Shown here: positions 1 through 64,000 of the stretch, piece after piece | Position numbering within the stretch: position 1 is the first letter of the stretch | Layout of the letters: every line of letters starts with the position of its first letter | Source of the DNA: Candidatus Absconditabacterales bacterium | Lineage (GTDB): Bacteria > Patescibacteriota > Gracilibacteria > Absconditabacterales > Absconditicoccaceae | Length of the DNA: 64,000 bases | NCBI GenBank assembly: GCA_937923605.1 | Contig: CALDTY010000011.1 | Coordinates: 1 to 64,000, forward strand | Reading direction: 5' to 3' | Position numbers and translations under genes: made by a program | Notes under the pieces: model-generated | What the model saw: the letters and a program-made list of their open reading frames with translations, nothing else | Told to the model about the DNA's origin: nothing | The model's database searches: none

Positions 1-617
1 TCAGGTAGTCATGAGTATTTTTTCATGAGTAAATTCTTTGTTTCATCAGACACATTCAGGAAGATATTTACCATTTGATTATTTTGGGTTACATCATGCT
101 CAGGATTATTCTGATATCTTGGATCTCTATGTTGAAGCACCTTAAATGCTAGCTTTGAATCTCCTTTCCTGATAGCAGTATTTACTGTGAGTCTAGCGAG
201 GTTCAAATGACTACTTTTTCGTTTAGTAAATGTTGCACCTACTTCATCATCTAGCTTCAATTCATAATATTGTCTTCTCGTGATTCAGGCTACAATAAGG
301 GCATCTGTGACTGTTTGATCATAACCGAGTGCTGTCTTTAAGTGTGTGCAACGTATGAACGCTGTCTTTGGATCTTCTTCTATAAAATTGGGTTTATTCA
401 TCTCCTTTTTTCTTAGTTTTTTTCGCTTATCTTTATTTGATTCATGCAATCATAATGCTCGCATATCTTGGAGATCTAATTCAATGATTGGTACTCTTGT
501 CATTGAGTCTATATACATATAACTTAGGGGATTTTTTGGCAATGGAGCTTGTGCTGTTGATTTTAACACCACAGCCTTCTTTTTTCTCTTGCTCTTTGAT
601 TGTTTTTTCTTGACCAT
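1..617 (-). CDS. Phage terminase small-subunit-like protein (3' end beyond window)
   Basis: Code-25 reading MVKKKQSKSKRKK...TDALIVAGITRRQYYELK...IRKGDSKLAFKVLQHRDPRYQNN...; start codon at 615-617; extends off the left edge. Assignment by motif style and phage neighbours. Confidence 0.5.
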
Positions 618-620
618 TCA

Positions 621-1442
621 TTAGCTATATTTGGTAATAGTATCTCTCACTTTATCATAAGGCAGATTATACTTCTTTGCTATCTTTGTCATCATTCATC
701 GTTTACGCTTTGCTGTATTGTACTCTCTCATTATGATTGCTTCGATCTTGTTTTTTTGTTCTCTCCTAGCGACTTGCTTCGTGGTTTCAGTTCTGTAAGT
801 GTCTTGCATTTTTTGTAGCCAATTCCAGTAGTCTTGTGGGTTGAGATCCTCTAGTTTTATCACATGTTCAGGATCATCAGGATCGTCATAGCTCCTGAGT
901 CGTTGGAGTAGCTTCTCTCATGCTAGCTGAAACTTATAAGATTCACTCAATTGGTTTCTCTCATCTCTTTCAGGTAGATTGAGAGCTATCCATGGTGTTC
1001 CTATTACTGTCACTACTCATAGTGGTGTTTTTAGTTTTAGCATGCATGAGTCTATTAAGAGGCAAAACTACTCTGATAGTTCAAATATAGGTGCTAAAGC
1101 AAACAAATCTGTTGCGTGTAGTTCTGCTTCTATTTCAGGACTGATCTTTATCGCTCTTGGGAATCATTCAATAACTGTACCACGTAGATCATCTAGTTTT
1201 TTGTTTAACTTCTCTACTTTTTTGAATTTAGGTTTTCCTTGCTTATCTTCTCCATCTTTGTGTTGATCAAAAATCTCTTTTTCTAGCTTCAAGTAGACGA
1301 CCATCTCTTTTTCCATAGTTGGTAGGATTGCTACTGCTAGATGTCTTTTCTCTGAAGCAGGCAGTTTGTTCATGCCAGCTAATTTTGCAAGTCAGGAGCT
1401 AAAGTTTTTGTTAATGAGATGGTTGTAGGTAATAGTTTGCAT
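621..1442 (-). CDS. Hypothetical phage-associated protein, 273 aa
   Basis: Continuous only with TGA=Gly: MQTITYNHLINKNFSSGLAKLAGMNKLPASEKRHL...KVRDTITKYS*. Lies between methylase and terminase-like genes. Confidence 0.6.
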
Positions 1443-1483
1443 GGATATAATGAAGTGCTAAAAACTGCATGAATTGTTGTTTA

Positions 1484-2803
1484 TTACTTATCTACTGATT
1501 GCTTTCGTTTCTCTCGATTTTGGGTCTTACCGTTTATCGTTACTTCTTGCTTCTCTGTATACATCACATATCTCTCAATAATGGTTTCTATAAAGTGTGG
1601 ATCTAGTTCCATTCAGTAACATACCCTCCCTAGCTTCTCACAAGTGATGAGTGTCACACCTGATCACAAGAATAGATCTAGGACTACATCATCTGTTTTG
1701 GAGCTATTTGCTAATGCTATTTGGCAGAGTTGGACTGGTTTCTGTGTTGGGTGAACATACTCCTGCACATTATTTCTCCTCACGCTTCGTATGGTTGTCA
1801 TTCATTCTTTCTCAGCTTCTTTTGCTTTCTTTAGCATATTTAGAAGTTGCTGATCTGATTTGCTTTTCAGGATATCTCGTACGCTACTCTGTGATCTATC
1901 TCCATAGAATTCTGCTTTATATCACTTCATTGCACAGTAAAAGAAGAGTTCATGCTTTGGTCTGTAGTGTCCTGCTCAAAGTCAAAGTGATGGCTTATTT
2001 CGTATAATTTGCTGTTTAATCTCATACCCACTCTCCTCTAGTGCTTCTTGGAATGTGGTCTGTTCTTTGTGGTTATGGTAGATATAGCTTCCAGCTGATT
2101 GTTTTGTTACATTAATCATTGCCTTGAAGGCATCTCCTAAAAACTTCCTAAATGCAGAAGATTCCATCTTATCGTTCATGATTCAATCTTTGGTTGCTTC
2201 AGCATGTCCTTTGTAATCTACATTGTATGGTGGGTCTGTTCGTACGCAGTCTGCTTTGATCTTGTTCATTAGTGTTGATACCTCTTTACTCTTGGTGCTA
2301 TCTCAGCACATGATCTTATGTGGTCAGAGTTCAATAATATCTCATTTTTTTATCAATCAAAGCTTTACTATATGCACTACATCCTCTATTAGTTCTTTAT
2401 TAGCTTCATCAGAAAACAAAAATCACTTAAAAATCGATTTGGTTAGCTTTCTCAGGAACAGATCAGGACTATGTTCTATCTCCTTTGTCAGGTTTTCCAT
2501 ATCGTACTGACTATAGCTGGCTGTGAGGTTATCAATTACTCTACAGATCTTTTGTTGCTCCTCAGGCATTCCTGTGACAACGATTGCTGGAATTGTTGTC
2601 TTGCCTAGTTTCTTCATCGCTAGCCATCTACCGTGACCGTTTATGATCACGTTTTGTTCATTGATCTGAATTGGTGAGTAAAATCAATTTTGCTCTATAC
2701 TCTCCATGAGTGATCGCACGGTCTTGGTGTGATCTTTATTGTTATATGGGTATGGAGTCAGTTCATCAATTTTTGCTTGTATAAGCTTGAGTTTTTCTGC
2801 CAT
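1484..2803 (-). CDS. ParB-like nuclease domain plus DNA methyltransferase (phage-type DNA modification methylase), 439 aa
   Basis: MAEKLKLIQAKIDELTPYPYNNKDHTKTVRSLMESIEQNGFYSPI...VIINGHGRWLAMKKLG (ParB-N), then IIELGPHKIMCGDST...RTDPPYNVDY (DPPY) and LDLFLGSGVTL near the C-terminus; several TGA=Gly. Confidence 0.85.
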
Positions 2804-2819
2804 GGAATGGTGTTAAGGA

Positions 2820-3347
2820 TTAAAGGATGTTCATCTGGTCATCTACCTCTGCCAGCTGTGAGACGGTCTTGATAGCGTTTGCTACTTTAACAAGGTCACG
2901 GTAGCTTTCGTCCTGATCCTCATCTACATAGAACATGATTGGTTCTTTCCCTCACTCTAAGCTGAATGAGGTTTGATTTCCTTTCAGTTGGATCATCACA
3001 AGTTTGAAGATCATCTCCTTGTATCACTTCGTTCGATTGATGAGTCCTTGATAGATCTTCATGTACTTGCCGTATTTCTTTTCATCGTTCTTGTCTGGTG
3101 ATCCTAGTTGAGTTTCCAAGAACGCTATATCTTGTTTGATCTGCTTGTATGTTTCAGGATGAGTATCATCGTAGAACCTGAAAAGAAGAGTTTTCTTTGC
3201 ATAATGATCATAGATGAAGACATGAGTTTGGCTTGATAGCTCATCTTCACTATCTCTTGGAACATTTCTCGATTCAAAAAAGAGGTCGAGATCTCTCTTT
3301 GATTTGATGAGAAGAAGCATCTGGATGTACAACGGAGTGAATTTCAT
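2820..3347 (-). CDS. Hypothetical phage-associated protein, 175 aa
   Basis: MKFTPLYIQMLLLIKSKRDLDLFFESRNVPRDSEDE...MIFKLVMIQLKGNQTSFSLEGGKEPIMFYVDEDQDES...; open with TGA=Gly. Confidence 0.6.
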
Positions 3348-3370
3348 ACAACGAGAAAAAGAGCTAAAGA

Positions 3371-4063
3371 TTATTGAGCTTTAGTTTTCTTAATTTTTTC
3401 CATTTTTTTCTTTCGGTAGATGAGTAGTTCATCTATATCTCTCCCATAGATTTCTTTGATTTTATTGATTCTCAGGGATTTTTTTGCCTGCTTGAATAAT
3501 CTGTCATAGGTTCATACTCAATGTTTTATATCAATATTTTTTCTGTAGCTGTCCTTTGATTCCATATTTCCACAGGCATCTGCTTTGTTACATCAGTTAC
3601 ATCAAAGATTTATGTTATCAGGTTCAAATGCAGTCGCATTCCTTACTGAGGTGATACAGTGGCATCAGTTAGCAGATTTTCCGTCAATTGCCTTGCTGAT
3701 GTGCAATAAACAGGTACAGTAAATACAGTTCCCAAATCATTCTTTATTGGTATCCCTGTAAACTACATACTTCTGAATGATACGGAGGAGCTTCTTTTTT
3801 TTAGCACTATCACTCATCTTATGTTTTAGAATCTTCCCATCCATATGACCACGTTTCACAAGGTCGTTATTTCTCTGTCTATCCAACATTTTTACCCTTT
3901 TTTGTATTGCCTTGTCTTTCTTCCTCTCTCGCTTTGCTTGTACTCCTTGAATTTCTTTTTTACAAAAATCACTGTACCTAGTAGCTAGGTCAGTGATTGC
4001 TTGTGACACTTTTGTGTCATATAGTAAATTTATCTCTTGTGCTGTTTTGGAGCGTCTTCACAT
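3371..4063 (-). CDS. NinG/Rap-like phage recombination protein, 230 aa
   Basis: MGRRSKTAQEINLLYDTKVSQ...FGNCIYCTCLLHISKAIDGKSANGCHCITSVRNATAFEPDNINLGCNGCNKADACGNMESKDSYRKNIDIKHG...; Cys/His arrangement resembles NinG. Confidence 0.65.
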
Positions 4064-4322
4064 AACTTCAAACGGTTACTTGATAAAAGTAACGTTTGTT
4101 CGTTATGATGTTTTGCATTAGTTTTATATCAATGCTCTGCTCCAATGCAAGCAGTGTTTTATTAGTGTCAAAACACAGTAACGTAAAGGGTTCTAAGCAA
4201 TACAAAGGTTATCACTACATCGGATATAACAGTTTCAAAGCCATCACACTTATCTATCGTCTTGGGTGCAAAACGACGTTATCCGAGCAGACAAGAATTC
4301 TTTATTCTTGATCTGTATTATC

Positions 4323-5288
4323 ATGTTAATTCCTTACATCTTAGAAAAATATCTTGAGTACCTAAAAAATGTGAAGATGCTTGAAAATTGAACGATTAAC
4401 GTGTACAAGAGATACTTGAAGCAGTTTGAAGTGTTTTGCAACCAGATGTGAATTACTCACGTCAAAGACATTAATATCTTTGTCATTACCGATTTTATCA
4501 AAGTTATTTCTCAAAGAAAGATCGATCATTCGTCTAGATACTATGTGGAGGGTGTAGATAAATGTATAGATCACAATACTGTCGTGTATTACAATCGTTG
4601 TGTTCGTAAATTTCTAAAGTTCTGTAAAGCCAATAATATCGAGTGTATAAATGCTGGCTTGATCGAAATACCAAAATTGAAAGAGAAAGAAATGCAGTAT
4701 CTACCTCACAAAGACGTGAAGAGAGTTCTTAATGCACCCTTTGAGTATGATAGAAAGAATCTACAAACTCTTAGAAATCATCTCATGTTCTCTGTTGGAT
4801 ATTTTCTTTGATTGAGAGCCACTGAAACATTAGCATTGAATATGAAAGATGTTTTAGAGTATGAATTTGTAACAATTATTTGAAAATGAAATGTAAGAGC
4901 CAAGGTTCGTATTCCTGAGAATATCAAGATATTAGCAGAGGATTATGCAATCGCAAGGGAACATAAATGAAAATTCCAACCTCTCTTTGTTTCTCACAAT
5001 CATTTCAAAGAATGAGAACGTTTGGGATACGATTGACTCAGAGCTGTGACGAGAGTATATTACAAAAAATGATTTAGAGTACTTGAAGATGTAAGATTTC
5101 ACTTTCACATGCTTCGTCATAGTCTAGCAACTCATCTCTTAGAGCAAGACGAAGATATCAGAACAGTGCAACATGTTCTTCGTCATAGGGACATAAAGAG
5201 TACTCAGAGGTACACGCATATCTGATATAAAACCCTCACAAGAGCACAGAATAAGCTAGTTTCAACCTACTATGAAAAGACGAGGTAA
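4323..5288 (+). CDS. Tyrosine recombinase / phage integrase, 321 aa
   Basis: [39 protein letters not shown]...; [53 protein letters not shown] catalytic R-HxxR-H/W-Y pattern; needs TGA=Gly. Confidence 0.9.
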
Positions 5289-5311
5289 ACGAGTTTTGAA
5301 AAATGACTTGA

Positions 5312-5343
5312 AAAAAGATCCTATTTAGATAGGGTCTTTTTTA
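5312..5343. terminator. Rho-independent terminator-like hairpin
   Basis: aaaaaAGATCCTATttagATAGGGTCTtttttt directly after the integrase stop; one G-U/mismatch. Confidence 0.6.
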
Positions 5344-5453
5344 GTTGTTTACAAGTGCATCTGCATTTGTGTTCTTTACAAGCCGAGGATGTGAAACACC
5401 GTAAGAACGGATATGACATAGTCAATATGCTATAGCTGTTCCAACTCTCTTTT

Positions 5454-7268
<1,815 letters not shown>

Positions 7269-7458
7269 AGACAATAATTACAAAGATAAACTATATGTAA
7301 TTACACAATTACTCTACTGTGTCAATGACTTCTACTTTACATGTGTATTAGTATGTGATATAGTATTTGTTGCAAACAAAATTTAACAAAGGTGACCTTG
7401 AAATGCTTTTTAATAATAATATCCTAGAGCTATCTTTTTATTGTTTGAAAATTAATAT

Positions 7459-7926
7459 ATGAAGCAATTGAAGCGATGAATATCTGCATTATTAATTTGA
7501 GAATTTGTTGCCCTATGGCATAAAGACGCAAACTTCAAAAAGAAAATAAAGAAGGCACAGTGACCAGCTAGCAAATTCAAAATTATTTTTGATTGATTAT
7601 TTGATTTCAATAAGAAGATTATTGATGATTTACAACATACAAATCTTGAAGAAATGAAAGGAAAGGCTATTAATTGGTTTGAAAAAGAAACCTTATCATT
7701 GGAAGAGACATTGAGTCAACGAGAAGCTAATTTTGAGAATCGATCTGACGAAAAATTGCCAATATATTTAATGTGACTAGAAACTCAGTTTGATAAATTT
7801 GAAACTAAAGCATTAAAATGGAAAGATAAGATTATAGATGATTACGAACTTGAATCTAAGGTCCAAATCTTTAAAAAGCGTATTAGTAAAGCTCGCAATG
7901 AATATGACAGTAAATCTAAGAGTTAA
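7459..7926 (+). CDS. Hypothetical coiled-coil protein, 155 aa
   Basis: MKQLKRGISALLIGEFVALWHKDANFKKKIKKAQGPASKFK...; open with TGA=Gly. Confidence 0.65.
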
Positions 7927-7937
7927 TTTTTTAATTT

Positions 7938-8513
7938 ATGTATGCATCAATGTTATTTAATTTCCAGACCTTTATAGCTGATTTAAGAGAAAATCAGGAA
8001 AAAAAGGAAGTAGTAGAAAAGTTTGAAAAATTCTTTTGACCTATTGTTGGTGAACCAAAGGAACAAAATTGGTACAAAGAATACACTTCTACTTTTAAAT
8101 CTGTTGCTTACAAAGTTCCAGATGAATTAAAAGATGATTTTGATCGACCTTTCCTAATGGAATTAGTATCTAGTAGTTTCTCTAGTGATTGATTAATAGA
8201 ATCTATTGAATGAGAAGAATTTCCTGAATTTGTAATATCTGTGCAATCTTGAGATCAGGTAGTTGTTAAAAAAGTTTCTGAACTACGAGGATTTCAAATA
8301 CTTAGACTCTATGAAATATATATAGAAGAACAAATGAACTTACAAGTACTAATTGCTGAAGATGAAAAGGAAAAGGAAGCAATTATGGCACAAAGAGATG
8401 CACGTAGTCATAGATGGAATATTGTATTAGATAACATAGACAAACAAGTTTTGGAAAAACAAGATGCTGAAGAAAGATGAGAAAAATTAGATGACCTTAT
8501 GTGACAATTATAA
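7938..8513 (+). CDS. Hypothetical protein, 191 aa
   Basis: MYASMLFNFQTFIADLRENQEKKEVVEKFEKFFGPIVGEPK...GEKLDDLMGQL*; open with TGA=Gly. Confidence 0.65.
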
Positions 8514-8514
8514 T

Positions 8515-10689
8515 CTAGAATAATCAAGATTGCACCACGTCAGTGGTGTTTTTTTCTTGTATAATTTCTCAAATCATTGTTCAAAGTTCTTGTAGAGTAA
8601 TAATAGTAACACCTATTTCTGTTGCTTTTTTAAGTTTTGAACCAGCTTTTTCTCAAGACAACAGATAATTGGTGTTTTTTGAGACTGTTGACACAACTTC
8701 TCATCAGTTTTGCACTATAATACTAGCTAAAGTGTCTCTTGAGTATCATGAAAAACTTCATGTTATTACAAATTTTAAATCCTTAAGCTTAACTGATGAA
8801 AGCTTATTAGCACTACTCACATTGAAAGTTACTCAGTTTTCTAGTAATGTGCTTAGTAGTTCAATAGTAGATGACTTGCTTGCCCACTCTGAGAGAGAGA
8901 TAATTATTTGCTCTCAAATTCAATGTACTCAACGTAAATACTCTACATCACTAAAAAAATCTAACAATCCCTTAGTATTCTCTCATGAGAACTTACTTTC
9001 TTGTAACCGTTTTGTAAATGATTTCTCTAAATCCATTGATGTTTTTTTTCATACATACTTAATCCCTACTCAATGAATTCGTCTTCGAAGTTCTTTTGTT
9101 TTACTCTTATGTAATTCTTCACGCATGGTTAATACTTTTTTCTCTCCCATTCACGGCAATTTTCAAATATCATTATAATTTAATGTATATAAATCAGATA
9201 AAGAAGCTATATAATTAGATTCTACAAGCATATCCACAATACTGTTTCAAAGTCATGAGATATTAAGACAATTCTTGCTTACAAAATGCTGTACCTGCTG
9301 ACTTAGTTTAGCTTTACATCATGAGTTTGTACATATTATTGCCACCTCTCCTTCATTTTGCTCAAGTTTTGAGGAACAATATGGACAATCTAATAATGGG
9401 GTAACTATTTTCTCACTTCATTCACGTCTTTCAATAATTGGTCATATAATATACGGTATTACTTCTCAACTTCTTTGTAACCGTACTCGATCTCCTATTC
9501 TTATATCACGTTCGTTAATATAATCGAAATTATGTAATGTAGCTCTTGATACAGTTACTCATCCTAGTGACACAGCATCCAATTCAGCAACTGGAGTAAT
9601 TACTCAAGTGCGTCCAACTTGATAAGTAATCGCATTTATTTTCGCTGCTATCTGTTTTGTTGGAAATTTATAGGCAATAGCTCGTCTAGGATGATGTTCT
9701 GTTTCTCCGAATGTACTTCTGATAGAAAGATTATCAACTTTAATCACCAATCAATCCATTTCAATATTGCTTGAATCTAGTAACTCTTTAACATTTTTGT
9801 TATTACATGTATTAATAACACCTTCAATTGTTGGTGTAACTTCACTCCATTGATATATAGGTAATCATATCTCATTTAATCTTTGTAATAATTCATTGTG
9901 AGATTCTCATAAGGTTATCACCTCTCAAGAAATATCGTCTTCTATAGTTCACAATACATCATAAATGAATAGCACTAGTCCCCTCTCAAAAACGATGTTA
10001 GAATCTAACTGTCTTAATGTTCATGCTGCAGCATTTCTTGGATTAGCAAATAATGCTTCCCCGTTTTTTGCAAAAATTGAATTAACATGCTCAAAGGAGT
10101 TCTTAGGCATTAGGATTTCTCACCTCAAGTGAACTTCTTTATATGCACTAAAGCGTTCAATATACAACGGTATATTACGTAACCTGCGAACATTTTCTGT
10201 GATATCTTCTCAAGTTGATCAATCACCTCTAGTGATCGCTTGAGAAAACTTTCCTAGCTTGTATATAACTTCTACAGATGAGCCATCAAGCTTTGGTTCT
10301 ACAATATAGCTCCAATTTTTTATTCATTCCTTTTCTGCAATTCTCATCAAAGATTCATGTCGTTGGTGAAGATCATCTGCATTGTAACTATTAGCTAACG
10401 AAATAAGTGGAACTTTGTGATTAGCTTTTTTAAATCATCATTCAGTAATTCATCAAATTTTTTTTGTTGGTGAGTTTGCTGAAACATATCAAAATTTTTC
10501 TTCTATTGTTACTAGCAATCTAAAAAGTAAGTCATATTCTCAATCGGAAATTATTGGCTTAGCCTCTTCATAATACAATTTATTATGATATTGTATAACA
10601 TCAACTAAATCCTCAACATGATCAGCAAGATTGTTACTATTTATTGAATCTAGAGTGAATCACAGATATCTCTTAGTTTTTTCGTTCAT
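8515..10689 (-). CDS. ligA: NAD-dependent DNA ligase
   Basis: [49 protein letters not shown] at N-terminus; BRCT-like C-terminus [28 protein letters not shown]; zinc-binding Cys region in between. Confidence 0.93.
8533..8556 (+). terminator. Terminator hairpin overlapping the ligA 3' end
   Basis: CACCACgtcaGTGGTG followed by a T-run; serves the + strand gene ending 8513. Confidence 0.6.
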
Positions 10690-10732
10690 ATATATACTAT
10701 AGTAAATTAGACTTTAGATTAAAGTTTAAATG

Positions 10733-10761
10733 AAAAAAAGAGTCTCGATGAGACTCTTTTA
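10733..10761. terminator. Bidirectional terminator-like hairpin
   Basis: aaaaaaaGAGTCTCgatGAGACTCtttta. Confidence 0.7.
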
Positions 10762-10785
10762 TTATCTTAAACTTCACTAGTATAA

Positions 10786-11469
10786 TTACATCCATTTATC
10801 AATGAGTTCTTTTGCTTTATCCTTTCAACCAAGTCAAAATGATAATCATAGAGCAAGCATTATACCCATTACAATTGTGTTTACATTGTCAGTTAAGAAT
10901 GTAATATCTATTTGAGCTTGTTTTAATGCAGTAACAATTGCGAAGAACATTACAACTATGTATCATGCCTTTCAAGCTCGAGTAATATTGCTATTTGATG
11001 CAGCAACTGCTCCAGTAATTAAGTCATTAACAAATTTGGCGATAAATGCTCATACTAATAGTATTATGACAGCAATAAACAAATTTGGAATATAAGCAAT
11101 TAAATCTGATATTAAGTCAGACACAACGTCTAATCAAAGTGAATTTAGTGCTATGTTTATTCAAAATAGATAGATTATCCAATATGCAATACTTCAAATA
11201 AGTCAACTAAGTCATCATTCCATATTAGCTTTCGTAAGAAAAGAATTAACATTTGCTTTATCTGCTATTCTATCTACTCCCAATCTATGAGAAAGTGCAG
11301 CAATTCAAGATCTAACTGCCTTAGCAATAAACCAAAACAGTACCCAAACTACAATAGCAACTCATAATCTTGGTAGAAAGTCTGTTGCCATTGAAACCAA
11401 ATCTCACGTAAATCATGAATTAAGATTTACTACATCATTTAATGCGCTATTCACTACATCGTTTGCCAT
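10786..11469 (-). CDS. TM-helix-repeat membrane protein (CmpX / mechanosensitive-channel-associated type), 227 aa
   Basis: MANDVVNSALNDVVN...LPRLGVAIVVWVLFWFIAKAV...NTIVMGIMLALGLSFGLGGKDKAKELIDKWM*. Confidence 0.75.
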
Positions 11470-11560
11470 GAATAATTTTGTATAAAAATAAAATACTTTA
11501 TAGTAGTATTGATATATTGTTGTTATACAAAAAAATCATTAATATTACATAAATTACAAT

Positions 11561-12136
11561 TATGTAAAGTCGCTAGAGTTTAATAATTTCTTGTAATCTT
11601 TTTGACAGTTTATTCGGATCTGATATGTAATTTAATTTTATATCTCAGTTGTCTTCATCTCACTCAGCAAAGAATACAATCGTGCCAAAATTGAATATTG
11701 ATCTAAGAAGTCATTTCTTCTCAATACGAACAGATTTAATCTTTGTAATATCAAGTGCTCTTGCGTCTCTAGTAAATACTCAAGTCTGATCATATGATGT
11801 GATTTGTTTTGGAGTGATAATTGTAAAATCCATATAATAATCAATTAGTTTTCATGTAACTTTTCGTAGTAGCATTCCTCAAGAAATACAGATAATTCAT
11901 CGGATGAAGATCTGAAAGATTGATCATATGCTCCTTCAAAGTCAACTTCAATATGCAATAGCTAGTAATATAAGTGATAGAAAAAGTCGAAAAAAAGTAG
12001 GTATCATGATTTTCATTAAAACATATATTCTATCTCTACGTATAAAACATATATTACTTTTACCAAATTCATCAATTGCTTCATTGACACAATCATCATC
12101 AAAACTTGTATCAAAGTTAGAAAGAATTTTAACCAT
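11561..12136 (-). CDS. Small membrane protein with PH-like domain, 191 aa
   Basis: MVKILSNFDTSFDDDCVNEAIDEFGKSN...ATA-rich TM segment...MDFTIITPKQITSYDQTGVFTRDARALDITKIKSVRIEKKGLLRSIFNFGTIVFFAEGDEDNGDI... Confidence 0.6.
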
Positions 12137-12155
12137 TATGAATAAGAATTAAATA

Positions 12156-12401
12156 CTACTGTGTTTTAATTCAAACAAATTTGAATACATACTCTGGAAT
12201 TATTCTATCCAATGTCTTATGTATACTTGGACTAATTTCTTCAATTAAAGTCCATATTTCTTGTGGAGGTAAATCATTTTTGACAAAATAATACACAATT
12301 CATAAAGCAAGAATTCAAAATATCACTAAAGCAATAGTTCGACCTAAAAATATCAGTGTTCTATACGTATAATATAATACTTTATTTAGAATATGTAACA
12401 T
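12156..12401 (-). CDS. Small membrane protein, 81 aa
   Basis: MLHILNKVLYYTYRTLIFLGRTIALVIFGILALGIVYYFVKNDLPPQEIW... Confidence 0.55.
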
Positions 12402-12466
12402 AAGTTCTGTCTCGTTTTTTATCTAAAAATTAATCTTGATATAGTGGATATGATACGAAAATCAAG

Positions 12467-14170
12467 CTAACTCTTTTTTAAGTATGATTTTTTAAATTGC
12501 TTTTTTCTATATCTATTAGCAAACCTATGAGCCTCATCTCTACATTTGATTAACAATTGATCGATTGTATCATATGTCAGTGGAATTGACATTATATCAT
12601 CTTCATTGAATAAGTATATTGATTCTACAAATCAGTCTGATTTTCATTTTCTAGTTCTAGCTTTTCATTTTCATAAAGCAACAAATTGAACTCAGTTAGA
12701 TATAATATCACGTAGCAATGGAAATTCTTTTTCCAATTCTTTTACTATTCATAATTGTCATTTTCAACCATCTATAATGAATAAGTCTGGCATCATTAAA
12801 TTTGGATCTATACTTTTTACTTTAAGTTTAAATCTTCTTACTAAAACTTCCTTTAAAGATGCATAGTCATCTCAAGCATTCTCCTTAGATATTTTGTAAT
12901 GACGATATCATTTACTAAAAGGTAGTCAATTAATAAGTGCTGATAATCATCAGCTTGCATCTTCTCATCAAAAATGCGATATATCTAAACACTCAATATG
13001 ATATGGTATACTTTCTAACCTATATCTAATCTTCATTTCTTTTAACATTGATGACATGACACTATCTTTTTCAAAGGCATGAGAGCTGATATATGATGAG
13101 AAAACTCAATCAGAGAATAGTAGTAACTGAGTAATATGCTTCTTAAGTAAATTATTCTTAGTGGCTGTATAAAGTATAAACTTATCATTCAATGACTCCA
13201 TAAGAATTACCTCGAACTCTTTCTCTAGACTTACTACAATCCCTGACATATCTCTTTCATCATTAGTGTACTTTTCAGTGACAACATCTATAATTCTTCA
13301 TTCAAAAAGCTTAAGAACAACTATAACTGAATTATTTTTTTCCTTGTAAATACTAACAAATATACCTGTCCATGTTCTATTCAAAACAATAGTATGTTGT
13401 GCATTGCTGGATTCATTTATATATCAATAAATTTCAGTTAGTTGCTGACACCACTCAAAATTCTGAGCATCAGAATGTTTGGTAATATCGTTCTGAATCT
13501 CCAGTAGTAATTTTTTAGTATTTCACTTGATATACTCACTAAGAATAGCTAACCTTCTCAAATAATCATTTCTCCATTCATCTCTTGAGATTTTAGTATT
13601 AATTCAATTCTTCATTGCTAAAGATTTTCACTCATCAGTATCAATAATATTAATTATGGATCGTCCTTCATCCAATTTTAGATGAAAATCCATATCAATA
13701 ATTCATTTTACAAATTGATTTTTTGTCATTGTTCTCCATTTAAGTATTCTTCTAATATACTTTAGAGATCTATAGAACAGTCTGCTGCGTTGTTTGGGTC
13801 AAATGTAGGTTGCTCAATCTTGCTTTCTCTTTCTTACAATTTCAACTTTTGGAAAATCCTCATTGGTAAATTTTAGATAGACATAATTTGAGTTATGTTT
13901 TAGTAGTCTATTGTAATCAGGCAAATACATCTTAATTAAGTCTTCTTCTAGAAGTAATGCGTCCTCTTCTGTTGCTGTTTCTATCCGCTCAATAGTTCTT
14001 GCACTATATATCATATCTTGTTTCCATACAGATCCAGGAGTAAAGTATTGAGATATTCTGTTCTTGAGATTTTTTGCCTTTCAAATATAGAGAATTTTGC
14101 CCTTTGTTCAAAGAAATTTATACACTCATGGTGTGTCTGGCATATATTCTGGTACATCTAGTTTTTTCAT
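12467..14170 (-). CDS. uvrC: Excinuclease ABC subunit C
   Basis: [43 protein letters not shown]... and ECLDISHFGGEDASGGLSA...PDLFIIDGGKGQLG; Gly in GIY-YIG-type and catalytic motifs from TGA. Confidence 0.93.
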
Positions 14171-14314
14171 ATTCTGTATATACTAAATCTATATCCAATA
14201 TAAAGATTATTTACACCTTACTTGAAGGATATGTAACTAGATAAACAATTTTTATATTGCAAAAGCAACAATTATCTTTATAAAAACTTATTGCTTTTTA
14301 TTTAAATAAGAATT

Positions 14315-14767
14315 ATGCAACAATCGCTCGTAATATTAAAACCTGACTGTGTTTCTAGAAGTCTTACATGAGAAGTAACATCAAGATTTGAAAGAAAATG
14401 ACTAACATTAGTTTGATCAAAAATGTCTATGTTAAGTACAGAAATTCTTACTGAACATTATGGTCACCTTGCAGATAAGCCATTTTTTCCGAATATCTTA
14501 TGATATATGCAATCAGCTCCAGTACTTATTCAAATTCGAGAATGAGATGATGTAGTAGATGTGATTAGATTAATGATTGGTGTGACTAATCCTACTCAGG
14601 CACAACCATGAACTGTTAGATGAGATTTTGCCATAAGCATTAGTTGAAATATAATTCATGCTTCAGAATCAGAAGAACAAGCAAAGCAAGAAATATCTAG
14701 ATTCTTTGACACTAGTGAAATATTCTCATACGCTAGAGCTGATCACACTTGTTTATATTGAGAGTAA
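14315..14767 (+). CDS. ndk: Nucleoside diphosphate kinase
   Basis: [37 protein letters not shown]...[30 protein letters not shown]. Confidence 0.93.
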
Positions 14768-14793
14768 TACAAATTTTATTTATTACATACATA

Positions 14794-15024
14794 ATGAAAA
14801 AAGATATACATCCACAATACAATTCTGGCACAGAAGTTGTTTGCATTTGCTGACATACATTCACTGTTAATTCTGCAGTAGCTTGACCAATAAAGGTTGA
14901 ATCTTGTCCAAATTGTCACCCTACTTATACTGGGAAAGAACAGAAAGTTGTTGTGAAATGACGTATGGAGAAATTCTTAGAAAAGCAAAAAAGAATGGAA
15001 GAAGCTGCAAAAAAAGCTGCATAG
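14794..15024 (+). CDS. rpmE: 50S ribosomal protein L31
   Basis: MKKDIHPQYNSGTEVVCICGHTFTVNSAVAGPIKVESCPNCHPTYTGKEQKVVVKGRMEKF. Confidence 0.92.
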
Positions 15025-15060
15025 TTTTTCTGTCAGAATTAACTTCATATTCTATTATCA

Positions 15061-15675
15061 ATGAGAGAACAATTAATTCATAAGTACATCAAAACAGATC
15101 AGATCTATTGAATCATTTGACATGATAAATGGACTTATATTCTTGCAGCTGCAAGATATTCTGTTCTTGTAATTTTTCTTGGATTGTTATTCTTTTTTGT
15201 TATACAAAAGATTTGACAGCCATTTCTTCAATCACTTCGAGCTGCTGTTTGATTGTTTCTCTATTTCAAATTAATGTATGACATATTTGATGAATATTTA
15301 GATACTATTGTAATCACTGATAAATGACTTATCCATTTTCGTCGAGAATGACTTTGGAAACAGAAAACTGAATTATTACAATGGGTTTCTGTTGAGTCAG
15401 TATCTCATGAACAAAATACGTTCTTTGATACATTAGTAAACAAAGGAGATGTGAAAATTAAGTTAGAGGATACAATTGTACTATTTAAAGATATTCATAA
15501 TCCATGAGAGGCGAGTAACTTAATTATTGATTATAAAGATAAGATATTGTGAAGACATAATTATTTGGAGAATGAACAACATCCTGAGTCTTGAAAATAT
15601 AATATTCTGATTGAAGCTCTATGAGAAGTTGTGACAGACTATGTACACAAGAAAAAAGAAGATACTTATTATTAA
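15061..15675 (+). CDS. Membrane protein with PH-like domain, 204 aa
   Basis: MREQLIHKYIKTDQIYGIIGHDKWTYILAAARYSVLVIFLGLLFFFVI...; two TM segments then LDTIVITDKGLIHFRREGLWKQKTELLQWVSVESV. Confidence 0.6.
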
Positions 15676-15685
15676 TTACTATAGG

Positions 15686-16069
15686 ATGGCAGATAGAACA
15701 ATAAATTCAAACACAAGAAGAGTGCGTGCCGAGAACAATACATATTTTAAACATGAAAATCTTGGTTGTTTGCCAAGTATATTTTGAACTTTTCTGCTTC
15801 CAAAAATAAGATCAAGTATAGGACACACACTTACTGAGGAAGAATTAACGTTAGAAATGTATGATGCACAACTTCTAGAATTAAATGACCATATCCAAGA
15901 AATATCTACTGAGTTAGTTATATGATGACTAAAGAAAAAATTGGAACTAAGGCTTATGCATGAAAGAGAGAGGTTAAGAGATTTAAAGTGAGAAATTATC
16001 TTAATGCGTGATGATCCAAAGTTATATAATTCAGTTATTAAGATAGAGAAAGACTCAAGATGAACATAA
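15686..16069 (+). CDS. Hypothetical protein, 127 aa
   Basis: MADRTINSNTRRVRAENNTYFKHENLGCLPSIFGTFLLPKIRSSIG...; open with TGA=Gly. Confidence 0.6.
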
Positions 16070-16159
16070 AAGATAAAGTAATTATTTTTTCAGTTGAATA
16101 CTAACACAACACTGCTATACAAGGTAGTATTGATTTTTAACTTTTAAATATACTGGTAA

Positions 16160-17560
<1,401 letters not shown>

Positions 17561-17582
17561 TTAGTACTTACCTATACAAAAT

Positions 17583-17612
17583 AAGAAAACTCTCTAATAG
17601 AGAGTTTTCTTA
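17583..17612. terminator. Bidirectional terminator-like hairpin
   Basis: aagAAAACTCTCTaatAGAGAGTTTTctta. Confidence 0.7.
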
Positions 17613-17710
17613 TATACTAATACAAAATCAATATAAAGTCCAACTAAAAACTTGCACTCAGAATCAATAACAATACATTTCTTAGTATTGTTTTACTATT
17701 TTTAAGCTAC

Positions 17711-18514
17711 ATGAATCCTCTTTCAATCCTTCGAATCGAAATCGTAAAAAGACCCATCTTTAATCTTCTTCTAATATTCTTAGCAGCATTGTGATGAAAT
17801 TTATGATGGGCAATTATACTTCTTACTCTAGTTATTAGATTATTATTGATAAAAAATTCAGCTAAAGCTATGAATATGGGAAGCTGAATGAAAGACATGC
17901 AACCAAAGATGCAGGAACTACAAGAGAAACACAAAGATGATCCACAGCGTTTATCTGAAGAGATGATGAAACTTCGAAAAACACCTTGAAATAATCCTTT
18001 CAAAGGTTGTTTAACAATGTTGATACAAATACCTGTATTTTTATGACTATTTTATACCGTTAGAGATATTGCTGAATGAAAGCTTAATACCGATCCGTAC
18101 AGTTTTCTACAAAATTTACCAGTTGATCTCACAAATCTAGCAACCAACTTCTATTGAATGGACTTATTAACTTCAAATAATCTAATACTAACATTAATTG
18201 CTGCTATACTGATGTTTGTACAAATGCAAATGATGACGATGATTAGATGAAAACAGGCTGCCCCTCAAATACCATGAATGGCAGGACAACCAGGAGCTCC
18301 GGATATGTGAAAGATGATGTGAATGATGAATTACTTTATGGTACTCATGATTGGATGATTTGTTCGATCAATGCCAGCTTGAGTATGACTATATATAGCT
18401 ACAACAACTCTATTTTGACTAGTTCAGCAAATCTATACTCAATGGCCACTTATAAAAATTAAACTTTGATTAATGGGGTCTTGAAAATCTTGACCTGAAA
18501 TCATTGAACCATAG
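17711..18514 (+). CDS. yidC: YidC/Oxa1 family membrane protein insertase
   Basis: GNLGWAIILLTLVIRLLLIKNSAKAMNMGSGMKDMQPKMQELQEKHKDDPQRLSEEMMKLRKTPGNNPFKGCLTMLIQIPVFLGLFYTVRD... Confidence 0.93.
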
Positions 18515-18633
18515 TTCTATATTAGGTATCGTTAATTTAAACTGTCTAGCTAAAATGAAACTGATTTTTTCCTTTTTGAATAAATATTAGTATAAATAGA
18601 AATATATAAATTTTTCATTTCTTTAGAAAAACA

Positions 18634-20598
18634 ATGGTTTTTGAGTCAATTAGTAAATCAATTTCAAATTTAGGTAAGTGAACAGTTAAATCATCTAGAT
18701 CAGTTCTAAAAAGCACAACAAAAGCTACGAGATTTATGACAGATCCATTAACATGAGTTGCGAAGAAAAGCATTAAATATGTTCCATTTGTTTGAAATCA
18801 AATGGATATCTGGGAACTTACTCATGATCATTTTGCCTTAGATTTGTTTACAGATGATCTAAAATCAAGTATTACTACCCTTCTTACTGTTCTTAGAAAA
18901 TGAAAGGTTGTAGCAAGTAAAGTTAATCTTTTGAAAAGATCACTTAATGATGTTGTTTGATCATTGGAACATGAAGTAAACTTAAAGCATTGAGAAGAGA
19001 ATGTGTTAAGAATGTTAAAAAAACTTAGCAGTATTATTGGAACGTCAATTGATGTGACACGAAAAGATGAGAAGTGGTCAGTTAATAAGAATATTAAACT
19101 AACAGCTACTCAACTTTGATTAGCAAAAGAAGAACTGAAAAAGCTAGAAAAACATACTAGACATACTGCTCTAGAGTTAAAGAATTTAATATCATATATA
19201 AGCATTAAGCCAACTTCTTCTTATCAGTCAAAAAATGTAATTAAAGAATGGAGAAAGAATAATCATAATATAGTTGATGACTTGATTACTGCAAAATTTG
19301 ATATTGTTACCCAACAGAAAAAAATATATTATCTACTTTTGGAATTAGAAAGAAGATTAATAAAATCCAGAACACATAAGAATTCTCTTACTAATACCCA
19401 AATTGATGATATTCTAAAAATTAAAATTCCAAGTCATCAAAATGTTATAAAGGAATTAAGATCTAGTATAAATGAATTGGAAAAAAATGCTTCTAAGAAT
19501 CGTCTTGATTTTGATACTAAAGTAACTAGTTGGCTAAATGAAGTAAATGAATGGTTAAAGACCAATGTTAACAATACAAATAAATCTATCTCTGCGGAAA
19601 AGAAGGAAGCTAAGAGTGAGGATAAGAAACTTTCTGCACTAAGAAAATCATACATATCCTCATCAAATGCAATTATAATTAAATCGAAATCACCTTTTGA
19701 TAAGCCAGATCAATTACAAAAGTTAATCACTCAAGAATCAGTTAGTTATGGTTTACTTTCTGAAATGATTATTTCAAGATTATCTCATACCTTTAGTATG
19801 TACCTATCAAAAGTTAAAGACCTAGAGTTGAGCCATATGTTGGTGAATGAGCATATTAATCGTGAATATGATTCAATACTATTAAATAAAGAGTTTTCAC
19901 TTCACTTATGACTCTTGAACCGTATCCAAAAGAAACAAGTCAATGCTCAAGAGAAAATTAAGTTACAAATTAAGAAATTAAAGACTATGTGATGAGTTAA
20001 AAGTATTGTATGATTAGATAAACGATCAAAGATTGAAAGTAAAAGTCTTATAAATTCAATTAAATCTAATGATGAACGTAGAGCTACAATTAAGACTACA
20101 GTATCAGATCAGCATGATATAATTAAAGAATGGAGAAAATTAAATTTACTTATTGATCATAAGGCAAAGTCCATCGCAGCATCTTCTGAACATGCAATGA
20201 AAGTTAATATGATCTGATATTTAACTAAGGATAAGAAACAAATTGAATCATCTATTTCCTCTCAGTTGATACTAGCGAATAACATTGAAACTACCTTAAA
20301 AAAATCAGAAATACAGCTTAAAGAGAATGAACGTAGTGCTTTCACGTTACAAGATAAAGCAAGATCTAAAAAAGCTACTGACTTCGAAAAGATCGTCCAT
20401 GCTCAAGAACTTACTTTGGATTCATTGGAGCATCATATAGACTATGAAAAAGACTTACTATTTTTGTGTAAAGATCAACTAAGCGACTATTCATCTGAAA
20501 TTAAGAAGCTACTCAAAAAAGTAAACAAAGAAGAATCTTATATAAAAAAATTGTCAAAGGAATTGAAAAAGAACAAACTCGCAAAAAAAATTATATAA
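18634..20598 (+). CDS. Large coiled-coil protein, 654 aa
   Basis: MVFESISKSISNLGKGTVKSSRSVLKSTTKATRFMTDPLTGVAKK...; long Lys/Glu/Ser-rich heptad-like stretches; track ORFs 19282-19911 and 20266-20598 are pieces of it. Confidence 0.75.
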
Positions 20599-21334
20599 CT
20601 ACGACATTTTCGTTGTATCAGTATCCTATTCAAGTTACGTAGTATGTAACTGTTTTATTTCATGAAAGAGTTATTCATAACTCTTTGTGTTTCTCTAAAT
20701 ATAGTGGTAATTTTTCAGATGCCTTAAAACTTGGATCAATATAGTCTATATCATCTCCCACTATTTTCTTGAGACTATCAATAATTAAGGGATAATGAGT
20801 ACATCATAGAACAATACAATCATAATCAAAATTCTGTAGAGAATATGATTCTATCTTTTTAATTATCTCTAACTCATTTGCTCATTTTTCAATTAAACTA
20901 GCCAATCAGTTTCATTGTATACTAATAAATGAATCAACCTTATATCAAAGTCTTAGTAACGCTTTCTCGTATATTCCACTAGTCACAGTTGACTTTGTTG
21001 CAATCAATAAAGGTTTTTTATACTTGCTATCGATAATAGCTTCCACTCATGGCAAAGTGATAGATAATACCTTTTTGAATGGATACATTGTTTGTCGCTT
21101 TCTTATAGAGTGAGCGCTTGCGGTATTGCACGCAAGAATTACTATTTTACATCAATTCTCAAACATCCAATGTAAACATGAAAAGGTGCGGGTTTCTAGA
21201 AAACTACTACTTTTATCACCATATGGCATATACGCAGTATCGCCAAGATATAAAAAATCATTATTTGGCAAAAATAACTTTAAATATCAAAGTGTTACTA
21301 ATCATCACATACCACTATCAAACACTCAAATCAT
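20591..21334 (-). CDS. murI: Glutamate racemase
   Basis: MIGVFDSGMGGLVTLGYLKLFLPNNDFLYLGDTAYMPYGDKSS...CKIVILACNTASAHSIRKR...IVLCCTHYPLI. Confidence 0.94.
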
Positions 21335-21409
21335 AATTAGCTATTGATAAAGTACTTAATAATACTCATTTCTAAGTGAAATAGAACAAAAAATATATAT
21401 AAGACATTC

Positions 21410-22720
21410 ATGAAAACAGCAATATTATGATTTGGATTAGAAGGACAATCAACCTATAAATTTCTCACTTCACAACAGTGAGTATCTCCTTCTGATATCA
21501 CAATAATAGATGAAAAGGACATACAGATTCCTCAATGAAGTAAATTGATATCATGAAAATTATGCTTCGATGCTATAGTAAACTTCGACGTAGTTCGAAG
21601 ATCTCCGTGAATTACTGATACAATTATTAAGAAAAAATTATCTGATATTGATATTTTTGATGTAGTGAAAGAAAAATTTACATCACAGAGTCAGTATTTT
21701 TTTGATAACTATAATGGTTACTCTATTTGAATAACATGAACAAAGTGAAAATCTACAATAAGTATGATGACTTACTTAACACTAATGGAATCATGATTGA
21801 AAGTTGAATTGGTTTGAAATGTATGAAAACCTATTATGGATGTAATTGACTTTACCAATCAGCCAGACTATGTAGTATTTGAAATTTCTAGTTTCATGCT
21901 TGAATCTTTAGGATCATTTAGATTTAATATATGAATATTTAATACCTTATTCTCAACACATACGAGTGAACATTGAGGATTTGATCCATATGTACTTGCT
22001 AAAACAAGAATTCTAGACAATAGTGATATATATCTTATTTGACATCAAGCGTATAAAGAGTTAGATCATCTTTGATACTCATCAAAATTAAAAGAATCAA
22101 TCGAATATGGAGCAAATTGAAAATACTCGTTCAGTAATTGAGCCTTCTGTATAGATTCAGTTAAGGTCTTATGAGATGAATGAATGCAGTTACTTTGAGA
22201 GCACAATAGAACTAATGTATGCAGCACGCTGTGAATTTGTGATATTCTTAATATTGATTTTAAACATTTTAGAACGGTACTAGAATGATTTAAAGGTCTT
22301 GAACATAGAGTCGAAGCCTTATGAAAAAAACATTGAATTTTTTGGATTAACGATGCAATTGCTACCACTCCTCAAGCTACTATGGCTGCTCTAGATACAT
22401 TTAAGAATGAAGTTGATACATTATTCTATTGATGAATTGAATGAGACTATGATCATTCCTGAGTTATAGATCGTATTCATAAGTATTGAGTAAAAAATAT
22501 AATTTTATTTCCAGATTCAGGACATAACATCCTAGAATGACTGGATAACTCACATAATTATTTGGAAACTAGAGAAATGGAAGAAGCTGTTAAATTTGCA
22601 ATTAAACATACAGAGCAATCTAAAATTGCATTATTAAGCTGCTGATCACCTAGTTTTAGTTGTTGGAGTGGCTTTAAGGAGAAATGAAATCTTTTTAAGA
22701 AGTATGTTTCTACATGTTAG
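21410..22720 (+). CDS. murD: UDP-N-acetylmuramoylalanine--D-glutamate ligase
   Basis: MKTAILGFGLEGQSTYKFL...GITGTKGKSTISMM...VGNVGKP...FEISSFMLE...EHGGFDPYVLAKTRI...LEHRVEALG...INDAIATTPQATMAAL. Confidence 0.93.
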
Positions 22721-23385
22721 TAAAATATATTTTAGAGAATCTAAGTTTACTAAAATACAGAAAAAAAGTTATGTATATCATACCTGAACTAAAATTTTGA
22801 TGTTTGCTTGTACCAAAAGCAGGTTCTACATCCATAAAGATACTATTATGTAATAAACTAAAATTAGATACTTTGAATCCAGATGATTCTTTATTGCCAT
22901 TTAGAGTTTGAATATCTGATTTTAGAGAATGTGTATATGCAAAATTTTCAATTGTTAGACATCCAGTATCAAGGATATATTCTTGCTATAAACATGTCTA
23001 CTTAAGAAGTCCACAAAAATGGAAGTTAGTTAGATTTAGATATCTCCCCTCAACATTGTTATTTCATAAACATCTTACTTTTTCTGATTTTATTAATAAA
23101 ATAAAAAAGATACCTAGATGTCTACGAGATCAACACTTTGAAAGTCAATTCAGTCAATTATCACATAAAGGTTCATTACTTATTGAAAATGATTTTATAT
23201 TTCACTTAGAGGATAGAGATAGAATAGATGCCTTCCTTATATCAATAGGACTATGAAAGATGATTCATAAGAATAAGTCTGAGAATGAAAATCTATCTAT
23301 TGATAATTATGCTATAAATTTAATTTCAAGGCTTTACAAAGAGGATTTCACAAATTTTAATTACGATATTAAGAATGCAAAGTAA
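22714..23385 (+). CDS. Sulfotransferase family 2-like protein
   Basis: YIIPELKFGCLLVPKAGSTSIKILL (5'-PSB-like) ... FSIVRHPVSRIYSCYKHVYL (3'-PB-like). Confidence 0.8.
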
Positions 23386-24187
23386 TATTGATTATAATAA
23401 ATTTGCACACGATAAGATATCTATGACATATGATCAAGATCACACAGAGATATATAATGAAATAGAACAAGAGAGATTATCAATGTTAATTTGAAAAATT
23501 GTAAAAATGTCTTGAAAGCCTAATCCAATTGTCTTGGATTTTTGATCTTGAACATGAAATCTATCAGCACACTTCATAAATAGTTGAGCACGTGTAGTAG
23601 CGGCTGATATCTCTCAGAATTCTTTAGATATTATTACTTATAAATTTTGAAATAGTGTAGAAACTCAATTGATAAACTGAACTGACCTTAATGAAATTCA
23701 AGATGGAACTTTTGATATAATTTGAATATACTCAGTACTGCATCATATTCCAAATTATTTGTTAGCAATTGAAGAATGCATGAGATGTTTAAGACAATGA
23801 TGATTGCTCTATATTGATCATGAACATAACGAGAGTTACCGAAACAGAAGTGATCTATTTTGAGCATTAAAGAACTCTAAAGAATCTAGGGGGCCATTTA
23901 AAATAATAGTTGATACATTATCATCTCCAAAAAAAGTAATTAAGAAATGTTATATATATATAATGAGACTATTTGATGCTAAATTTCAGTATGAATGAGA
24001 TATACATGTTTGGAAAGATGATCATATTGATTGGAATTTAATTCATTCAACAATTCTGAAGCAATGATGAAAGATTCTAGAAGATTCTCAGTATCTGTTA
24101 TATAGATGAGGATATAATATTGATTTATACAACATCCTAAAAGATTCAATCGCTGATATGCAATACGTTGTTGCTCAAAAACTATAG
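23375..24187 (+). CDS. SAM-dependent class I methyltransferase
   Basis: IVLDFGSGTGNLSAHFINSGARVVAADISQNSLDII...FDIIGIYSVLHHIPNYLLAIEECMRCLRQGGLLYIDHEH. Confidence 0.88.
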
Positions 24188-24202
24188 TTTATAATTACTA
24201 TA

Positions 24203-25930
24203 ATGATTCCAAAAACAATTCACTTCTGTCGATTTTGATGAAAACCTAAGGGTGATGTTTTTCAAAAATGCTATGCATCACGAGTAAAGTACTGTCCTGA
24301 ACGAGAAATTGTTGAGCGAAATGAATCAAATATTGATGTGAATTCACATGAATTCATGAAGCGTGCTTATAAGAATAAAAAGTGGGCATTTGTGAGTGAT
24401 GTAGCTAGATTACAGGTGTTACTAAAACAATGATGAGTATACTTAGATACAGATATGGAATTACTAAAACCTATAGATAGATTTCTAGATAATCAAGTGT
24501 TTCAATGATTTGAATCAAAAGAATCTATTAGTTGTTGAATTATATGATCAACTAGTGGTCACGAGTACATCAAGCTATCATTAGCGGAATACGATAATGA
24601 GGAAAATTATAGAACAATACCAAATATCATGAGTGATGTTGCACAGAGCTTAATTAAAGAATCTACACTGGAACCATGATTAAAAAGGGAACATTGAATT
24701 CTTCTTTTACCTCAAGACTATTTTTATCCATTGCCAGCACATTCTGATTATGATAGTAAGTTTCTTACAGAAAATTCACATGGAATTCATCGACGAGAAC
24801 AAAGCTGGAGAACAAGAAATCAGAAAATAGTGGCAAAATTTAGATACTGAACTACTCTTGGTAAGTATTTCAACTTTTTGATAGCATTAATGAGATCTCT
24901 TACTAAAATAGCAAAAGAGAGTATATTTTTATTAATATATCTCGTATTTAATATTTTTGTTAAAGTAAAGGAAATTACAGTATATGCATGATCAGAACCT
25001 TGAGAAGATTTTGATGTAGATCTAGTGTACCTACGAGTTAATATGGATGATCTCAAACGAAAGAACAAAAAGAACAAGCATCTTGAAGGCTTACAAAGAT
25101 CAGATGACTTCTCTTGAGATATAAGATATCATTCATTTAATGAACTAAAATTTTCTTTGCGTTCGGTTGATAATTATGCACCTTGGATACGTAATATATA
25201 TATCATTACAGATAATCAGATTCCTGACTGGTTAGATACTAGAAGTAACAAAATTCATATCATAGATCATAAAGAATTAATCCCTTCAAACTATTTACCT
25301 TTATTCAATACAAATGCTTTAGAAGCTTTTATTCCTAATATAAAAGGGCTTTCAGAGCGTTTTCTATATAGTAATGATGATACAATGTTTTGATCTAAAG
25401 TTACAAGAAGTGACTTTTTTAGTTCTGATTGATCAACAATTAGAAGTCAAAAAGACATTTGTAGTTTGCCAATATTCAATGTAGTTCCATCAGCTAAAGA
25501 TAGTAGCTATACAGCAACTATTAAAAATACATTCTCCTTAATGAAACATGAAGCTCCATATTGGAAGTTACATCACCAGATAAAAGCCTTTATTAAAAGT
25601 GAAGCAATACAAATTAATAATAGCTTTATAGTTAAAGAACAACTATCACTAACAAAATCAAACAAATTTAGAACTATGCAAGATATCAATCCTCCATTGC
25701 TTTGGCAATTATCACATATAATCTCCAAGAAAATGAGATGGTCATATATATCACAGGTGTATTATGAATTTGACTCAAAACCAAGTCGATCAAATTATGG
25801 AATGTATATACTACATAAATTGCTAAAACCAAAATTAGTATGTGCAAACAATGTTACTGATAAGACTAATCACATTTTTAATAAATATTTTAAACATCTA
25901 TTTCCTAATCCATCAATCTATGAAAAATAA
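24203..25930 (+). CDS. Fusion of GT32-like (DXD) glycosyltransferase and Stealth-type phosphotransferase, 575 aa
   Basis: N-term MIPKTIHFCRFGGKPKGDVFQKC...WAFVSDVARLQVLLKQGGVYLDTDMELLKPID; C-term Stealth regions FDVDLVYLRVNMDD and YHSFNELKFSLRSVDNYAPWIRNIYIITDNQIPDWLD...LIPSNYLPLFNTNALEAFIPNIKGLSERFLYSNDDTMFG. Confidence 0.9.
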
Positions 25931-27170
25931 TAGAGCAAAGCTAATTACTTTAGATTGAATGTTAAAAAAGTATTGATTTATTTGAATGATCAAGAAACTA
26001 TATATTTACGTTATTAGAAAAATATTCTCTTGAGTAGTATTATTTGTAGTGTTTATGTATCTTTATGTATCTTGAAAGTTGAAGAGATTAATTAATAAGA
26101 AAATTATTCTTATTACAGAAAGATGAAACACAGCTTGAGATAATGGTATTCACCTATTTAGATATCTTCGTTCGAATTATCCAGATTTGCCAGTTTACTA
26201 TATAATTTCTTCAGATTCGAGTGAATTAGACAAAGTAAAAGAACTTTGAAACATAGTATTTACATTATCTTTCAAGTATTATGCATATTTTTTGAGTTGT
26301 TCTTTCTTTTGTGCAACTCATTGGTGAATAGTTGAGCCAATTTCGATTAAACTTTACAATAAGTTGTATGGAAAGATTATATGAAGAAAAATGATATATA
26401 TATTTCTCCAACACTGAGTAATAAAGGATGATTTGTCTACATTGTACCATAAGGAAATCATATGAGCTGATTATTTTGTAACAAGTTGAAACTTAGAACG
26501 TAACAGTATTATTGCTACATATTGATATTCGCAAGAGGAAGTTATACTCACAGGTATATCAAGATTTGATTCATTATATGTAAAAAGATGAGACTTAAGT
26601 AAAAGTGGAAAAATATTGTTTATGCCAACCCGAAGAAGTTATTTGCTTAGTAAGACTAAATTCTATTGATCCAATTACTACAAGTGAATCATAAATGTTT
26701 TAAATTCAGAAATTATTGCTGAAATATTAAGTAGATATAATTATGTGATTGATTTTCAGCCTCATAAAGAATTTATAAATTGGTTTTGAGATATAGAACA
26801 CAAGTATATCTCAAATAGAAATAACGCCTATATACAAGATCTAATACTTGAATCTGATATACTTATTACAGACTACTCTAGCGTATTTTTTGACTTTGCG
26901 TATCAGAAAAAACCGATCATTCATTATTGTTATGATCATGAGGAATTTATCAAATCTCACTATAATTTATGATATTTCGATATAGAGAATGATTGATTTT
27001 GAGAATATACAACTACCCTTACGCAACTTTGTAAATCATTGGAGAGTACACTTAAAAGAAAGTCACTTGTAGAACAAAAGTATGATACAAGAGTAAACAA
27101 TTTCTTCGCTTTCATTGATTCAAATAACTCAAAGCGTTTAGCTGATTTCATAATACAACTAAGAGCTTAA
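25920..27170 (+). CDS. CDP-glycerol glycerophosphotransferase family (TagB/TagF-like)
   Basis: LITERGNTAGDNGIHLFRYLRSNYPDLPVYYII...LQHGVIKDDLS...TGISRFDSLY...MPTRRSY...ILITDYSSVFFDFAYQKKPIIHYCYD. Confidence 0.9.
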
Positions 27171-27173
27171 TTT

Positions 27174-28331
27174 CTACGTTTCGTACTCATTAACTTTACT
27201 TTGCAATATTTCCCATACAAAAGCAAAAAATACAATCATAAGTCAAACTGTCATAAAATAGCCTCATGAAATTGCTTTTCTTATTTCTAGTGAAGGATCT
27301 CGTTGAGCAACACCAAACCTTTTTAGAAGTAGGTAAAAATCAATTCAGAATCAAAGTATAAATAGCAGAAATCAATAAGTAACTAATGTTTCAAGTGTAA
27401 TCTCAGATAGAGAATTATGAGGAAACTTTCTTTTGTCATATCATTCAAGGATGGCTAATCTTCATGCTATAAGTCACATAACTAATATAATATGACCAAC
27501 AATAGCTAATGTCATTCATAGAATCATAAAGTGTATATCCATCTGTAATCATAAGATATTAATACTTCATCAAATTTGAGATAATAACAATAGAATTCAT
27601 ATGATACTTAAAATAATTCAAGGATAATAGAATAGATAATTAGGTGCCAGTAGTAACATATACTTTAAATGTCTTCGTCAATCTCTTCGAGTCTGAAGAT
27701 GTGGCTCTCTAGTTCTTTTATCGCAATATAAATTTATAGGAATTTCAACAATTTTCATTTGTTTAATTCATGCCTTAATCATCATTTCACTAGCGAATTC
27801 CATTCAACTAGATTTTAAATTTAGTTCATTATAGGCTTTCTTAGTAATAAGTCTCATTCCACAATTACAATCTCAGATACGTAATCAAAAGAATGTATTC
27901 AACAGATATGTCAAAACTGGAGTTCAAAGATATCTATGAAGGAATGGCATTGCTCATTTCTGGATGGTTCAAGCTAAGCGGTTTCAAATCACAATGTCAA
28001 CTCAAATATTATCTTGGTAAGCTTGAAGAAATGGTGATATCTCGTTAAAATTATAGCTATCATCAGCATCTCACATAATCATAAGTGAATATTCAGCATT
28101 ATTAAATCAATGGATGAGTGCACTTCAATAGCCCTTACTTGGACATATAACTACTCTTGCTCAAAGTTTTTCTGCTATACTAACTGAGTTATCTGATGAT
28201 CAATTATCTGAAACTAGAACTTCTCATGAAAGATGTTGATTCTTCAAAAATTCTAGTCATTTCTGCACTACTATTCAAATAGTTTCCTCTTCATTTAAGC
28301 AAGGTATAACAATTGATAATCAGTCTTTCAT
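27174..28331 (-). CDS. Glycosyltransferase family 2 (dolichol-phosphate-mannosyltransferase-like) with C-terminal TM segments
   Basis: MKDGLSIVIPCLNEEETIGIVVQK...VLVSDNGSSDNSVSIAEKLGARVVICPSKGYGSALIHGFNNAEYSLMIMGDADDSYNF...GNRL. Confidence 0.92.
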
Positions 28332-28555
28332 ATATGATCATTTTTTCAAGTAAATACTACATTTATTACAATGTTTGAACGTTTTTATAGTGAAAGTTCA
28401 ATAATAGTATGAAAAAATATTTTTGGTAATTGTCAATATATATTTGAAGATTTCTTGCATTTAGACAAAATTTCATTAATTTTTCATCTTAGAAGACTTT
28501 TAAGTACGTAAATGGTAGTTATTATAATAGAAATTTTATATGATGATTCTGATAA

Positions 28556-29569
28556 GTGAATTTACTTAAAATTAATTGTAGATATGTATGCATATTTGTA
28601 ATATGTGCAAACACTCTATTTATAGCCTGATGTTGAAATCAAGAATCAAGTAATACTTTATCTTGATTATTTTGAGTAATATCAAAAAAATACTCAGAGC
28701 ATCCTTGAGTAAGTTTGTCAAAAATTTATAATTCAAATTCAATTATTCAAGAAAACAAAGAAATACATCTTACTTGAATTATGAAAAAAGAAGTATTTAC
28801 AGAAATACCTGTACTAAGTTGAACCAACTCAGATTTAAATTACACAGTACATCTATTTGATACAATACAAATCATTAAGAATGATAAACAATTACATAAA
28901 CTTAATATTAAAGTATCTTTTGACTTAGAAAATTCGAAGAACATTTGAGATCTTAATGCAAGCATGATGTTACTAACAGATATATCAAACAACAATCATT
29001 ATATATTCATAGAAAACATAGAAAGTACAATAAAGCTTAAAAATGATATTCTTATAGATACTCGAATCGCCTTACTAAGTAGTCAAAAAAATAAGCGAAT
29101 TAAAATCTGAAATTATAGGTTGCTTGATTACCTACAGTGATGATGGCTTATTAACTTCATTAACAATAATTGAACGAATATACGTGTTATGCAATGATTA
29201 GATAATGCTGATATTTATGCTTCTGAATGACCAATACTCAAATCTGAGGTTGAAATATTATGAAATCAAGAAAATGTTGTGCTTGAATTTATAAAAGATA
29301 ATATATATATCGTGTTAAGCAAGAGTAATAATGGATATTGAATTGTATGAGATTATGGAAAAGAGGAATTCTGAGCAAGCATAGAAGGCGATATCGATTA
29401 TACTGTTAGAAAAAATAAATCTACAGTTAAAGCAATGTGAAATATTGAATTCCCACGCGGGCTGTCGATTGATTTTCAAACAAGATCAGCTACAAGATTA
29501 GTTGACTCTGTAACTACTGATATACAAATTCCAAATAGGTATATTGATTTTAAGAAGATCATACCATAA
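28556..29569 (+). CDS. Predicted lipoprotein, 337 aa (GTG start)
   Basis: GTG-initiated NLLKINCRYVCIFVICANTLFIAGCGNQESS; lipobox [FIAG]C with Gly from TGA. Confidence 0.65.
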
Positions 29570-29573
29570 TATC

Positions 29574-31115
29574 CTATACTTGTTCAAGTTCGTATCATTC
29601 ATCCATATCTTTTACTATTCGTCATAGATCAATAATTTTGTCTCTTATTGCATCAGCCTCAGTGAAATTACGATCTTTTTTTGCCTCAAAACGTAGTTCT
29701 GCTAATAAGATAACTTCGTCTGGGGCCTTTTTCCTTAATTTAGAACACACTTGGGCAACTGAATCTCTTAGTCATAATTTAAGTATAACATCATCAAAAT
29801 CTAGAATTGATCAAATTATTTCATCCGATGGATTCGATAGATGTTCATAGATACAAGTCATTACTCATACTATGTCTAAGTCATTAGATAAAAAAGTTGC
29901 TAAAACATCAAAAAAAGGTCATGCCTCTCATATTGATCATCCTTGAATAATATGTTGTGAAATTTTCTTAACTAAATTATTTCTTGAGTTTCTTGAAGCC
30001 TCAAGAGTATCCCATGTAAAATCAAGAAAACTTCTATAATGTGCGGTAAAATAGAAATACCTTAAATCTAATGGATCGAATCATTTTTTAACTATTCAAG
30101 GAATACTTAAGTCATCTCACTTTGACTTACTAATCTTTGATCAATCTATTTGAACAAATTGTCAATGCATCCAAGTTTTTACCCATGATCAACTTCATAA
30201 ACAACATTCTGATTGTGCTATTTCATTAGTGTGGTGAACAGGTATATGATCAACTCATCATGTGTGAATATCAATTTCTTCACCAAGTTCTGTAATTGAC
30301 ATAGCGCTGCATTCAATATGTCGTCATGGAAATCAAATACTTGCTAATTCAAGTTCCGTTAATCATTCCTTTCTTACAGTCAATAACTGTTTTGAATATT
30401 TACTTTTTTTAAGAAAAATTTCTTCGTCAAAATTTTTTGTGACGAGTAATGATCAAGAATTAGATCATGCATACACTCGTTCCATTTCTCTTTCACCAAT
30501 ACTTTTTGAAAATTTCCATAATGCAAAATCAGACAAATTCTTTTTCTTTGAACTATCAATTTTAGCTCAATCAACTCTGTGATCAGAATTCATTCATTCA
30601 AAATCTAACTTTGCCAACTTTCAATAGCTTTCTATCTTACTAGTGTCCATATATATTCAATCTCATTCAATCTCATAGGTATATCATTTTTCAGTAAGTG
30701 TATGAATCATTAAAATCTGTTCTTTCATATACTCTGTAGCTCTAGTGTAAACATCAGGCTTAGAAATATTAAGTTTTTCAGAATATACCAAAAAATTGTG
30801 TTCATATTTTCTAGCTAATTCCCATACATTAAGATTTTCCCTAGCTGCTCATTTTAACATCTTGTCATCTCACTGATCTCAGTCATCAGTCAGATGTCAT
30901 ACATCTGTTATATTCATAACATGATTTATAGCATATCATCAGACATGCTCAAGAGTTGATTTTAGTAGATCAACAAAAACGTACTGTCTCATATTTCAAA
31001 TATGAGGATCACTATACACTGTAGGTCAACAACTATATAAAGAAACGTTATCTTCTTTAATAGATTCAAAAAGTTCCTTTTTTCCAGTTAATGTATTATG
31101 AAATGATAGTTTCAT
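29574..31115 (-). CDS. cysS: Cysteinyl-tRNA synthetase
   Basis: MKLSFHNTLTGKKELFESIKEDNVSLYSCGPTVYSDPHIGNMRQYVFVDLL...GFPGRHIECSAMS...HGQFVQIDGSKISKSKGD. Confidence 0.94.
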
Positions 31116-31150
31116 TCAAGATAGCTAATAAGTAAACTACTCAAAATTTA

Positions 31151-31597
31151 TTATTCTCAACAATTTTCTTTAATTTTTGCTGCATATGTTCATGCATAAC
31201 CTTGATAAACTTGAAGGTTTGCTTTGTATGTTTCAACATTCATAGAGAGCAAATCTCTATACTTTTCTTTTGCACTATCTAGAGTATTTCTTGTTGCGCA
31301 TTCACCGTTTTCCATAGTAGATATTAATTCTTTATAGTATCTCTCTAGTTGATGCTTATCTTGCAAGAGATTTCAATCGTCTCAAAATAAGTTTGTTACA
31401 AAAACTTCCGCTCTTTGAAATAAAACTTCTATTCAAGCAAACATTGATGTTCTTTCTGCTGGATTTGATTTTAGATAATTAAAAGCAAACGATAACAAAA
31501 TTATTCAAACTATAAATTCTATTAAATTCATTCTTAACCTAGATTTTCTTTCAGAGAATTTATCTAGATATTCTTGCTCTTTTGTAGAAATATCCAT
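31151..31597 (-). CDS. Hypothetical single-TM protein, 148 aa
   Basis: MDISTKEQEYLDKFSERKSRLRMNLIEFIVGIILLSFAFNYLKSNPAERTSMFAGIEVLFQRAEVF... Confidence 0.6.
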
Positions 31598-31677
31598 CAA
31601 AAATACAATTATATAAACAATTTTGAATACATGACACTATATATAGTTACTAGTTCAATGCAAACCAATAATATTAA

Positions 31678-32373
31678 TTAGAGGACAAGCGCCTGCCCTG
31701 GTTTTAAGACTTTTGGTACTCAATGATTTCATAGCATAACAAGTCTAGCAAACTCAATGTCATCAGCCTTAATTACATCTCGAGTATTATAATGCATCGG
31801 AACTACATACTTAGACTTAATAAGTGAAGCAGCTTCGACAGCATCTTCAACTCACATGGTATATCTGTCTCATATTGGCAAGAAGGCAGCACTCAGTTTC
31901 ATTTTCTCAAGCAATCTCATGTCTGAGAATAATGCAGTATCTCAAGCGTGATAAATTGACTTATTTCATAACGACACAATAACTCATGCAGGAGAATTAC
32001 TATATCAACTTGAAGAATCACCTATTCATCATCAATGTATTGCTTGAAAAAATTTTACAGTATATCATTCGTATTTGACTGATCATCAAATTCATTGAGT
32101 TGATATATTCTTTAGTCAATGTATTTTATCAAAATATAATCATAATTCAAATGTACAAATTACCAAGCAATTTGTAGCTAAGGCTAATTCAACAGTTGAT
32201 CATATATGATCATCATGACCATGAGTCACTATGATTGCATCAATAGAAATATCTAAAAGATTATCATATGTTATATCACATCATTTATTTCATTCTATAA
32301 ACGGATCTATAAGTATTATTTTTTTTTCATCTTGAATTTCGACAAATGAATGTCAGTGAAAAATTATCTCCAT
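31678..32373 (-). CDS. Metal-dependent hydrolase, MBL fold (UPF0173 type)
   Basis: MEIIFHGHSFVEIQDEKKIILIDPFI...IDAIIVTHGHDDHIGSTVELA...KSIYHAGDTALFSDM...PIGDRYTMGVEDAVEAA...VPMHYNT. Confidence 0.92.
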
Positions 32374-32395
32374 AAGAATAAGACAAACAAAAAGA

Positions 32396-32884
32396 TTATA
32401 AAGATTCTAGAAATTTGTCTTTTACGCTCAGATCTCAAATACAAACATAAGCAATTCTATATAGTTCTCTTAAATCTCTATAGGTAACTAAGTTTAGGAC
32501 ATTTCTAATCTGAGCTCGTTTATAAACTCAAGTGAATCATTCTCATTCAATTACTTGTACGCTATCTGGGTCTCAACTATATTCAATAAGAAAGTATGTT
32601 ATATCTTTATCAATTCATATCTTTCAATCATGATTCGTTAATTTCAAAGACAGAGTTTCTAATTTCTTTCTTGCGACCAAAGTATCTTCAGGTAATCCAG
32701 CCTCTTCAGATATTTCTCTTATCGCAGCCTTTTCTTGGGTTTCTCATTTTTGAATTTTTCACTTTGGAGCAATTCGTTCAATCTTCTTTGAAAGCGCAAA
32801 TCTTTTAACCATCAGAAAATGAGGAATATTTGTCTTTTTATCAATATAGTATACAACTCATCCGGCACTAAATACTTTTCACAT
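32396..32884 (-). CDS. NUDIX hydrolase
   Basis: MGKVFSAGGVVYYIDKKTNIPHFLMVKR...GKIQKGETQEKAAIREISEEAG; first Gly of the Nudix box is TGA. Confidence 0.9.
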
Positions 32885-32899
32885 ATAAGTTATGGTAAT

Positions 32900-33391
32900 T
32901 TAAGGTAAAATGATTTTTGATTTCTCTGTAAGATATAATATTATTGTATGCAACAATGGTCAAATCGGTTTTGGTAGGGATTTTGATCGTATAAGCAGAT
33001 TATTAACATTAGTATATATCTCAAGTTTTGCTTCCTTTCTATTTGCTTCAGCGGTCTCTTGAAGATAAATATCACTATCAAATTTATGATCTTCATGCTT
33101 ACTATCTATAGATTCTCCTTTATTTGGATTTGATATTTTTTCAATAGCATCCAATAAATTTTTAGCTTCTTGTTTTGCTCAATCTTTCTCAATTGATTTT
33201 AATCATTCAAGAACTTGTTCATATTCTTGATATTCTCAAGTATTAATGAGTCTCTCTAATTTTGTTAATGCTTTATTATAAGAATCTACGTCAAGATTAT
33301 CTTTTCATTTGATAGAACCTGAAATTGATTCTTTAAGTGTTGACAATAAAGAATCAAATCATTCATCATAATGCAATTTTTCATTATTCAT
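32900..33391 (-). CDS. Hypothetical protein downstream of hrcA, 163 aa
   Basis: MNNEKLHYDEGFDSLLSTLKESISGSIKGKDNLDVDSYNKALTKLERLI...; open with TGA=Gly. Confidence 0.6.
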
Positions 33392-33397
33392 AATAAT

Positions 33398-34075
33398 CTA
33401 GGAATTAGATTGATCAAAAAGTTTTTTTAGAATTCATACATTTCTTTTATGATCAATCCTTGATGGTCAAATAATACATATAACTGAGTCATATCAATTT
33501 ACTTCAAGTTTTCAATACACAATAGATATTATTTTTTCCTCTTGCTCAAGAATAGTATAGTACACCTCTCACCTTTTCATTAGTTTAGCATCTAAAGTCT
33601 GTACTATATCCTTAGATTCAACAAACTTAATAATATGTCTACTAAGCTCATAATCTCACATCAATGATTCCTTTACTAAATTATGAATTCACAATGCATA
33701 GTATTCATCCTCCTTAAGAAATCATACAGCAGCTCAGTCTACAATCTTACCCAACATTTCTACAATTGATCTGAGGTCCTTTCTAGCATAGTTAAGATCA
33801 AATTGCTCATCATTCTTCATTTCTTCTTCAGTAAGATTCAATAGAGCATCCATATAATTTGACATTCACATAAGAGTTGGAACTCTTCAACTACTATTAT
33901 AAGGCTGGTACAATAATCACTCCTTTTCTAGTACATTCAAATATTTTCTTAATGTACTTGGTGCATAGTCGATATCATCTAAAGAATTAAGAAATTTTGA
34001 TCAAATTGGTTCTCATTTACCAATATATTGATCAATAACTAATGATAACAGGTGTTGTAATTTTTCATCATTCAT
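33398..34075 (-). CDS. hrcA: HrcA-like heat-shock transcription repressor
   Basis: MNDEKLQHLLSLVIDQYIGKGEPIGSKFL...YAPSTLRKYLNVLEKEGLLYQPYNSSGRVPTLMGMSNYMD. Confidence 0.8.
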
Positions 34076-34279
34076 AGTAGTGATATTATAACTTTTATAA
34101 GATATCATGCAAGTGCATTTGGTGCTACATAATAATACTATATGCATCAATGACTTTAATTTATATAACAGTTACTATGACTGTAAAATATAGAATGTAA
34201 AATACTTTATAAGACAATATATTGTAAAAAATAATAATCGTATTATAGTCTAAACAGTTTTACTATTATATTACATTAT

Positions 34280-34690
34280 ATGAAATTCATATCATCGAAA
34301 ATGAACCTTATTAAACAAATGAAACTTATTGATGTTTCAATATACAAAACATATTCATTTGCATGTTGACTATTGTTAGCTCATTTATTTCCTTGGTTCA
34401 ATTCAATTAATCCTTTAATATGGTTAATTATTTGACTAGTATTAATAGGATATTTAATGACGTTTACCTATAAAAAAAGATGAGACACAAAATGATACAT
34501 TGAAACAGTGCTATCAAATTTCCGCGAATATTCACTATTAGATGCTTTAGCTTTTGAATTCTGAATGGTTGCCTTTTGATTAGCTCTATATCAATATATA
34601 CCTCAGTTCTGATCAGTTAGTACCTATCGATATTTTGGGATTGTTATTTTTTGATTTGCACGATTAGCTAGTCTCCGAGCTCATAAGTAG
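34280..34690 (+). CDS. Small multi-TM membrane protein, 136 aa
   Basis: MKFISSKMNLIKQMKLIDVSIYKTYSFACGLLLAHLFPWFNSINPLIWLIIGLVLIGYLM... Confidence 0.6.
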
Positions 34691-34838
34691 AAATATTATC
34701 ATTACTGCTTACGTATACTTCTATCCGATACGTAGTATATACAATTCAATTATTTACGATTTTGTAAAGTCATCTTTTGTATGAATTTAGTAATAATTTC
34801 GTATATATATCATATTTGTTTATATAAATTCCATAACC

Positions 34839-36050
34839 ATGAAGAAAATACTATTGTTTGCTAGTTTATTAATAGCTTGAAGTTATCCAGTGCTAGCTAA
34901 CTCTGATGTAGAATCATTGTTAACTGATAATGAAACAGAATTCTGACCAGAATTTATTGAAGCTTTGCGTTTTTCGTATGATAATTGATTAACCAGATTC
35001 AAGACAGTAGATACATTTAGACCGTATGATGAACTAACTAGAGAACAAGCTGCAAAAATTATTTGAGTATTTGCAGAAGAAGTCATGTGACAGAGCAAAA
35101 CAAGTCCTAGAAATTGTGTTTTTAATGACATTGCAGATGCTGACACTAGCTTAAAACAGAATATTGAAGATGCTTGTAAGCTAGGGATTTTTAAATGAAC
35201 ATCTTCTTGAGATTTTTTTCCTAAACAAGCTCTAACTAAAGCTGAGGCAATAGCAGTGATTATTAGAATGTTTAATCAATGATCTTTGGATGAAACTTGA
35301 GATCCTTGGTATATAAACTACTACCTAGAGGCGAGAAATCTTGATCTTACAAAAGAAAAGAATATTTATTCTTTAGAAAGACCTCTTACTAGATACGAAA
35401 TGGTCTTGTTGTTGTATAGATTCCACGTAAAATATTCTCTATTAGAAAAGTTAAACAATAATGTATGACTTATAAATGATGATGATACTATTGCAATTAA
35501 TTCTGTTTGAGACTGAGTTGTAGTGATTAATTCAAATGAATTTTTGGATGAAGATGTAGATGAAATATTAGTTCAAATTGAAGGAAAATATTATTTACTT
35601 AAGAAATCGAATCTTATCTCACAATTTGATGAAGCTTATACTCGATATGGTGATGTATATTTAATTGATTCTATTGATGATAGAGAGTGAACTTATATTT
35701 GAGTATCAACATTTAACTTGGTTAACTGAGTAGTATCAGATGGTAATATTAGACCAACTGAGCTATTTGATCGATATTTTCAAATCGATATTTCAGACAT
35801 AAGACCTTTCTACCAATTAGAACAACTATGAGAATGAGCACCATCAAATTCAAGTTTTGATGTTTCAACAAATGTAGTTACGACAACTGTAGTGTGAAAT
35901 AATAAGAATTCTCTATGTGATTGACTTACAATTCAAGGACAATGCCAGGAAATTCAAAGTTGTTCATGGAGACGTATTGCATGTTCTGCTAACGAGCCAG
36001 TTTACTGATGTATTGAAAAAAATATTGCATTAGACGTAACTTGTGAATAG
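34839..36050 (+). CDS. Secreted SLH-domain protein with Cys-rich C-terminus
   Basis: Signal peptide MKKILLFASLLIAGSYPVLANS; SLH-like FRPYDELTREQAAKIIGVFAEE...CVFNDIADADTSLKQNIEDACKLGIFKG...FFPKQALTKAEAIAVIIRMF; tail with multiple Cys. Confidence 0.8.
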
Positions 36051-36088
36051 AGGCTTGAATATATATGCTAACTTATTAATATGAAATT

Positions 36089-37009
36089 ATGTTAGTTGAA
36101 CCAATTAATAAAAGCAGACCAAAACATTTTACAGAATTTGTAGGTCAAGAACATATAAAGAATGTGCTTCAAACAGCAATTCAAAGCTCAATTACTTCAA
36201 ATCAAGCACTTTGACATATTTTGCTGTCTTGAAAGAGTGGATTTGGAAAAACAACACTTGCAATCATAACTGCTACATCCACAAAATCTAACATTAAAAT
36301 TATTACCTGATATGCAATACATAAGCCATCTGAGTTGATATCATTATTGAATCTTTTACAAGAATGAGATATATTATTTATTGATGAAATTCATAGATTG
36401 AAGGCTCCTGTAGAAGAAGTTCTCTATACTGCAATGGAAGATAATACAATAGATATGATATTACCAGATGGTCATCATATTAAATTACCAATTGAACCAT
36501 TTACTTTGATTTGAGCCACCACAAAGCTTGAATCACTATCAGAGCCTCTTAAAAATAGATTTGTATACCAGTTCCATATGGAACCATATACGTTTGAAGA
36601 AAAGAAACTAATCATTCAAAGATATTTAACACTTCAAAATATTATTTTTTCTGAGGATATTGTAACTGTTATCGCCGATCACATTGCAAACGTACCAAGA
36701 CAAATTGCTAACTTTTGTCATCAACTTAAAGATTACCTTGTAGTACATTCAAAGGACTTAGAAATTACTCATAAAAAGTGGGATGCATTTTGGGATCGAA
36801 CATCATTGGAGAAATGATGAATTACTTTACTACATAAACGCTATCTTAGTATTTTAGAAGAAGCAAACTACTCTCCTGTTGGACTAAAAACCTTATCTGT
36901 AAAACTTTGAATGAGTGAAAAATCTATTGAGAATGATATAGAACCACTTCTATTTGAATTAAATAGAATTGAGAAAACTAATAGATGAAGAGTAATAAAA
37001 GAATTATAA
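36089..37009 (+). CDS. ruvB: Holliday junction branch migration helicase RuvB
   Basis: [22 protein letters not shown]...[16 protein letters not shown]...[24 protein letters not shown]...[19 protein letters not shown]. Confidence 0.93.
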
Positions 37010-37013
37010 TAAA

Positions 37014-37038
37014 AAAACAGCATTTCTGCTGTTTTTTT
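37014..37038. terminator. Terminator hairpin
   Basis: aaaAACAGCAtttcTGCTGTTtttttt. Confidence 0.65.
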
Positions 37039-37054
37039 GATATTGATCTTTTTA

Positions 37055-37846
37055 CTATTCTCAGTCTGGTAATCAAATATTTCTAACATATTTTGATGAA
37101 ACCCATCATTGCTTGTCTCATTCATTTCAATATCTAATTAAATACCAACCGCTTTGTTTATCTAATGCGTCTACAACATCTCATATTCACAATCTTCAAA
37201 TTTCAAAACTATTGGTAGTAGCTCTTTCTCTGATACGTAGGAATCAAACTCTATTCTGCAATACTTGAACTCTAGTATATGCTGTAATGTTCTCTTCCAA
37301 AATCTCATCCAACTTATTCTCTGCTGACTCTTCTTCTATTTCAACTTCTCCTCATGTTAAAATGAGTGGCTGTATATTAGAATCAATCTGTCATGATCAT
37401 ATTATAACTTCATTTGCTCAAGTTTGAACTACAATGTCTTCAACAATTACTTCAGGTTCTTCTCTATTTGGATTAACCAAATCTCTAATCAATGGGTCAT
37501 CGCTATCAATTTCACATCAATACTCATGAAGAGAATCCTCTTGAGCTAATCAAAGAAGAGATTCGTTACAAGCCGTGCCCAATGCTTCACTATCTTCAAT
37601 TTCTGCTCGGTTTCTTACAGTTGTATAGATATTGTTTTTGTAGATACGTTGTATAGTTACATCATCAATACGATCTATAACACACTCCATAAATCATACA
37701 TACTGATTACAAGATTCAATTTGATCATAGGTAACGTATGCGTCATATCTTTCTTCATTCTGATAAGCTCTATTAGGATCAATAGCAAGGGATATAAAAA
37801 CTAATACAAGAAGAAAAATCAATAATCAGATAAATAAATTCTTCAT
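37055..37846 (-). CDS. Membrane-anchored protein with bacterial SH3 domain, 263 aa
   Basis: MKNLFIGLLIFLLVLVFISLAIDPN...; C-term VLQNRVGFLRIRERATTNSFEIGRLGIGDVVDALDKQSGWYLIRYGNEGDKQGWVSSKYV. Confidence 0.78.
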
Positions 37847-37921
37847 GTTTCTGATCAAAAAATAAATATCTTAAGATTAATTATATAATGCTTAAAGTCA
37901 AAACCACTTTCAACTATCCTG

Positions 37922-38752
37922 CTATATTTTTCTTCTCATGAGAAATATAGATATTCATATAATCACTAGTCATAATGACAACATTTGGCTAATATTAAAC
38001 AGAATACTATCTGGTAAATCCTTATAAGATTCAACAAAAAATCTAACTAATCATATACATATAAGATAGAATCAAGAAATATATCATATACGTGCCGTCT
38101 TTCTTTTGATGTAGAAAACATAAAGTAGAAGCCAAACAATAACTAACATTAATCATCACTCTAAAAGACTCTGGAGAATATTAGTATCAACTCTAAGTTG
38201 GGTATCAATAGATTCGTATACCCTGACCAATCAAGTATTTTTGAATACTGTAGCCGCAGTAACTCATATTTCGGTTACTGGCTTTCAAATCAATTCTTGG
38301 TTTAGAGAATTTCAGTATCTTCATAATAAGCTTCAGAGAGGGACAATTAATAATATTAATTCTCATAACATTACAAATTCTTTTCATGTAAATTTGAATT
38401 TCCTTGAAAGATAGATGATTCAGATTATTACTCATATGACACCTCACATATAGCTCATTCATCACTGATTAACCTTTAGTATACTCAAAAGATTGCTAGA
38501 AAATGACTGTCGATCGTAAAAAAGGACGTAACCGAGTCTTCATCATATAATTACTCACAGAATGACTATGATATATATATCATCTAGATGTTGCAGCAAC
38601 ATTTTTCTTAAATTGTCAAACTCATCTCAAAGATTTGCAAAAAATGTTGATCTTGAAATGTAATACAAAAAAGAATATCACACTAAAAATGTGATTAAAT
38701 AGAATAATCAATACCAATATACTGGCCATCAAAATAGTTCAAATGCAACCAT
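37922..38752 (-). CDS. lgt: Prolipoprotein diacylglyceryl transferase
   Basis: MVAFELFGWPVYWYGLFYLITFLVGYSFLYYI...GGRLGYVLFYDRQSF...NQGGMSYMGGVIGVIIGIIYLSRK...GRYGNSLNQELIGKPV...VRVYES...ISGFYLICIGLVRFFVESYKD...ISQMLSLGLVIIG; only visible with TGA=Gly. Confidence 0.88.
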
Positions 38753-38765
38753 ATGTAAGAAAAAA

Positions 38766-40061
38766 CTAGAATTTCTCGAATTCAAGGAAAGGCTTCAGTA
38801 CGTCAGGAACTAATATATCTCAATCTTTATTTTGATAATTTTCAACAATCGCTGCCAATGCTCTTCATAGAGCGACTGCAGTTCAATTCAATGAATGTGC
38901 AAATTCTTTTGCTCAGTTGATTGATACTTTTATATTTGCTCTACGTGTTTGAAAGTCAGTAGTGTTAGACGTACTAGTCACTTCTTTATGTTTTTCAATT
39001 CAAGGAAACCAGGCTTCTAGATCATATTTTTTAGCTGCTGGCGCTCATAAATCTCAAGTGACTATTCACAGTCTAAGGAAAGGTATACCCAATTCAGTAA
39101 AAATTTCCTCTTCGATCTCTCTCAAAAGTTCATGTTCTTTAGCGCTATCTTTTGGATTAACAAAACTGACCATTTCAACTTTATCAAATTGATGTAATCT
39201 AATTAATCACTTAGTGTCTTTTCAATATGTTCATGCTTCTCTACGATAGCAACTGCTAAATCAAACATATCTTAATGGTAATTGATTTTCATCAAATACT
39301 TCATTTGCATGTTGTGCAATCAAGGGAACTTCAGATGTTCAAATTAACCATAAATCATCCTCTTCCCACTCACTTTGTTCAAGTCCTTCTACTTTAGGGT
39401 TAACTCTATATAAGTTAGTTGAGTCATTAGGAAGAAATCAAGTAGCAAATAGAGCATCTTCTTTTACCAGCTGAGGCACAAGTGTCAAATTAAATCACTT
39501 ACTAACAAGCTTATTAGTAACTCGAGTCATAAGAGCAAATTGTAGTTGAGCAAATTGTCCTCTTATGATCTGAAATCTGGATCATGAAATCTTAACTGCT
39601 CTTTCTTGATCCAATAAACCTTTCTCCTCTAATAATTCCCAATGTGGCTTAGGATCAAAATCAAATACTGGTTTCGTTCATATTTCCTCAATAATATAAT
39701 TCTCATCGTCTGTTTTTCAGATTCTTACATCATCAAGAGCTGGATTTGGTATTTGCTTTAACAGTGAAGAGAAAACTGTATGTTCTTTATCATAATCCTT
39801 CTCTAAATTAGCTATTTCAATCTTAAGTCCTTGTACTTGTTCAACTAACTGCCTAAATTCATTACTTCATTTGTCAGTAATTTCTCCAACCGTTTTGGAG
39901 AATTCATTTCTTTTCGCTTTTAATGCATCAATTTTAGTTTGCAGATCTCTTACGTTAGTGTCAGCATCTGAAAACATTTTCCGGTCAATTACTACTCACT
40001 TATTGTTTGCTCAATCAATGTATTTCTGAGGATTCTCTCTATAGTCCTTTAAGTTTATCAT
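38766..40061 (-). CDS. serS: Seryl-tRNA synthetase
   Basis: MINLKDYRENPQKYIDGANNKG...FLPNDSTNLYRVNPK...LWLIGTSEVPLIAQHANEVF...[36 protein letters not shown]. Confidence 0.95.
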
Positions 40062-40203
40062 CTAATCATGTATGAATAAATATCTTTTTTTACTTATTCT
40101 CACGCTAAGTTCAAACTACAATAAAAATAATGATGAGTTTCGTATTGACTAATTGCAACTTAAATCTATAGATTGGTTATCATTAATTAAAATAAATATA
40201 TAT

Positions 40204-40455
40204 ATGAAGCATTCAAAAGAGAACTATGAGGCAATAGCGAAACTAATTTCTAACAAGAATGTTGTTTCCATAAGACAAAACTCTGGAGTACCAGTTGTTG
40301 AAGGTGTATATATTACATCTATTCACAAAGAAACAGAAAACAAAAGTGATAGATATTTACTAGTAGAACATCAAAATGGTATTAGAATACATCCTAATAA
40401 CAAAATATCATTGGATAATGTAAAAGATATCACAACATCTGCTTTGGTGAACTAA
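40204..40455 (+). CDS. Hypothetical protein, 83 aa
   Basis: MKHSKENYEAIAKLISNKNVVSIRQNSGVPVVEGVYITSIHKE...; followed by a strong terminator. Confidence 0.5.
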   Translation: MKHSKENYEAIAKLISNKNVVSIRQNSGVPVVEGVYITSIHKETENKSDRYLLVEHQNGIRIHPNNKISLDNVKDITTSALVN

Positions 40456-40475
40456 GACTATGAAATTTATAACTT

Positions 40476-40509
40476 AAAAGGAGTCGTTAGTATACGACTC
40501 CTTTTTTTC
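40476..40509 (+). terminator. Rho-independent terminator
   Basis: AAAAGGAGTCGTtagtatACGACTCCTTTTTTT. Confidence 0.8.
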
Positions 40510-40525
40510 ATTTTAATAGAAACTA

Positions 40526-41191
40526 TTACTGGAGCGTGTTTTTTATTAACTCAATAAATGATATAATATCTTTTTCATAATGCTGAATAAAATACTTCAG
40601 ATCATCAGTAAATATATTAGGATATTGTTTAATCTCATTCTTAAGGTCCTGTAAATTATAGTATAAGATTCACATTACCTCTTGATCTACATTCTTTACT
40701 CTTCCAGCATATACTCAAAAATACAAATAAACTCTATTAGCAATCTTTATATCCTCGCCATCAATAACTTTATTTAAATGAACTAGATCTGTATCAATAT
40801 GGCTAATAATTGCTATAGTTTTTATATAATCCTTTAGAAGCATTAATCTTTGTTCAAAGTCCTCATCTTCATTTACAACTAAGGAAGGACATTGCAACTC
40901 CTCTACAGTTTCCACCATTACAGTATAATCAACTGGGTCACCATATTGAACATGTCCTCAAACTGTTTTATCCATAAGTCATGGATTATGATTCTTATGT
41001 TTAGCTCTTTTTTGAATAATGAGTTCTCATGACTCATTAAATAGAAGAATATCAACAATACTTACAGCCATTGAAGGTTCTCCTTCTTCTTTAAATTGCT
41101 TCGTTTGCTCTTTGTAAAAATCACTTCTAGAATATCAAACCGATCATTTATGTTTGTTTCAAAGCAATCGAGCTATAATTTGTTCAGACAT
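40526..41191 (-). CDS. NUDIX hydrolase (IPP-isomerase-like), copy 1
   Basis: VSIVDILLFNESGELIIQKRAKHKNHNPGLMDKTVGGHVQYGDPVDYTVMVETVEEL. Confidence 0.75.
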
Positions 41192-41220
41192 ACACAAACA
41201 GATGAATAAAATAGAAACTA

Positions 41221-41883
41221 CTAAACTTTTAAAGCAGTATCATTGATAAATTGATTTATTTGAGTGCGGTATTCAGTAATAAAAAAACTAAAATCGTCAG
41301 TGTACAAATCTGGAAATTTATCCATCTCTGCGTCAATTTCCTTTAGTGAGTATCTCAGTATTCACTTTGCTTCTCTATCTACTGTTCTTGTACTTCAACC
41401 ATATATTCCAAAATACAAATGAAATTTCTTTGGCACTTTTACTCATACTCAATCAAAGATTTGCGTAAATGTATGTACTTCACAATCAACATATCTAATA
41501 AGAGCAACTGTATGCAAATAGTCCTTAAGAACAGAGAATTTGTTCAGGAATTCGTTTCTTCAATGGACAACAAAAGAAGGGACTTCAAGTTCTTGCACAG
41601 TCTCTAGCATGACAGTATGATCAGGAGTGTCTCAGACACGTATATGTCATCAAATTGATTTATCTAGCAAATTTGGATTATGTTTTTTATGTCACGATCT
41701 TTTTTGAACGATAATCTCTCAATCCAAGTTGAATAGAAGAACTTGTATAACCTCAACAGAATTCTTTGGCTCAGTTCATGTGACATGTGAATTCATTATT
41801 TCATCATAGTATTTTTCTCTATCCATCGGATACAACATTCTATTATCCTCATCCATTGGGAATGTGTTTACAAATTCAGACAT
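41221..41883 (-). CDS. NUDIX hydrolase-like, diverged tandem copy 2
   Basis: VEVIQVLLFNLDGEIIVQKRSGHKKHNPNLLDKSIGWHIRVGDTPDHTVMLETVQEL; aligns along most of its length with 40526-41191. Confidence 0.75.
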
Positions 41884-41901
41884 AAAGTACAATATATAAA
41901 A

Positions 41902-42285
41902 TTAGAGTCAATCAATACTCATTGGATTTACAAGTTCTCAAGTTACAGTCTTAACCTTACCTGTTTCATAATTTCAAGAAAGACTACTATTATTAAAACT
42001 TCAATCATCTGAACTATTCTGCATACTGTTAGAATTTGGAAGCATTTCTTGTTTTGACTGAGTTCTTGACATATAGTTTCTAAATCTACTTATTATTATA
42101 GTCAGCAAAATCGGACCAAGAAATACAAAAAACAAGATCAAAGCAAGACTTCATGAATTTGATTGTCATGTAACTATTGAGGGAAACGTAGATTTTATAA
42201 ATGAAATAATATTTCATCAAAAGATAAATACTATAAATATTCACCAAAAAAGTAACTGACTTAAAGCTGATTCTTTCTTCTTCAT
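41902..42285 (-). CDS. Small membrane protein, 127 aa
   Basis: MKKKESALSQLLFWGIFIVFIFGGNIISFIKSTFPSIVTGQSNSGSLALILFFVFLGPILLTIIISRFRNYM... Confidence 0.6.
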
Positions 42286-42373
42286 GGTGTATACTTTATA
42301 AAATATTACTATACTTCTACGACATTTTAAGTATCTTTCAAGTAAGATTTCTTTGTATTCTTGATAATAAAAT

Positions 42374-42766
42374 ATGAGCCCAGAGATTATTCTGATATGA
42401 CTTTGATGAGCAGGCATTTGATTATTTATTGGATTTCTTCTAGCTAAAATTTTTTTCTACCAGAATGTTAAAGGACAGCGTAAGGATGCTGTGAAGAAAT
42501 CAAAGGATGTCACGTTGTGATATGTACATGAAAAACTTGCACCTATACTTCCTAATTTTCCATATAATTACAAAGATTTGACCTTTTTAGGTAAATGAGT
42601 AGATTATGTAGTATTTGATTGATTAAGTGAGTGAAATTTAAAGCAAGTTGTCTTCTTAGAAATTAAATCATGATGATCTAGAATGAATCAAAACGAAAAA
42701 ACAATCAAGAAAATAATTGATTTAAGACGTGTTAAACATGAAGTAATGAGAATAAAAAAACAATAA
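42374..42766 (+). CDS. Membrane-anchored Holliday-junction-resolvase-like endonuclease (PDDEXK-like)
   Basis: MSPEIILIGLWGAGIGLFIGFLLAKIFFYQNVKGQRKDAVKKSKDVTLGYVHEKLAPILPNFPYNYKDLTFLGKGVDYVVFDGL...KQVVFLEIKSGGSRMNQNEKTI. Confidence 0.8.
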
Positions 42767-42779
42767 TTATCTCAATATA

Positions 42780-45029
42780 ATGTTTTGAAAACGACCTAAA
42801 ATAATACTTTTAGCAATATGATTGAGCTTCATACTCTCAATTATTTTTTCGGCATGGAATTTTGTCTTCTCATGACTTCCAGAGGTTTCTTTAAGTTCAT
42901 TGACAAATATACCACAAAAAACAATAATAACTGATAGAAATTGAGAAGTACTATATACATTCTTTGAAGAAGATAGAAGTTATGTTCCTTATGTTGATAT
43001 TCCCCCACATGTTCTCATGGCTGTACTTAGTGCAGAGGATCGTGACTACTGGAATCATGAGTGAATTGATAAATGGTGAATACTTAGGGCTTTAATTAAT
43101 AATATAAAACGTAGCCTTTGAGAAACATGATTAGAACTACAATGAGCATCTACAATATCACAACAACTAATAAAAAATACATACTTAACAAATGAAAGAA
43201 ATTTAAAAAGAAAAGTACAAGAAATTATTACAACTCGTAAAGTATATAAATTATTAGAAGAAAATTTTAGAGATCAATATCCAGATTTTAGTCAAAGTAA
43301 AATTAATCTTTTAGTGAAAAAGAAAATTCTAGAACTGTATATAAATCTTATCTATCTTGGTAATAATTCGTATTGAATAGGAACAGCAGCTAGGCATTAC
43401 TTTTGAAAGGAAGTAAGTGAGCTATCTTTACTAGAAAGTTCAGTAATTGCATGACTGCCCCAAGCTCCTTCAGCTTATAATCCACTTGTAAATAGAGCTG
43501 CAATGATGTGAGATCGACAAATAACAGATTGAACACATACTTACTTTCTAGAAGATGATTGAGAAAATTCTGATGTTTTTTTGAAACAGATTAAGAAAGA
43601 TCTTATTAAGAAGTCAGAAAGTGAAGGAATAACTTTAGATAATCCTTCGTGGATATGAGAATTACGAAAAGGCACGTTTGTAAATAACGATTTACAGTAT
43701 ACGTACTTATATGCTCCATGAAGAAAGGATTATGTATTACGAGCGATGTTTCAAGAATGATATATTAGTAAACAAGAACTTATCACTGCATTTATAGAAT
43801 CGATTGATATTGAATTTTGAACGTATGATTACAAAATTAAAGCTCCACATTTTGTCTTCTTTGTAAGAGATTTTATACTCAAAAATGAGACATTCAAAGA
43901 GTTAGATATATCATTAAATGACTTACTTCAATGATGATACACAATACGTACAACATTAGATATGAGTAAACAAATAGCCGCTGAAGAAGCAGCTAAAGAA
44001 ACTAGAAAAGGTCTAGAAAGTTTATGATGATCTAGCAGATCATTGCTTCACTTAGATAGTAAAAATTGAGATATTCTATCCTACTTATGATCGATTGATT
44101 ACTTTGATAATGAGGTAAACTGACAATATGATCTGATTCACGCAAGAAGACAACAATGATCTACTCTCAAACCATTTATCTTTGCTAAATTATTAGAAAA
44201 TTATCCACTTTGAATTGATTGAAAGATAAGTGATAATTATTATGCTGTTTCAGATGGACCAACTCCACGTAATGCAGATTGATCATATGCATGATTTAAA
44301 ACAATATCCCGAGCCTTAAATAACTCTAGAAATCTTACTGCAATTAGAGCATTTATGGCAAACTGATGAGAAACAATCATGAAGAAATTTCTTAAGGATA
44401 TATGATTAATTTGAATTATTGATGATCACCCATACTGATGGACACTAGCTCTATGAAGTGCTGAGGATTCTCTATATCACTTAGGTCAATCATATTTACA
44501 ATTAAGTTCACCAAACGACGTAATTCCAACTATAAATCCAATTCTTGATATTACTGGTCCTTACTGAGAAAATGTATATACCTCAAGAATATTACCAAGA
44601 AAGAGAGAAATAAAAAAGTGAAACGCTTATCAAATCTGGAATATACTGAAGAATCATCAGGAAGTCACTCCTTGATGGAGGTGAAAAATATTGTATTCTT
44701 GAATATGACAATATGCAGTTAAAACCTGAACCACAGATATTAAAAAAGACTTCATCACCTACCCTAAAGATGGATATGTGATACTGTATAATGCAGATGA
44801 CACGATGCTCTCTTGGGCATGAAATGTTGATAGCAAACCATTAAATAACAATGTTCTTTGAAGTGAAATTACTCAAGCATTCGTACAAACATATATTGAT
44901 AAAGTAGGACCAGATAAATTCGAATCAACAAAATATGATAGACCTAATGATCTTTTGCCTTGAGATGTATATAAACATACAAAAAATAGAAATGTACCTC
45001 TTAATGTTCAAGAAATTATTCGAAAATAA
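42780..45029 (+). CDS. Penicillin-binding protein 1A (bifunctional transglycosylase/transpeptidase)
   Basis: VLSAEDRDYWNHEGIDKWGILRALINNIK...LQGASTISQQLIKNTYLTNERNLKRKVQEIITTRKVYKLL...LELYINLIYLGNNSYGIGTAARHYFGKEVSELSLLESSVIAGLPQAPSAYNP. Confidence 0.94.
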
Positions 45030-45052
45030 AGTTATCTATTACCTATATAACC

Positions 45053-46066
45053 ATGAGCCAAACGAAACTTATTTTCACTTGAGAGTCTACTTATCAAGTC
45101 CATGAAGCTATAAGCTATCGGAAGGATAATTTTATGCAAAAGTATTGAAATGAATGAGTTCATGTCTTTCGTCAAGGAGATATAAATATGTCTGAGTTGC
45201 AGTCATGTGTTTTTGGAGGCTGATTTTTTTCACAAAAATCTTTGGTTATTATCTATTGAGTTCCAAAAGATAATAATACTGAGAATAAACTCACTGCTTC
45301 AGAAAGTGAACCACTTGAGAAAATTCTTGAAGACAACTGGGACAAAATACCTGAAGAAACAATCTTAATCCTTGTGAGCTATAAGCCTGACAAGAGAACT
45401 AGGTCCTGGAAGTTTTTTTCTACCTCAACAACCATAAAAGAGTTTCCTAAGAAAAAGGGGAAAGATCTAACCTTGTTTGTTTTAGATAAGTCAACTTTAC
45501 TTAAATGAGAGAATATAATACACTTGATTGACTCAAAGCAAGCAGAAAAAATCGTATCTATTGTTGGAAATAATTTATTTAATCTACATTATGAATGTGA
45601 TAAAATAGTTCACTATTGTATATTCCATAATCTTCAAAAGATATCTAATGAAACAATTGAATGACTATTGTATCGTCAGGATCACGATAGTTTTAAAGTT
45701 ATTGATACAATCTTTAGCAATCCAGATGCTGCTTTAGAATATATAGGCCAAGCTCAGCAAAACAATCAAAACGAATATGAGTTTCTAGGAATGTTGTATC
45801 GATGATGTAAATTGATATTAAATTTACTTGAACTTGAAAAGCAATGAGTTTCTTCCTCTAAAGAGATGGCAAAAATACTAAGTCTACATCCATTTGCTGT
45901 ATCTAAACATAAAAGTAAATTATGAGAATATAGAAAAATTGAAGACAAAGTAAGTTCATTATTCTTATGACTCCTGCAATTAGAGTATAATCTTAAAACC
46001 TGACAATATCCAGCAGAGTGATTTTGGGTAAAAGTCAAAAGTCTAATATATGGAATTTCACAATAA
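45053..46066 (+). CDS. holA: DNA polymerase III delta subunit-like
   Basis: MSQTKLIFTGESTYQVHEAISYRKDNFMQKYG...LQSCVFGGGFFSQKSLVIIYGVPKDN...; delta-type domain layout. Confidence 0.7.
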
Positions 46067-46069
46067 AAA

Positions 46070-46098
46070 AAGCCTGAAACATAAACAGTTCCAGGCTT
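46070..46098 (-). terminator. Terminator hairpin downstream of the first TGA-free operon
   Basis: aaaaAGCCTGAAACataaacaGTTCCAGGCT; T-run on the minus strand. Confidence 0.6.
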
Positions 46099-46127
46099 GA
46101 TATCACTAATAAATCTTTTTCTAGAAT

Positions 46128-46667
46128 CTAACTATTCCTTCGTTTTCTTCTTTGTAATTCATCTCTTATACAAGTCGCTTTCTCATAATCTTCTTCATCC
46201 AATGACCCTTGTAAAATATAGGTCAGATGCTTCTCATCATAAGAAGATAAATCAAAATTTTCATTATCAAAAATAGACCTATCTGCAACTAAGATTATGC
46301 TAAATAGATAACCATAGATTAATGCAAATCTGACATCAACCTTGGTGATACATTTATCAATTCCTTTGATCTTAACTTTAGTATAAAATGAATTAGTTTC
46401 GACATCCTTTTGTAATTCAAAATATTCTATCTCTGCATCAAAAGCCTTTAGAATATCTGAGATCAACGAATATGGCTCAAAGAACAATTTTTCAAATGAT
46501 TCTGACTCAAAAAGATCATAATCATTAAAACAAGCATATAACATTTGAAGTTCATCCTTATCTAAGGCTACTTCAATACCTACATCAGATGTGCCTTCAA
46601 AAAGAAAACATTCATTAGGGACTTCTTCTTTGGTAGCAATAAGGCAATTAAGAATTACTTTTTTCAT
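46128..46667 (-). CDS. Bifunctional-nuclease (DUF151)-like protein with C-terminal UVR motif; TGA-free ORF
   Basis: ORF open in standard code; DVRFALIYGYLFSIILVADRSIF resembles BFN; UVR-type tail LQGSLDEEDYEKATCIRDELQRRKRR. 5 Gly, all GGN. Confidence 0.6.
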   Translation of the reverse strand: MKKVILNCLIATKEEVPNECFLFEGTSDVGIEVALDKDELQMLYACFNDYDLFESESFEKLFFEPYSLISDILKAFDAEIEYFELQKDVETNSFYTKVKIKGIDKCITKVDVRFALIYGYLFSIILVADRSIFDNENFDLSSYDEKHLTYILQGSLDEEDYEKATCIRDELQRRKRRNS

Positions 46668-46672
46668 AAGTA

Positions 46673-47209
46673 TTATTTCTTTGATTTAGATGTAATTAGA
46701 TCTCTAATAGTAGCTGCCTTTTCAAATTCATCATTATCAAGAGCCTTTTTAAGTAATTTTTTAAGATTCGATAACGACATTTTATTAATATCTTTAAGAT
46801 CAACTACTTCACTAGTAAGTTTAGATATTACTTCTTCATAGGCAGGAATAAGTCTATCATTCATAAAATTTGTATATGGTCCTGTCCAATACCCTTTTTC
46901 TTCTTCACTTTCAAGATCTTCAAAATTTTCCTGATAAGCTTCCCATTCACTTATATTCTTTTCAATCATACTTACTGACCTAAAATTTTCTGCATACTGA
47001 CTAATAGCTTTGTCACTAATATTTTGCATAGCGATTTCAGCCATTTCAAATTCACAGGCTTGTTCAAGTTTTTCTAAAAAATCATATGTTACCAGATATG
47101 AAATTTGTAAAGTACTCTTTAATTTTCTTTTTAGTGAGATCAAATAGAACTTCTCTAAATTTAATATTTGATCGTTGAGAAACATAGTTTGCATAGTACC
47201 AATGAACAT
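46673..47209 (-). CDS. UVR-motif-containing protein; TGA-free ORF (start uncertain)
   Basis: LKKLLKKALDNDEFEKAATIRDLITSKSKK tail parallels the downstream BFN-like gene; overlaps the upstream ORF by 128 bp, so the true start may be about 47.09 kb. Confidence 0.55.
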   Translation of the reverse strand: MFIGTMQTMFLNDQILNLEKFYLISLKRKLKSTLQISYLVTYDFLEKLEQACEFEMAEIAMQNISDKAISQYAENFRSVSMIEKNISEWEAYQENFEDLESEEEKGYWTGPYTNFMNDRLIPAYEEVISKLTSEVVDLKDINKMSLSNLKKLLKKALDNDEFEKAATIRDLITSKSKK

Positions 47210-47672
47210 TATTGGACATTAATTGGTTTTTTAATAAATCAATGATATCACTACAATAGTGTTCAATTTTATCAATTTGATTTTTCTTGACTGATTCATT
47301 AAATTTTTCAATCAAATCCATATATATTATAATATGCTTATAATGTACTAGGTAACAGATTGGTTTGTCAGAAAATTCAAAAGGTCCAGCATATTGTTTA
47401 TTACTTGGAGTGAAATATGAATGATGATATTTTGGTTGCTCATTTAAACCAAGTGCATCATATATATAATGATACCCATCTTCATTTATTCTAAGTTCAA
47501 TATTATAATCACCAATTTTTCTATCATAGTATGGTTCAGCTTTATTTATATAATATTTACCACAGTGAACATGTACAGAATGTCGGCGAATATATACTGT
47601 TGTACCAGGAACAATGTGACCAATTAATGGTAGTATTAAAACAGGATCAGATTTTTGTGTATCTTTCGTCAT
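47082..47672 (-). CDS. Hypothetical protein, 196 aa; TGA-free, terminating at TGA
   Basis: MTKDTQKSDPVLILPLIGHIVPGTTVYIRRHSVHVHCGKYY...TNFISGNI then TGA (plus strand tca 47082-47084); 8 Gly all GGN. Confidence 0.65.
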   Translation of the reverse strand: MTKDTQKSDPVLILPLIGHIVPGTTVYIRRHSVHVHCGKYYINKAEPYYDRKIGDYNIELRINEDGYHYIYDALGLNEQPKYHHSYFTPSNKQYAGPFEFSDKPICYLVHYKHIIIYMDLIEKFNESVKKNQIDKIEHYCSDIIDLLKNQLMSNNVHWYYANYVSQRSNIKFREVLFDLTKKKIKEYFTNFISGNI

Positions 47673-47689
47673 AGTTTATTTTTAGTATA

Positions 47690-48145
47690 TTATTTAATAG
47701 ATGCTTTGTGCATCATAACTTCTTTAGCAGATTTATAAAACATATCTGACACAAAAATTACATCAACTAATTGATTGACATAAGCCAATATAAGAACATC
47801 CTCTAAATGAATTTTATCAATTATTTTATTGTGACCAAAAACATAAGCATCACCAAAAACTTTCGTAAAAGAAACCGTAGGATCGTTCTTAAAATGACTG
47901 TACTCCGTAACAGATATAAAGTTTTTTAACAGTATATGATGTAATTTTTTATTCCATTTGGACCAAATACTGTTCAGTTGAAAAGCACCATCGCTCAGAT
48001 CTGTTTGGTTTGACAAAAGTAGTTCAGTAAGTTTATGAGTTGAATGAACTGGTAATTCAAACTCTACATTGTTTGGTAACATAAGATTAAAATAATATCC
48101 TCCTTGCTCACTTTCATAGAAAGTAAGATTATTCACTTGTATCAT
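47690..48145 (-). CDS. Hypothetical protein, 151 aa; TGA-free
   Basis: Open in standard code, TAA stop; 5 Gly all GGN. Confidence 0.65.
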   Translation of the reverse strand: MIQVNNLTFYESEQGGYYFNLMLPNNVEFELPVHSTHKLTELLLSNQTDLSDGAFQLNSIWSKWNKKLHHILLKNFISVTEYSHFKNDPTVSFTKVFGDAYVFGHNKIIDKIHLEDVLILAYVNQLVDVIFVSDMFYKSAKEVMMHKASIK

Positions 48146-48155
48146 AGAAATTGGT

Positions 48156-48623
48156 TTATTTTGCTTTAATGAAAACTTTTACATGCTTATGAATCATTCG
48201 GTACAATAAAACAAGATTAATGAGATCTGCCCCATTACTATGCTTCCATGTTTTCGACTTATTAACAGAAGCATTATCCGTTAAACTATACTGAATATAG
48301 TGAGCATCATTATGTTTTAAAACAATTTGTTCAAAAACAATATTCTCTTTTTTCTCAAAAAACTGTTTGAATAATGCTTTAGCTTTTGAGTTTGGTAAAT
48401 ACATTATACCCTTTCTATAACATTCATATTCTTGTTTCTGACCATTTGAAAATGGAATTTCGAGTTGATATTCAGAATTTTTGCATAAAAATCTTAACGC
48501 CATATCTGACATAAGATTGTTGTACGCAGAGCTATGCTCTTTTATTATTGATTTTTGTTTACTCATATCGTTAGTATTTTTTATAATTAACTGATTTTTT
48601 TTGATTTGAAAGATCTTACACAC
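48156..48623 (-). CDS. Hypothetical protein, 155 aa; TGA-free (start may be internal at MSKQKS)
   Basis: Open in standard code, TAA stop; 3 Gly all GGN. Confidence 0.6.
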   Translation of the reverse strand: MCKIFQIKKNQLIIKNTNDMSKQKSIIKEHSSAYNNLMSDMALRFLCKNSEYQLEIPFSNGQKQEYECYRKGIMYLPNSKAKALFKQFFEKKENIVFEQIVLKHNDAHYIQYSLTDNASVNKSKTWKHSNGADLINLVLLYRMIHKHVKVFIKAK

Positions 48624-48661
48624 TCATAAAATCTATGGTTTACATTGTAGATTTCAATGCT

Positions 48662-48940
48662 TTAATATATTTTTATGCTTCTTAATCTATATGAATATCA
48701 AAATTCATCTAATTTTATGTTAAGTTCCTTACGTAAATCTTCTCTTTGCATAAACCACATAGTTTTATCTTCATTGCTCGGTAAGCGAAAAGTTAACACT
48801 TCTCACCTAATAAAACCCTTAATTTCTTCCTTTGAGATTGATTTAGCATTAATATGGTGCATCAAAAAAGATCAAATACTAAGTTTTGAAAGATTTTTTT
48901 GTGCTAGGCGATTCTTGAGAACCTTTTTTATTTCTTTCAT
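48662..48940 (-). CDS. DUF721/DciA-like protein, 92 aa
   Basis: MKEIKKVLKNRLAQKNLSKLSI...EIKGFIRGEVLTFRLPSNEDKTMWFMQREDLRKELNIKLDEFGYSYRLRSIKIY*; two TGA=Gly. Confidence 0.55.
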
Positions 48941-50031
48941 AACGGCTTCGGTGAATAATTACTGTCTAAACCCTTAACTCGATATAGATATATATTTATA
49001 CCATAAAATATAAACGCCATGGCAAAGAAGACTATCAACTTTCAAATTCTATCATTTCATAATAGTAACATGACAGTCATAAAAAACAATGACCATCACC
49101 AAATAAATATTCTGACTTCTCCTCTATTTCGTCATAAAGAAAGCAATCTATAGTGTAAATGTGAATAATCTCATTTTAAAGGGTTCTTGTTCTTTTTCCA
49201 TCTATCAATAATAACCCATATAGCATCAAATAATGGTAAAGCTAAAACAACAATCATTGTTCAAATTTTAGCTCAACCTAATAATGACAAATATCATAAT
49301 GAAAATCAGAAAAACATAGTTCATACATCTCTCATTAATCACCATGGTTTGTATTCCATAATTGTTCAAAACACTCAAACTACAAAAAGAATAAGAGCAA
49401 CTATTTTTACACGAAGCAATAACTCATTGCGTTCAAAAGTCATAAATTCAAATGTAGGAAACACAACTAATACTAATAAGAGAAATATTGTTAGAAATCA
49501 TATTGTACTCATTCATGTTGCTAATCCATAGATTCAATCAAACCAATTTATAGCATTTATAAATAATACAAACCAAGCAATGGTAGCTATTAACGAAGTG
49601 AATCAACTTAGTTGAATAGCTTGAAATCATGGTATACTGAGATAATCAAGTCAAACTCAAGAAAATCGTCGAGCACCTGCTGCAACTAAGATCTGAACCA
49701 AAAACCTTATTCATGCTGAAAGTGAATACTTCTTATCTACTAAGTATCAAAGCTCATCTATAATTGAAACTAATGCTATAATTCATCCTCACACAAACAG
49801 TCATAAGAACTCTTTTCAAACATAATCTAGATCCAAATAATATTTTGTAATAAGAAGCAATACTAAGAAAGTAATAATTATTGTTACTCATTGTAGAGTG
49901 GGTACTGGATCTCTATCAGGAACATCTTTTCCAGGCTTATCTAAAATATTGAAGAATCTAAAAAATGATATTCATCACCACAGACAAATTGAACAAACTA
50001 TAATATATGTCAGAATTAGAAACAAATCCAT
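48928..50031 (-). CDS. Undecaprenyl-phosphate sugar-phosphate transferase (MraY/WecA/TagO family)
   Basis: DKPGKDVPDRDPVPTLQG...SIIDELGYLVDKKYSLSAGIRFLVQILVA...NAINWFDGIYGLATGMS...KNKNPLKGDYSHLHYRLLSLG. Confidence 0.9.
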
Positions 50032-50128
50032 TATTTTGTATACTAAGGTTCTCAAAAATTTGTTCAAGTTGAGCTTTACAAAAAAGCAAACAAAACTAAA
50101 ATAGAGATTCTATAAACTAATTAAACAT

Positions 50129-50413
50129 ATGAAATATCAGAAATGAAAGATCAAACGTGAGCATCATGTACTAAAAGAATTTGAATGAGTACTTACACGT
50201 ATGGAAAGTATCAAACAAGTTAAAAGAATTATTCCCTGAAGAATTAATAACTCTGCATGATCATCAAGTCATACCTGAGTAAATTTTTCTTACACTACAC
50301 CAAGTTGACTAAAATATAAATTAAACTCATGTGGGTCTTCACAAGAATGTTTTGTCATTTGTGATCCAAAAGATGCGAAAATAATAGTAGAGAAAGTGAA
50401 AAGAATACTATAA
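50129..50413 (+). CDS. DUF2103-like small protein, 94 aa
   Basis: MKYQKGKIKREHHVLKEFEGVLTRMESIKQVKRIIPGRINNSAGSSSHTGVNFSYTTPSGLKYKLNSCGSSQECFVIC. Confidence 0.6.
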
Positions 50414-50510
50414 CATTAAATCGTAATCCAATAATTATTACATAGATTAAAAACCATGTCTGTATAGAAATAATGACTATGATCTTATCTTTTTAAAATT
50501 AGCATAAACT

Positions 50511-50975
50511 ATGCTCAGTCCATCAGAAACAAGTCAAATCGTTCAGATCATAAAAAATATTGATGATAAGAATAAAAAAGTGCCATTTAGGAAAGATTTA
50601 GAGAATCATCCAATTTTTTGACAGTTCTTTTTAGAGCTTGAAAAAGAACAGAAGAATGAAGTTGATGAAATTATAAATTGATACATCAAAAGCAAAATCG
50701 AATGATTATCAACAAAATGATGAGAATTCTTTAGAAGATTTTATAATCTTAATAAAGATAATTTTCGACTATTTAGAGATCTAAATTCGGTAGAAGATAA
50801 TATAAAAGGGAAAGATTTTCAAGATATTTGAAAGGAAATAGAACAGGAATTATTTAAATTTGAGAATATGCTTACTCAGAATATGGGGAAAAGATCATAC
50901 TGACTAGATAAAGTAGTTAGTGCTTTCTATGACATAGTTCATAGTTTCTTCCCACGATTTAGTTTTGTAGAATAA
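50511..50975 (+). CDS. Hypothetical protein, 154 aa
   Basis: MLSPSETSQIVQIIKNIDDKNKKVPFRKDLENHPIFGQFF...; open with TGA=Gly. Confidence 0.6.
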
Positions 50976-50976
50976 T

Positions 50977-52086
50977 ATGCAATATCTTTATACTGCTTTA
51001 GTAAGTATCATTACAAGCTTTCTAGTTGTAAGTTTCTTTATAGATAAATGAGATATCGAAAATACTATTGATGGAAATAATGGAAATTCTTCTCATAAAC
51101 CAATAGATCTAGATAATTTTTGACTAAAAGATCTTGAATTTGAACTTATATCTACAGTTGATTCTGTAAAAGAAAGTGTAGTAAGTATCACAGCATCAAA
51201 AGATTTTATTTCTTACAACAACTGAAAACCAACAGAGTTGTTTCAACAAGAAGTGTGATGATGAAGTTGAATTTTGATATCTAAAGAAGGATACATACTA
51301 ACGAATAAGCATGTTATAAATGATGAAGACGCTATATATACAGTGATATTCTCTGATTGATTAATAGTAGAAGTAGAAGCCGTTTGGCTTGATAAGAATT
51401 TAGATATAGCCGTAATAAAAGTTAGTGATAAAAAAGTTTGATATAGAAGTCCTGCAACCATAATTGACCTAGAAGATAATACATTAGTATGACAATTTGC
51501 ATTAGCAATATGAAACGCCTTAGCTGAATTTCAGAATTCGGTTACATTTTGAGTAATAAGTTGAAACAATAGGAAACTAACTATTGATGAAGAAAATTTA
51601 TATGCATGACTCTTACAAACTGATACATCTATTTCAGAATGAAATAGTTGATGACCTTTATTTAATCTAAATTGAGAAGTAATATGAATCAATACTGCAG
51701 TGAGTGCATTCTGAGAAAATATTTGATTCGCAATTCCAATAACTCAACAGTTTGTAAACGCTACATTACAAAGTATTAAAAACAATAACTCAATCGTTAG
51801 ACCATTTGTATGAGTACGCTATATTGATATTGATAGTAATGTTGCAAAGGAATTAGATATTTCATTGGATTGATGAATCTATATTGCTGAAGTTATTGCT
51901 TGATCACCCGCAGACGACGCTTGAATTTTAAAGGATGATATTATAACTCACGTGAACAAAGTAAAAATTGATGAACATCGTCCCTTTTTGTATCAATTAT
52001 TCACAAATATTCCTGGTCAATCATTAGATGTTGATATACAAAGATGATCAACACTTACTTCCTGAAAAATTCTTCTTGGACAGTAA
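50977..52086 (+). CDS. htrA: HtrA/DegP-type serine protease with PDZ domain
   Basis: GGGSGILISKEGYILTNKHVI...LDKNLDIAVIKV...[29 protein letters not shown] (GNSGGP = tga-aat-agt-tga-tga-cct); PDZ at C-term. Confidence 0.95.
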
Positions 52087-52181
52087 TACTTGACAAGCAA
52101 TTTCACTACATCTAAAAAGTAAATACTTGAAAATAATCATATAATAGCTACTACAATACTATTTGTTATTTATATATAGAC

Positions 52182-52658
52182 ATGTTCATAAATATTCTAG
52201 CTTGAATTATTCTTATAATTTGAGGTGTATTAGCTTCATATTGATTAGTAATATCAAAAGCTCCCGATTTAAAGAAAGAGTATGACAAGATAATTCCTTA
52301 CCAAGGCATTGTTTGAGTCATCTTACTTTTAATGTGACTTCGAGATTTATTTCACATATTCACAATTTTATGAACCTTATCAACTAGTTTGATATGAGGT
52401 TTATTAGGTCTGGCTACATTGTTTACTAAGCTAATATTATGATTTGTACTTAGTTTTGGGCTTATCACAAAGTACGTACTAACTTGAGATAAGAAAAAAT
52501 GAAAAAAGAAATCTAAAAAATCTGATGCTGACCGAAAAGATTCTACAAATAACATGTATAAAACGTTAACAGCAATACAAGTGCCATTTTGAATATTGGC
52601 TATTGTTCTATGATTATTAGCTATTATTTTGACAATATATTTCGCAATTACATTATAA
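52182..52658 (+). CDS. Small multi-TM membrane protein, 158 aa
   Basis: MFINILAGIILIIGGVLASYGLVISKAPDLKKEYDKIIPYQGIVGVILLLMGLRDLFHIF... Confidence 0.65.
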
Positions 52659-52662
52659 TTTA

Positions 52663-52697
52663 AAAAAGGCAAACCACAGAAGTTTGCCTTTTTTTAA
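52663..52697. terminator. Bidirectional terminator between code-25 gene and TGA-free genes
   Basis: AAAAAAGGCAAACcacagaaGTTTGCCTTTTTTT. Confidence 0.8.
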
Positions 52698-52708
52698 AAT
52701 TAAATAAG

Positions 52709-53059
52709 TTAGTTACATGTAATCTCATCAAATTTTTCTTTCTGTGTTTCAGAAAGAAAGAATGTGTTTAATGTAATGTCAGCATCAATTTTGATTTGTA
52801 TAAAATGATTAACTAATGATATTGTGGCATTTCCAAGTTTTTGAGTAGTATTTTTTAGATAGATTCGTCTACGTTTAATAGGCTCAAATCTAAACCAATC
52901 ATACACTTTTGGTGATCGATTAAAATTCTTCTGAAATTCCTGAATAAAGTGCATAACCAACTGAAATGATTTACCATGATCAATATAGGTTACGGCAAAT
53001 TTTTTAAAATCATTCAGAAAGATTTTATCAGTATTTTCAGAAATGATGTGCTCATGCAT
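52709..53059 (-). CDS. Hypothetical protein, 116 aa; TGA-free
   Basis: Open in standard code, TAA stop; only 2 Gly, both GGN. Confidence 0.55.
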   Translation of the reverse strand: MHEHIISENTDKIFLNDFKKFAVTYIDHGKSFQLVMHFIQEFQKNFNRSPKVYDWFRFEPIKRRRIYLKNTTQKLGNATISLVNHFIQIKIDADITLNTFFLSETQKEKFDEITCN

Positions 53060-53069
53060 TCTTAGTTTT

Positions 53070-53813
53070 TTAGTTCTCTAATAAATAGTAAAAATCTCTC
53101 TTTTGCTTCGATCTTTTATCATGTTTATCTTGATTAAATTTATCATAAATCTCATTACTAATAGTGATATAGTTTAACGTGTAGTACTCAATAATATCAT
53201 CCTTAGCAATTAATACTGGAAATGAAGAATATACATCAGAAGAATATTCATATTCGAGATCAATTGTCTCATTTGGATACATATCTTGAAGCATTATTGT
53301 CCTATTTCTATCGGTTAAACCTATTAATTCACAATATTTTGATACATCATTAAGTAATAAAGAAAAACTTTTTCTACAATTGAAATGCAATGCCTCATAG
53401 TACGTACTAAAAGCAATCTGAGTAGTTAAATTAATAAGAATACAACAAACTACAAGAGCGCAAAACACTAAGTATCCAATTACTTTCAAAGGATTATCTT
53501 CAGTTTTATCACAATTATATATTAAACAAGCAATAAATAATAATGCAAAAATCACAATATACAGAAATACATGATGAACAATAATCTGTCTTCTTAGTTC
53601 CTCAAGACTATTTGTTGTTTGTTTTTCAGAACTATAAATTCTGATTGGTTTAAATGAATACTTCTTTTGATGATTATGCTTTCTATATGCAACAACAATA
53701 ACAAAACTTATTACTGCAATGAAAAATAACCATAAAACAGGTACATAATGGAATATCGTCATATCTATTTTTTTTGATTGAATTATATCTTCTTTGACTA
53801 TTAAATATCTCAT
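53070..53813 (-). CDS. Hypothetical membrane protein, 247 aa; TGA-free
   Basis: Open in standard code; TM segments VPVLWLFFIAVISFVIVVAY, VFLYIVIFALLFIACLIY, IGYLVFCALVVCCILINL; upstream TTGACA promoter-like sequence. Confidence 0.65.
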   Translation of the reverse strand: MRYLIVKEDIIQSKKIDMTIFHYVPVLWLFFIAVISFVIVVAYRKHNHQKKYSFKPIRIYSSEKQTTNSLEELRRQIIVHHVFLYIVIFALLFIACLIYNCDKTEDNPLKVIGYLVFCALVVCCILINLTTQIAFSTYYEALHFNCRKSFSLLLNDVSKYCELIGLTDRNRTIMLQDMYPNETIDLEYEYSSDVYSSFPVLIAKDDIIEYYTLNYITISNEIYDKFNQDKHDKRSKQKRDFYYLLEN

Positions 53814-53923
53814 ATATACAATAAATATGATGAACTATTTGTCAACATCAATCAATTCTTTTGTTTTGTTTTACTTTAGCATGTTACTACTATATATAAA
53901 TATATATATTTGATATTATATTG

Positions 53924-56851
53924 ATGGATATATTTGAGTTTGAACTTCGTTATAAGTCATATGAATGATTAAGCACTAGATTTCATCTATGATGGGATGA
54001 GTCGAAAATTTTAGAGTTGGTAAAAAAGACGTCTTGATGAAAGCTAGATACTAAACTTGTAGATACCTCAGTAGAAGAATTGCATATTAAGACAAAAATG
54101 ACATACACTTGATATAAAAATGATTTCATAGAAACATCTCTAGATATTATAGACACTACATGAAAAAAACTATTTGAGTACATAGAACGTTTAGAATACG
54201 AACTAAAAGTGACACATGAAATGTGATACAATACATATTTTCTAATTGTTGAAGATTATATTTCTCGAGCAAAAGAAAATAATATAGTTGTAGGGCCTTG
54301 AAGATGATCTTGTGCATGATCTCTTATGTCATATGCAATATGAGTAACAGATTTAGATCCTTTGCAATATGATCTAATTTTTGAAAGATTCTTGAATCCT
54401 GCACGTATATCTATGCCTGATATTGATACTGATTTTGAAGATACACAAAGAGACAAAGTAATTAACTACATAACAGATAAGTATGGTTCTGATAAAGTAG
54501 CTCATATTTGAACATATATGAAACTTGCAGCAAAAGCAGCATTCAAGGATGTTGCTAGAGTTATGTGAATAAAGTTTATTGACGCAAATAATATCGCTAG
54601 TTTTATCACCGAAAAAACAATACAGGAATCGATTGATGATAATAAAGATTTTCAGAAAGTGATTGCCAATGATAATAGGTTGAAAAAAGTAATAGAATTT
54701 GCACAGGCTCTAGAATGAACTGTAAGACAGACATGAGTCCATGCTTGTTGAATGATTATAGCACCAGAAAATACACAAAACTATTCTGTAATACAGCATC
54801 CTCCAAAATCAAGTAGTGGATTAAGAGATGAGGCTAGAGTTGTTTCACAATATGAATGATGAACTATTGAAGATATATGACTTTTGAAAATGGATCTACT
54901 TGGATTGAGAAATCTAAGCATTATAAAAAATACTATTAGAATTCTTAAAGCTAAATCTGAGAATGAAGGAACTGAACTGGATGATTTATTTAAGCATTTC
55001 TTAGACACAATGTTGTTTCATCCGCCTTTGGATGATCAATTTGTGTATAAAAAGATCTTTTGGAAATGAGACACATCATGAGTATTTCAGTTTGAGTCCG
55101 ATTGAATGAAAAATTGGCTAAAAAAATTAAAGCCAACAGGTTTTGATGACCTAATTGCTATGGTTTCATTGTATCGTCCAGGGCCAATGGAGTTTATACC
55201 AAACTATATTGATAGAAAGCATGAGATTGAAGAAGTCAAATATATGCAACTCGATTTACAAAGCATACTTAGACGTGAGTATTCAAAAGAAGTTGCTGAA
55301 GAGGAAAGAATAAAGATGGAAGAAGATCTTTGACCGATTATGAATATGACATACGGAATTGCTGTTTACCAAGAGCAGTTGATGCGTATGTCTCAAGCAA
55401 TTGCTTGATTTTCAATGTCTGAAGCCGATAAATTAAGAAAATGAATTGGTAAAAAGATTGCAGAACTGATAGAGAAGATAAAAAAGGAATTTGTAGAAAA
55501 AGCGTGAACTCATAGACAATACAAACCAGAAACAGCTACTCGAATGTACGAGAAGATGATTGAGCCTGCTGCCAGATATTCATTCAATAAATCACATGCA
55601 GCCTGTTATGCCTATATATCGTATCAGACGGCTTATCTGAAAGCCCACTACCCTTTAGAATTTCATGCTGCTTTATTAAGATCAGTAGAGGAGAATACTG
55701 ATAAACTAGCACAATTTATTGATGAGATAAAATTGCAATGATATGATATTGAATTACCTGATGTGCAAGTAGCTTTTGAGCATGTTGCCTCTATAAACAA
55801 TAAAATATACTTATGATTGCTTGCTATAAAATGAGTTTGAAGTGACGTTGCATCTCATATAGAAACTGAAAGAAAAACACATTGAATTTATGAATCTCTA
55901 ACAAATTTCTTAAAAAGAAACAAAGAATACATAAACAAAAAAACTCTAGAGGCTCTAATTACATCATGAGCTTTGGATAGTCTTGAATCACGCTTTAATA
56001 TGTACCATAATATTCCACTTATTATTGATTGGGTAAAATCATTAGAATGATGATGACAGCAAGCATGATTATTTGCTTCAACTAATGTTGAAGGTGCAGA
56101 TCTACTACTCCATTCAGAAACAAAATCAACCAATATAGAGCTTCTCAAAACTGAGTGGCTAGCATTCAAGACATTTGTTTCTGGACATCCTCTTGATTGA
56201 CTATACACATTTATAAGAGGTAAATACTGATTCATTTCAATGTTTAAGGATAAAGAATGATACTGAGATTTTAGTTTATTATGATTTATCAAAAGTATCT
56301 CAAGAAACAGAAGATGAGAATGATTTTTCATAAAAGTTGAAGATATATCTTGAGAAATTGAGTTTTATATTAAAGACAAATTAGACTTCGAACCTTTTAT
56401 GATTATCTCGGTACATTGATATATGTGAAGAAGACCTAGAATTCATAAGATTAGTGGATTCAATATTTGAAGTTTGATTGATAAAGCAAAAAGAAATGGA
56501 AAATTTAATGTTGATCAGACTGTTTCAAAAATCAGATCTGAAAGATTTCAACAACAAGTAGTTGAAACCACAAATACACCTACAAAAGGTTCGGTTGAAA
56601 CAAGTAAAAAGGTAAGCACAGATAATTTAACTGAATCTATTGAATGATGAGAACCAGTAGTTGAGTTTTATTGAGAGTTAAAATATGAATTCAGGAAAAT
56701 TAAAACTGCATGACTAAAAATGAAAGTCAAATGAATCATAAAATGATATGCTTGAGATTCTGAATTGATTATATGAGAAGAAAAATTTCATGTAAATGAA
56801 GAATGACTGAAAAAAATTAATAAGTTGATGGCTGAAGTTGACATCAACTAA
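53924..56851 (+). CDS. dnaE: DNA polymerase III alpha subunit lacking the N-terminal PHP domain, 975 aa
   Basis: [20 protein letters not shown]... then [88 protein letters not shown]; in-frame TAA upstream of the ATG. Confidence 0.92.
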
Positions 56852-56895
56852 GATATCTATACATTCAAATTAAATTTTATTTTTAAGAACAACTA

Positions 56896-57312
56896 ATGAA
56901 TTACGAAGGAAAAATTATTCAAATTCTAGCAGTGGAAACTATATCTACTTGATGATGAGATAGACAAAAACAAACAATTGTACTAGAAGAGAATAGAGAA
57001 TCAGAGTACAAATGATGAGTAGTAGTAGATTTTCGATGAGATAAGCTAAGCTTAATTAGTGATTTGAAGGTATGAGACATCGTTAACGTGTGACTCAATA
57101 GTAAAGCTAGAGAGTATAATGGAAGATGGTATAACTCGATTACATGATGGAAAATTGAAAAACAAGGTTGATGAACCTGATCATGACCTGCAGTGCCTCC
57201 TACAGCAACAACATGAGCTGCAGCACCAGCCGCTTGAATTGCAACAGAAAAGGTAGCTAATGCTGCTCCAGCACCAGCAACACAAGAATATGAAGACGAA
57301 CTACCCTTCTAA
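56896..57312 (+). CDS. DUF3127-like (OB-fold/ssDNA-binding-like) protein with Ala/Pro/Gly tail
   Basis: MNYEGKIIQILAVETISTGGGDRQKQTIVLEENRESEYKGGVVVDFRGDKLSLISDLKVGDIVNVGLNSKAREYNGRWYNSITGWKIEKQ; ends ...EDELPF*. Confidence 0.75.
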
Positions 57313-57336
57313 TTACTTTAACGTTGTGCTATAATT

Positions 57337-57365
57337 AAAAATGTCCCTATATAGGGACATTTTTA
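57337..57365. terminator. Terminator hairpin at the boundary into the large TGA-free island
   Basis: AAAAATGTCCCTatATAGGGACATTTTTA. Confidence 0.8.
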
Positions 57366-57461
57366 GTACTTAAGCTTGAAATATTGACATATATAACTAT
57401 ATATGTATGACAGTGTGACATAAATATCTGAATACAGAAAATGAACCTTAAAACTATATAA

Positions 57462-58571
57462 ATGGAACGAAAAATAGCATTAACCAGCGCATGGTTACTT
57501 ATATATGTAATAGTTACATGTATAATGATGAAACATAAAACTTATCTCTTTCTGAATTATGAAGTGATACATTGGTGGGAGTTGTTTACTACCATATATA
57601 TATTTGCTACATTTAGTTATGTAGTAAATCTTTGGAAACAAATATCTATTCTTATCACTCATACATTTTATGTGATAATGATTGCTCAATTATACTTTCT
57701 TGTGAAATATTGCTTTGTTCAAAGTATACAAAGTACGACATTTATGCAATCTCCTGTGTTCAAAATTGGATGTTTCATTGCATTGTTGATATACTTGTAC
57801 TTTGTGAAAAATCTTCTAGAGAAAGGAATAAAACAGATACCCTTATATAAGTTATTGCTTAAAAGAGTAGAAAAATCTGATACAACAAGAGACGATCAAG
57901 TTTTGAACACAATGGAAAAGTTGATTGATTTTATATTATCAATCATGTTATTTGTACTAGCAATAGTATTCACCTTTGGAGCTAAATCATCTATTGCATT
58001 ATATAGCACTGGTTTAGGTAGTATATTTGTTGTAATGATATCGTACTCATCAAGACATATTTTTAAGAATGGTATTTCTGGAGTAGTTATTTTTGCAAAA
58101 GATATTCTTAGAATTGGTGGTTCTATCACTTACAATGGCTCTAAGGGAGAAATAAAAGAAGTTGAACTTGGTCATATCATTCTTCAAAAAGATAGTGGTA
58201 CGACAATTAGAATACCAAGTGCTGGAATATTGGAAAATGGCTTTTCTAATCATATGAAAATAGATAGGAATGGATTCAATTTTCAAATTCCAATTGAAAA
58301 AAACCGATCTAAGATTGATCAGGCCCTCAAATCTATTGAATCACTACTTACAAAAAAATCAAAAGATTGGAATATCTTAGATAATACTGTTGAAGTAGTT
58401 GTGACAAAAATAGGTTTAAATTCAGTGACTATTGAAGCATCTTTCGATACTAGTGTTATGGAATTTGATAGACAGGTAGATAGTTCAAAGGAGAAAATTT
58501 CAAAGGACTTGGAACAAGAAAAGAAGATTCATAAAGAATTTATAATTAAAATAATAGAATTAAATTTGTAA
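57462..58571 (+). CDS. MscS-like mechanosensitive channel family protein, 369 aa; TGA-free
   Basis: Multi-TM N-term then MISYSSRHIFKNGISGVVIFAKDILRIGGSITYNGSKGEIKEVELGHIILQKDSGTTIRIPSAGILENGFSN; 17 Gly, none TGA. Confidence 0.8.
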   Translation: MERKIALTSAWLLIYVIVTCIMMKHKTYLFLNYEVIHWWELFTTIYIFATFSYVVNLWKQISILITHTFYVIMIAQLYFLVKYCFVQSIQSTTFMQSPVFKIGCFIALLIYLYFVKNLLEKGIKQIPLYKLLLKRVEKSDTTRDDQVLNTMEKLIDFILSIMLFVLAIVFTFGAKSSIALYSTGLGSIFVVMISYSSRHIFKNGISGVVIFAKDILRIGGSITYNGSKGEIKEVELGHIILQKDSGTTIRIPSAGILENGFSNHMKIDRNGFNFQIPIEKNRSKIDQALKSIESLLTKKSKDWNILDNTVEVVVTKIGLNSVTIEASFDTSVMEFDRQVDSSKEKISKDLEQEKKIHKEFIIKIIELNL

Positions 58572-58593
58572 ACAATAAAATAAACAAAAAAAA

Positions 58594-58980
58594 ATGATAA
58601 CTAAAATAGTAATACTACTTGCCCAACAAGCATTTTTAGATGGTATATTGACCTTTATAAAAAGAAAATATGTCACTAAAGCACTGAAAGCTAATGCAAC
58701 CTTAAAGTTTGAAGCGACTAAGGAAACTGCGATGAAAGCTATAGAAGATATTTATACTGAATCAGCTGGGAATATTGAAAAATTTCAGTCTGAACTACAA
58801 AAATTCTATCTCAAACATATGAAAGAAATCTATGGAGAAGCTAACAGTACAGAGTTAAAAGATGTGTTCAGTATTACATTTGAAAGCTATAAGGAATTGT
58901 GGTCTGATATACATGAAAATCTAGAGACATACGTAGAAAAAATATCTACATTTTTCGATTTCACAAAACGAATAAAGTAA
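58594..58980 (+). CDS. Hypothetical protein, 128 aa; TGA-free
   Basis: MITKIVILLAQQAFLDGILTFIKRKYVTKALKANATLKFEATKETAMKAIEDIYTES...; between MscS-like and DUF389 genes. Confidence 0.6.
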   Translation: MITKIVILLAQQAFLDGILTFIKRKYVTKALKANATLKFEATKETAMKAIEDIYTESAGNIEKFQSELQKFYLKHMKEIYGEANSTELKDVFSITFESYKELWSDIHENLETYVEKISTFFDFTKRIK

Positions 58981-58981
58981 A

Positions 58982-60385
58982 TTGATATGGAGAAAAAGAG
59001 TACTCATCAAGAAAAAGCTGAACCAGAAGATTTCCTACATACTATCAAAGTGGAATAAAGCCTTTGAAATATTCTTAGATGATCCTAGGGATTGGTTACA
59101 AGAATGGATAGAATTACGGAGAGAAGATAATGCTAAAAAAAAGATCATTAGTAATATTGTTCATAATGGTACAAAATTCCGTGGTGAACGATTTATAATG
59201 GTACTTGTTGCAGCATTATTTGCAGCTGGTGGATTGTATAAAGACAACTGGGCTTATACTATAGGTAGCATGCTAGCTAGTCCTATGATGTATGCTATTA
59301 TCGGCATTGCATACGCATTGTATGCATTTGACGATGATACGTTCTGGGGTTCTTTTAAGTCATTTATGATACAGTTTGCTATTGGTTTAGGTCTCTCATT
59401 TTGCTTCTTTAGCATTATGTCATTAAACATACCTACTGATGCGCTTTGGGCTAGAACCTACCCTGATGCAATTGATTTGAGTATAGCATTTGCTGGTGGG
59501 TTACTAGGAATATTAGCAAGTATGCATGCAGATAAGATTTCATTAGCAACCGTGGTAGCTGCAGTAGCAATTGGGACATCATTGATGCCACCAATTTGTA
59601 CTATAGGATATGGTTTAGCGACGGGACAACATATTTTTATCTGGGATGCATTTTGGCTATTTGTGATAAATACTGTCATGATTATGCTCGCTAGTATTCT
59701 TATGATATATATTACAGAATTACCAAAGAAACAAGGTATTAGTAAAAATAAACAATTTGTTTATGGTTTAATTGTTTGTGTTGGGATTGTGATCGCAATA
59801 ATAAACTCATTACAAGTTGCTAACTACGAATCAAATAAAGGAGAAATACATACTCTAGTACAAACTGTCTTAAAAGACAAAGGTAGAATGACTAGTTTAG
59901 ATATTAACCATCATCAACAATTTGTAGATGGATTCATGGTAACTAATCCCCTTGTAACTGATACATTATGGAGAGCTTTGGAACAAGAAATAAGTTTAAT
60001 TGTTCCAGATTATGATGTCAAAATTACACAAGTTGCACAGCATCATAAAGATGATAGGATTTCAAGTTTTGCAAAACAACAGAATGAGGAACTTTCTTCA
60101 TTACGGTCACAATTGAAACTTTCTCTGAAAGAAAGGTCTGATATGAAACGGCAAAATGAATATAGAGACTCAATATATACAATAATTCCATCGATGCTTC
60201 GTAGAAGCATACAAAACATTGAAGGAGTAAATGTTGTTAGTTTACAACCTGAAGGAGTTGATTCAATATCTTATGCTGCATTAGTAAAATATGCACCAAA
60301 AAATTGGAAATCAAAAGTACGGATTGAGAACGATTTGGATAGCTTATCACTTAGGTTTCCTAAACTAAGCATTTCGAAATTTTAA
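58982..60385 (+). CDS. DUF389-family membrane protein; TGA-free (5' end uncertain)
   Basis: NGTKFRGERFIMVLVAALFAAGGLYKDNWAYTIGSMLASPMMYAIIGIAYAL...AFAGGLLGILASMHADKISLATVVAAVAIGTSLMPPICTIGYGLATGQ; 24 Gly, none TGA; ORF would need a TTG start. Confidence 0.78.
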   Translation: MIWRKRVLIKKKLNQKISYILSKWNKAFEIFLDDPRDWLQEWIELRREDNAKKKIISNIVHNGTKFRGERFIMVLVAALFAAGGLYKDNWAYTIGSMLASPMMYAIIGIAYALYAFDDDTFWGSFKSFMIQFAIGLGLSFCFFSIMSLNIPTDALWARTYPDAIDLSIAFAGGLLGILASMHADKISLATVVAAVAIGTSLMPPICTIGYGLATGQHIFIWDAFWLFVINTVMIMLASILMIYITELPKKQGISKNKQFVYGLIVCVGIVIAIINSLQVANYESNKGEIHTLVQTVLKDKGRMTSLDINHHQQFVDGFMVTNPLVTDTLWRALEQEISLIVPDYDVKITQVAQHHKDDRISSFAKQQNEELSSLRSQLKLSLKERSDMKRQNEYRDSIYTIIPSMLRRSIQNIEGVNVVSLQPEGVDSISYAALVKYAPKNWKSKVRIENDLDSLSLRFPKLSISKF

Positions 60386-60399
60386 TTTATTAATGTATA

Positions 60400-60433
60400 A
60401 AAAAAGGCTTGGCATAATTTGCCAGGCCTTTTT
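60400..60433. terminator. Bidirectional terminator between convergent TGA-free genes
   Basis: AAAAAGGCTTGGCAtaattTGCCAGGCCTTTTT. Confidence 0.75.
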
Positions 60434-60454
60434 ACTTATTTAATATTAAATAAC

Positions 60455-61052
60455 TTATAACCAAGGAGAGAACATTCCTACTCTTTCCATATAACCTTCA
60501 TAAGCATCATGAAGTTCTTTCATTTGCATTTCTTCAAGTTTGCAAGTTATATACCAAAGTGGGATAAATAATCCCAATATGATAAACCAAGTCGAAGAAA
60601 AGTAAATTAAACCCAGTCCTCCTAGTAGCAAATACATGCTCACATACATAGGAAACATAGGTAGGGCCTTCCAATTGCGTTACATAGTCATGACTATCAG
60701 TAGTAAAGTTATCAGTCCCAAGCTTTGGAAAAAATATATCTACATTATCCATAGTGTATTCTGCACTATCGTTCCTAAAAGGAGGTATAGTAAAATTATT
60801 ATTGAAAGAATTCACCTTTGCAGTCAATAGATTCCATATTCTACCAAATCGTTTCTTACTGTAATGCATCTTATATCCAATCACTGGATACAGCACAATA
60901 AGAAGAAATGAACCTATCGATGCTATGTGTAGTTGTATATGCTCAGTCATCTTAAACATACTTATCACTAAGAATATGATAGCTGAAGATCTTATTAACA
61001 TCATTTTTAGATGTAAATCTTTAATCTCATTAAATTCGTTAACTTGGTTCAT
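60455..61052 (-). pseudogene. ICMT/PEMT-type membrane methyltransferase-like gene split across two frames
   Basis: 5' frame ORF 60534-61052 and 3' frame ORF 60455-60658 overlap out of frame; the 3' frame supplies FPMYVSMYLLLGGLGLIYFSSTWFIILGLFIPLWYITCKLEEMQMKELHDAYEGYMERVGMFSPWL. Confidence 0.55.
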
Positions 61053-61560
61053 ATACTAATTTTTTTGTGTGAGTATGATCTACTACCCCTGGAACGACTT
61101 TATCTTTGTTCCAAAAGCAGTAGGGAATATTATGTTTAATAAGAATTTCTTTAATCTGCTCTCCTCCGATACATCTTATAGTATCAAGAGGAAGTTTCTC
61201 AGTACAACAATGTACAAAAGAAGAATGAAAGTGCGAATGAAATTTATCCTTAACGAACTTATTCAGTTCAAGAAGTAATTTTTCCTTTTTCACAATATCT
61301 AATGCTAAACCACATGCTGTTTGATATAATTTTACTATACAAAGCAATTCAAGCTTACTTTCAATGCCCAAGAGAAAAAGATATTTCTCCTTCTTAGATA
61401 GTGAAGATGTAAAGACAAAATCTTTTAGGTCCGTGCTTGACTTAGATATGCTATCTTTTATAGACTTAGCTGCATAAAATATTGTTATAGCTGCCATACT
61501 TACCGTAGTTGATATTGCGACAATAATACACATTTCAAGTATTTTATCTGATAATTCCAT
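61039..61560 (-). CDS. Paralogous membrane-anchored protein, member A; TGA-free
   Basis: N-term TM; CIVKLYQTACGLAL ... RCIGGEQIKEILIKHNIPYCFWNKDKVVPGVVDHTH. Confidence 0.72.
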   Translation of the reverse strand: MELSDKILEMCIIVAISTTVSMAAITIFYAAKSIKDSISKSSTDLKDFVFTSSLSKKEKYLFLLGIESKLELLCIVKLYQTACGLALDIVKKEKLLLELNKFVKDKFHSHFHSSFVHCCTEKLPLDTIRCIGGEQIKEILIKHNIPYCFWNKDKVVPGVVDHTHTKKLVYEPS

Positions 61561-61590
61561 GTACTAATTTTTTCGTTTTAATAATGATTT

Positions 61591-62505
61591 TTAAAATCCT
61601 AAGTATTCAAGTATAGTTACTCTTCCTTTCCAGAAATCGCCTTTATTTGCAACTCCTTCTTTAGAAAAAGCTCCATACTCTAGCACTTCAATCTTTTTTC
61701 CGTTAAGTAACTTCAATTCTATAAAGTTTCTCAGGCCTGCTCTTCCTACAAATTTTTTCTCAACATTCTGTATAACCCCAGATATCTTTATACATCTAAA
61801 GTATAAAAAAATCATAAAGATAAATACACATGTAATGAAAATGAATGCAGGAGTTGGTAAATGCATCTCAGACTTTGGATAACGGTAGACATGAAGCACC
61901 ATAGAATACAGAAGAATAATTGGTGTAAATTTTACTATCTCTCCAAATATTCCAGTACTTGTAGATACGTACCGTTGAGACTCCTCTATTACTCCTGGTA
62001 AGATTTGATCTTCTCTCCAAAAGAAATAAGGTATCTCAAGATCATTTACTATCTCTTTCACTTGCGCTCCGCCAATACAATCTACAGACTCTATTGATAA
62101 GTTTTCCGTAGTACAAGCTAACTTGACTCTTAGGTGCTGAGATACAAAAACATCATTTACATATGCATCTAGTTGCTTAAGAATCCGTCTCTTTTTATCC
62201 AGTGGCATAGAGCTTGCACATGCTGCTTGATATAACTTCTTAATATATACTAGCCTTAAGCCCTTTGTTCTCCCTATCAAAAAGAGAATTTTGACATTAA
62301 TAGGTAGAAATGAACTATAGATGTACTTTCGAAACTCAGATGTTGTATGTAAGTGATTTTCTCTTACCTCTCTTAAATATATAAATGAAAAGATACATAC
62401 ACAACATACTATAGCAGTTATCGTTCCAATTATAATTCCTCCAATAATTTGTGATAATAACATATTTTTAAATTTAATTTGCTTATATAATAATATCTTT
62501 TGCAT
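61591..62505 (-). CDS. Paralogous membrane protein, member B; TGA-free (start probably MLLSQ, about 62463)
   Basis: RTKGLRLVYIKKLYQAACASSM ... DCIGGAQVKEIVNDLEIPYFFWREDQILPGVIEESQ; extra C-terminal TM segments and domain. Confidence 0.72.
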   Translation of the reverse strand: MQKILLYKQIKFKNMLLSQIIGGIIIGTITAIVCCVCIFSFIYLREVRENHLHTTSEFRKYIYSSFLPINVKILFLIGRTKGLRLVYIKKLYQAACASSMPLDKKRRILKQLDAYVNDVFVSQHLRVKLACTTENLSIESVDCIGGAQVKEIVNDLEIPYFFWREDQILPGVIEESQRYVSTSTGIFGEIVKFTPIILLYSMVLHVYRYPKSEMHLPTPAFIFITCVFIFMIFLYFRCIKISGVIQNVEKKFVGRAGLRNFIELKLLNGKKIEVLEYGAFSKEGVANKGDFWKGRVTILEYLGF

Positions 62506-62674
62506 AAACTGTTATCCCACACTTTCTTGCCTCTCTAGCTAGATCAGCATTACTCAGTTTATTTACTAGAGAACGAACCCATTTTTTAAAATCCTTACCT
62601 ATAGTATCCATATGTAGTCCATGGTATCCCCAGGTGACTCTCATAATTTCGTCGACTATATCAATTTTTTTCAT
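62483..62674 (-). CDS. Small hypothetical protein, 63 aa; TGA-free
   Basis: MKKIDIVDEIMRVTWGYHGLHMDTIGKDFKKWVRSLVNKLSNADLAREARKCGITVYAKDIII*. Confidence 0.45.
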   Translation of the reverse strand: MKKIDIVDEIMRVTWGYHGLHMDTIGKDFKKWVRSLVNKLSNADLAREARKCGITVYAKDIII

Positions 62675-62677
62675 TGT

Positions 62678-63370
62678 TTATTGGTTTAGTTGTTTTTTAA
62701 TTTGATCTACCTTAATTTTAGTCAGTTGTATATCTCTCCCAATAGCCTTTAGATCATTATCTAGAAACTCTTTGTTCCAAAGATATGAAGGAATTGTATG
62801 TATTCGAATAAAACTCTCTTGATACTCTGGCTCAAAACAATCAAGCGAAGATAAAAATTCTATATCCCAAATTTCCCCAGGACAATCTTCTAACCTAATC
62901 ATATTAGGGATATAGTAACTCTGGAAATAATCATGTATATCGATATAGAGTTGCTTTTTATTTGATGTACATGGTACAAAGTAAGTAAGATGAAATAATT
63001 TTTGCAAATATACATCATCTACATTGATACCTAAACCAAAAATAAGTCCAATTTTTATATGTAACGGCGCAGGCAGTTTCCATATGATTTTTCTCATGTT
63101 TGGATAACATCTTCTCAATCTATAGGATATAGAATGTTGAAAATCCTTAATCTTCAACGTACCAATAATCAAAACAAAGATAAATATTGCTACCACTACA
63201 AAATAATACAGGGTATACAAATTTAAATCTTTTGGATATAGAGATCCGTCTGTAAATTCTTCTGGTGCAAATTGTCTCATCACAAATGAGACAAGACACA
63301 TAATGAATGCATACATAGGTATCCACCAATACTCACTAATAATTTTTCTCATGTTAACTGATAATTCCAT
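62678..63370 (-). CDS. Diverged paralog, member C (two TM segments); TGA-free
   Basis: LGINVDDVYLQKLFHLTYFVP ... FIRIHTIPSYLWNKEFLDNDLKAI matches the family layout; overlaps member D stop by 17 bp. Confidence 0.62.
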   Translation of the reverse strand: MELSVNMRKIISEYWWIPMYAFIMCLVSFVMRQFAPEEFTDGSLYPKDLNLYTLYYFVVVAIFIFVLIIGTLKIKDFQHSISYRLRRCYPNMRKIIWKLPAPLHIKIGLIFGLGINVDDVYLQKLFHLTYFVPCTSNKKQLYIDIHDYFQSYYIPNMIRLEDCPGEIWDIEFLSSLDCFEPEYQESFIRIHTIPSYLWNKEFLDNDLKAIGRDIQLTKIKVDQIKKQLNQ

Positions 63371-63953
63371 GTGCTCTACTTTTTTTTACGTTATCAAATA
63401 GTGTTACTGTTTCTTCAACTCCATTAACTAAATCGCCAGCTTTCCAAAAGAAATTTGGCACTCGTACTTTTTTAACCAGAGTCATAATATGATCTCCACC
63501 AAGACATTCCAAGTCATTTCTTTTAATTTTTCTAATTTGCTCTTCACGAGACGCTTGGGTAGCCATTTTATAATGATGGTTTAAATTATTGATGATATAG
63601 TTCTGTAGTAATGCAAAAAGTAATAATCTATTGTCATCTTCTAATTCTATCAAACAAGCAGTTTGATAAAGTTGCTTAATATACATCATCTTCAATCCTT
63701 TTCGTTGACCAGTATAAAACTTCCATTTAATATTCTGTGGCATCGTACTTGCTTCGACGAAACATCTAAGCGCCTTATATCTTGGGCTATATATTGTTAC
63801 AAAAGCCTTGAGATAAGGGTATAAGATAATTAATAAAATTGTTGCAGCTACACACTGCAGGGTAATTGTTAGATAGTTCATATGATTATAATTATATTTT
63901 TTTATTAATAGTTTATTAACAAGAAAAATGTAAGAAATGAGCATACATTTCAT
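63354..63953 (-). CDS. Paralogous membrane-anchored protein, member D; TGA-free (start probably MNYLT)
   Basis: RKGLKMMYIKQLYQTACLIEL ... ECLGGDHIMTLVKKVRVPNFFWKAGDLVNGVEETV. Confidence 0.72.
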   Translation of the reverse strand: MKCMLISYIFLVNKLLIKKYNYNHMNYLTITLQCVAATILLIILYPYLKAFVTIYSPRYKALRCFVEASTMPQNIKWKFYTGQRKGLKMMYIKQLYQTACLIELEDDNRLLLFALLQNYIINNLNHHYKMATQASREEQIRKIKRNDLECLGGDHIMTLVKKVRVPNFFWKAGDLVNGVEETVTLFDNVKKSRAHGIIS

Positions 63954-63974
63954 GTCTTTTTCTATTAATGAAGA

Positions 63975-63993
63975 TTGTCAAAATTATTGACAA
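63975..63993. promoter_or_regulatory. Perfect inverted repeat, possible operator/promoter element
   Basis: TTGTCAA-aatta-TTGACAA upstream of the member D start and at the window edge. Confidence 0.4.
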
Positions 63994-64000
63994 ATGTCGT

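Follow-up and report, generated by a model that had tools for sequence, protein, structure and literature searches.

An operon lacking the reassigned TGA codon in a code-25 Absconditabacterales genome, and the genome-wide class of genes to which it belongs

Morons of phages are cargo genes with their own promoter and terminator. The cassettes described here resemble them in being small orphan cargo units, with a promoter and terminator of their own, inserted between unrelated genes, but their setting is a cellular chromosome, with no prophage detected around them. A second likeness is with the code-11-compatible phages of Gracilibacteria and Absconditabacteria (PMC10746230), which are also TGA-free, readable in codes 11 and 25, and associated with a code-25 host; the cassettes differ from them in being small, scattered and chromosomal, without phage hallmark genes at the o1-o5 locus. 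The prophages in such hosts were all found to be TGA-rich (PMC10746230). Transfer islands of Patescibacteria have been described as carrying accessory genes from other phyla, including Bacteroidota, and as reaching up to 13% of genome length; in the part of that account drawn on here, the recoded codon does not serve as a marker and a shared leader or promoter dialect is not reported (PMC12455944). What is new in the present genome is the class of genes and its dialect, not the o1-o5 operon itself.

The window, by which we mean the whole 64,000-nucleotide stretch that was analyzed, comes from contig C11 (64,627 bp) within a 1.31-Mb draft genome, G000. The genus lacks RF2, the genome has a UCA tRNA, and native genes in the window use TGA as glycine. 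Searches for RF2 (prfB) gave only sub-cut-off, RF1-type matches in G000-G004 (65-91% completeness), while RF2 was found above cut-off in standard-code relatives and in controls. The RF1 gene of G000 itself carries 13 TGA, and the tRNA with anticodon UCA (tca; 74 nt, labeled SeC by ARAGORN) is located on contig C32.

The operon and its five genes

Five ORFs on the minus strand at 46128-48623, o1-o5, contain no in-frame TGA inside their bodies, and all of their glycine codons are GGN (24 with the ORF starts originally proposed, 23 after start correction). Given the native TGA share of glycine of 0.66, this absence has a probability of 1.2e-11. Genes carrying in-frame TGA stand on both sides, with 13 in holA, 3 in the dciA-like gene and 30 in the wecA-like gene, and a strong terminator closes the operon beside holA. 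The features are as follows.

45053..46066, plus strand: holA, a code-25 gene with 13 in-frame TGA; Pfam DNA_pol3_delta
46052..46115, minus strand: intrinsic terminator of the operon, a hairpin with U7; -19.4 kcal/mol, z -4.65
46128..46667, minus strand: o5, 179 aa, degenerate BFN-like domain with UVR tail; TGA-free, stop TAG, leader score +6.8
46673..47085, minus strand: o4, UVR-motif protein of ~139 aa; coding from the o3 TGA in the +1 frame, its ATG overlapping that TGA
47082..47672, minus strand: o3, 196-aa orphan protein; TGA-free body ending at TGA, leader score +1.4
47690..48145, minus strand: o2, 151-aa orphan protein; TGA-free, stop TAA, leader score +5.4
48156..48566, minus strand: o1, 136-aa orphan protein; TGA-free, stop TAA
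48662..48940, minus strand: DciA-like gene, 3 TGA; similar ORFs at the same place in G002, G003 and G012
48928..50067, minus strand: wecA-like glycosyltransferase, 30 TGA; Glycos_transf_4, E 2e-11

The preliminary description of this DNA had reported five minus-strand ORFs with about 24 GGN codons and no TGA, flanked by genes that read TGA as glycine, and in these respects it was correct. Its ORF layout holds as far as the five TGA-free ORFs are concerned but needs correction at the start of o1, the end of o3 and the start of o4. The leader score for o1 is +4.8 at ATG 48566 versus 0.3 at GTG 48623, and the start is probably this ATG, which has the A-rich leader of the class described below, rather than the GTG. 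No perfect TTGACA promoter was found upstream of o1. Leader scores are positive for o1, o2, o3 and o5 and negative for holA, dciA and wecA. The body of o3 ends at a TGA (47084-47082) that, read in code 25, adds 22 codons including 5 TGAs before a TAG at 47016. A codon-frame likelihood scan placed the change of coding frame, from that of o3 to +1, at about 47.10 kb, and this switch at the o3 TGA means that the first ~125 bases of o4 as originally drawn (from 47209) are out of frame. Either o3 and o4 overlap as a TGA/ATG pair and the frame is disturbed in the T6 run that comes next, or they may be one broken gene.

o4 and o5 had been called a BFN/UVR pair, which is true of o5 by profile comparison only and of o4 only for the UVR motif. 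Pfam places o4 in PF02151 (E 4e-5; 23.5 bits against a cut-off of 21.5), while o5 scores 13.1, below the same cut-off. o5 gave no Pfam match to BFN (PF02577), and its genome yielded no BFN match. Alignment of o5 with BFN by hhalign (93%, E 3.8e-7) spans the C-terminal half of BFN and the UVR tail, the tail carrying part of the signal. This BFN-plus-UVR architecture is usual among the Bacteroidota BFN proteins aligned, those of Bacteroides, Parabacteroides and Runella carrying a UVR tail. Unlike them, o5 falls below Pfam detection and, in the hhalign alignment, retains only the Arg of the R-x-S-D motif, whose R, S and D are invariant in the BFN alignment. Since the conserved Ser and Asp are missing, we have not filed o5 as an active BFN nuclease. 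An AlphaFold model of o5 made without an alignment was too poor (pLDDT 38) and was left unused. Membership of o1, o2 and two proteins from the same site in G002 in the BFN family was also considered and found no support in hhalign.

The remaining proteins have few relatives. o1 gave only a sub-threshold Imm59 match in the Pfam scan (E 0.015), and o2 is weakly similar to o5 (35% over 65 aa, E 0.08). Searches with o1-o5 in 49 genomes of the family and 353 of the class found matches in their own genome only; G002 was matched only by its own two proteins that were part of the query. For o3, no relatives were found in genome contigs, viral contigs or phages, and for o2, o4 and o5 none in viral contigs. 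None of the five had a significant PHROGs or PADLOC match or a match to a phage record. In known proteins the UVR motif mediates protein-protein contacts. The products are probably dispensable cargo: o5 a degenerate BFN-UVR protein, o4 a protein resembling a UVR adaptor, and the other three orphans. Their most likely function, at low confidence, would be to serve as adaptors or regulators in an operon of dispensable cargo.

The insertion site in related genomes

The flanking genes are widely shared, with holA present in 23 and the wecA-like gene in 24 of the 25 relatives searched; the DciA-like gene matched no Pfam family. In G012, holA, the dciA-like gene and the wecA-like gene are adjacent without the operon, with 445 bases from holA to wecA. 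The gap at the same site in G002 is 1.56 kb and holds two other TGA-free genes on the minus strand. In G003, holA and the dciA-like gene lie at the ends of two contigs, both of which end at the insertion site; the next gene after holA there encodes a TGA-free, UVR-tailed protein of about 390 aa. In G002 and G003 alike, every gene at the site is TGA-free in its body but finishes at a TGA. For the second G002 gene this TGA falls within a terminator loop (intrinsic terminator, z -3.4; G002:C15, L040:3991-4701), so translation with TGA as glycine would reach the likely transcript end without encountering a stop codon.

Apart from the UVR tails of o5, o4 and the G003 protein, no homology was detectable between the site proteins of the different species. 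The contents in the present genome, G002 and G003 thus show the site filled differently in three species, and gene order supports the view that the operon was inserted at a conserved site between holA and dciA. The contiguity of holA and wecA without the operon, raised in the preliminary description, is thus seen in G012, while G002 holds other genes there; homologous operons with TGA codons, which it had named as evidence against its reading, did not appear among the site genes of the sister species. The insertion it had suggested is therefore upheld as regards a conserved site filled independently in sister species. Beyond what it covered, the operon belongs to a genome-wide class with expression signals of its own, described below, and the composition of that class argues against a plain recent transfer.

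A genome-wide class of TGA-free genes

The operon had been counted as a second TGA-free exception, which understates the case: 733 kb of G000 contains about 89 TGA-free ORFs out of 676, grouped into 49 islands. The original observation is real and partly confirmed, the operon being a single island among some fifty. On each large contig that was sampled, TGA-free genes alternate with native ones at the level of single genes, and the distribution of TGA share across ORFs has a spike at zero. Among 53 G000 genes with a strong AAAA leader, the TGA share is zero in 37, with few between zero and the native range. Some genes with intermediate TGA shares exist, mostly with native leaders. A Pfam scan of 79 TGA-free proteins matched only 17 families. 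High expression was rejected as the cause of TGA avoidance, since the ORFs at about 1-4 kb of the window, which we take to be ribosomal-protein-like, still use TGA.

An A-rich leader at about -13 to -10 precedes 68 of 76 class genes versus 38 of 352 native genes (90% versus 11%, p 5e-42), and this signal, which is independent of glycine, separates the class from native genes. It recurs in the TGA-free genes of G003 and G002 and is not seen in the more distant G009, of a different genus, whose few TGA-free genes carry Shine-Dalgarno sites as ordinary transfers would (L090-L099). Perfect TTGACA-TATAAT promoters were found for 23 of 78 class genes versus 1.2 in shuffles, and for 25 of 362 native genes versus 4.2 in shuffles, while the Bacteroidota-type promoter TAnnTTTG is not enriched in the class. 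Terminators lie downstream of 23 of 89 class genes versus 47 of 493 native genes. No integrase or att site was found, and no convincing shared border repeat at the islands. In non-glycine codon usage, the class lies at a distance of 2.1-2.3 from its own genome, compared with 1.4 for equally large native subsets; distances between species run from 5 to 11. The few clear class members of G002 are likewise nearest their own genome, while G003 is ambiguous.

Several other loci were noted. From 57462 in the window to the contig end at 64627 runs a large TGA-free block with MscS-like and DUF389 genes and a gene ending at TGA (60432-61052); within it, 61039-63953 holds an array of related membrane-anchored orphans with 18-37% mutual identity. 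The two DUF389 copies of G000 (C3:172160-173029 and window 58982-60385) are 27% identical, with 19 TGA glycines in one and none in the other. Beside the DUF3127 gene, G003:C36 (L043:1-4971) has a different, TGA-poor set resembling a vWA, phosphatase and kinase trio, where the present window has the large TGA-free block just described. At 52709-53813, two TGA-free, very glycine-poor ORFs lie between conserved genes, with an A-rich leader on one only, and the pair is absent at the corresponding place in G003. On other contigs, a six-gene TGA-free operon (C1:353-6382, L004) includes genes for an ABC ATPase, a permease and an OmpA-domain protein, and a TGA-free island on contig C3 (L006:14277-18001) has NMNAT-like, PurA-like and VWA-type genes.

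Probable sources of the cassettes

Some members of the class have counterparts in phages. The island at C1:353-6382 is collinear with the 462-kb metagenomic phage LR756500.1 over five genes (24-52% identity), and the phage's genes are themselves preceded by a similar A-rich leader, without Shine-Dalgarno; no TTGACA promoters were found in this phage. The PurA-VWA pair of one island also occurs together in jumbo phages (31-36% identity), being common to those of Rhizobium, Vibrio and mycobacteria. Other traces point to Bacteroidota: a TonB-like protein is closest to Bacteroidota among plasmids, and a lipoprotein-type peptidase looks Bacteroidota-like by eye. The class leader resembles that of Flavobacterium, displaced by about one base; in F. 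johnsoniae, adenine is enriched at -14 to -11 (PMC6847099). Since o1-o5 themselves have no phage match, we infer their origin from their membership in the class.

The reading we favor, with a probability of roughly 0.55, is that the operon is a unit of a genome-wide class of autonomous accessory cassettes drawn from a standard-code mobile gene pool. That pool would include phage-type and probably Bacteroidota-type genes. Cassettes would tend to bring their own sigma70-type promoter, A-rich leader and terminator, and such signals would let a cassette work wherever it lands. Here one may have landed between holA and dciA, a site apparently filled independently in sister species. The host would then transcribe and translate it, GGN codons having the same meaning in both codes; at the source's TGA stop, as in o3, a host without RF2 should incorporate glycine and continue to the next TAA or TAG. 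The origin, read-through and function of the cassette genes are what we infer; the absence of TGA, the insertion, the shared dialect, the lack of RF2, the UCA tRNA and the phage synteny of another island were demonstrated.

Several results count against this mobile-pool reading. Codon usage resembles that of the resident genome, and recent foreign genes should differ. Long-resident genes, for their part, should have gained TGA, unless the gain is slow, TGA is avoided or the source already matched the genome, and almost no intermediate TGA shares occur among the strong-leader genes of G000. Only GGA is one step from TGA, and the gain of TGA may for this reason lag behind other amelioration. LR756500.1 lacks TTGACA promoters, o1-o5 lack a phage match, and neither integrase nor att site nor shared border repeat was found.

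A somewhat unlikely alternative is plain recent transfer from a standard-code partner cell, probably Bacteroidota-like, without a mobile pool, the genes being too young to have acquired TGA. The same lag in TGA gain would help it, as would the TonB-like and lipoprotein-type genes, the BFN-UVR architecture usual in Bacteroidota, and AcnA-, aldehyde dehydrogenase- and ligase-like genes without close orthologs in relatives. The A-rich leader without Shine-Dalgarno is also like that of Bacteroidota (F. johnsoniae, PMC6847099). However, codon usage is already that of the resident in G000 and closest to its own genome in G002, the promoters are TTGACA-TATAAT with no enrichment of TAnnTTTG, several genes are shared with phages, and the proteins score far under NCBIfam equivalog cut-offs.

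It is unlikely, in our estimation, that selection keeps the cassettes TGA-free because they are expressed, perhaps also, in a standard-code cell such as the host or prey of the Gracilibacterium, or another host used by a dual-host element. In its favor, codon usage is like the resident's and yet more than 1000 glycine codons include 0 TGA, intermediates are wanting in G000, the dialect is found in three species, and code-11-compatible phages of Gracilibacteria have been reported (PMC10746230). Against this, the promoters are not Bacteroidota-type, the composition of G003 is ambiguous, and some intermediate-TGA genes do exist, if mostly with native leaders. We regard as quite unlikely the related view that Gracilibacteria of this genus keep resident "bilingual" cassettes, about one gene in eight in the main genome, that are genome-matched and TGA-purged, with their own leader and promoter. 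On this view the reason would be that cassettes are expressed in a standard-code partner as well as in the recoded cell, or move back and forth between them.

It is most improbable that an assembly chimera or binning contamination put standard-code DNA into the contig. The genome is a draft MAG, this contig stops at 64,627 bp within a further TGA-free block, and G003 also breaks at the site; however, flank order is conserved in G012 and G002, the composition matches the genome, and the 49 islands alternate with native DNA, gene by gene, across all the large contigs that were sampled, which bears out the earlier view that a contig chimera is unlikely. Native glycine-poor genes lacking TGA by chance can be dismissed, since, although the proteins have only about 2-4% glycine, P is 1.2e-11 for the o1-o5 operon alone, the glycine-independent leader separates the class, and a pooled test refutes it.

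In a recoded genome, a gene that lacks the reassigned codon is thereby marked as either foreign or kept bilingual. Because TGA absence here goes together with an independent signature in leader and promoter, it becomes possible to list acquired genes individually and to test directly whether recoding is a barrier to gene flow. The contrast between ameliorated codon usage and zero TGA raises the question of active TGA avoidance in the class.

Follow-up and report, generated by a model that had tools for sequence, protein, structure and literature searches.

A TGA-ended gene in a TGA-free and probably transferred gene cluster of a code 25 Absconditabacterales genome

INTRODUCTION

Gracilibacteria and Absconditabacteria use genetic code 25, in which UGA encodes glycine and prfB is missing (PMC6851277, PMC8629427), and CGA/CGG have been reported as tryptophan codons in Absconditabacteria (PMC8629427). 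Phages and prophages compatible with code 11 have been described from code 25 hosts; they carry no in-frame TGA, may end genes in TGA and have further stops downstream (PMC10746230). Horizontal transfer into CPR bacteria is also on record, and a study of activated sludge counts 84 events with fragments of 518–5,730 bp (PMC10031880). The code, the phages and the transfers are thus each familiar from earlier work.

Here we describe a locus in a 64,000-nucleotide stretch of an Absconditabacterales genome (the window) that touches on all three. The native genes, a tRNA-Gly(UCA) and the presence of RF1 with no RF2 found match the described code 25, whereas the genes of one cluster in the same genome depart from it (PMC6851277, PMC8629427). 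The departure resembles that of the code-11-compatible phages in the lack of in-frame TGA, the TGA ends, the downstream stops and the code 25 host; unlike those phages, it concerns chromosomal islands of cellular genes (metabolic, membrane and unknown), and the cluster is free of phage genes (PMC10746230). Short foreign bacterial fragments recall the activated-sludge transfers, and the 2.5 kb cluster falls within their size range, but that study, in its accessible part, detected near-identical fragments and does not treat code mismatch, whereas the donors here are distant and the mark is the lack of TGA (PMC10031880). A further likeness is to the DUF151–UVR proteins of Bacteroidota: two cluster proteins, encoded at 46128 and 46673, have a UVR tail, and the former aligns weakly with the second half of DUF151; in contrast to those proteins, it is missed by the Pfam DUF151 model, and the protein of the central gene shows no similarity to them.

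RESULTS

The genome reads TGA as glycine

The assembly is a 1.31 Mb draft of 34 contigs, 83.5% complete with 2.64% contamination, in which two short contigs consist of N and contig 11 provides the window. The TGA share of codons is about 4% nearly throughout the genome, and a test for code 25 found it in frame inside native genes, where it accounts for 66.9% of glycine codons. One such TGA falls in a ribokinase-like gene, within its GAGDS motif, and the tRNA together with the literature identifies the residue as glycine. The tRNA with anticodon UCA (C32:15943-16016), although labelled SeC by ARAGORN, carries G1:C72, C2:G71, G3:C70 and U73, the criteria for tRNA-Gly(UCA) (PMC8629427). The RF1 gene is present in the assembly, and the check for an RF2 gene proposed by an earlier, sequence-only reading of this DNA returned none, the RF2 model matching the RF1 gene alone and below cut-off. 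At 83.5% completeness a missing RF2 is not proof of absence; the result agrees with the published absence of this factor (PMC6851277). The genome is truly a code 25 genome. The reassignment of CGA/CGG to tryptophan seems inapplicable here, native genes using CGA about as often as CGT. Within one family, the fraction of glycines encoded by TGA varies widely, from about 70% in G009 to 28% in the single-contig genome G029 (sequences L129 and L137-L156), a contrast that should help in tracing the spread of the code change.

Five ORFs lacking TGA lie between native genes

Five minus-strand ORFs occupy 46128-48623 of the window: 48156-48623 (up to 155 aa), 47690-48145 (151 aa), the focal ORF at 47082-47672 (196 aa), 46673-47209 and 46128-46667 (179 aa). 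None of the 23 glycines of the cluster is encoded by TGA, against 66.9% in native genes (P = 9e-12), which supports the earlier view that the focal gene looks built for a standard-code cell. Scored with the codon statistics of TGA-free genes, all five ORFs are coding under the standard code (0.26–0.52 bits per codon; typical 0.35, off-frame −1.03). Non-glycine synonymous codon use barely separates island from native genes; a classifier built on it (AUC 0.69), in which the focal gene appeared native-like (0.29), is too weak to lean on. The neighbours, named by ourselves, are native: a DNA polymerase III delta-like gene (holA) with 13 TGA at 45053-46066 (+) on one side, and on the other a DciA/DUF721-like gene with 3 TGA at 48662-48940 (−) and an MraY/WecA-like transferase gene with 30 TGA at 48928-50067 (−).

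Few of the cluster products resemble known families. The similarity of the 48156-48623 protein to Imm59 is weak and below cut-off. The ORF following the focal one, 46673-47209, has no internal TGA and encodes a C-terminal UVR motif, and the 46128-46667 product, with a UVR tail, may be a diverged DUF151-like protein (hhalign, 95%). The HMMER score of the latter came almost wholly from the tail (27.3 versus 4.6 bits), and the Pfam DUF151 model did not match it. Pfam and PHROGs gave no phage match for the five proteins, the cluster holds no phage, integrase or transposase-like protein, and PADLOC returned no usable match.

The focal ORF ends in TGA at an apparent change of coding frame

The focal ORF has no in-frame TGA and ends, as the sequence-only reading had noticed, in ...TNFISGNI, its last codons under the standard code being ATA-TGA (TGA at 47084-47082). 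Under table 25 it gains 22 residues, GFFRKTGTSLGIGNGGNRYAKY, up to a TAG at 47018-47016; the extension (47016-47084, −) has five of its six glycines encoded by TGA and overlaps ORF 46673-47209 out of frame. All of this had been described correctly, and the span given for it, 47040-47210, covered the right site while falling short of the extension end at 47016. In favour of the TGA as the true end, the coding score of the focal frame holds up to the TGA and drops beyond it, and the 22-codon tail scores like off-frame sequence, although 9% of true native C-termini score equally low. A single further code 11 ORF of the window, 60534-61052, ends in TGA, and this apparent stop at 60534 is a by-product of a frameshift: 60455-61052 (−) is a gene with a weak PEMT methyltransferase-like C-terminal part, split near 60655.

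The frame of the next ORF scores as coding from the focal TGA on. The 13 codons between this TGA and the first ATG of the next ORF are coding-like, a score reached by 0.6% of open off-frame windows, and there is no ordinary start codon where the coding signal begins. The signal changes frame at the TGA or within about 18 codons upstream, and the best switch point is the TGA itself. What fits best is an original start of the next gene within an ATGA overlap, whose ATG at 47086-47084 shares the focal TGA, and a one-base slip, through mutation or assembly error, in the T6 run that follows at 47081-47076 (overlap and run together 47076-47086, −); a one-base change in this run would bring the overlapping ATG into the frame of the next ORF. 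A start further upstream with a long overlap, at the TTG at 47143 or the ATG at 47185, remains as an alternative. The third reading, the only one of the three that makes the focal TGA irrelevant, is that the focal ORF and 46673-47209 are one foreign gene, broken near the junction by a mutation or assembly error, so that the TGA would lie outside the true product. The earlier reading had named such a frameshifted pair as the case against it, and the case is partly alive: the frame switch at or shortly before the TGA, the coding-like codons with no start and the frameshift in another gene of the window (60455-61052) all agree with it. On the other hand, the best switch point lies at the TGA rather than upstream of it, real TGA ends occur in the congener G002 (below) and in other TGA-free genes, and the ATGA overlap with a slipped T6 accounts for the same data. 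We regard a single broken gene as unlikely, though to be taken seriously.

Two further loci speak to TGA as a true end. An ATGA overlap joins the TGA-free pair at C23:26655-27505, and a TGATG (at C9:35808) closes the ORF at C9:35806-36309; both architectures require TGA as a stop and therefore count in its favour. An apparent ATGA pair at C3:149645-150019 was dropped since its second ORF is antisense to a native gene and lies over a terminator-like stretch. We also considered that the focal UGA might be a programmed +1 frameshift site, as in prfB, joining both ORFs. The second frame is indeed +1, and skipping one base in AUA UGA U would give Ile-Asp followed by the coding-like frame. However, no Shine-Dalgarno-like stretch stands ahead of the UGA (TTTCATATCTGGTAACATATGA is without one), the junction has no conserved homolog, and slow decoding of UGA is not to be expected where a tRNA reads it as glycine; we give this mechanism hardly any credence.

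The same junction in relatives

G012, which belongs to the same family, has an empty site: there 146 bases separate the holA-like gene from the DciA-like one, and compared with this genome the cluster is inserted DNA. G002, of the same genus, has two different TGA-free minus-strand ORFs in the same gap (L126:4225-5137, −). The first ends in a TGA 16 bases ahead of an ATG of the second, and the second ends in a TGA located in the loop of a hairpin that is followed by T8 and resembles a terminator. If TGA were read as glycine, the first ORF would continue out of frame into its neighbour, which in turn would cross the hairpin into the antisense of holA. As TGA accounts for 42% of glycines in G002 and the two ORFs hold five glycines in total, the lack of TGA in them is by itself weak evidence; their spacing, ordinary for an operon, carries more weight. 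By eye the two ORFs had seemed to resemble DUF151, which comparison did not support; the match of the second to the focal protein, equalled in 1 of 600 shuffles and one of 21 pairs compared, is suggestive only.

Within the genus, the holA-like/DciA-like junction appears to have been used more than once. This could mean that it is a standing slot for standard-code genes, TGA stops included, which serve a standard-code partner (conceivably through products that are passed into a prey or host cell) or are repeatedly exchanged with it, an idea we hold to be highly improbable. The apparent reuse would also suit a cluster that is cargo of a code-11-compatible phage or mobile element moving between code 11 and code 25 hosts, and Gracilibacteria phages that avoid TGA within genes are described (PMC10746230). 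Set against this are the metabolic genes in other islands (next section) and the cluster itself, in which phage, integrase and transposase-like proteins are missing; such an origin appears rather unlikely.

TGA-free islands and their probable donors

The earlier reading treated the focal gene as a single oddity. Its standard-code character stands, and the gene proves to lie in a foreign island of a kind that is numerous in this genome; the islands lack TGA within genes, and TGA-ended genes occur in several of them. The per-gene TGA share of glycine is bimodal: most genes lie at 0.5–0.9, and 61 genes with at least 10 glycines have no TGA at all. In several single-TGA genes the TGA precedes the likely true start or sits at the end. 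TGA-free ORFs of at least 150 aa cover 7.1% of the genome, an upper bound because some of them arise by chance; we drew no rate from the list of TGA-ended code 11 ORFs since it includes many antisense or chance ORFs. One run, C4:58036-66727 (L060, L061), comprises 2,770 codons with 178 GGN and no TGA. From our own reading of the sequence, we take it to encode PurK, PurC, PurE, PyrE/F, PyrD and PyrC. G022, from the same family, has a TGA-free PyrC relative that is 54% identical and adjoined by a PyrD-like ORF.

Within contigs, dozens of islands are interspersed with code 25 genes, which speaks against the explanation that the TGA-free DNA is Bacteroidota contamination or misassembly in the bin. 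A draft of 34 contigs with 2.64% contamination invites that suspicion, and contamination is known to confuse code inference in public data (PMC8629427). Nevertheless, the cluster fits neatly between complete native genes, different TGA-free ORFs occupy this junction in the congener, and G029, assembled as a single contig, also has TGA-free genes with Bacteroidota-like signal sequences, though TGA is rarer there. Contamination or misassembly of this kind is very unlikely.

For the island with a PurA-like gene (C3:15867-17048), the donor appears firmly Bacteroidota-like from sequence comparison: the gene shares 52% identity with its counterpart in a Saprospiraceae MAG, and a vWA-like gene adjoins it both here and in the MAG. 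The UVR tails of the 46128 and 46673 proteins match those of DUF151–UVR proteins of Chitinophagales, the order of this MAG, and by analogy a Bacteroidota-like donor is the most likely one for the focal cluster too. The focal protein itself is an orphan. We found no convincing homolog in viral contigs, plasmids, phages, genome contigs, relatives or 298 genomes from the family to which the Saprospiraceae MAG belongs. A joined query that included it found nothing convincing in 288 genomes from the class of the present bacterium or in 399 from the order that contains the Saprospiraceae. A weak match in G021 (22% identity, E 7e-4, 4 TGA) and, in the order search, one in G775 that touched the focal part (26%, internal stop) were disregarded, and an AlphaFold model of the protein alone (pLDDT 38) was not used.

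Other TGA-free stretches lie in the window. The two-gene island at 52709-53813 (−) is also an insertion, its flanks being about 70 bases apart in G003, of the same genus. The island at 57462-60385 (+) has genes for an MscS-type channel and for a DUF389 protein; ranked by E-value, the best plasmid matches of the DUF389 protein are from Bacteroidota. An array of TGA-free membrane-anchored proteins at the contig end, 61039-63953 (−), appears by eye to consist of paralogs with shared YQ.AC, GG..I and P.FFW-like motifs. By our reading, G003 and G029 have TGA-free genes with Bacteroidota-like signal sequences, and the lack of TGA is less telling in these two genomes, where the codon is rarer.

DISCUSSION

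We consider it probable that the cluster was recently transferred from a standard-code, Bacteroidota-like donor and that the focal TGA is the donor's stop. An operon-like group of five genes would have come from a bacterium with the standard code, the Bacteroidota being the most likely phylum, possibly by DNA uptake, for which the native ComEC gene offers a route. It would have been inserted between two native genes of a code 25 gracilibacterial (Patescibacteria) genome, with the TGA stop carried over unaltered. Because tRNA-Gly(UCA) reads UGA and no RF2 is known here, a tailed protein is expected if the cluster is transcribed: the transcript should yield the 196 residues plus a 22-residue tail that ends at UAG. 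We infer this readthrough from the decoding machinery, and the mis-extension foreseen by the sequence-only reading is, on code 25 and the RF2 search, the expected outcome in this cell. The predicted tryptic peptide of the tail is TGTSLGIGNGGNR. A start coupled to the TGA, as in the proposed ATGA overlap, could no longer function through termination and restart.

In a partial search of the literature we found no description of chromosomal islands with unrecoded cellular genes that retain donor stops and start–stop overlaps. TGA-free islands flag foreign genes without the need for a tree, and the TGA share among glycines could act as a clock of how long an island has resided in the genome. The TGA-ended genes and the non-functional ATGA overlaps point to products that are expected to bear misread tails. 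A recoded genome that takes in standard-code DNA is a natural test of a code change as a barrier to gene transfer.

Follow-up and report, generated by a model that had tools for sequence, protein, structure and literature searches.

Blocks of genes free of TGA glycine codons point to a probable recent import of standard-code DNA into a UGA=Gly Absconditabacterales genome

Results

A TGA-free gene island at the end of the window

The window analysed here is a stretch of 64,000 nucleotides of contig C11, which ends at position 64,627 and belongs to a 1.31-Mb draft genome (G000; 34 contigs, 83.5% complete) of a Candidatus Absconditabacterales bacterium. The last native gene of the window (56896-57312) has 15 of its 18 glycines encoded by TGA and is followed by a perfect, terminator-like inverted repeat (57336..57365, plus strand). 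A TTGACA element (57384..57389, plus strand) then precedes the first gene of an island that occupies positions 57462-63953. The right border of this island lies off the contig, as the block reaches the contig end.

On the plus strand, the island encodes a MscS-like mechanosensitive channel of 369 aa (57462..58571; Pfam PF00924, E 1e-7; 17 GGN and no TGA codons for glycine), a small uncharacterised protein of 128 aa (58594..58980; 3 GGN, no TGA), and a DUF389 membrane protein of 467 aa (58982..60385; PF04087, E 2e-27; 24 GGN, no TGA), with a terminator-like hairpin 3' of the DUF389 gene (60401..60433). The remaining genes are on the minus strand. A gene for a PEMT-like membrane methyltransferase (60432..61052) is frameshifted near 60.66 kb and split into ORFs 60534-61052 and 60455-60658, the latter of which matches PF04191 (PEMT) at E 0.0025. 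Its three apparent TGA codons all fall behind the frameshift, and the sequence would be compatible with either a pseudogene or an assembly indel. It is accompanied by an array of four paralogues recognised by alignment, i.e., member 1 (61039..61560; 173 aa, 5 GGN), member 2 (61591..62505; 304 aa, 19 GGN), the most divergent member 3 (62678..63370; 230 aa, 7 GGN), and member 4 (63354..63953; 199 aa, 7 GGN), and by a small ORF of 63 aa (62483..62674; 4 GGN), none of which contains an in-frame TGA. The structure model of array member 2 is helical and membrane-anchored, with a low confidence (pLDDT 59) that was too weak for a structure search. The island probably adds envelope functions, namely a mechanosensitive channel and a DUF389 membrane protein, together with a membrane-anchored paralogue array of uncharacterised role.

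The window contains no tRNA genes, and PADLOC identified no defence genes. Phage structural or replication genes were not found for the island by Pfam, by PHROGs (one gene), or by searches against phages and IMG/VR. Derivation of the whole island from a known phage was rejected because the window proteins had no informative matches in phages or IMG/VR.

Opposite 800-odd TGA codons of G000, two congeners show glycine 391 times, TGA 276 times, and serine, the next most frequent, 28 times. Conserved glycines are hence spelled TGA, as fits a UGA=Gly (code 25) genome; tRNA-Gly(UCA) was not seen in the scanned half of the genome. Native genes use TGA for 66-75% of their glycines, and reduced TGA use is found in ribosomal-protein genes (L027) and in a highly expressed EF-Tu-like gene (7 of 39 glycines, a fraction of 0.18). 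Across the seven scorable ORFs of the island, about 90 glycines are encoded by GGN and none by TGA, an outcome with a probability of ~1e-39 if the native TGA fraction applied, and of still ~1e-7 under the low EF-Tu-like fraction. Our recount reproduced the 17 and 24 TGA-free glycines counted by hand in the MscS-like and DUF389 genes, and the original prediction that chance could not plausibly account for the missing TGA was borne out. Its statement that every ORF from 57462 onwards is open in the standard code holds for the seven scorable ORFs, but not for the frameshift-split gene at 60432-61052. At the opposite end of the window, positions 1-4063 have a GC content of 0.36-0.39, above that of the rest of the native window, and a TGA fraction of mostly 0.3-0.5, below it.

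TGA-free blocks are scattered across the genome

The survey of per-gene TGA fractions that had been proposed as a check was carried out on ~660 kb, i.e., about half of G000, with 530 testable genes (at least five scorable glycines). Exactly zero TGA was found in 70 of these, compared to ~3 expected under an overdispersed null model. The distribution is bimodal and discontinuous, with 73 genes below a fraction of 0.1 (70 of them at zero), five at 0.1-0.2, then 16 and 22 in the following classes, and a native mode at 0.6-0.8. The zero-TGA genes form 44 blocks that make up 10% of the sampled bases, have a median size of 0.8 kb (largest, 7.7 kb), comprise one to about seven genes, and are scattered between native genes; TGA-rich genes flank 34 of the 44 blocks on both sides. 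TGA-free genes are clustered, with 32 adjacent pairs versus 11.4 after shuffling. What had been described as a single island is instead one of at least 44 TGA-free blocks in the genome. Likewise, the genes at 1-57.3 kb are generally interrupted by TGA as first described, except for two further blocks on the minus strand, both with TGA-rich genes on either side: one of four to five small genes, including one with a UVR motif (46128..48623), and one with genes for a 116-aa protein and a 247-aa membrane protein (52709..53813), which has only two GGN per gene and is weak taken alone.

TGA-free genes end in TAA or TAG in 88 cases and in TGA, with short read-through tails, in about four. Depletion of TGA stops was dropped as proof of selection because AT-rich Bacteroidota have the same share of TGA stops. 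A TTGAC...TATA promoter type is enriched in G000, with TTGAC upstream of 23 of 32 TGA-free genes versus 35 of 135 native genes; the Bacteroidota promoter motif TAnnTTTG is not enriched upstream of the TGA-free genes of G000. Four of eight tRNA genes directly adjoin TGA-free blocks (L021:7028, L028:5358, L209:7818, L209:12298) and a fifth (L034:3716) adjoins an ORF that has 10 GGN and then a TGA stop, a hint at tRNA-linked integration with marginal statistics (p 0.05-0.17). Mobility genes were not recognised in the blocks examined.

Relatives, empty sites, and phylogeny

Among the 59-99 relatives searched, the MscS-like and DUF389 proteins of the island have distant homologues only, and the paralogue array has a single marginal match (E 0.003) and no convincing homologue. 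A relative more than 50% identical was not found for any island protein. More generally, a search of a sample of relatives gave matches for 1 of 94 TGA-free genes versus 106 of 436 native ones. Empty sites that match the block borders were identified in congener G003 for two single-gene insertions, both in blocks other than the window island (L210:2631-3500 and L210:6109-7515); there, the native neighbours adjoin each other across a gene-free gap of 130-140 bases. A third slot (L023:5758-6321 / L155:15842-16387), which is occupied by unrelated TGA-free membrane-protein genes in two congeners, is an insertion hot spot. TGA-free, Bacteroidota-like proteins are also encoded in the one-contig relative G013 (L141:11529-13136, 45 GGN; L141:4300-5124, 9 GGN), showing that the pattern goes beyond the draft genome of G000.

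These data bear on the possibility that standard-code DNA was misjoined to the contig by chimeric assembly or entered through bin contamination. The island does extend to a contig end in a draft genome of 34 contigs. However, the 34 doubly flanked blocks (two of them in the window), the absence of Ns, the congener empty sites, and the TGA-free genes of the one-contig relative all speak against an artefact, which we consider hardly credible; a chimeric contig is rejected by the doubly flanked blocks and the empty sites. It would be somewhat less far-fetched, yet still very improbable, that native genes avoid TGA owing to their expression level or regulation, e.g., as a regulon for conditions of poor UGA decoding. 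Such avoidance would agree with the lower TGA use of EF-Tu-like and ribosomal-protein genes and with the promoter type common to TGA-free genes, but even the EF-Tu-like gene retains TGA, and the TGA-free genes are mostly missing from relatives and phylogenetically foreign where they could be placed.

The genome has a DUF389 gene of its own (contig C3, 19 TGA) that groups with those of congeners (support 100/99). The island DUF389 is instead located on the Bacteroidota side of the tree on a long branch, and its grouping with the code-25 clade was rejected (AU p=0.008); tree and AU test rule out that it is a duplicate of the genome's own gene. As the first contig scan for DUF389 used a biased, Bacteroidota-based profile, a balanced search was added, which returned Bacteroidota at E 6e-37 to 2e-29, Pseudomonadota at 9e-26, and Bacillota at 9e-13. 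Judged by these sequence comparisons, a Bacteroidota-type origin of the island DUF389 appears favoured. PurK, encoded in a block on contig C4, is nested within Bacteroidota (support 100/100) and is 43-46% identical to Bacteroidota, 38% to Bacillota, and 30-34% to Pseudomonadota homologues.

Contents of other blocks

The PurK gene is part of a TGA-free operon, purK-purC-purE-pyrE/F-unknown-pyrD-pyrC (L027:18036-20000 and L209:8-7727; contig C4, 58.0-66.7 kb), that ends beside a tRNA-Thr gene; through this operon, an epibiont-type genome has imported genes for de novo nucleotide synthesis. The names purE, pyrE/F, pyrD, and pyrC, and aconitase and VWA below, were read off the protein sequences without a family search. 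A TGA-free ABC transporter/OmpA cassette (L020:353-6382, contig C1) has the gene order of the 462-kb phage LR756500 (24-52% identity), with two genes of the cassette also matched in Bacillus phage G; its OmpA protein has no match in IMG/VR. In another TGA-free block (L024:13666-19138, contig C3), a VWA-like protein adjoins PurA, a pair found side by side in Rhizobium phages and two IMG/VR phage contigs as well. By gene order and similarity, some blocks look like jumbo-phage cassettes. A TGA-free aconitase gene with 50 glycines (L212:11700-19923, contig C1), the similarities of which do not separate a Bacteroidota from a Pseudomonadota origin, lies beside three genes with TGA at 14/36, 10/33, and 2/14 glycines; these intermediate genes may be older imports in transition. 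Further blocks contain an aldehyde dehydrogenase with two SLOG genes, outer-membrane-type barrels, and lipoproteins. A Bacteroidota-type origin, which the original prediction had suggested checking first, holds for PurK and is favoured for DUF389, but other blocks are jumbo-phage-like and no close donor was found.

Age and codon usage of TGA-free genes

In orthologues compared between G000 and G003 (69% identity), kappa is 0.115 for the TGA/GGN state and 0.078 for the S/W state of fourfold degenerate third bases, i.e., TGA and GGN replace each other almost as quickly as third bases change. With no TGA at ~1,148 glycines of TGA-free genes, their residence is bounded to less than 0.34% of the genus divergence time, if TGA is neutral. 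The small number of genes with TGA fractions of 0.02-0.2 then implies either that imports arrive at a high rate and are quickly lost, or that they came in a burst.

Codon-usage distances (excluding Gly, Trp, and Met) were computed against native genes and 112 foreign sets, mainly of Bacteroidota and relatives and a few phages. The pooled TGA-free genes are at a distance of 0.189 from native genes, with equal-size native subsets at 0.135 +- 0.026. The nearest foreign set, a congener, is at 0.357, and the surveyed standard-code AT-rich genomes are at 0.5 or more. Native usage best explains 28 of 56 TGA-free and 177 of 363 native genes, and a hand-checked list of 34 genes agrees. The GGN codons are likewise used in similar proportions in TGA-free (0.465/0.095/0.097/0.343) and native genes (0.466/0.077/0.103/0.355). 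Conversely, two TGA-free genes of congener G002 do not match G002 codon usage (n=2). Assuming that TGA is neutral, strict amelioration in place is ruled out: the codon keeps pace with third-base turnover and, without selection, would have built up in step. Near-native usage without TGA hence leaves either an unsampled donor pool of the same usage or purging of TGA.

Discussion

Here, we provide evidence that the block at 57.4-64 kb is one of many TGA-free segments of a code-25 genome, and we consider recent import of standard-code genes their probable source. Absence from close relatives together with empty sites (the latter at two other blocks) and phylogenies incongruent with the species (island DUF389, PurK of another block) are features of laterally acquired islands; composition, in contrast, is anomalous in glycine coding only. 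In a donor that reads TGA as stop, glycine would be spelled by GGN only. As GGN still encodes glycine in the recipient, imported genes would be readable at once, and those ending in TGA would gain just a short tail. Imports from standard-code organisms never use UGA as a sense codon, so that zero UGA serves as an intrinsic label for DNA acquired recently. Arrival would have been recent, given that GGN changes to TGA at roughly the rate of third-base turnover, and the scarcity of transitional genes suggests a high flux in which most imports may be lost before TGA accumulates. Donors might include AT-rich Bacteroidota-like bacteria and large phages outside the sampled collections, and an unsampled AT-rich donor pool is the favoured source. 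The transfer of standard-code genes preferred in the original prediction is supported by the foreign island proteins, the congener empty sites, and the doubly flanked blocks; close code-25 homologues with TGA at these glycines were not found, and the doubly flanked blocks rule out a chimeric contig. The G002 genes with usage unlike G002 are as expected of unameliorated imports. However, no surveyed standard-code genome matches the usage of the TGA-free genes of G000, which requires an unsampled donor of fortuitously similar usage.

The alternative of selection against TGA, raised at the outset, survives as a minority view, as near-native non-glycine codon usage is not predicted by plain recent transfer. 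It is intriguing to propose a bilingual mobile gene pool that resides mostly in UGA=Gly bacteria yet is translated time and again in standard-code cells, where sense TGA is purged; phages or plasmids that shuttle between epibiont and host could be its carriers. Such a pool would account for near-native non-glycine usage with no TGA in ~1,148 glycines, for GGN proportions almost equal to those of native genes, for the few transitional genes, and for the phage-like cassettes among the blocks, and TGA-free phages targeted by Gracilibacteria are a published precedent (PMC10746230). Nevertheless, TGA stops have been retained at a frequency typical of AT-rich donors, the TGA-free genes of G002 (only two) lack G002 usage, the examined blocks yielded no recognisable mobility genes, and functions such as aconitase and the pur/pyr operon belong to ordinary metabolism. 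We rank recent import above the bilingual pool because of the deviating usage of the G002 genes and the persistence of TGA stops, and regard the pool as unlikely. If anything slightly less likely is a permanent bilingual compartment, in which about a tenth of the chromosome would be kept UGA-free by selection while circulating between epibionts and standard-code cells, with its other codons adapted to the epibiont.

Code reassignment is often held to isolate genomes from foreign genes. The genome studied here is recoded and carries ~10% standard-code DNA, with the reassigned codon serving as internal mark and clock of import. The zero-TGA mark flags orphan imports that are invisible to phylogeny and sets a limit to their age; it could also help to trace the donors and hosts of uncultured epibionts. 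The near-native codon usage seen in the imports is a testable puzzle. In the literature searched, which did not include the first SR1 UGA=Gly paper, we came across no account of TGA-free blocks of such extent in a chromosome or of their application as a clock, and priority is not certain.

Several known systems share features with these blocks. Phages of Gracilibacteria/Absconditabacteria compatible with code 11, i.e., TGA-free, have been described, whereas prophages were reported as code 25 (PMC10746230). Like the blocks, these phages have genes without in-frame TGA that can be translated in a UGA=Gly bacterium, and some TGA stops with a second stop nearby; unlike them, the blocks are chromosomal, occur at dozens of sites, and consist mostly of non-phage genes. 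Compared to phage LR756500 and Bacillus phage G, the ABC transporter/OmpA cassette (L020:353-6382) is located in a bacterial chromosome and is TGA-free, yet has the codon usage of the recipient. The island DUF389 shares domain and tree position with Bacteroidota DUF389/TIGR00341 proteins, but is only 24-39% identical to them and sits on a long branch. In Vampirococcus (Absconditabacteria), 126 horizontally acquired genes were reported (PMC8080830). There, too, diverse bacterial donors contributed to a UGA=Gly genome, but the imports were detected by phylogeny, while those described here are marked by zero TGA, include orphans, and are dated by TGA turnover.
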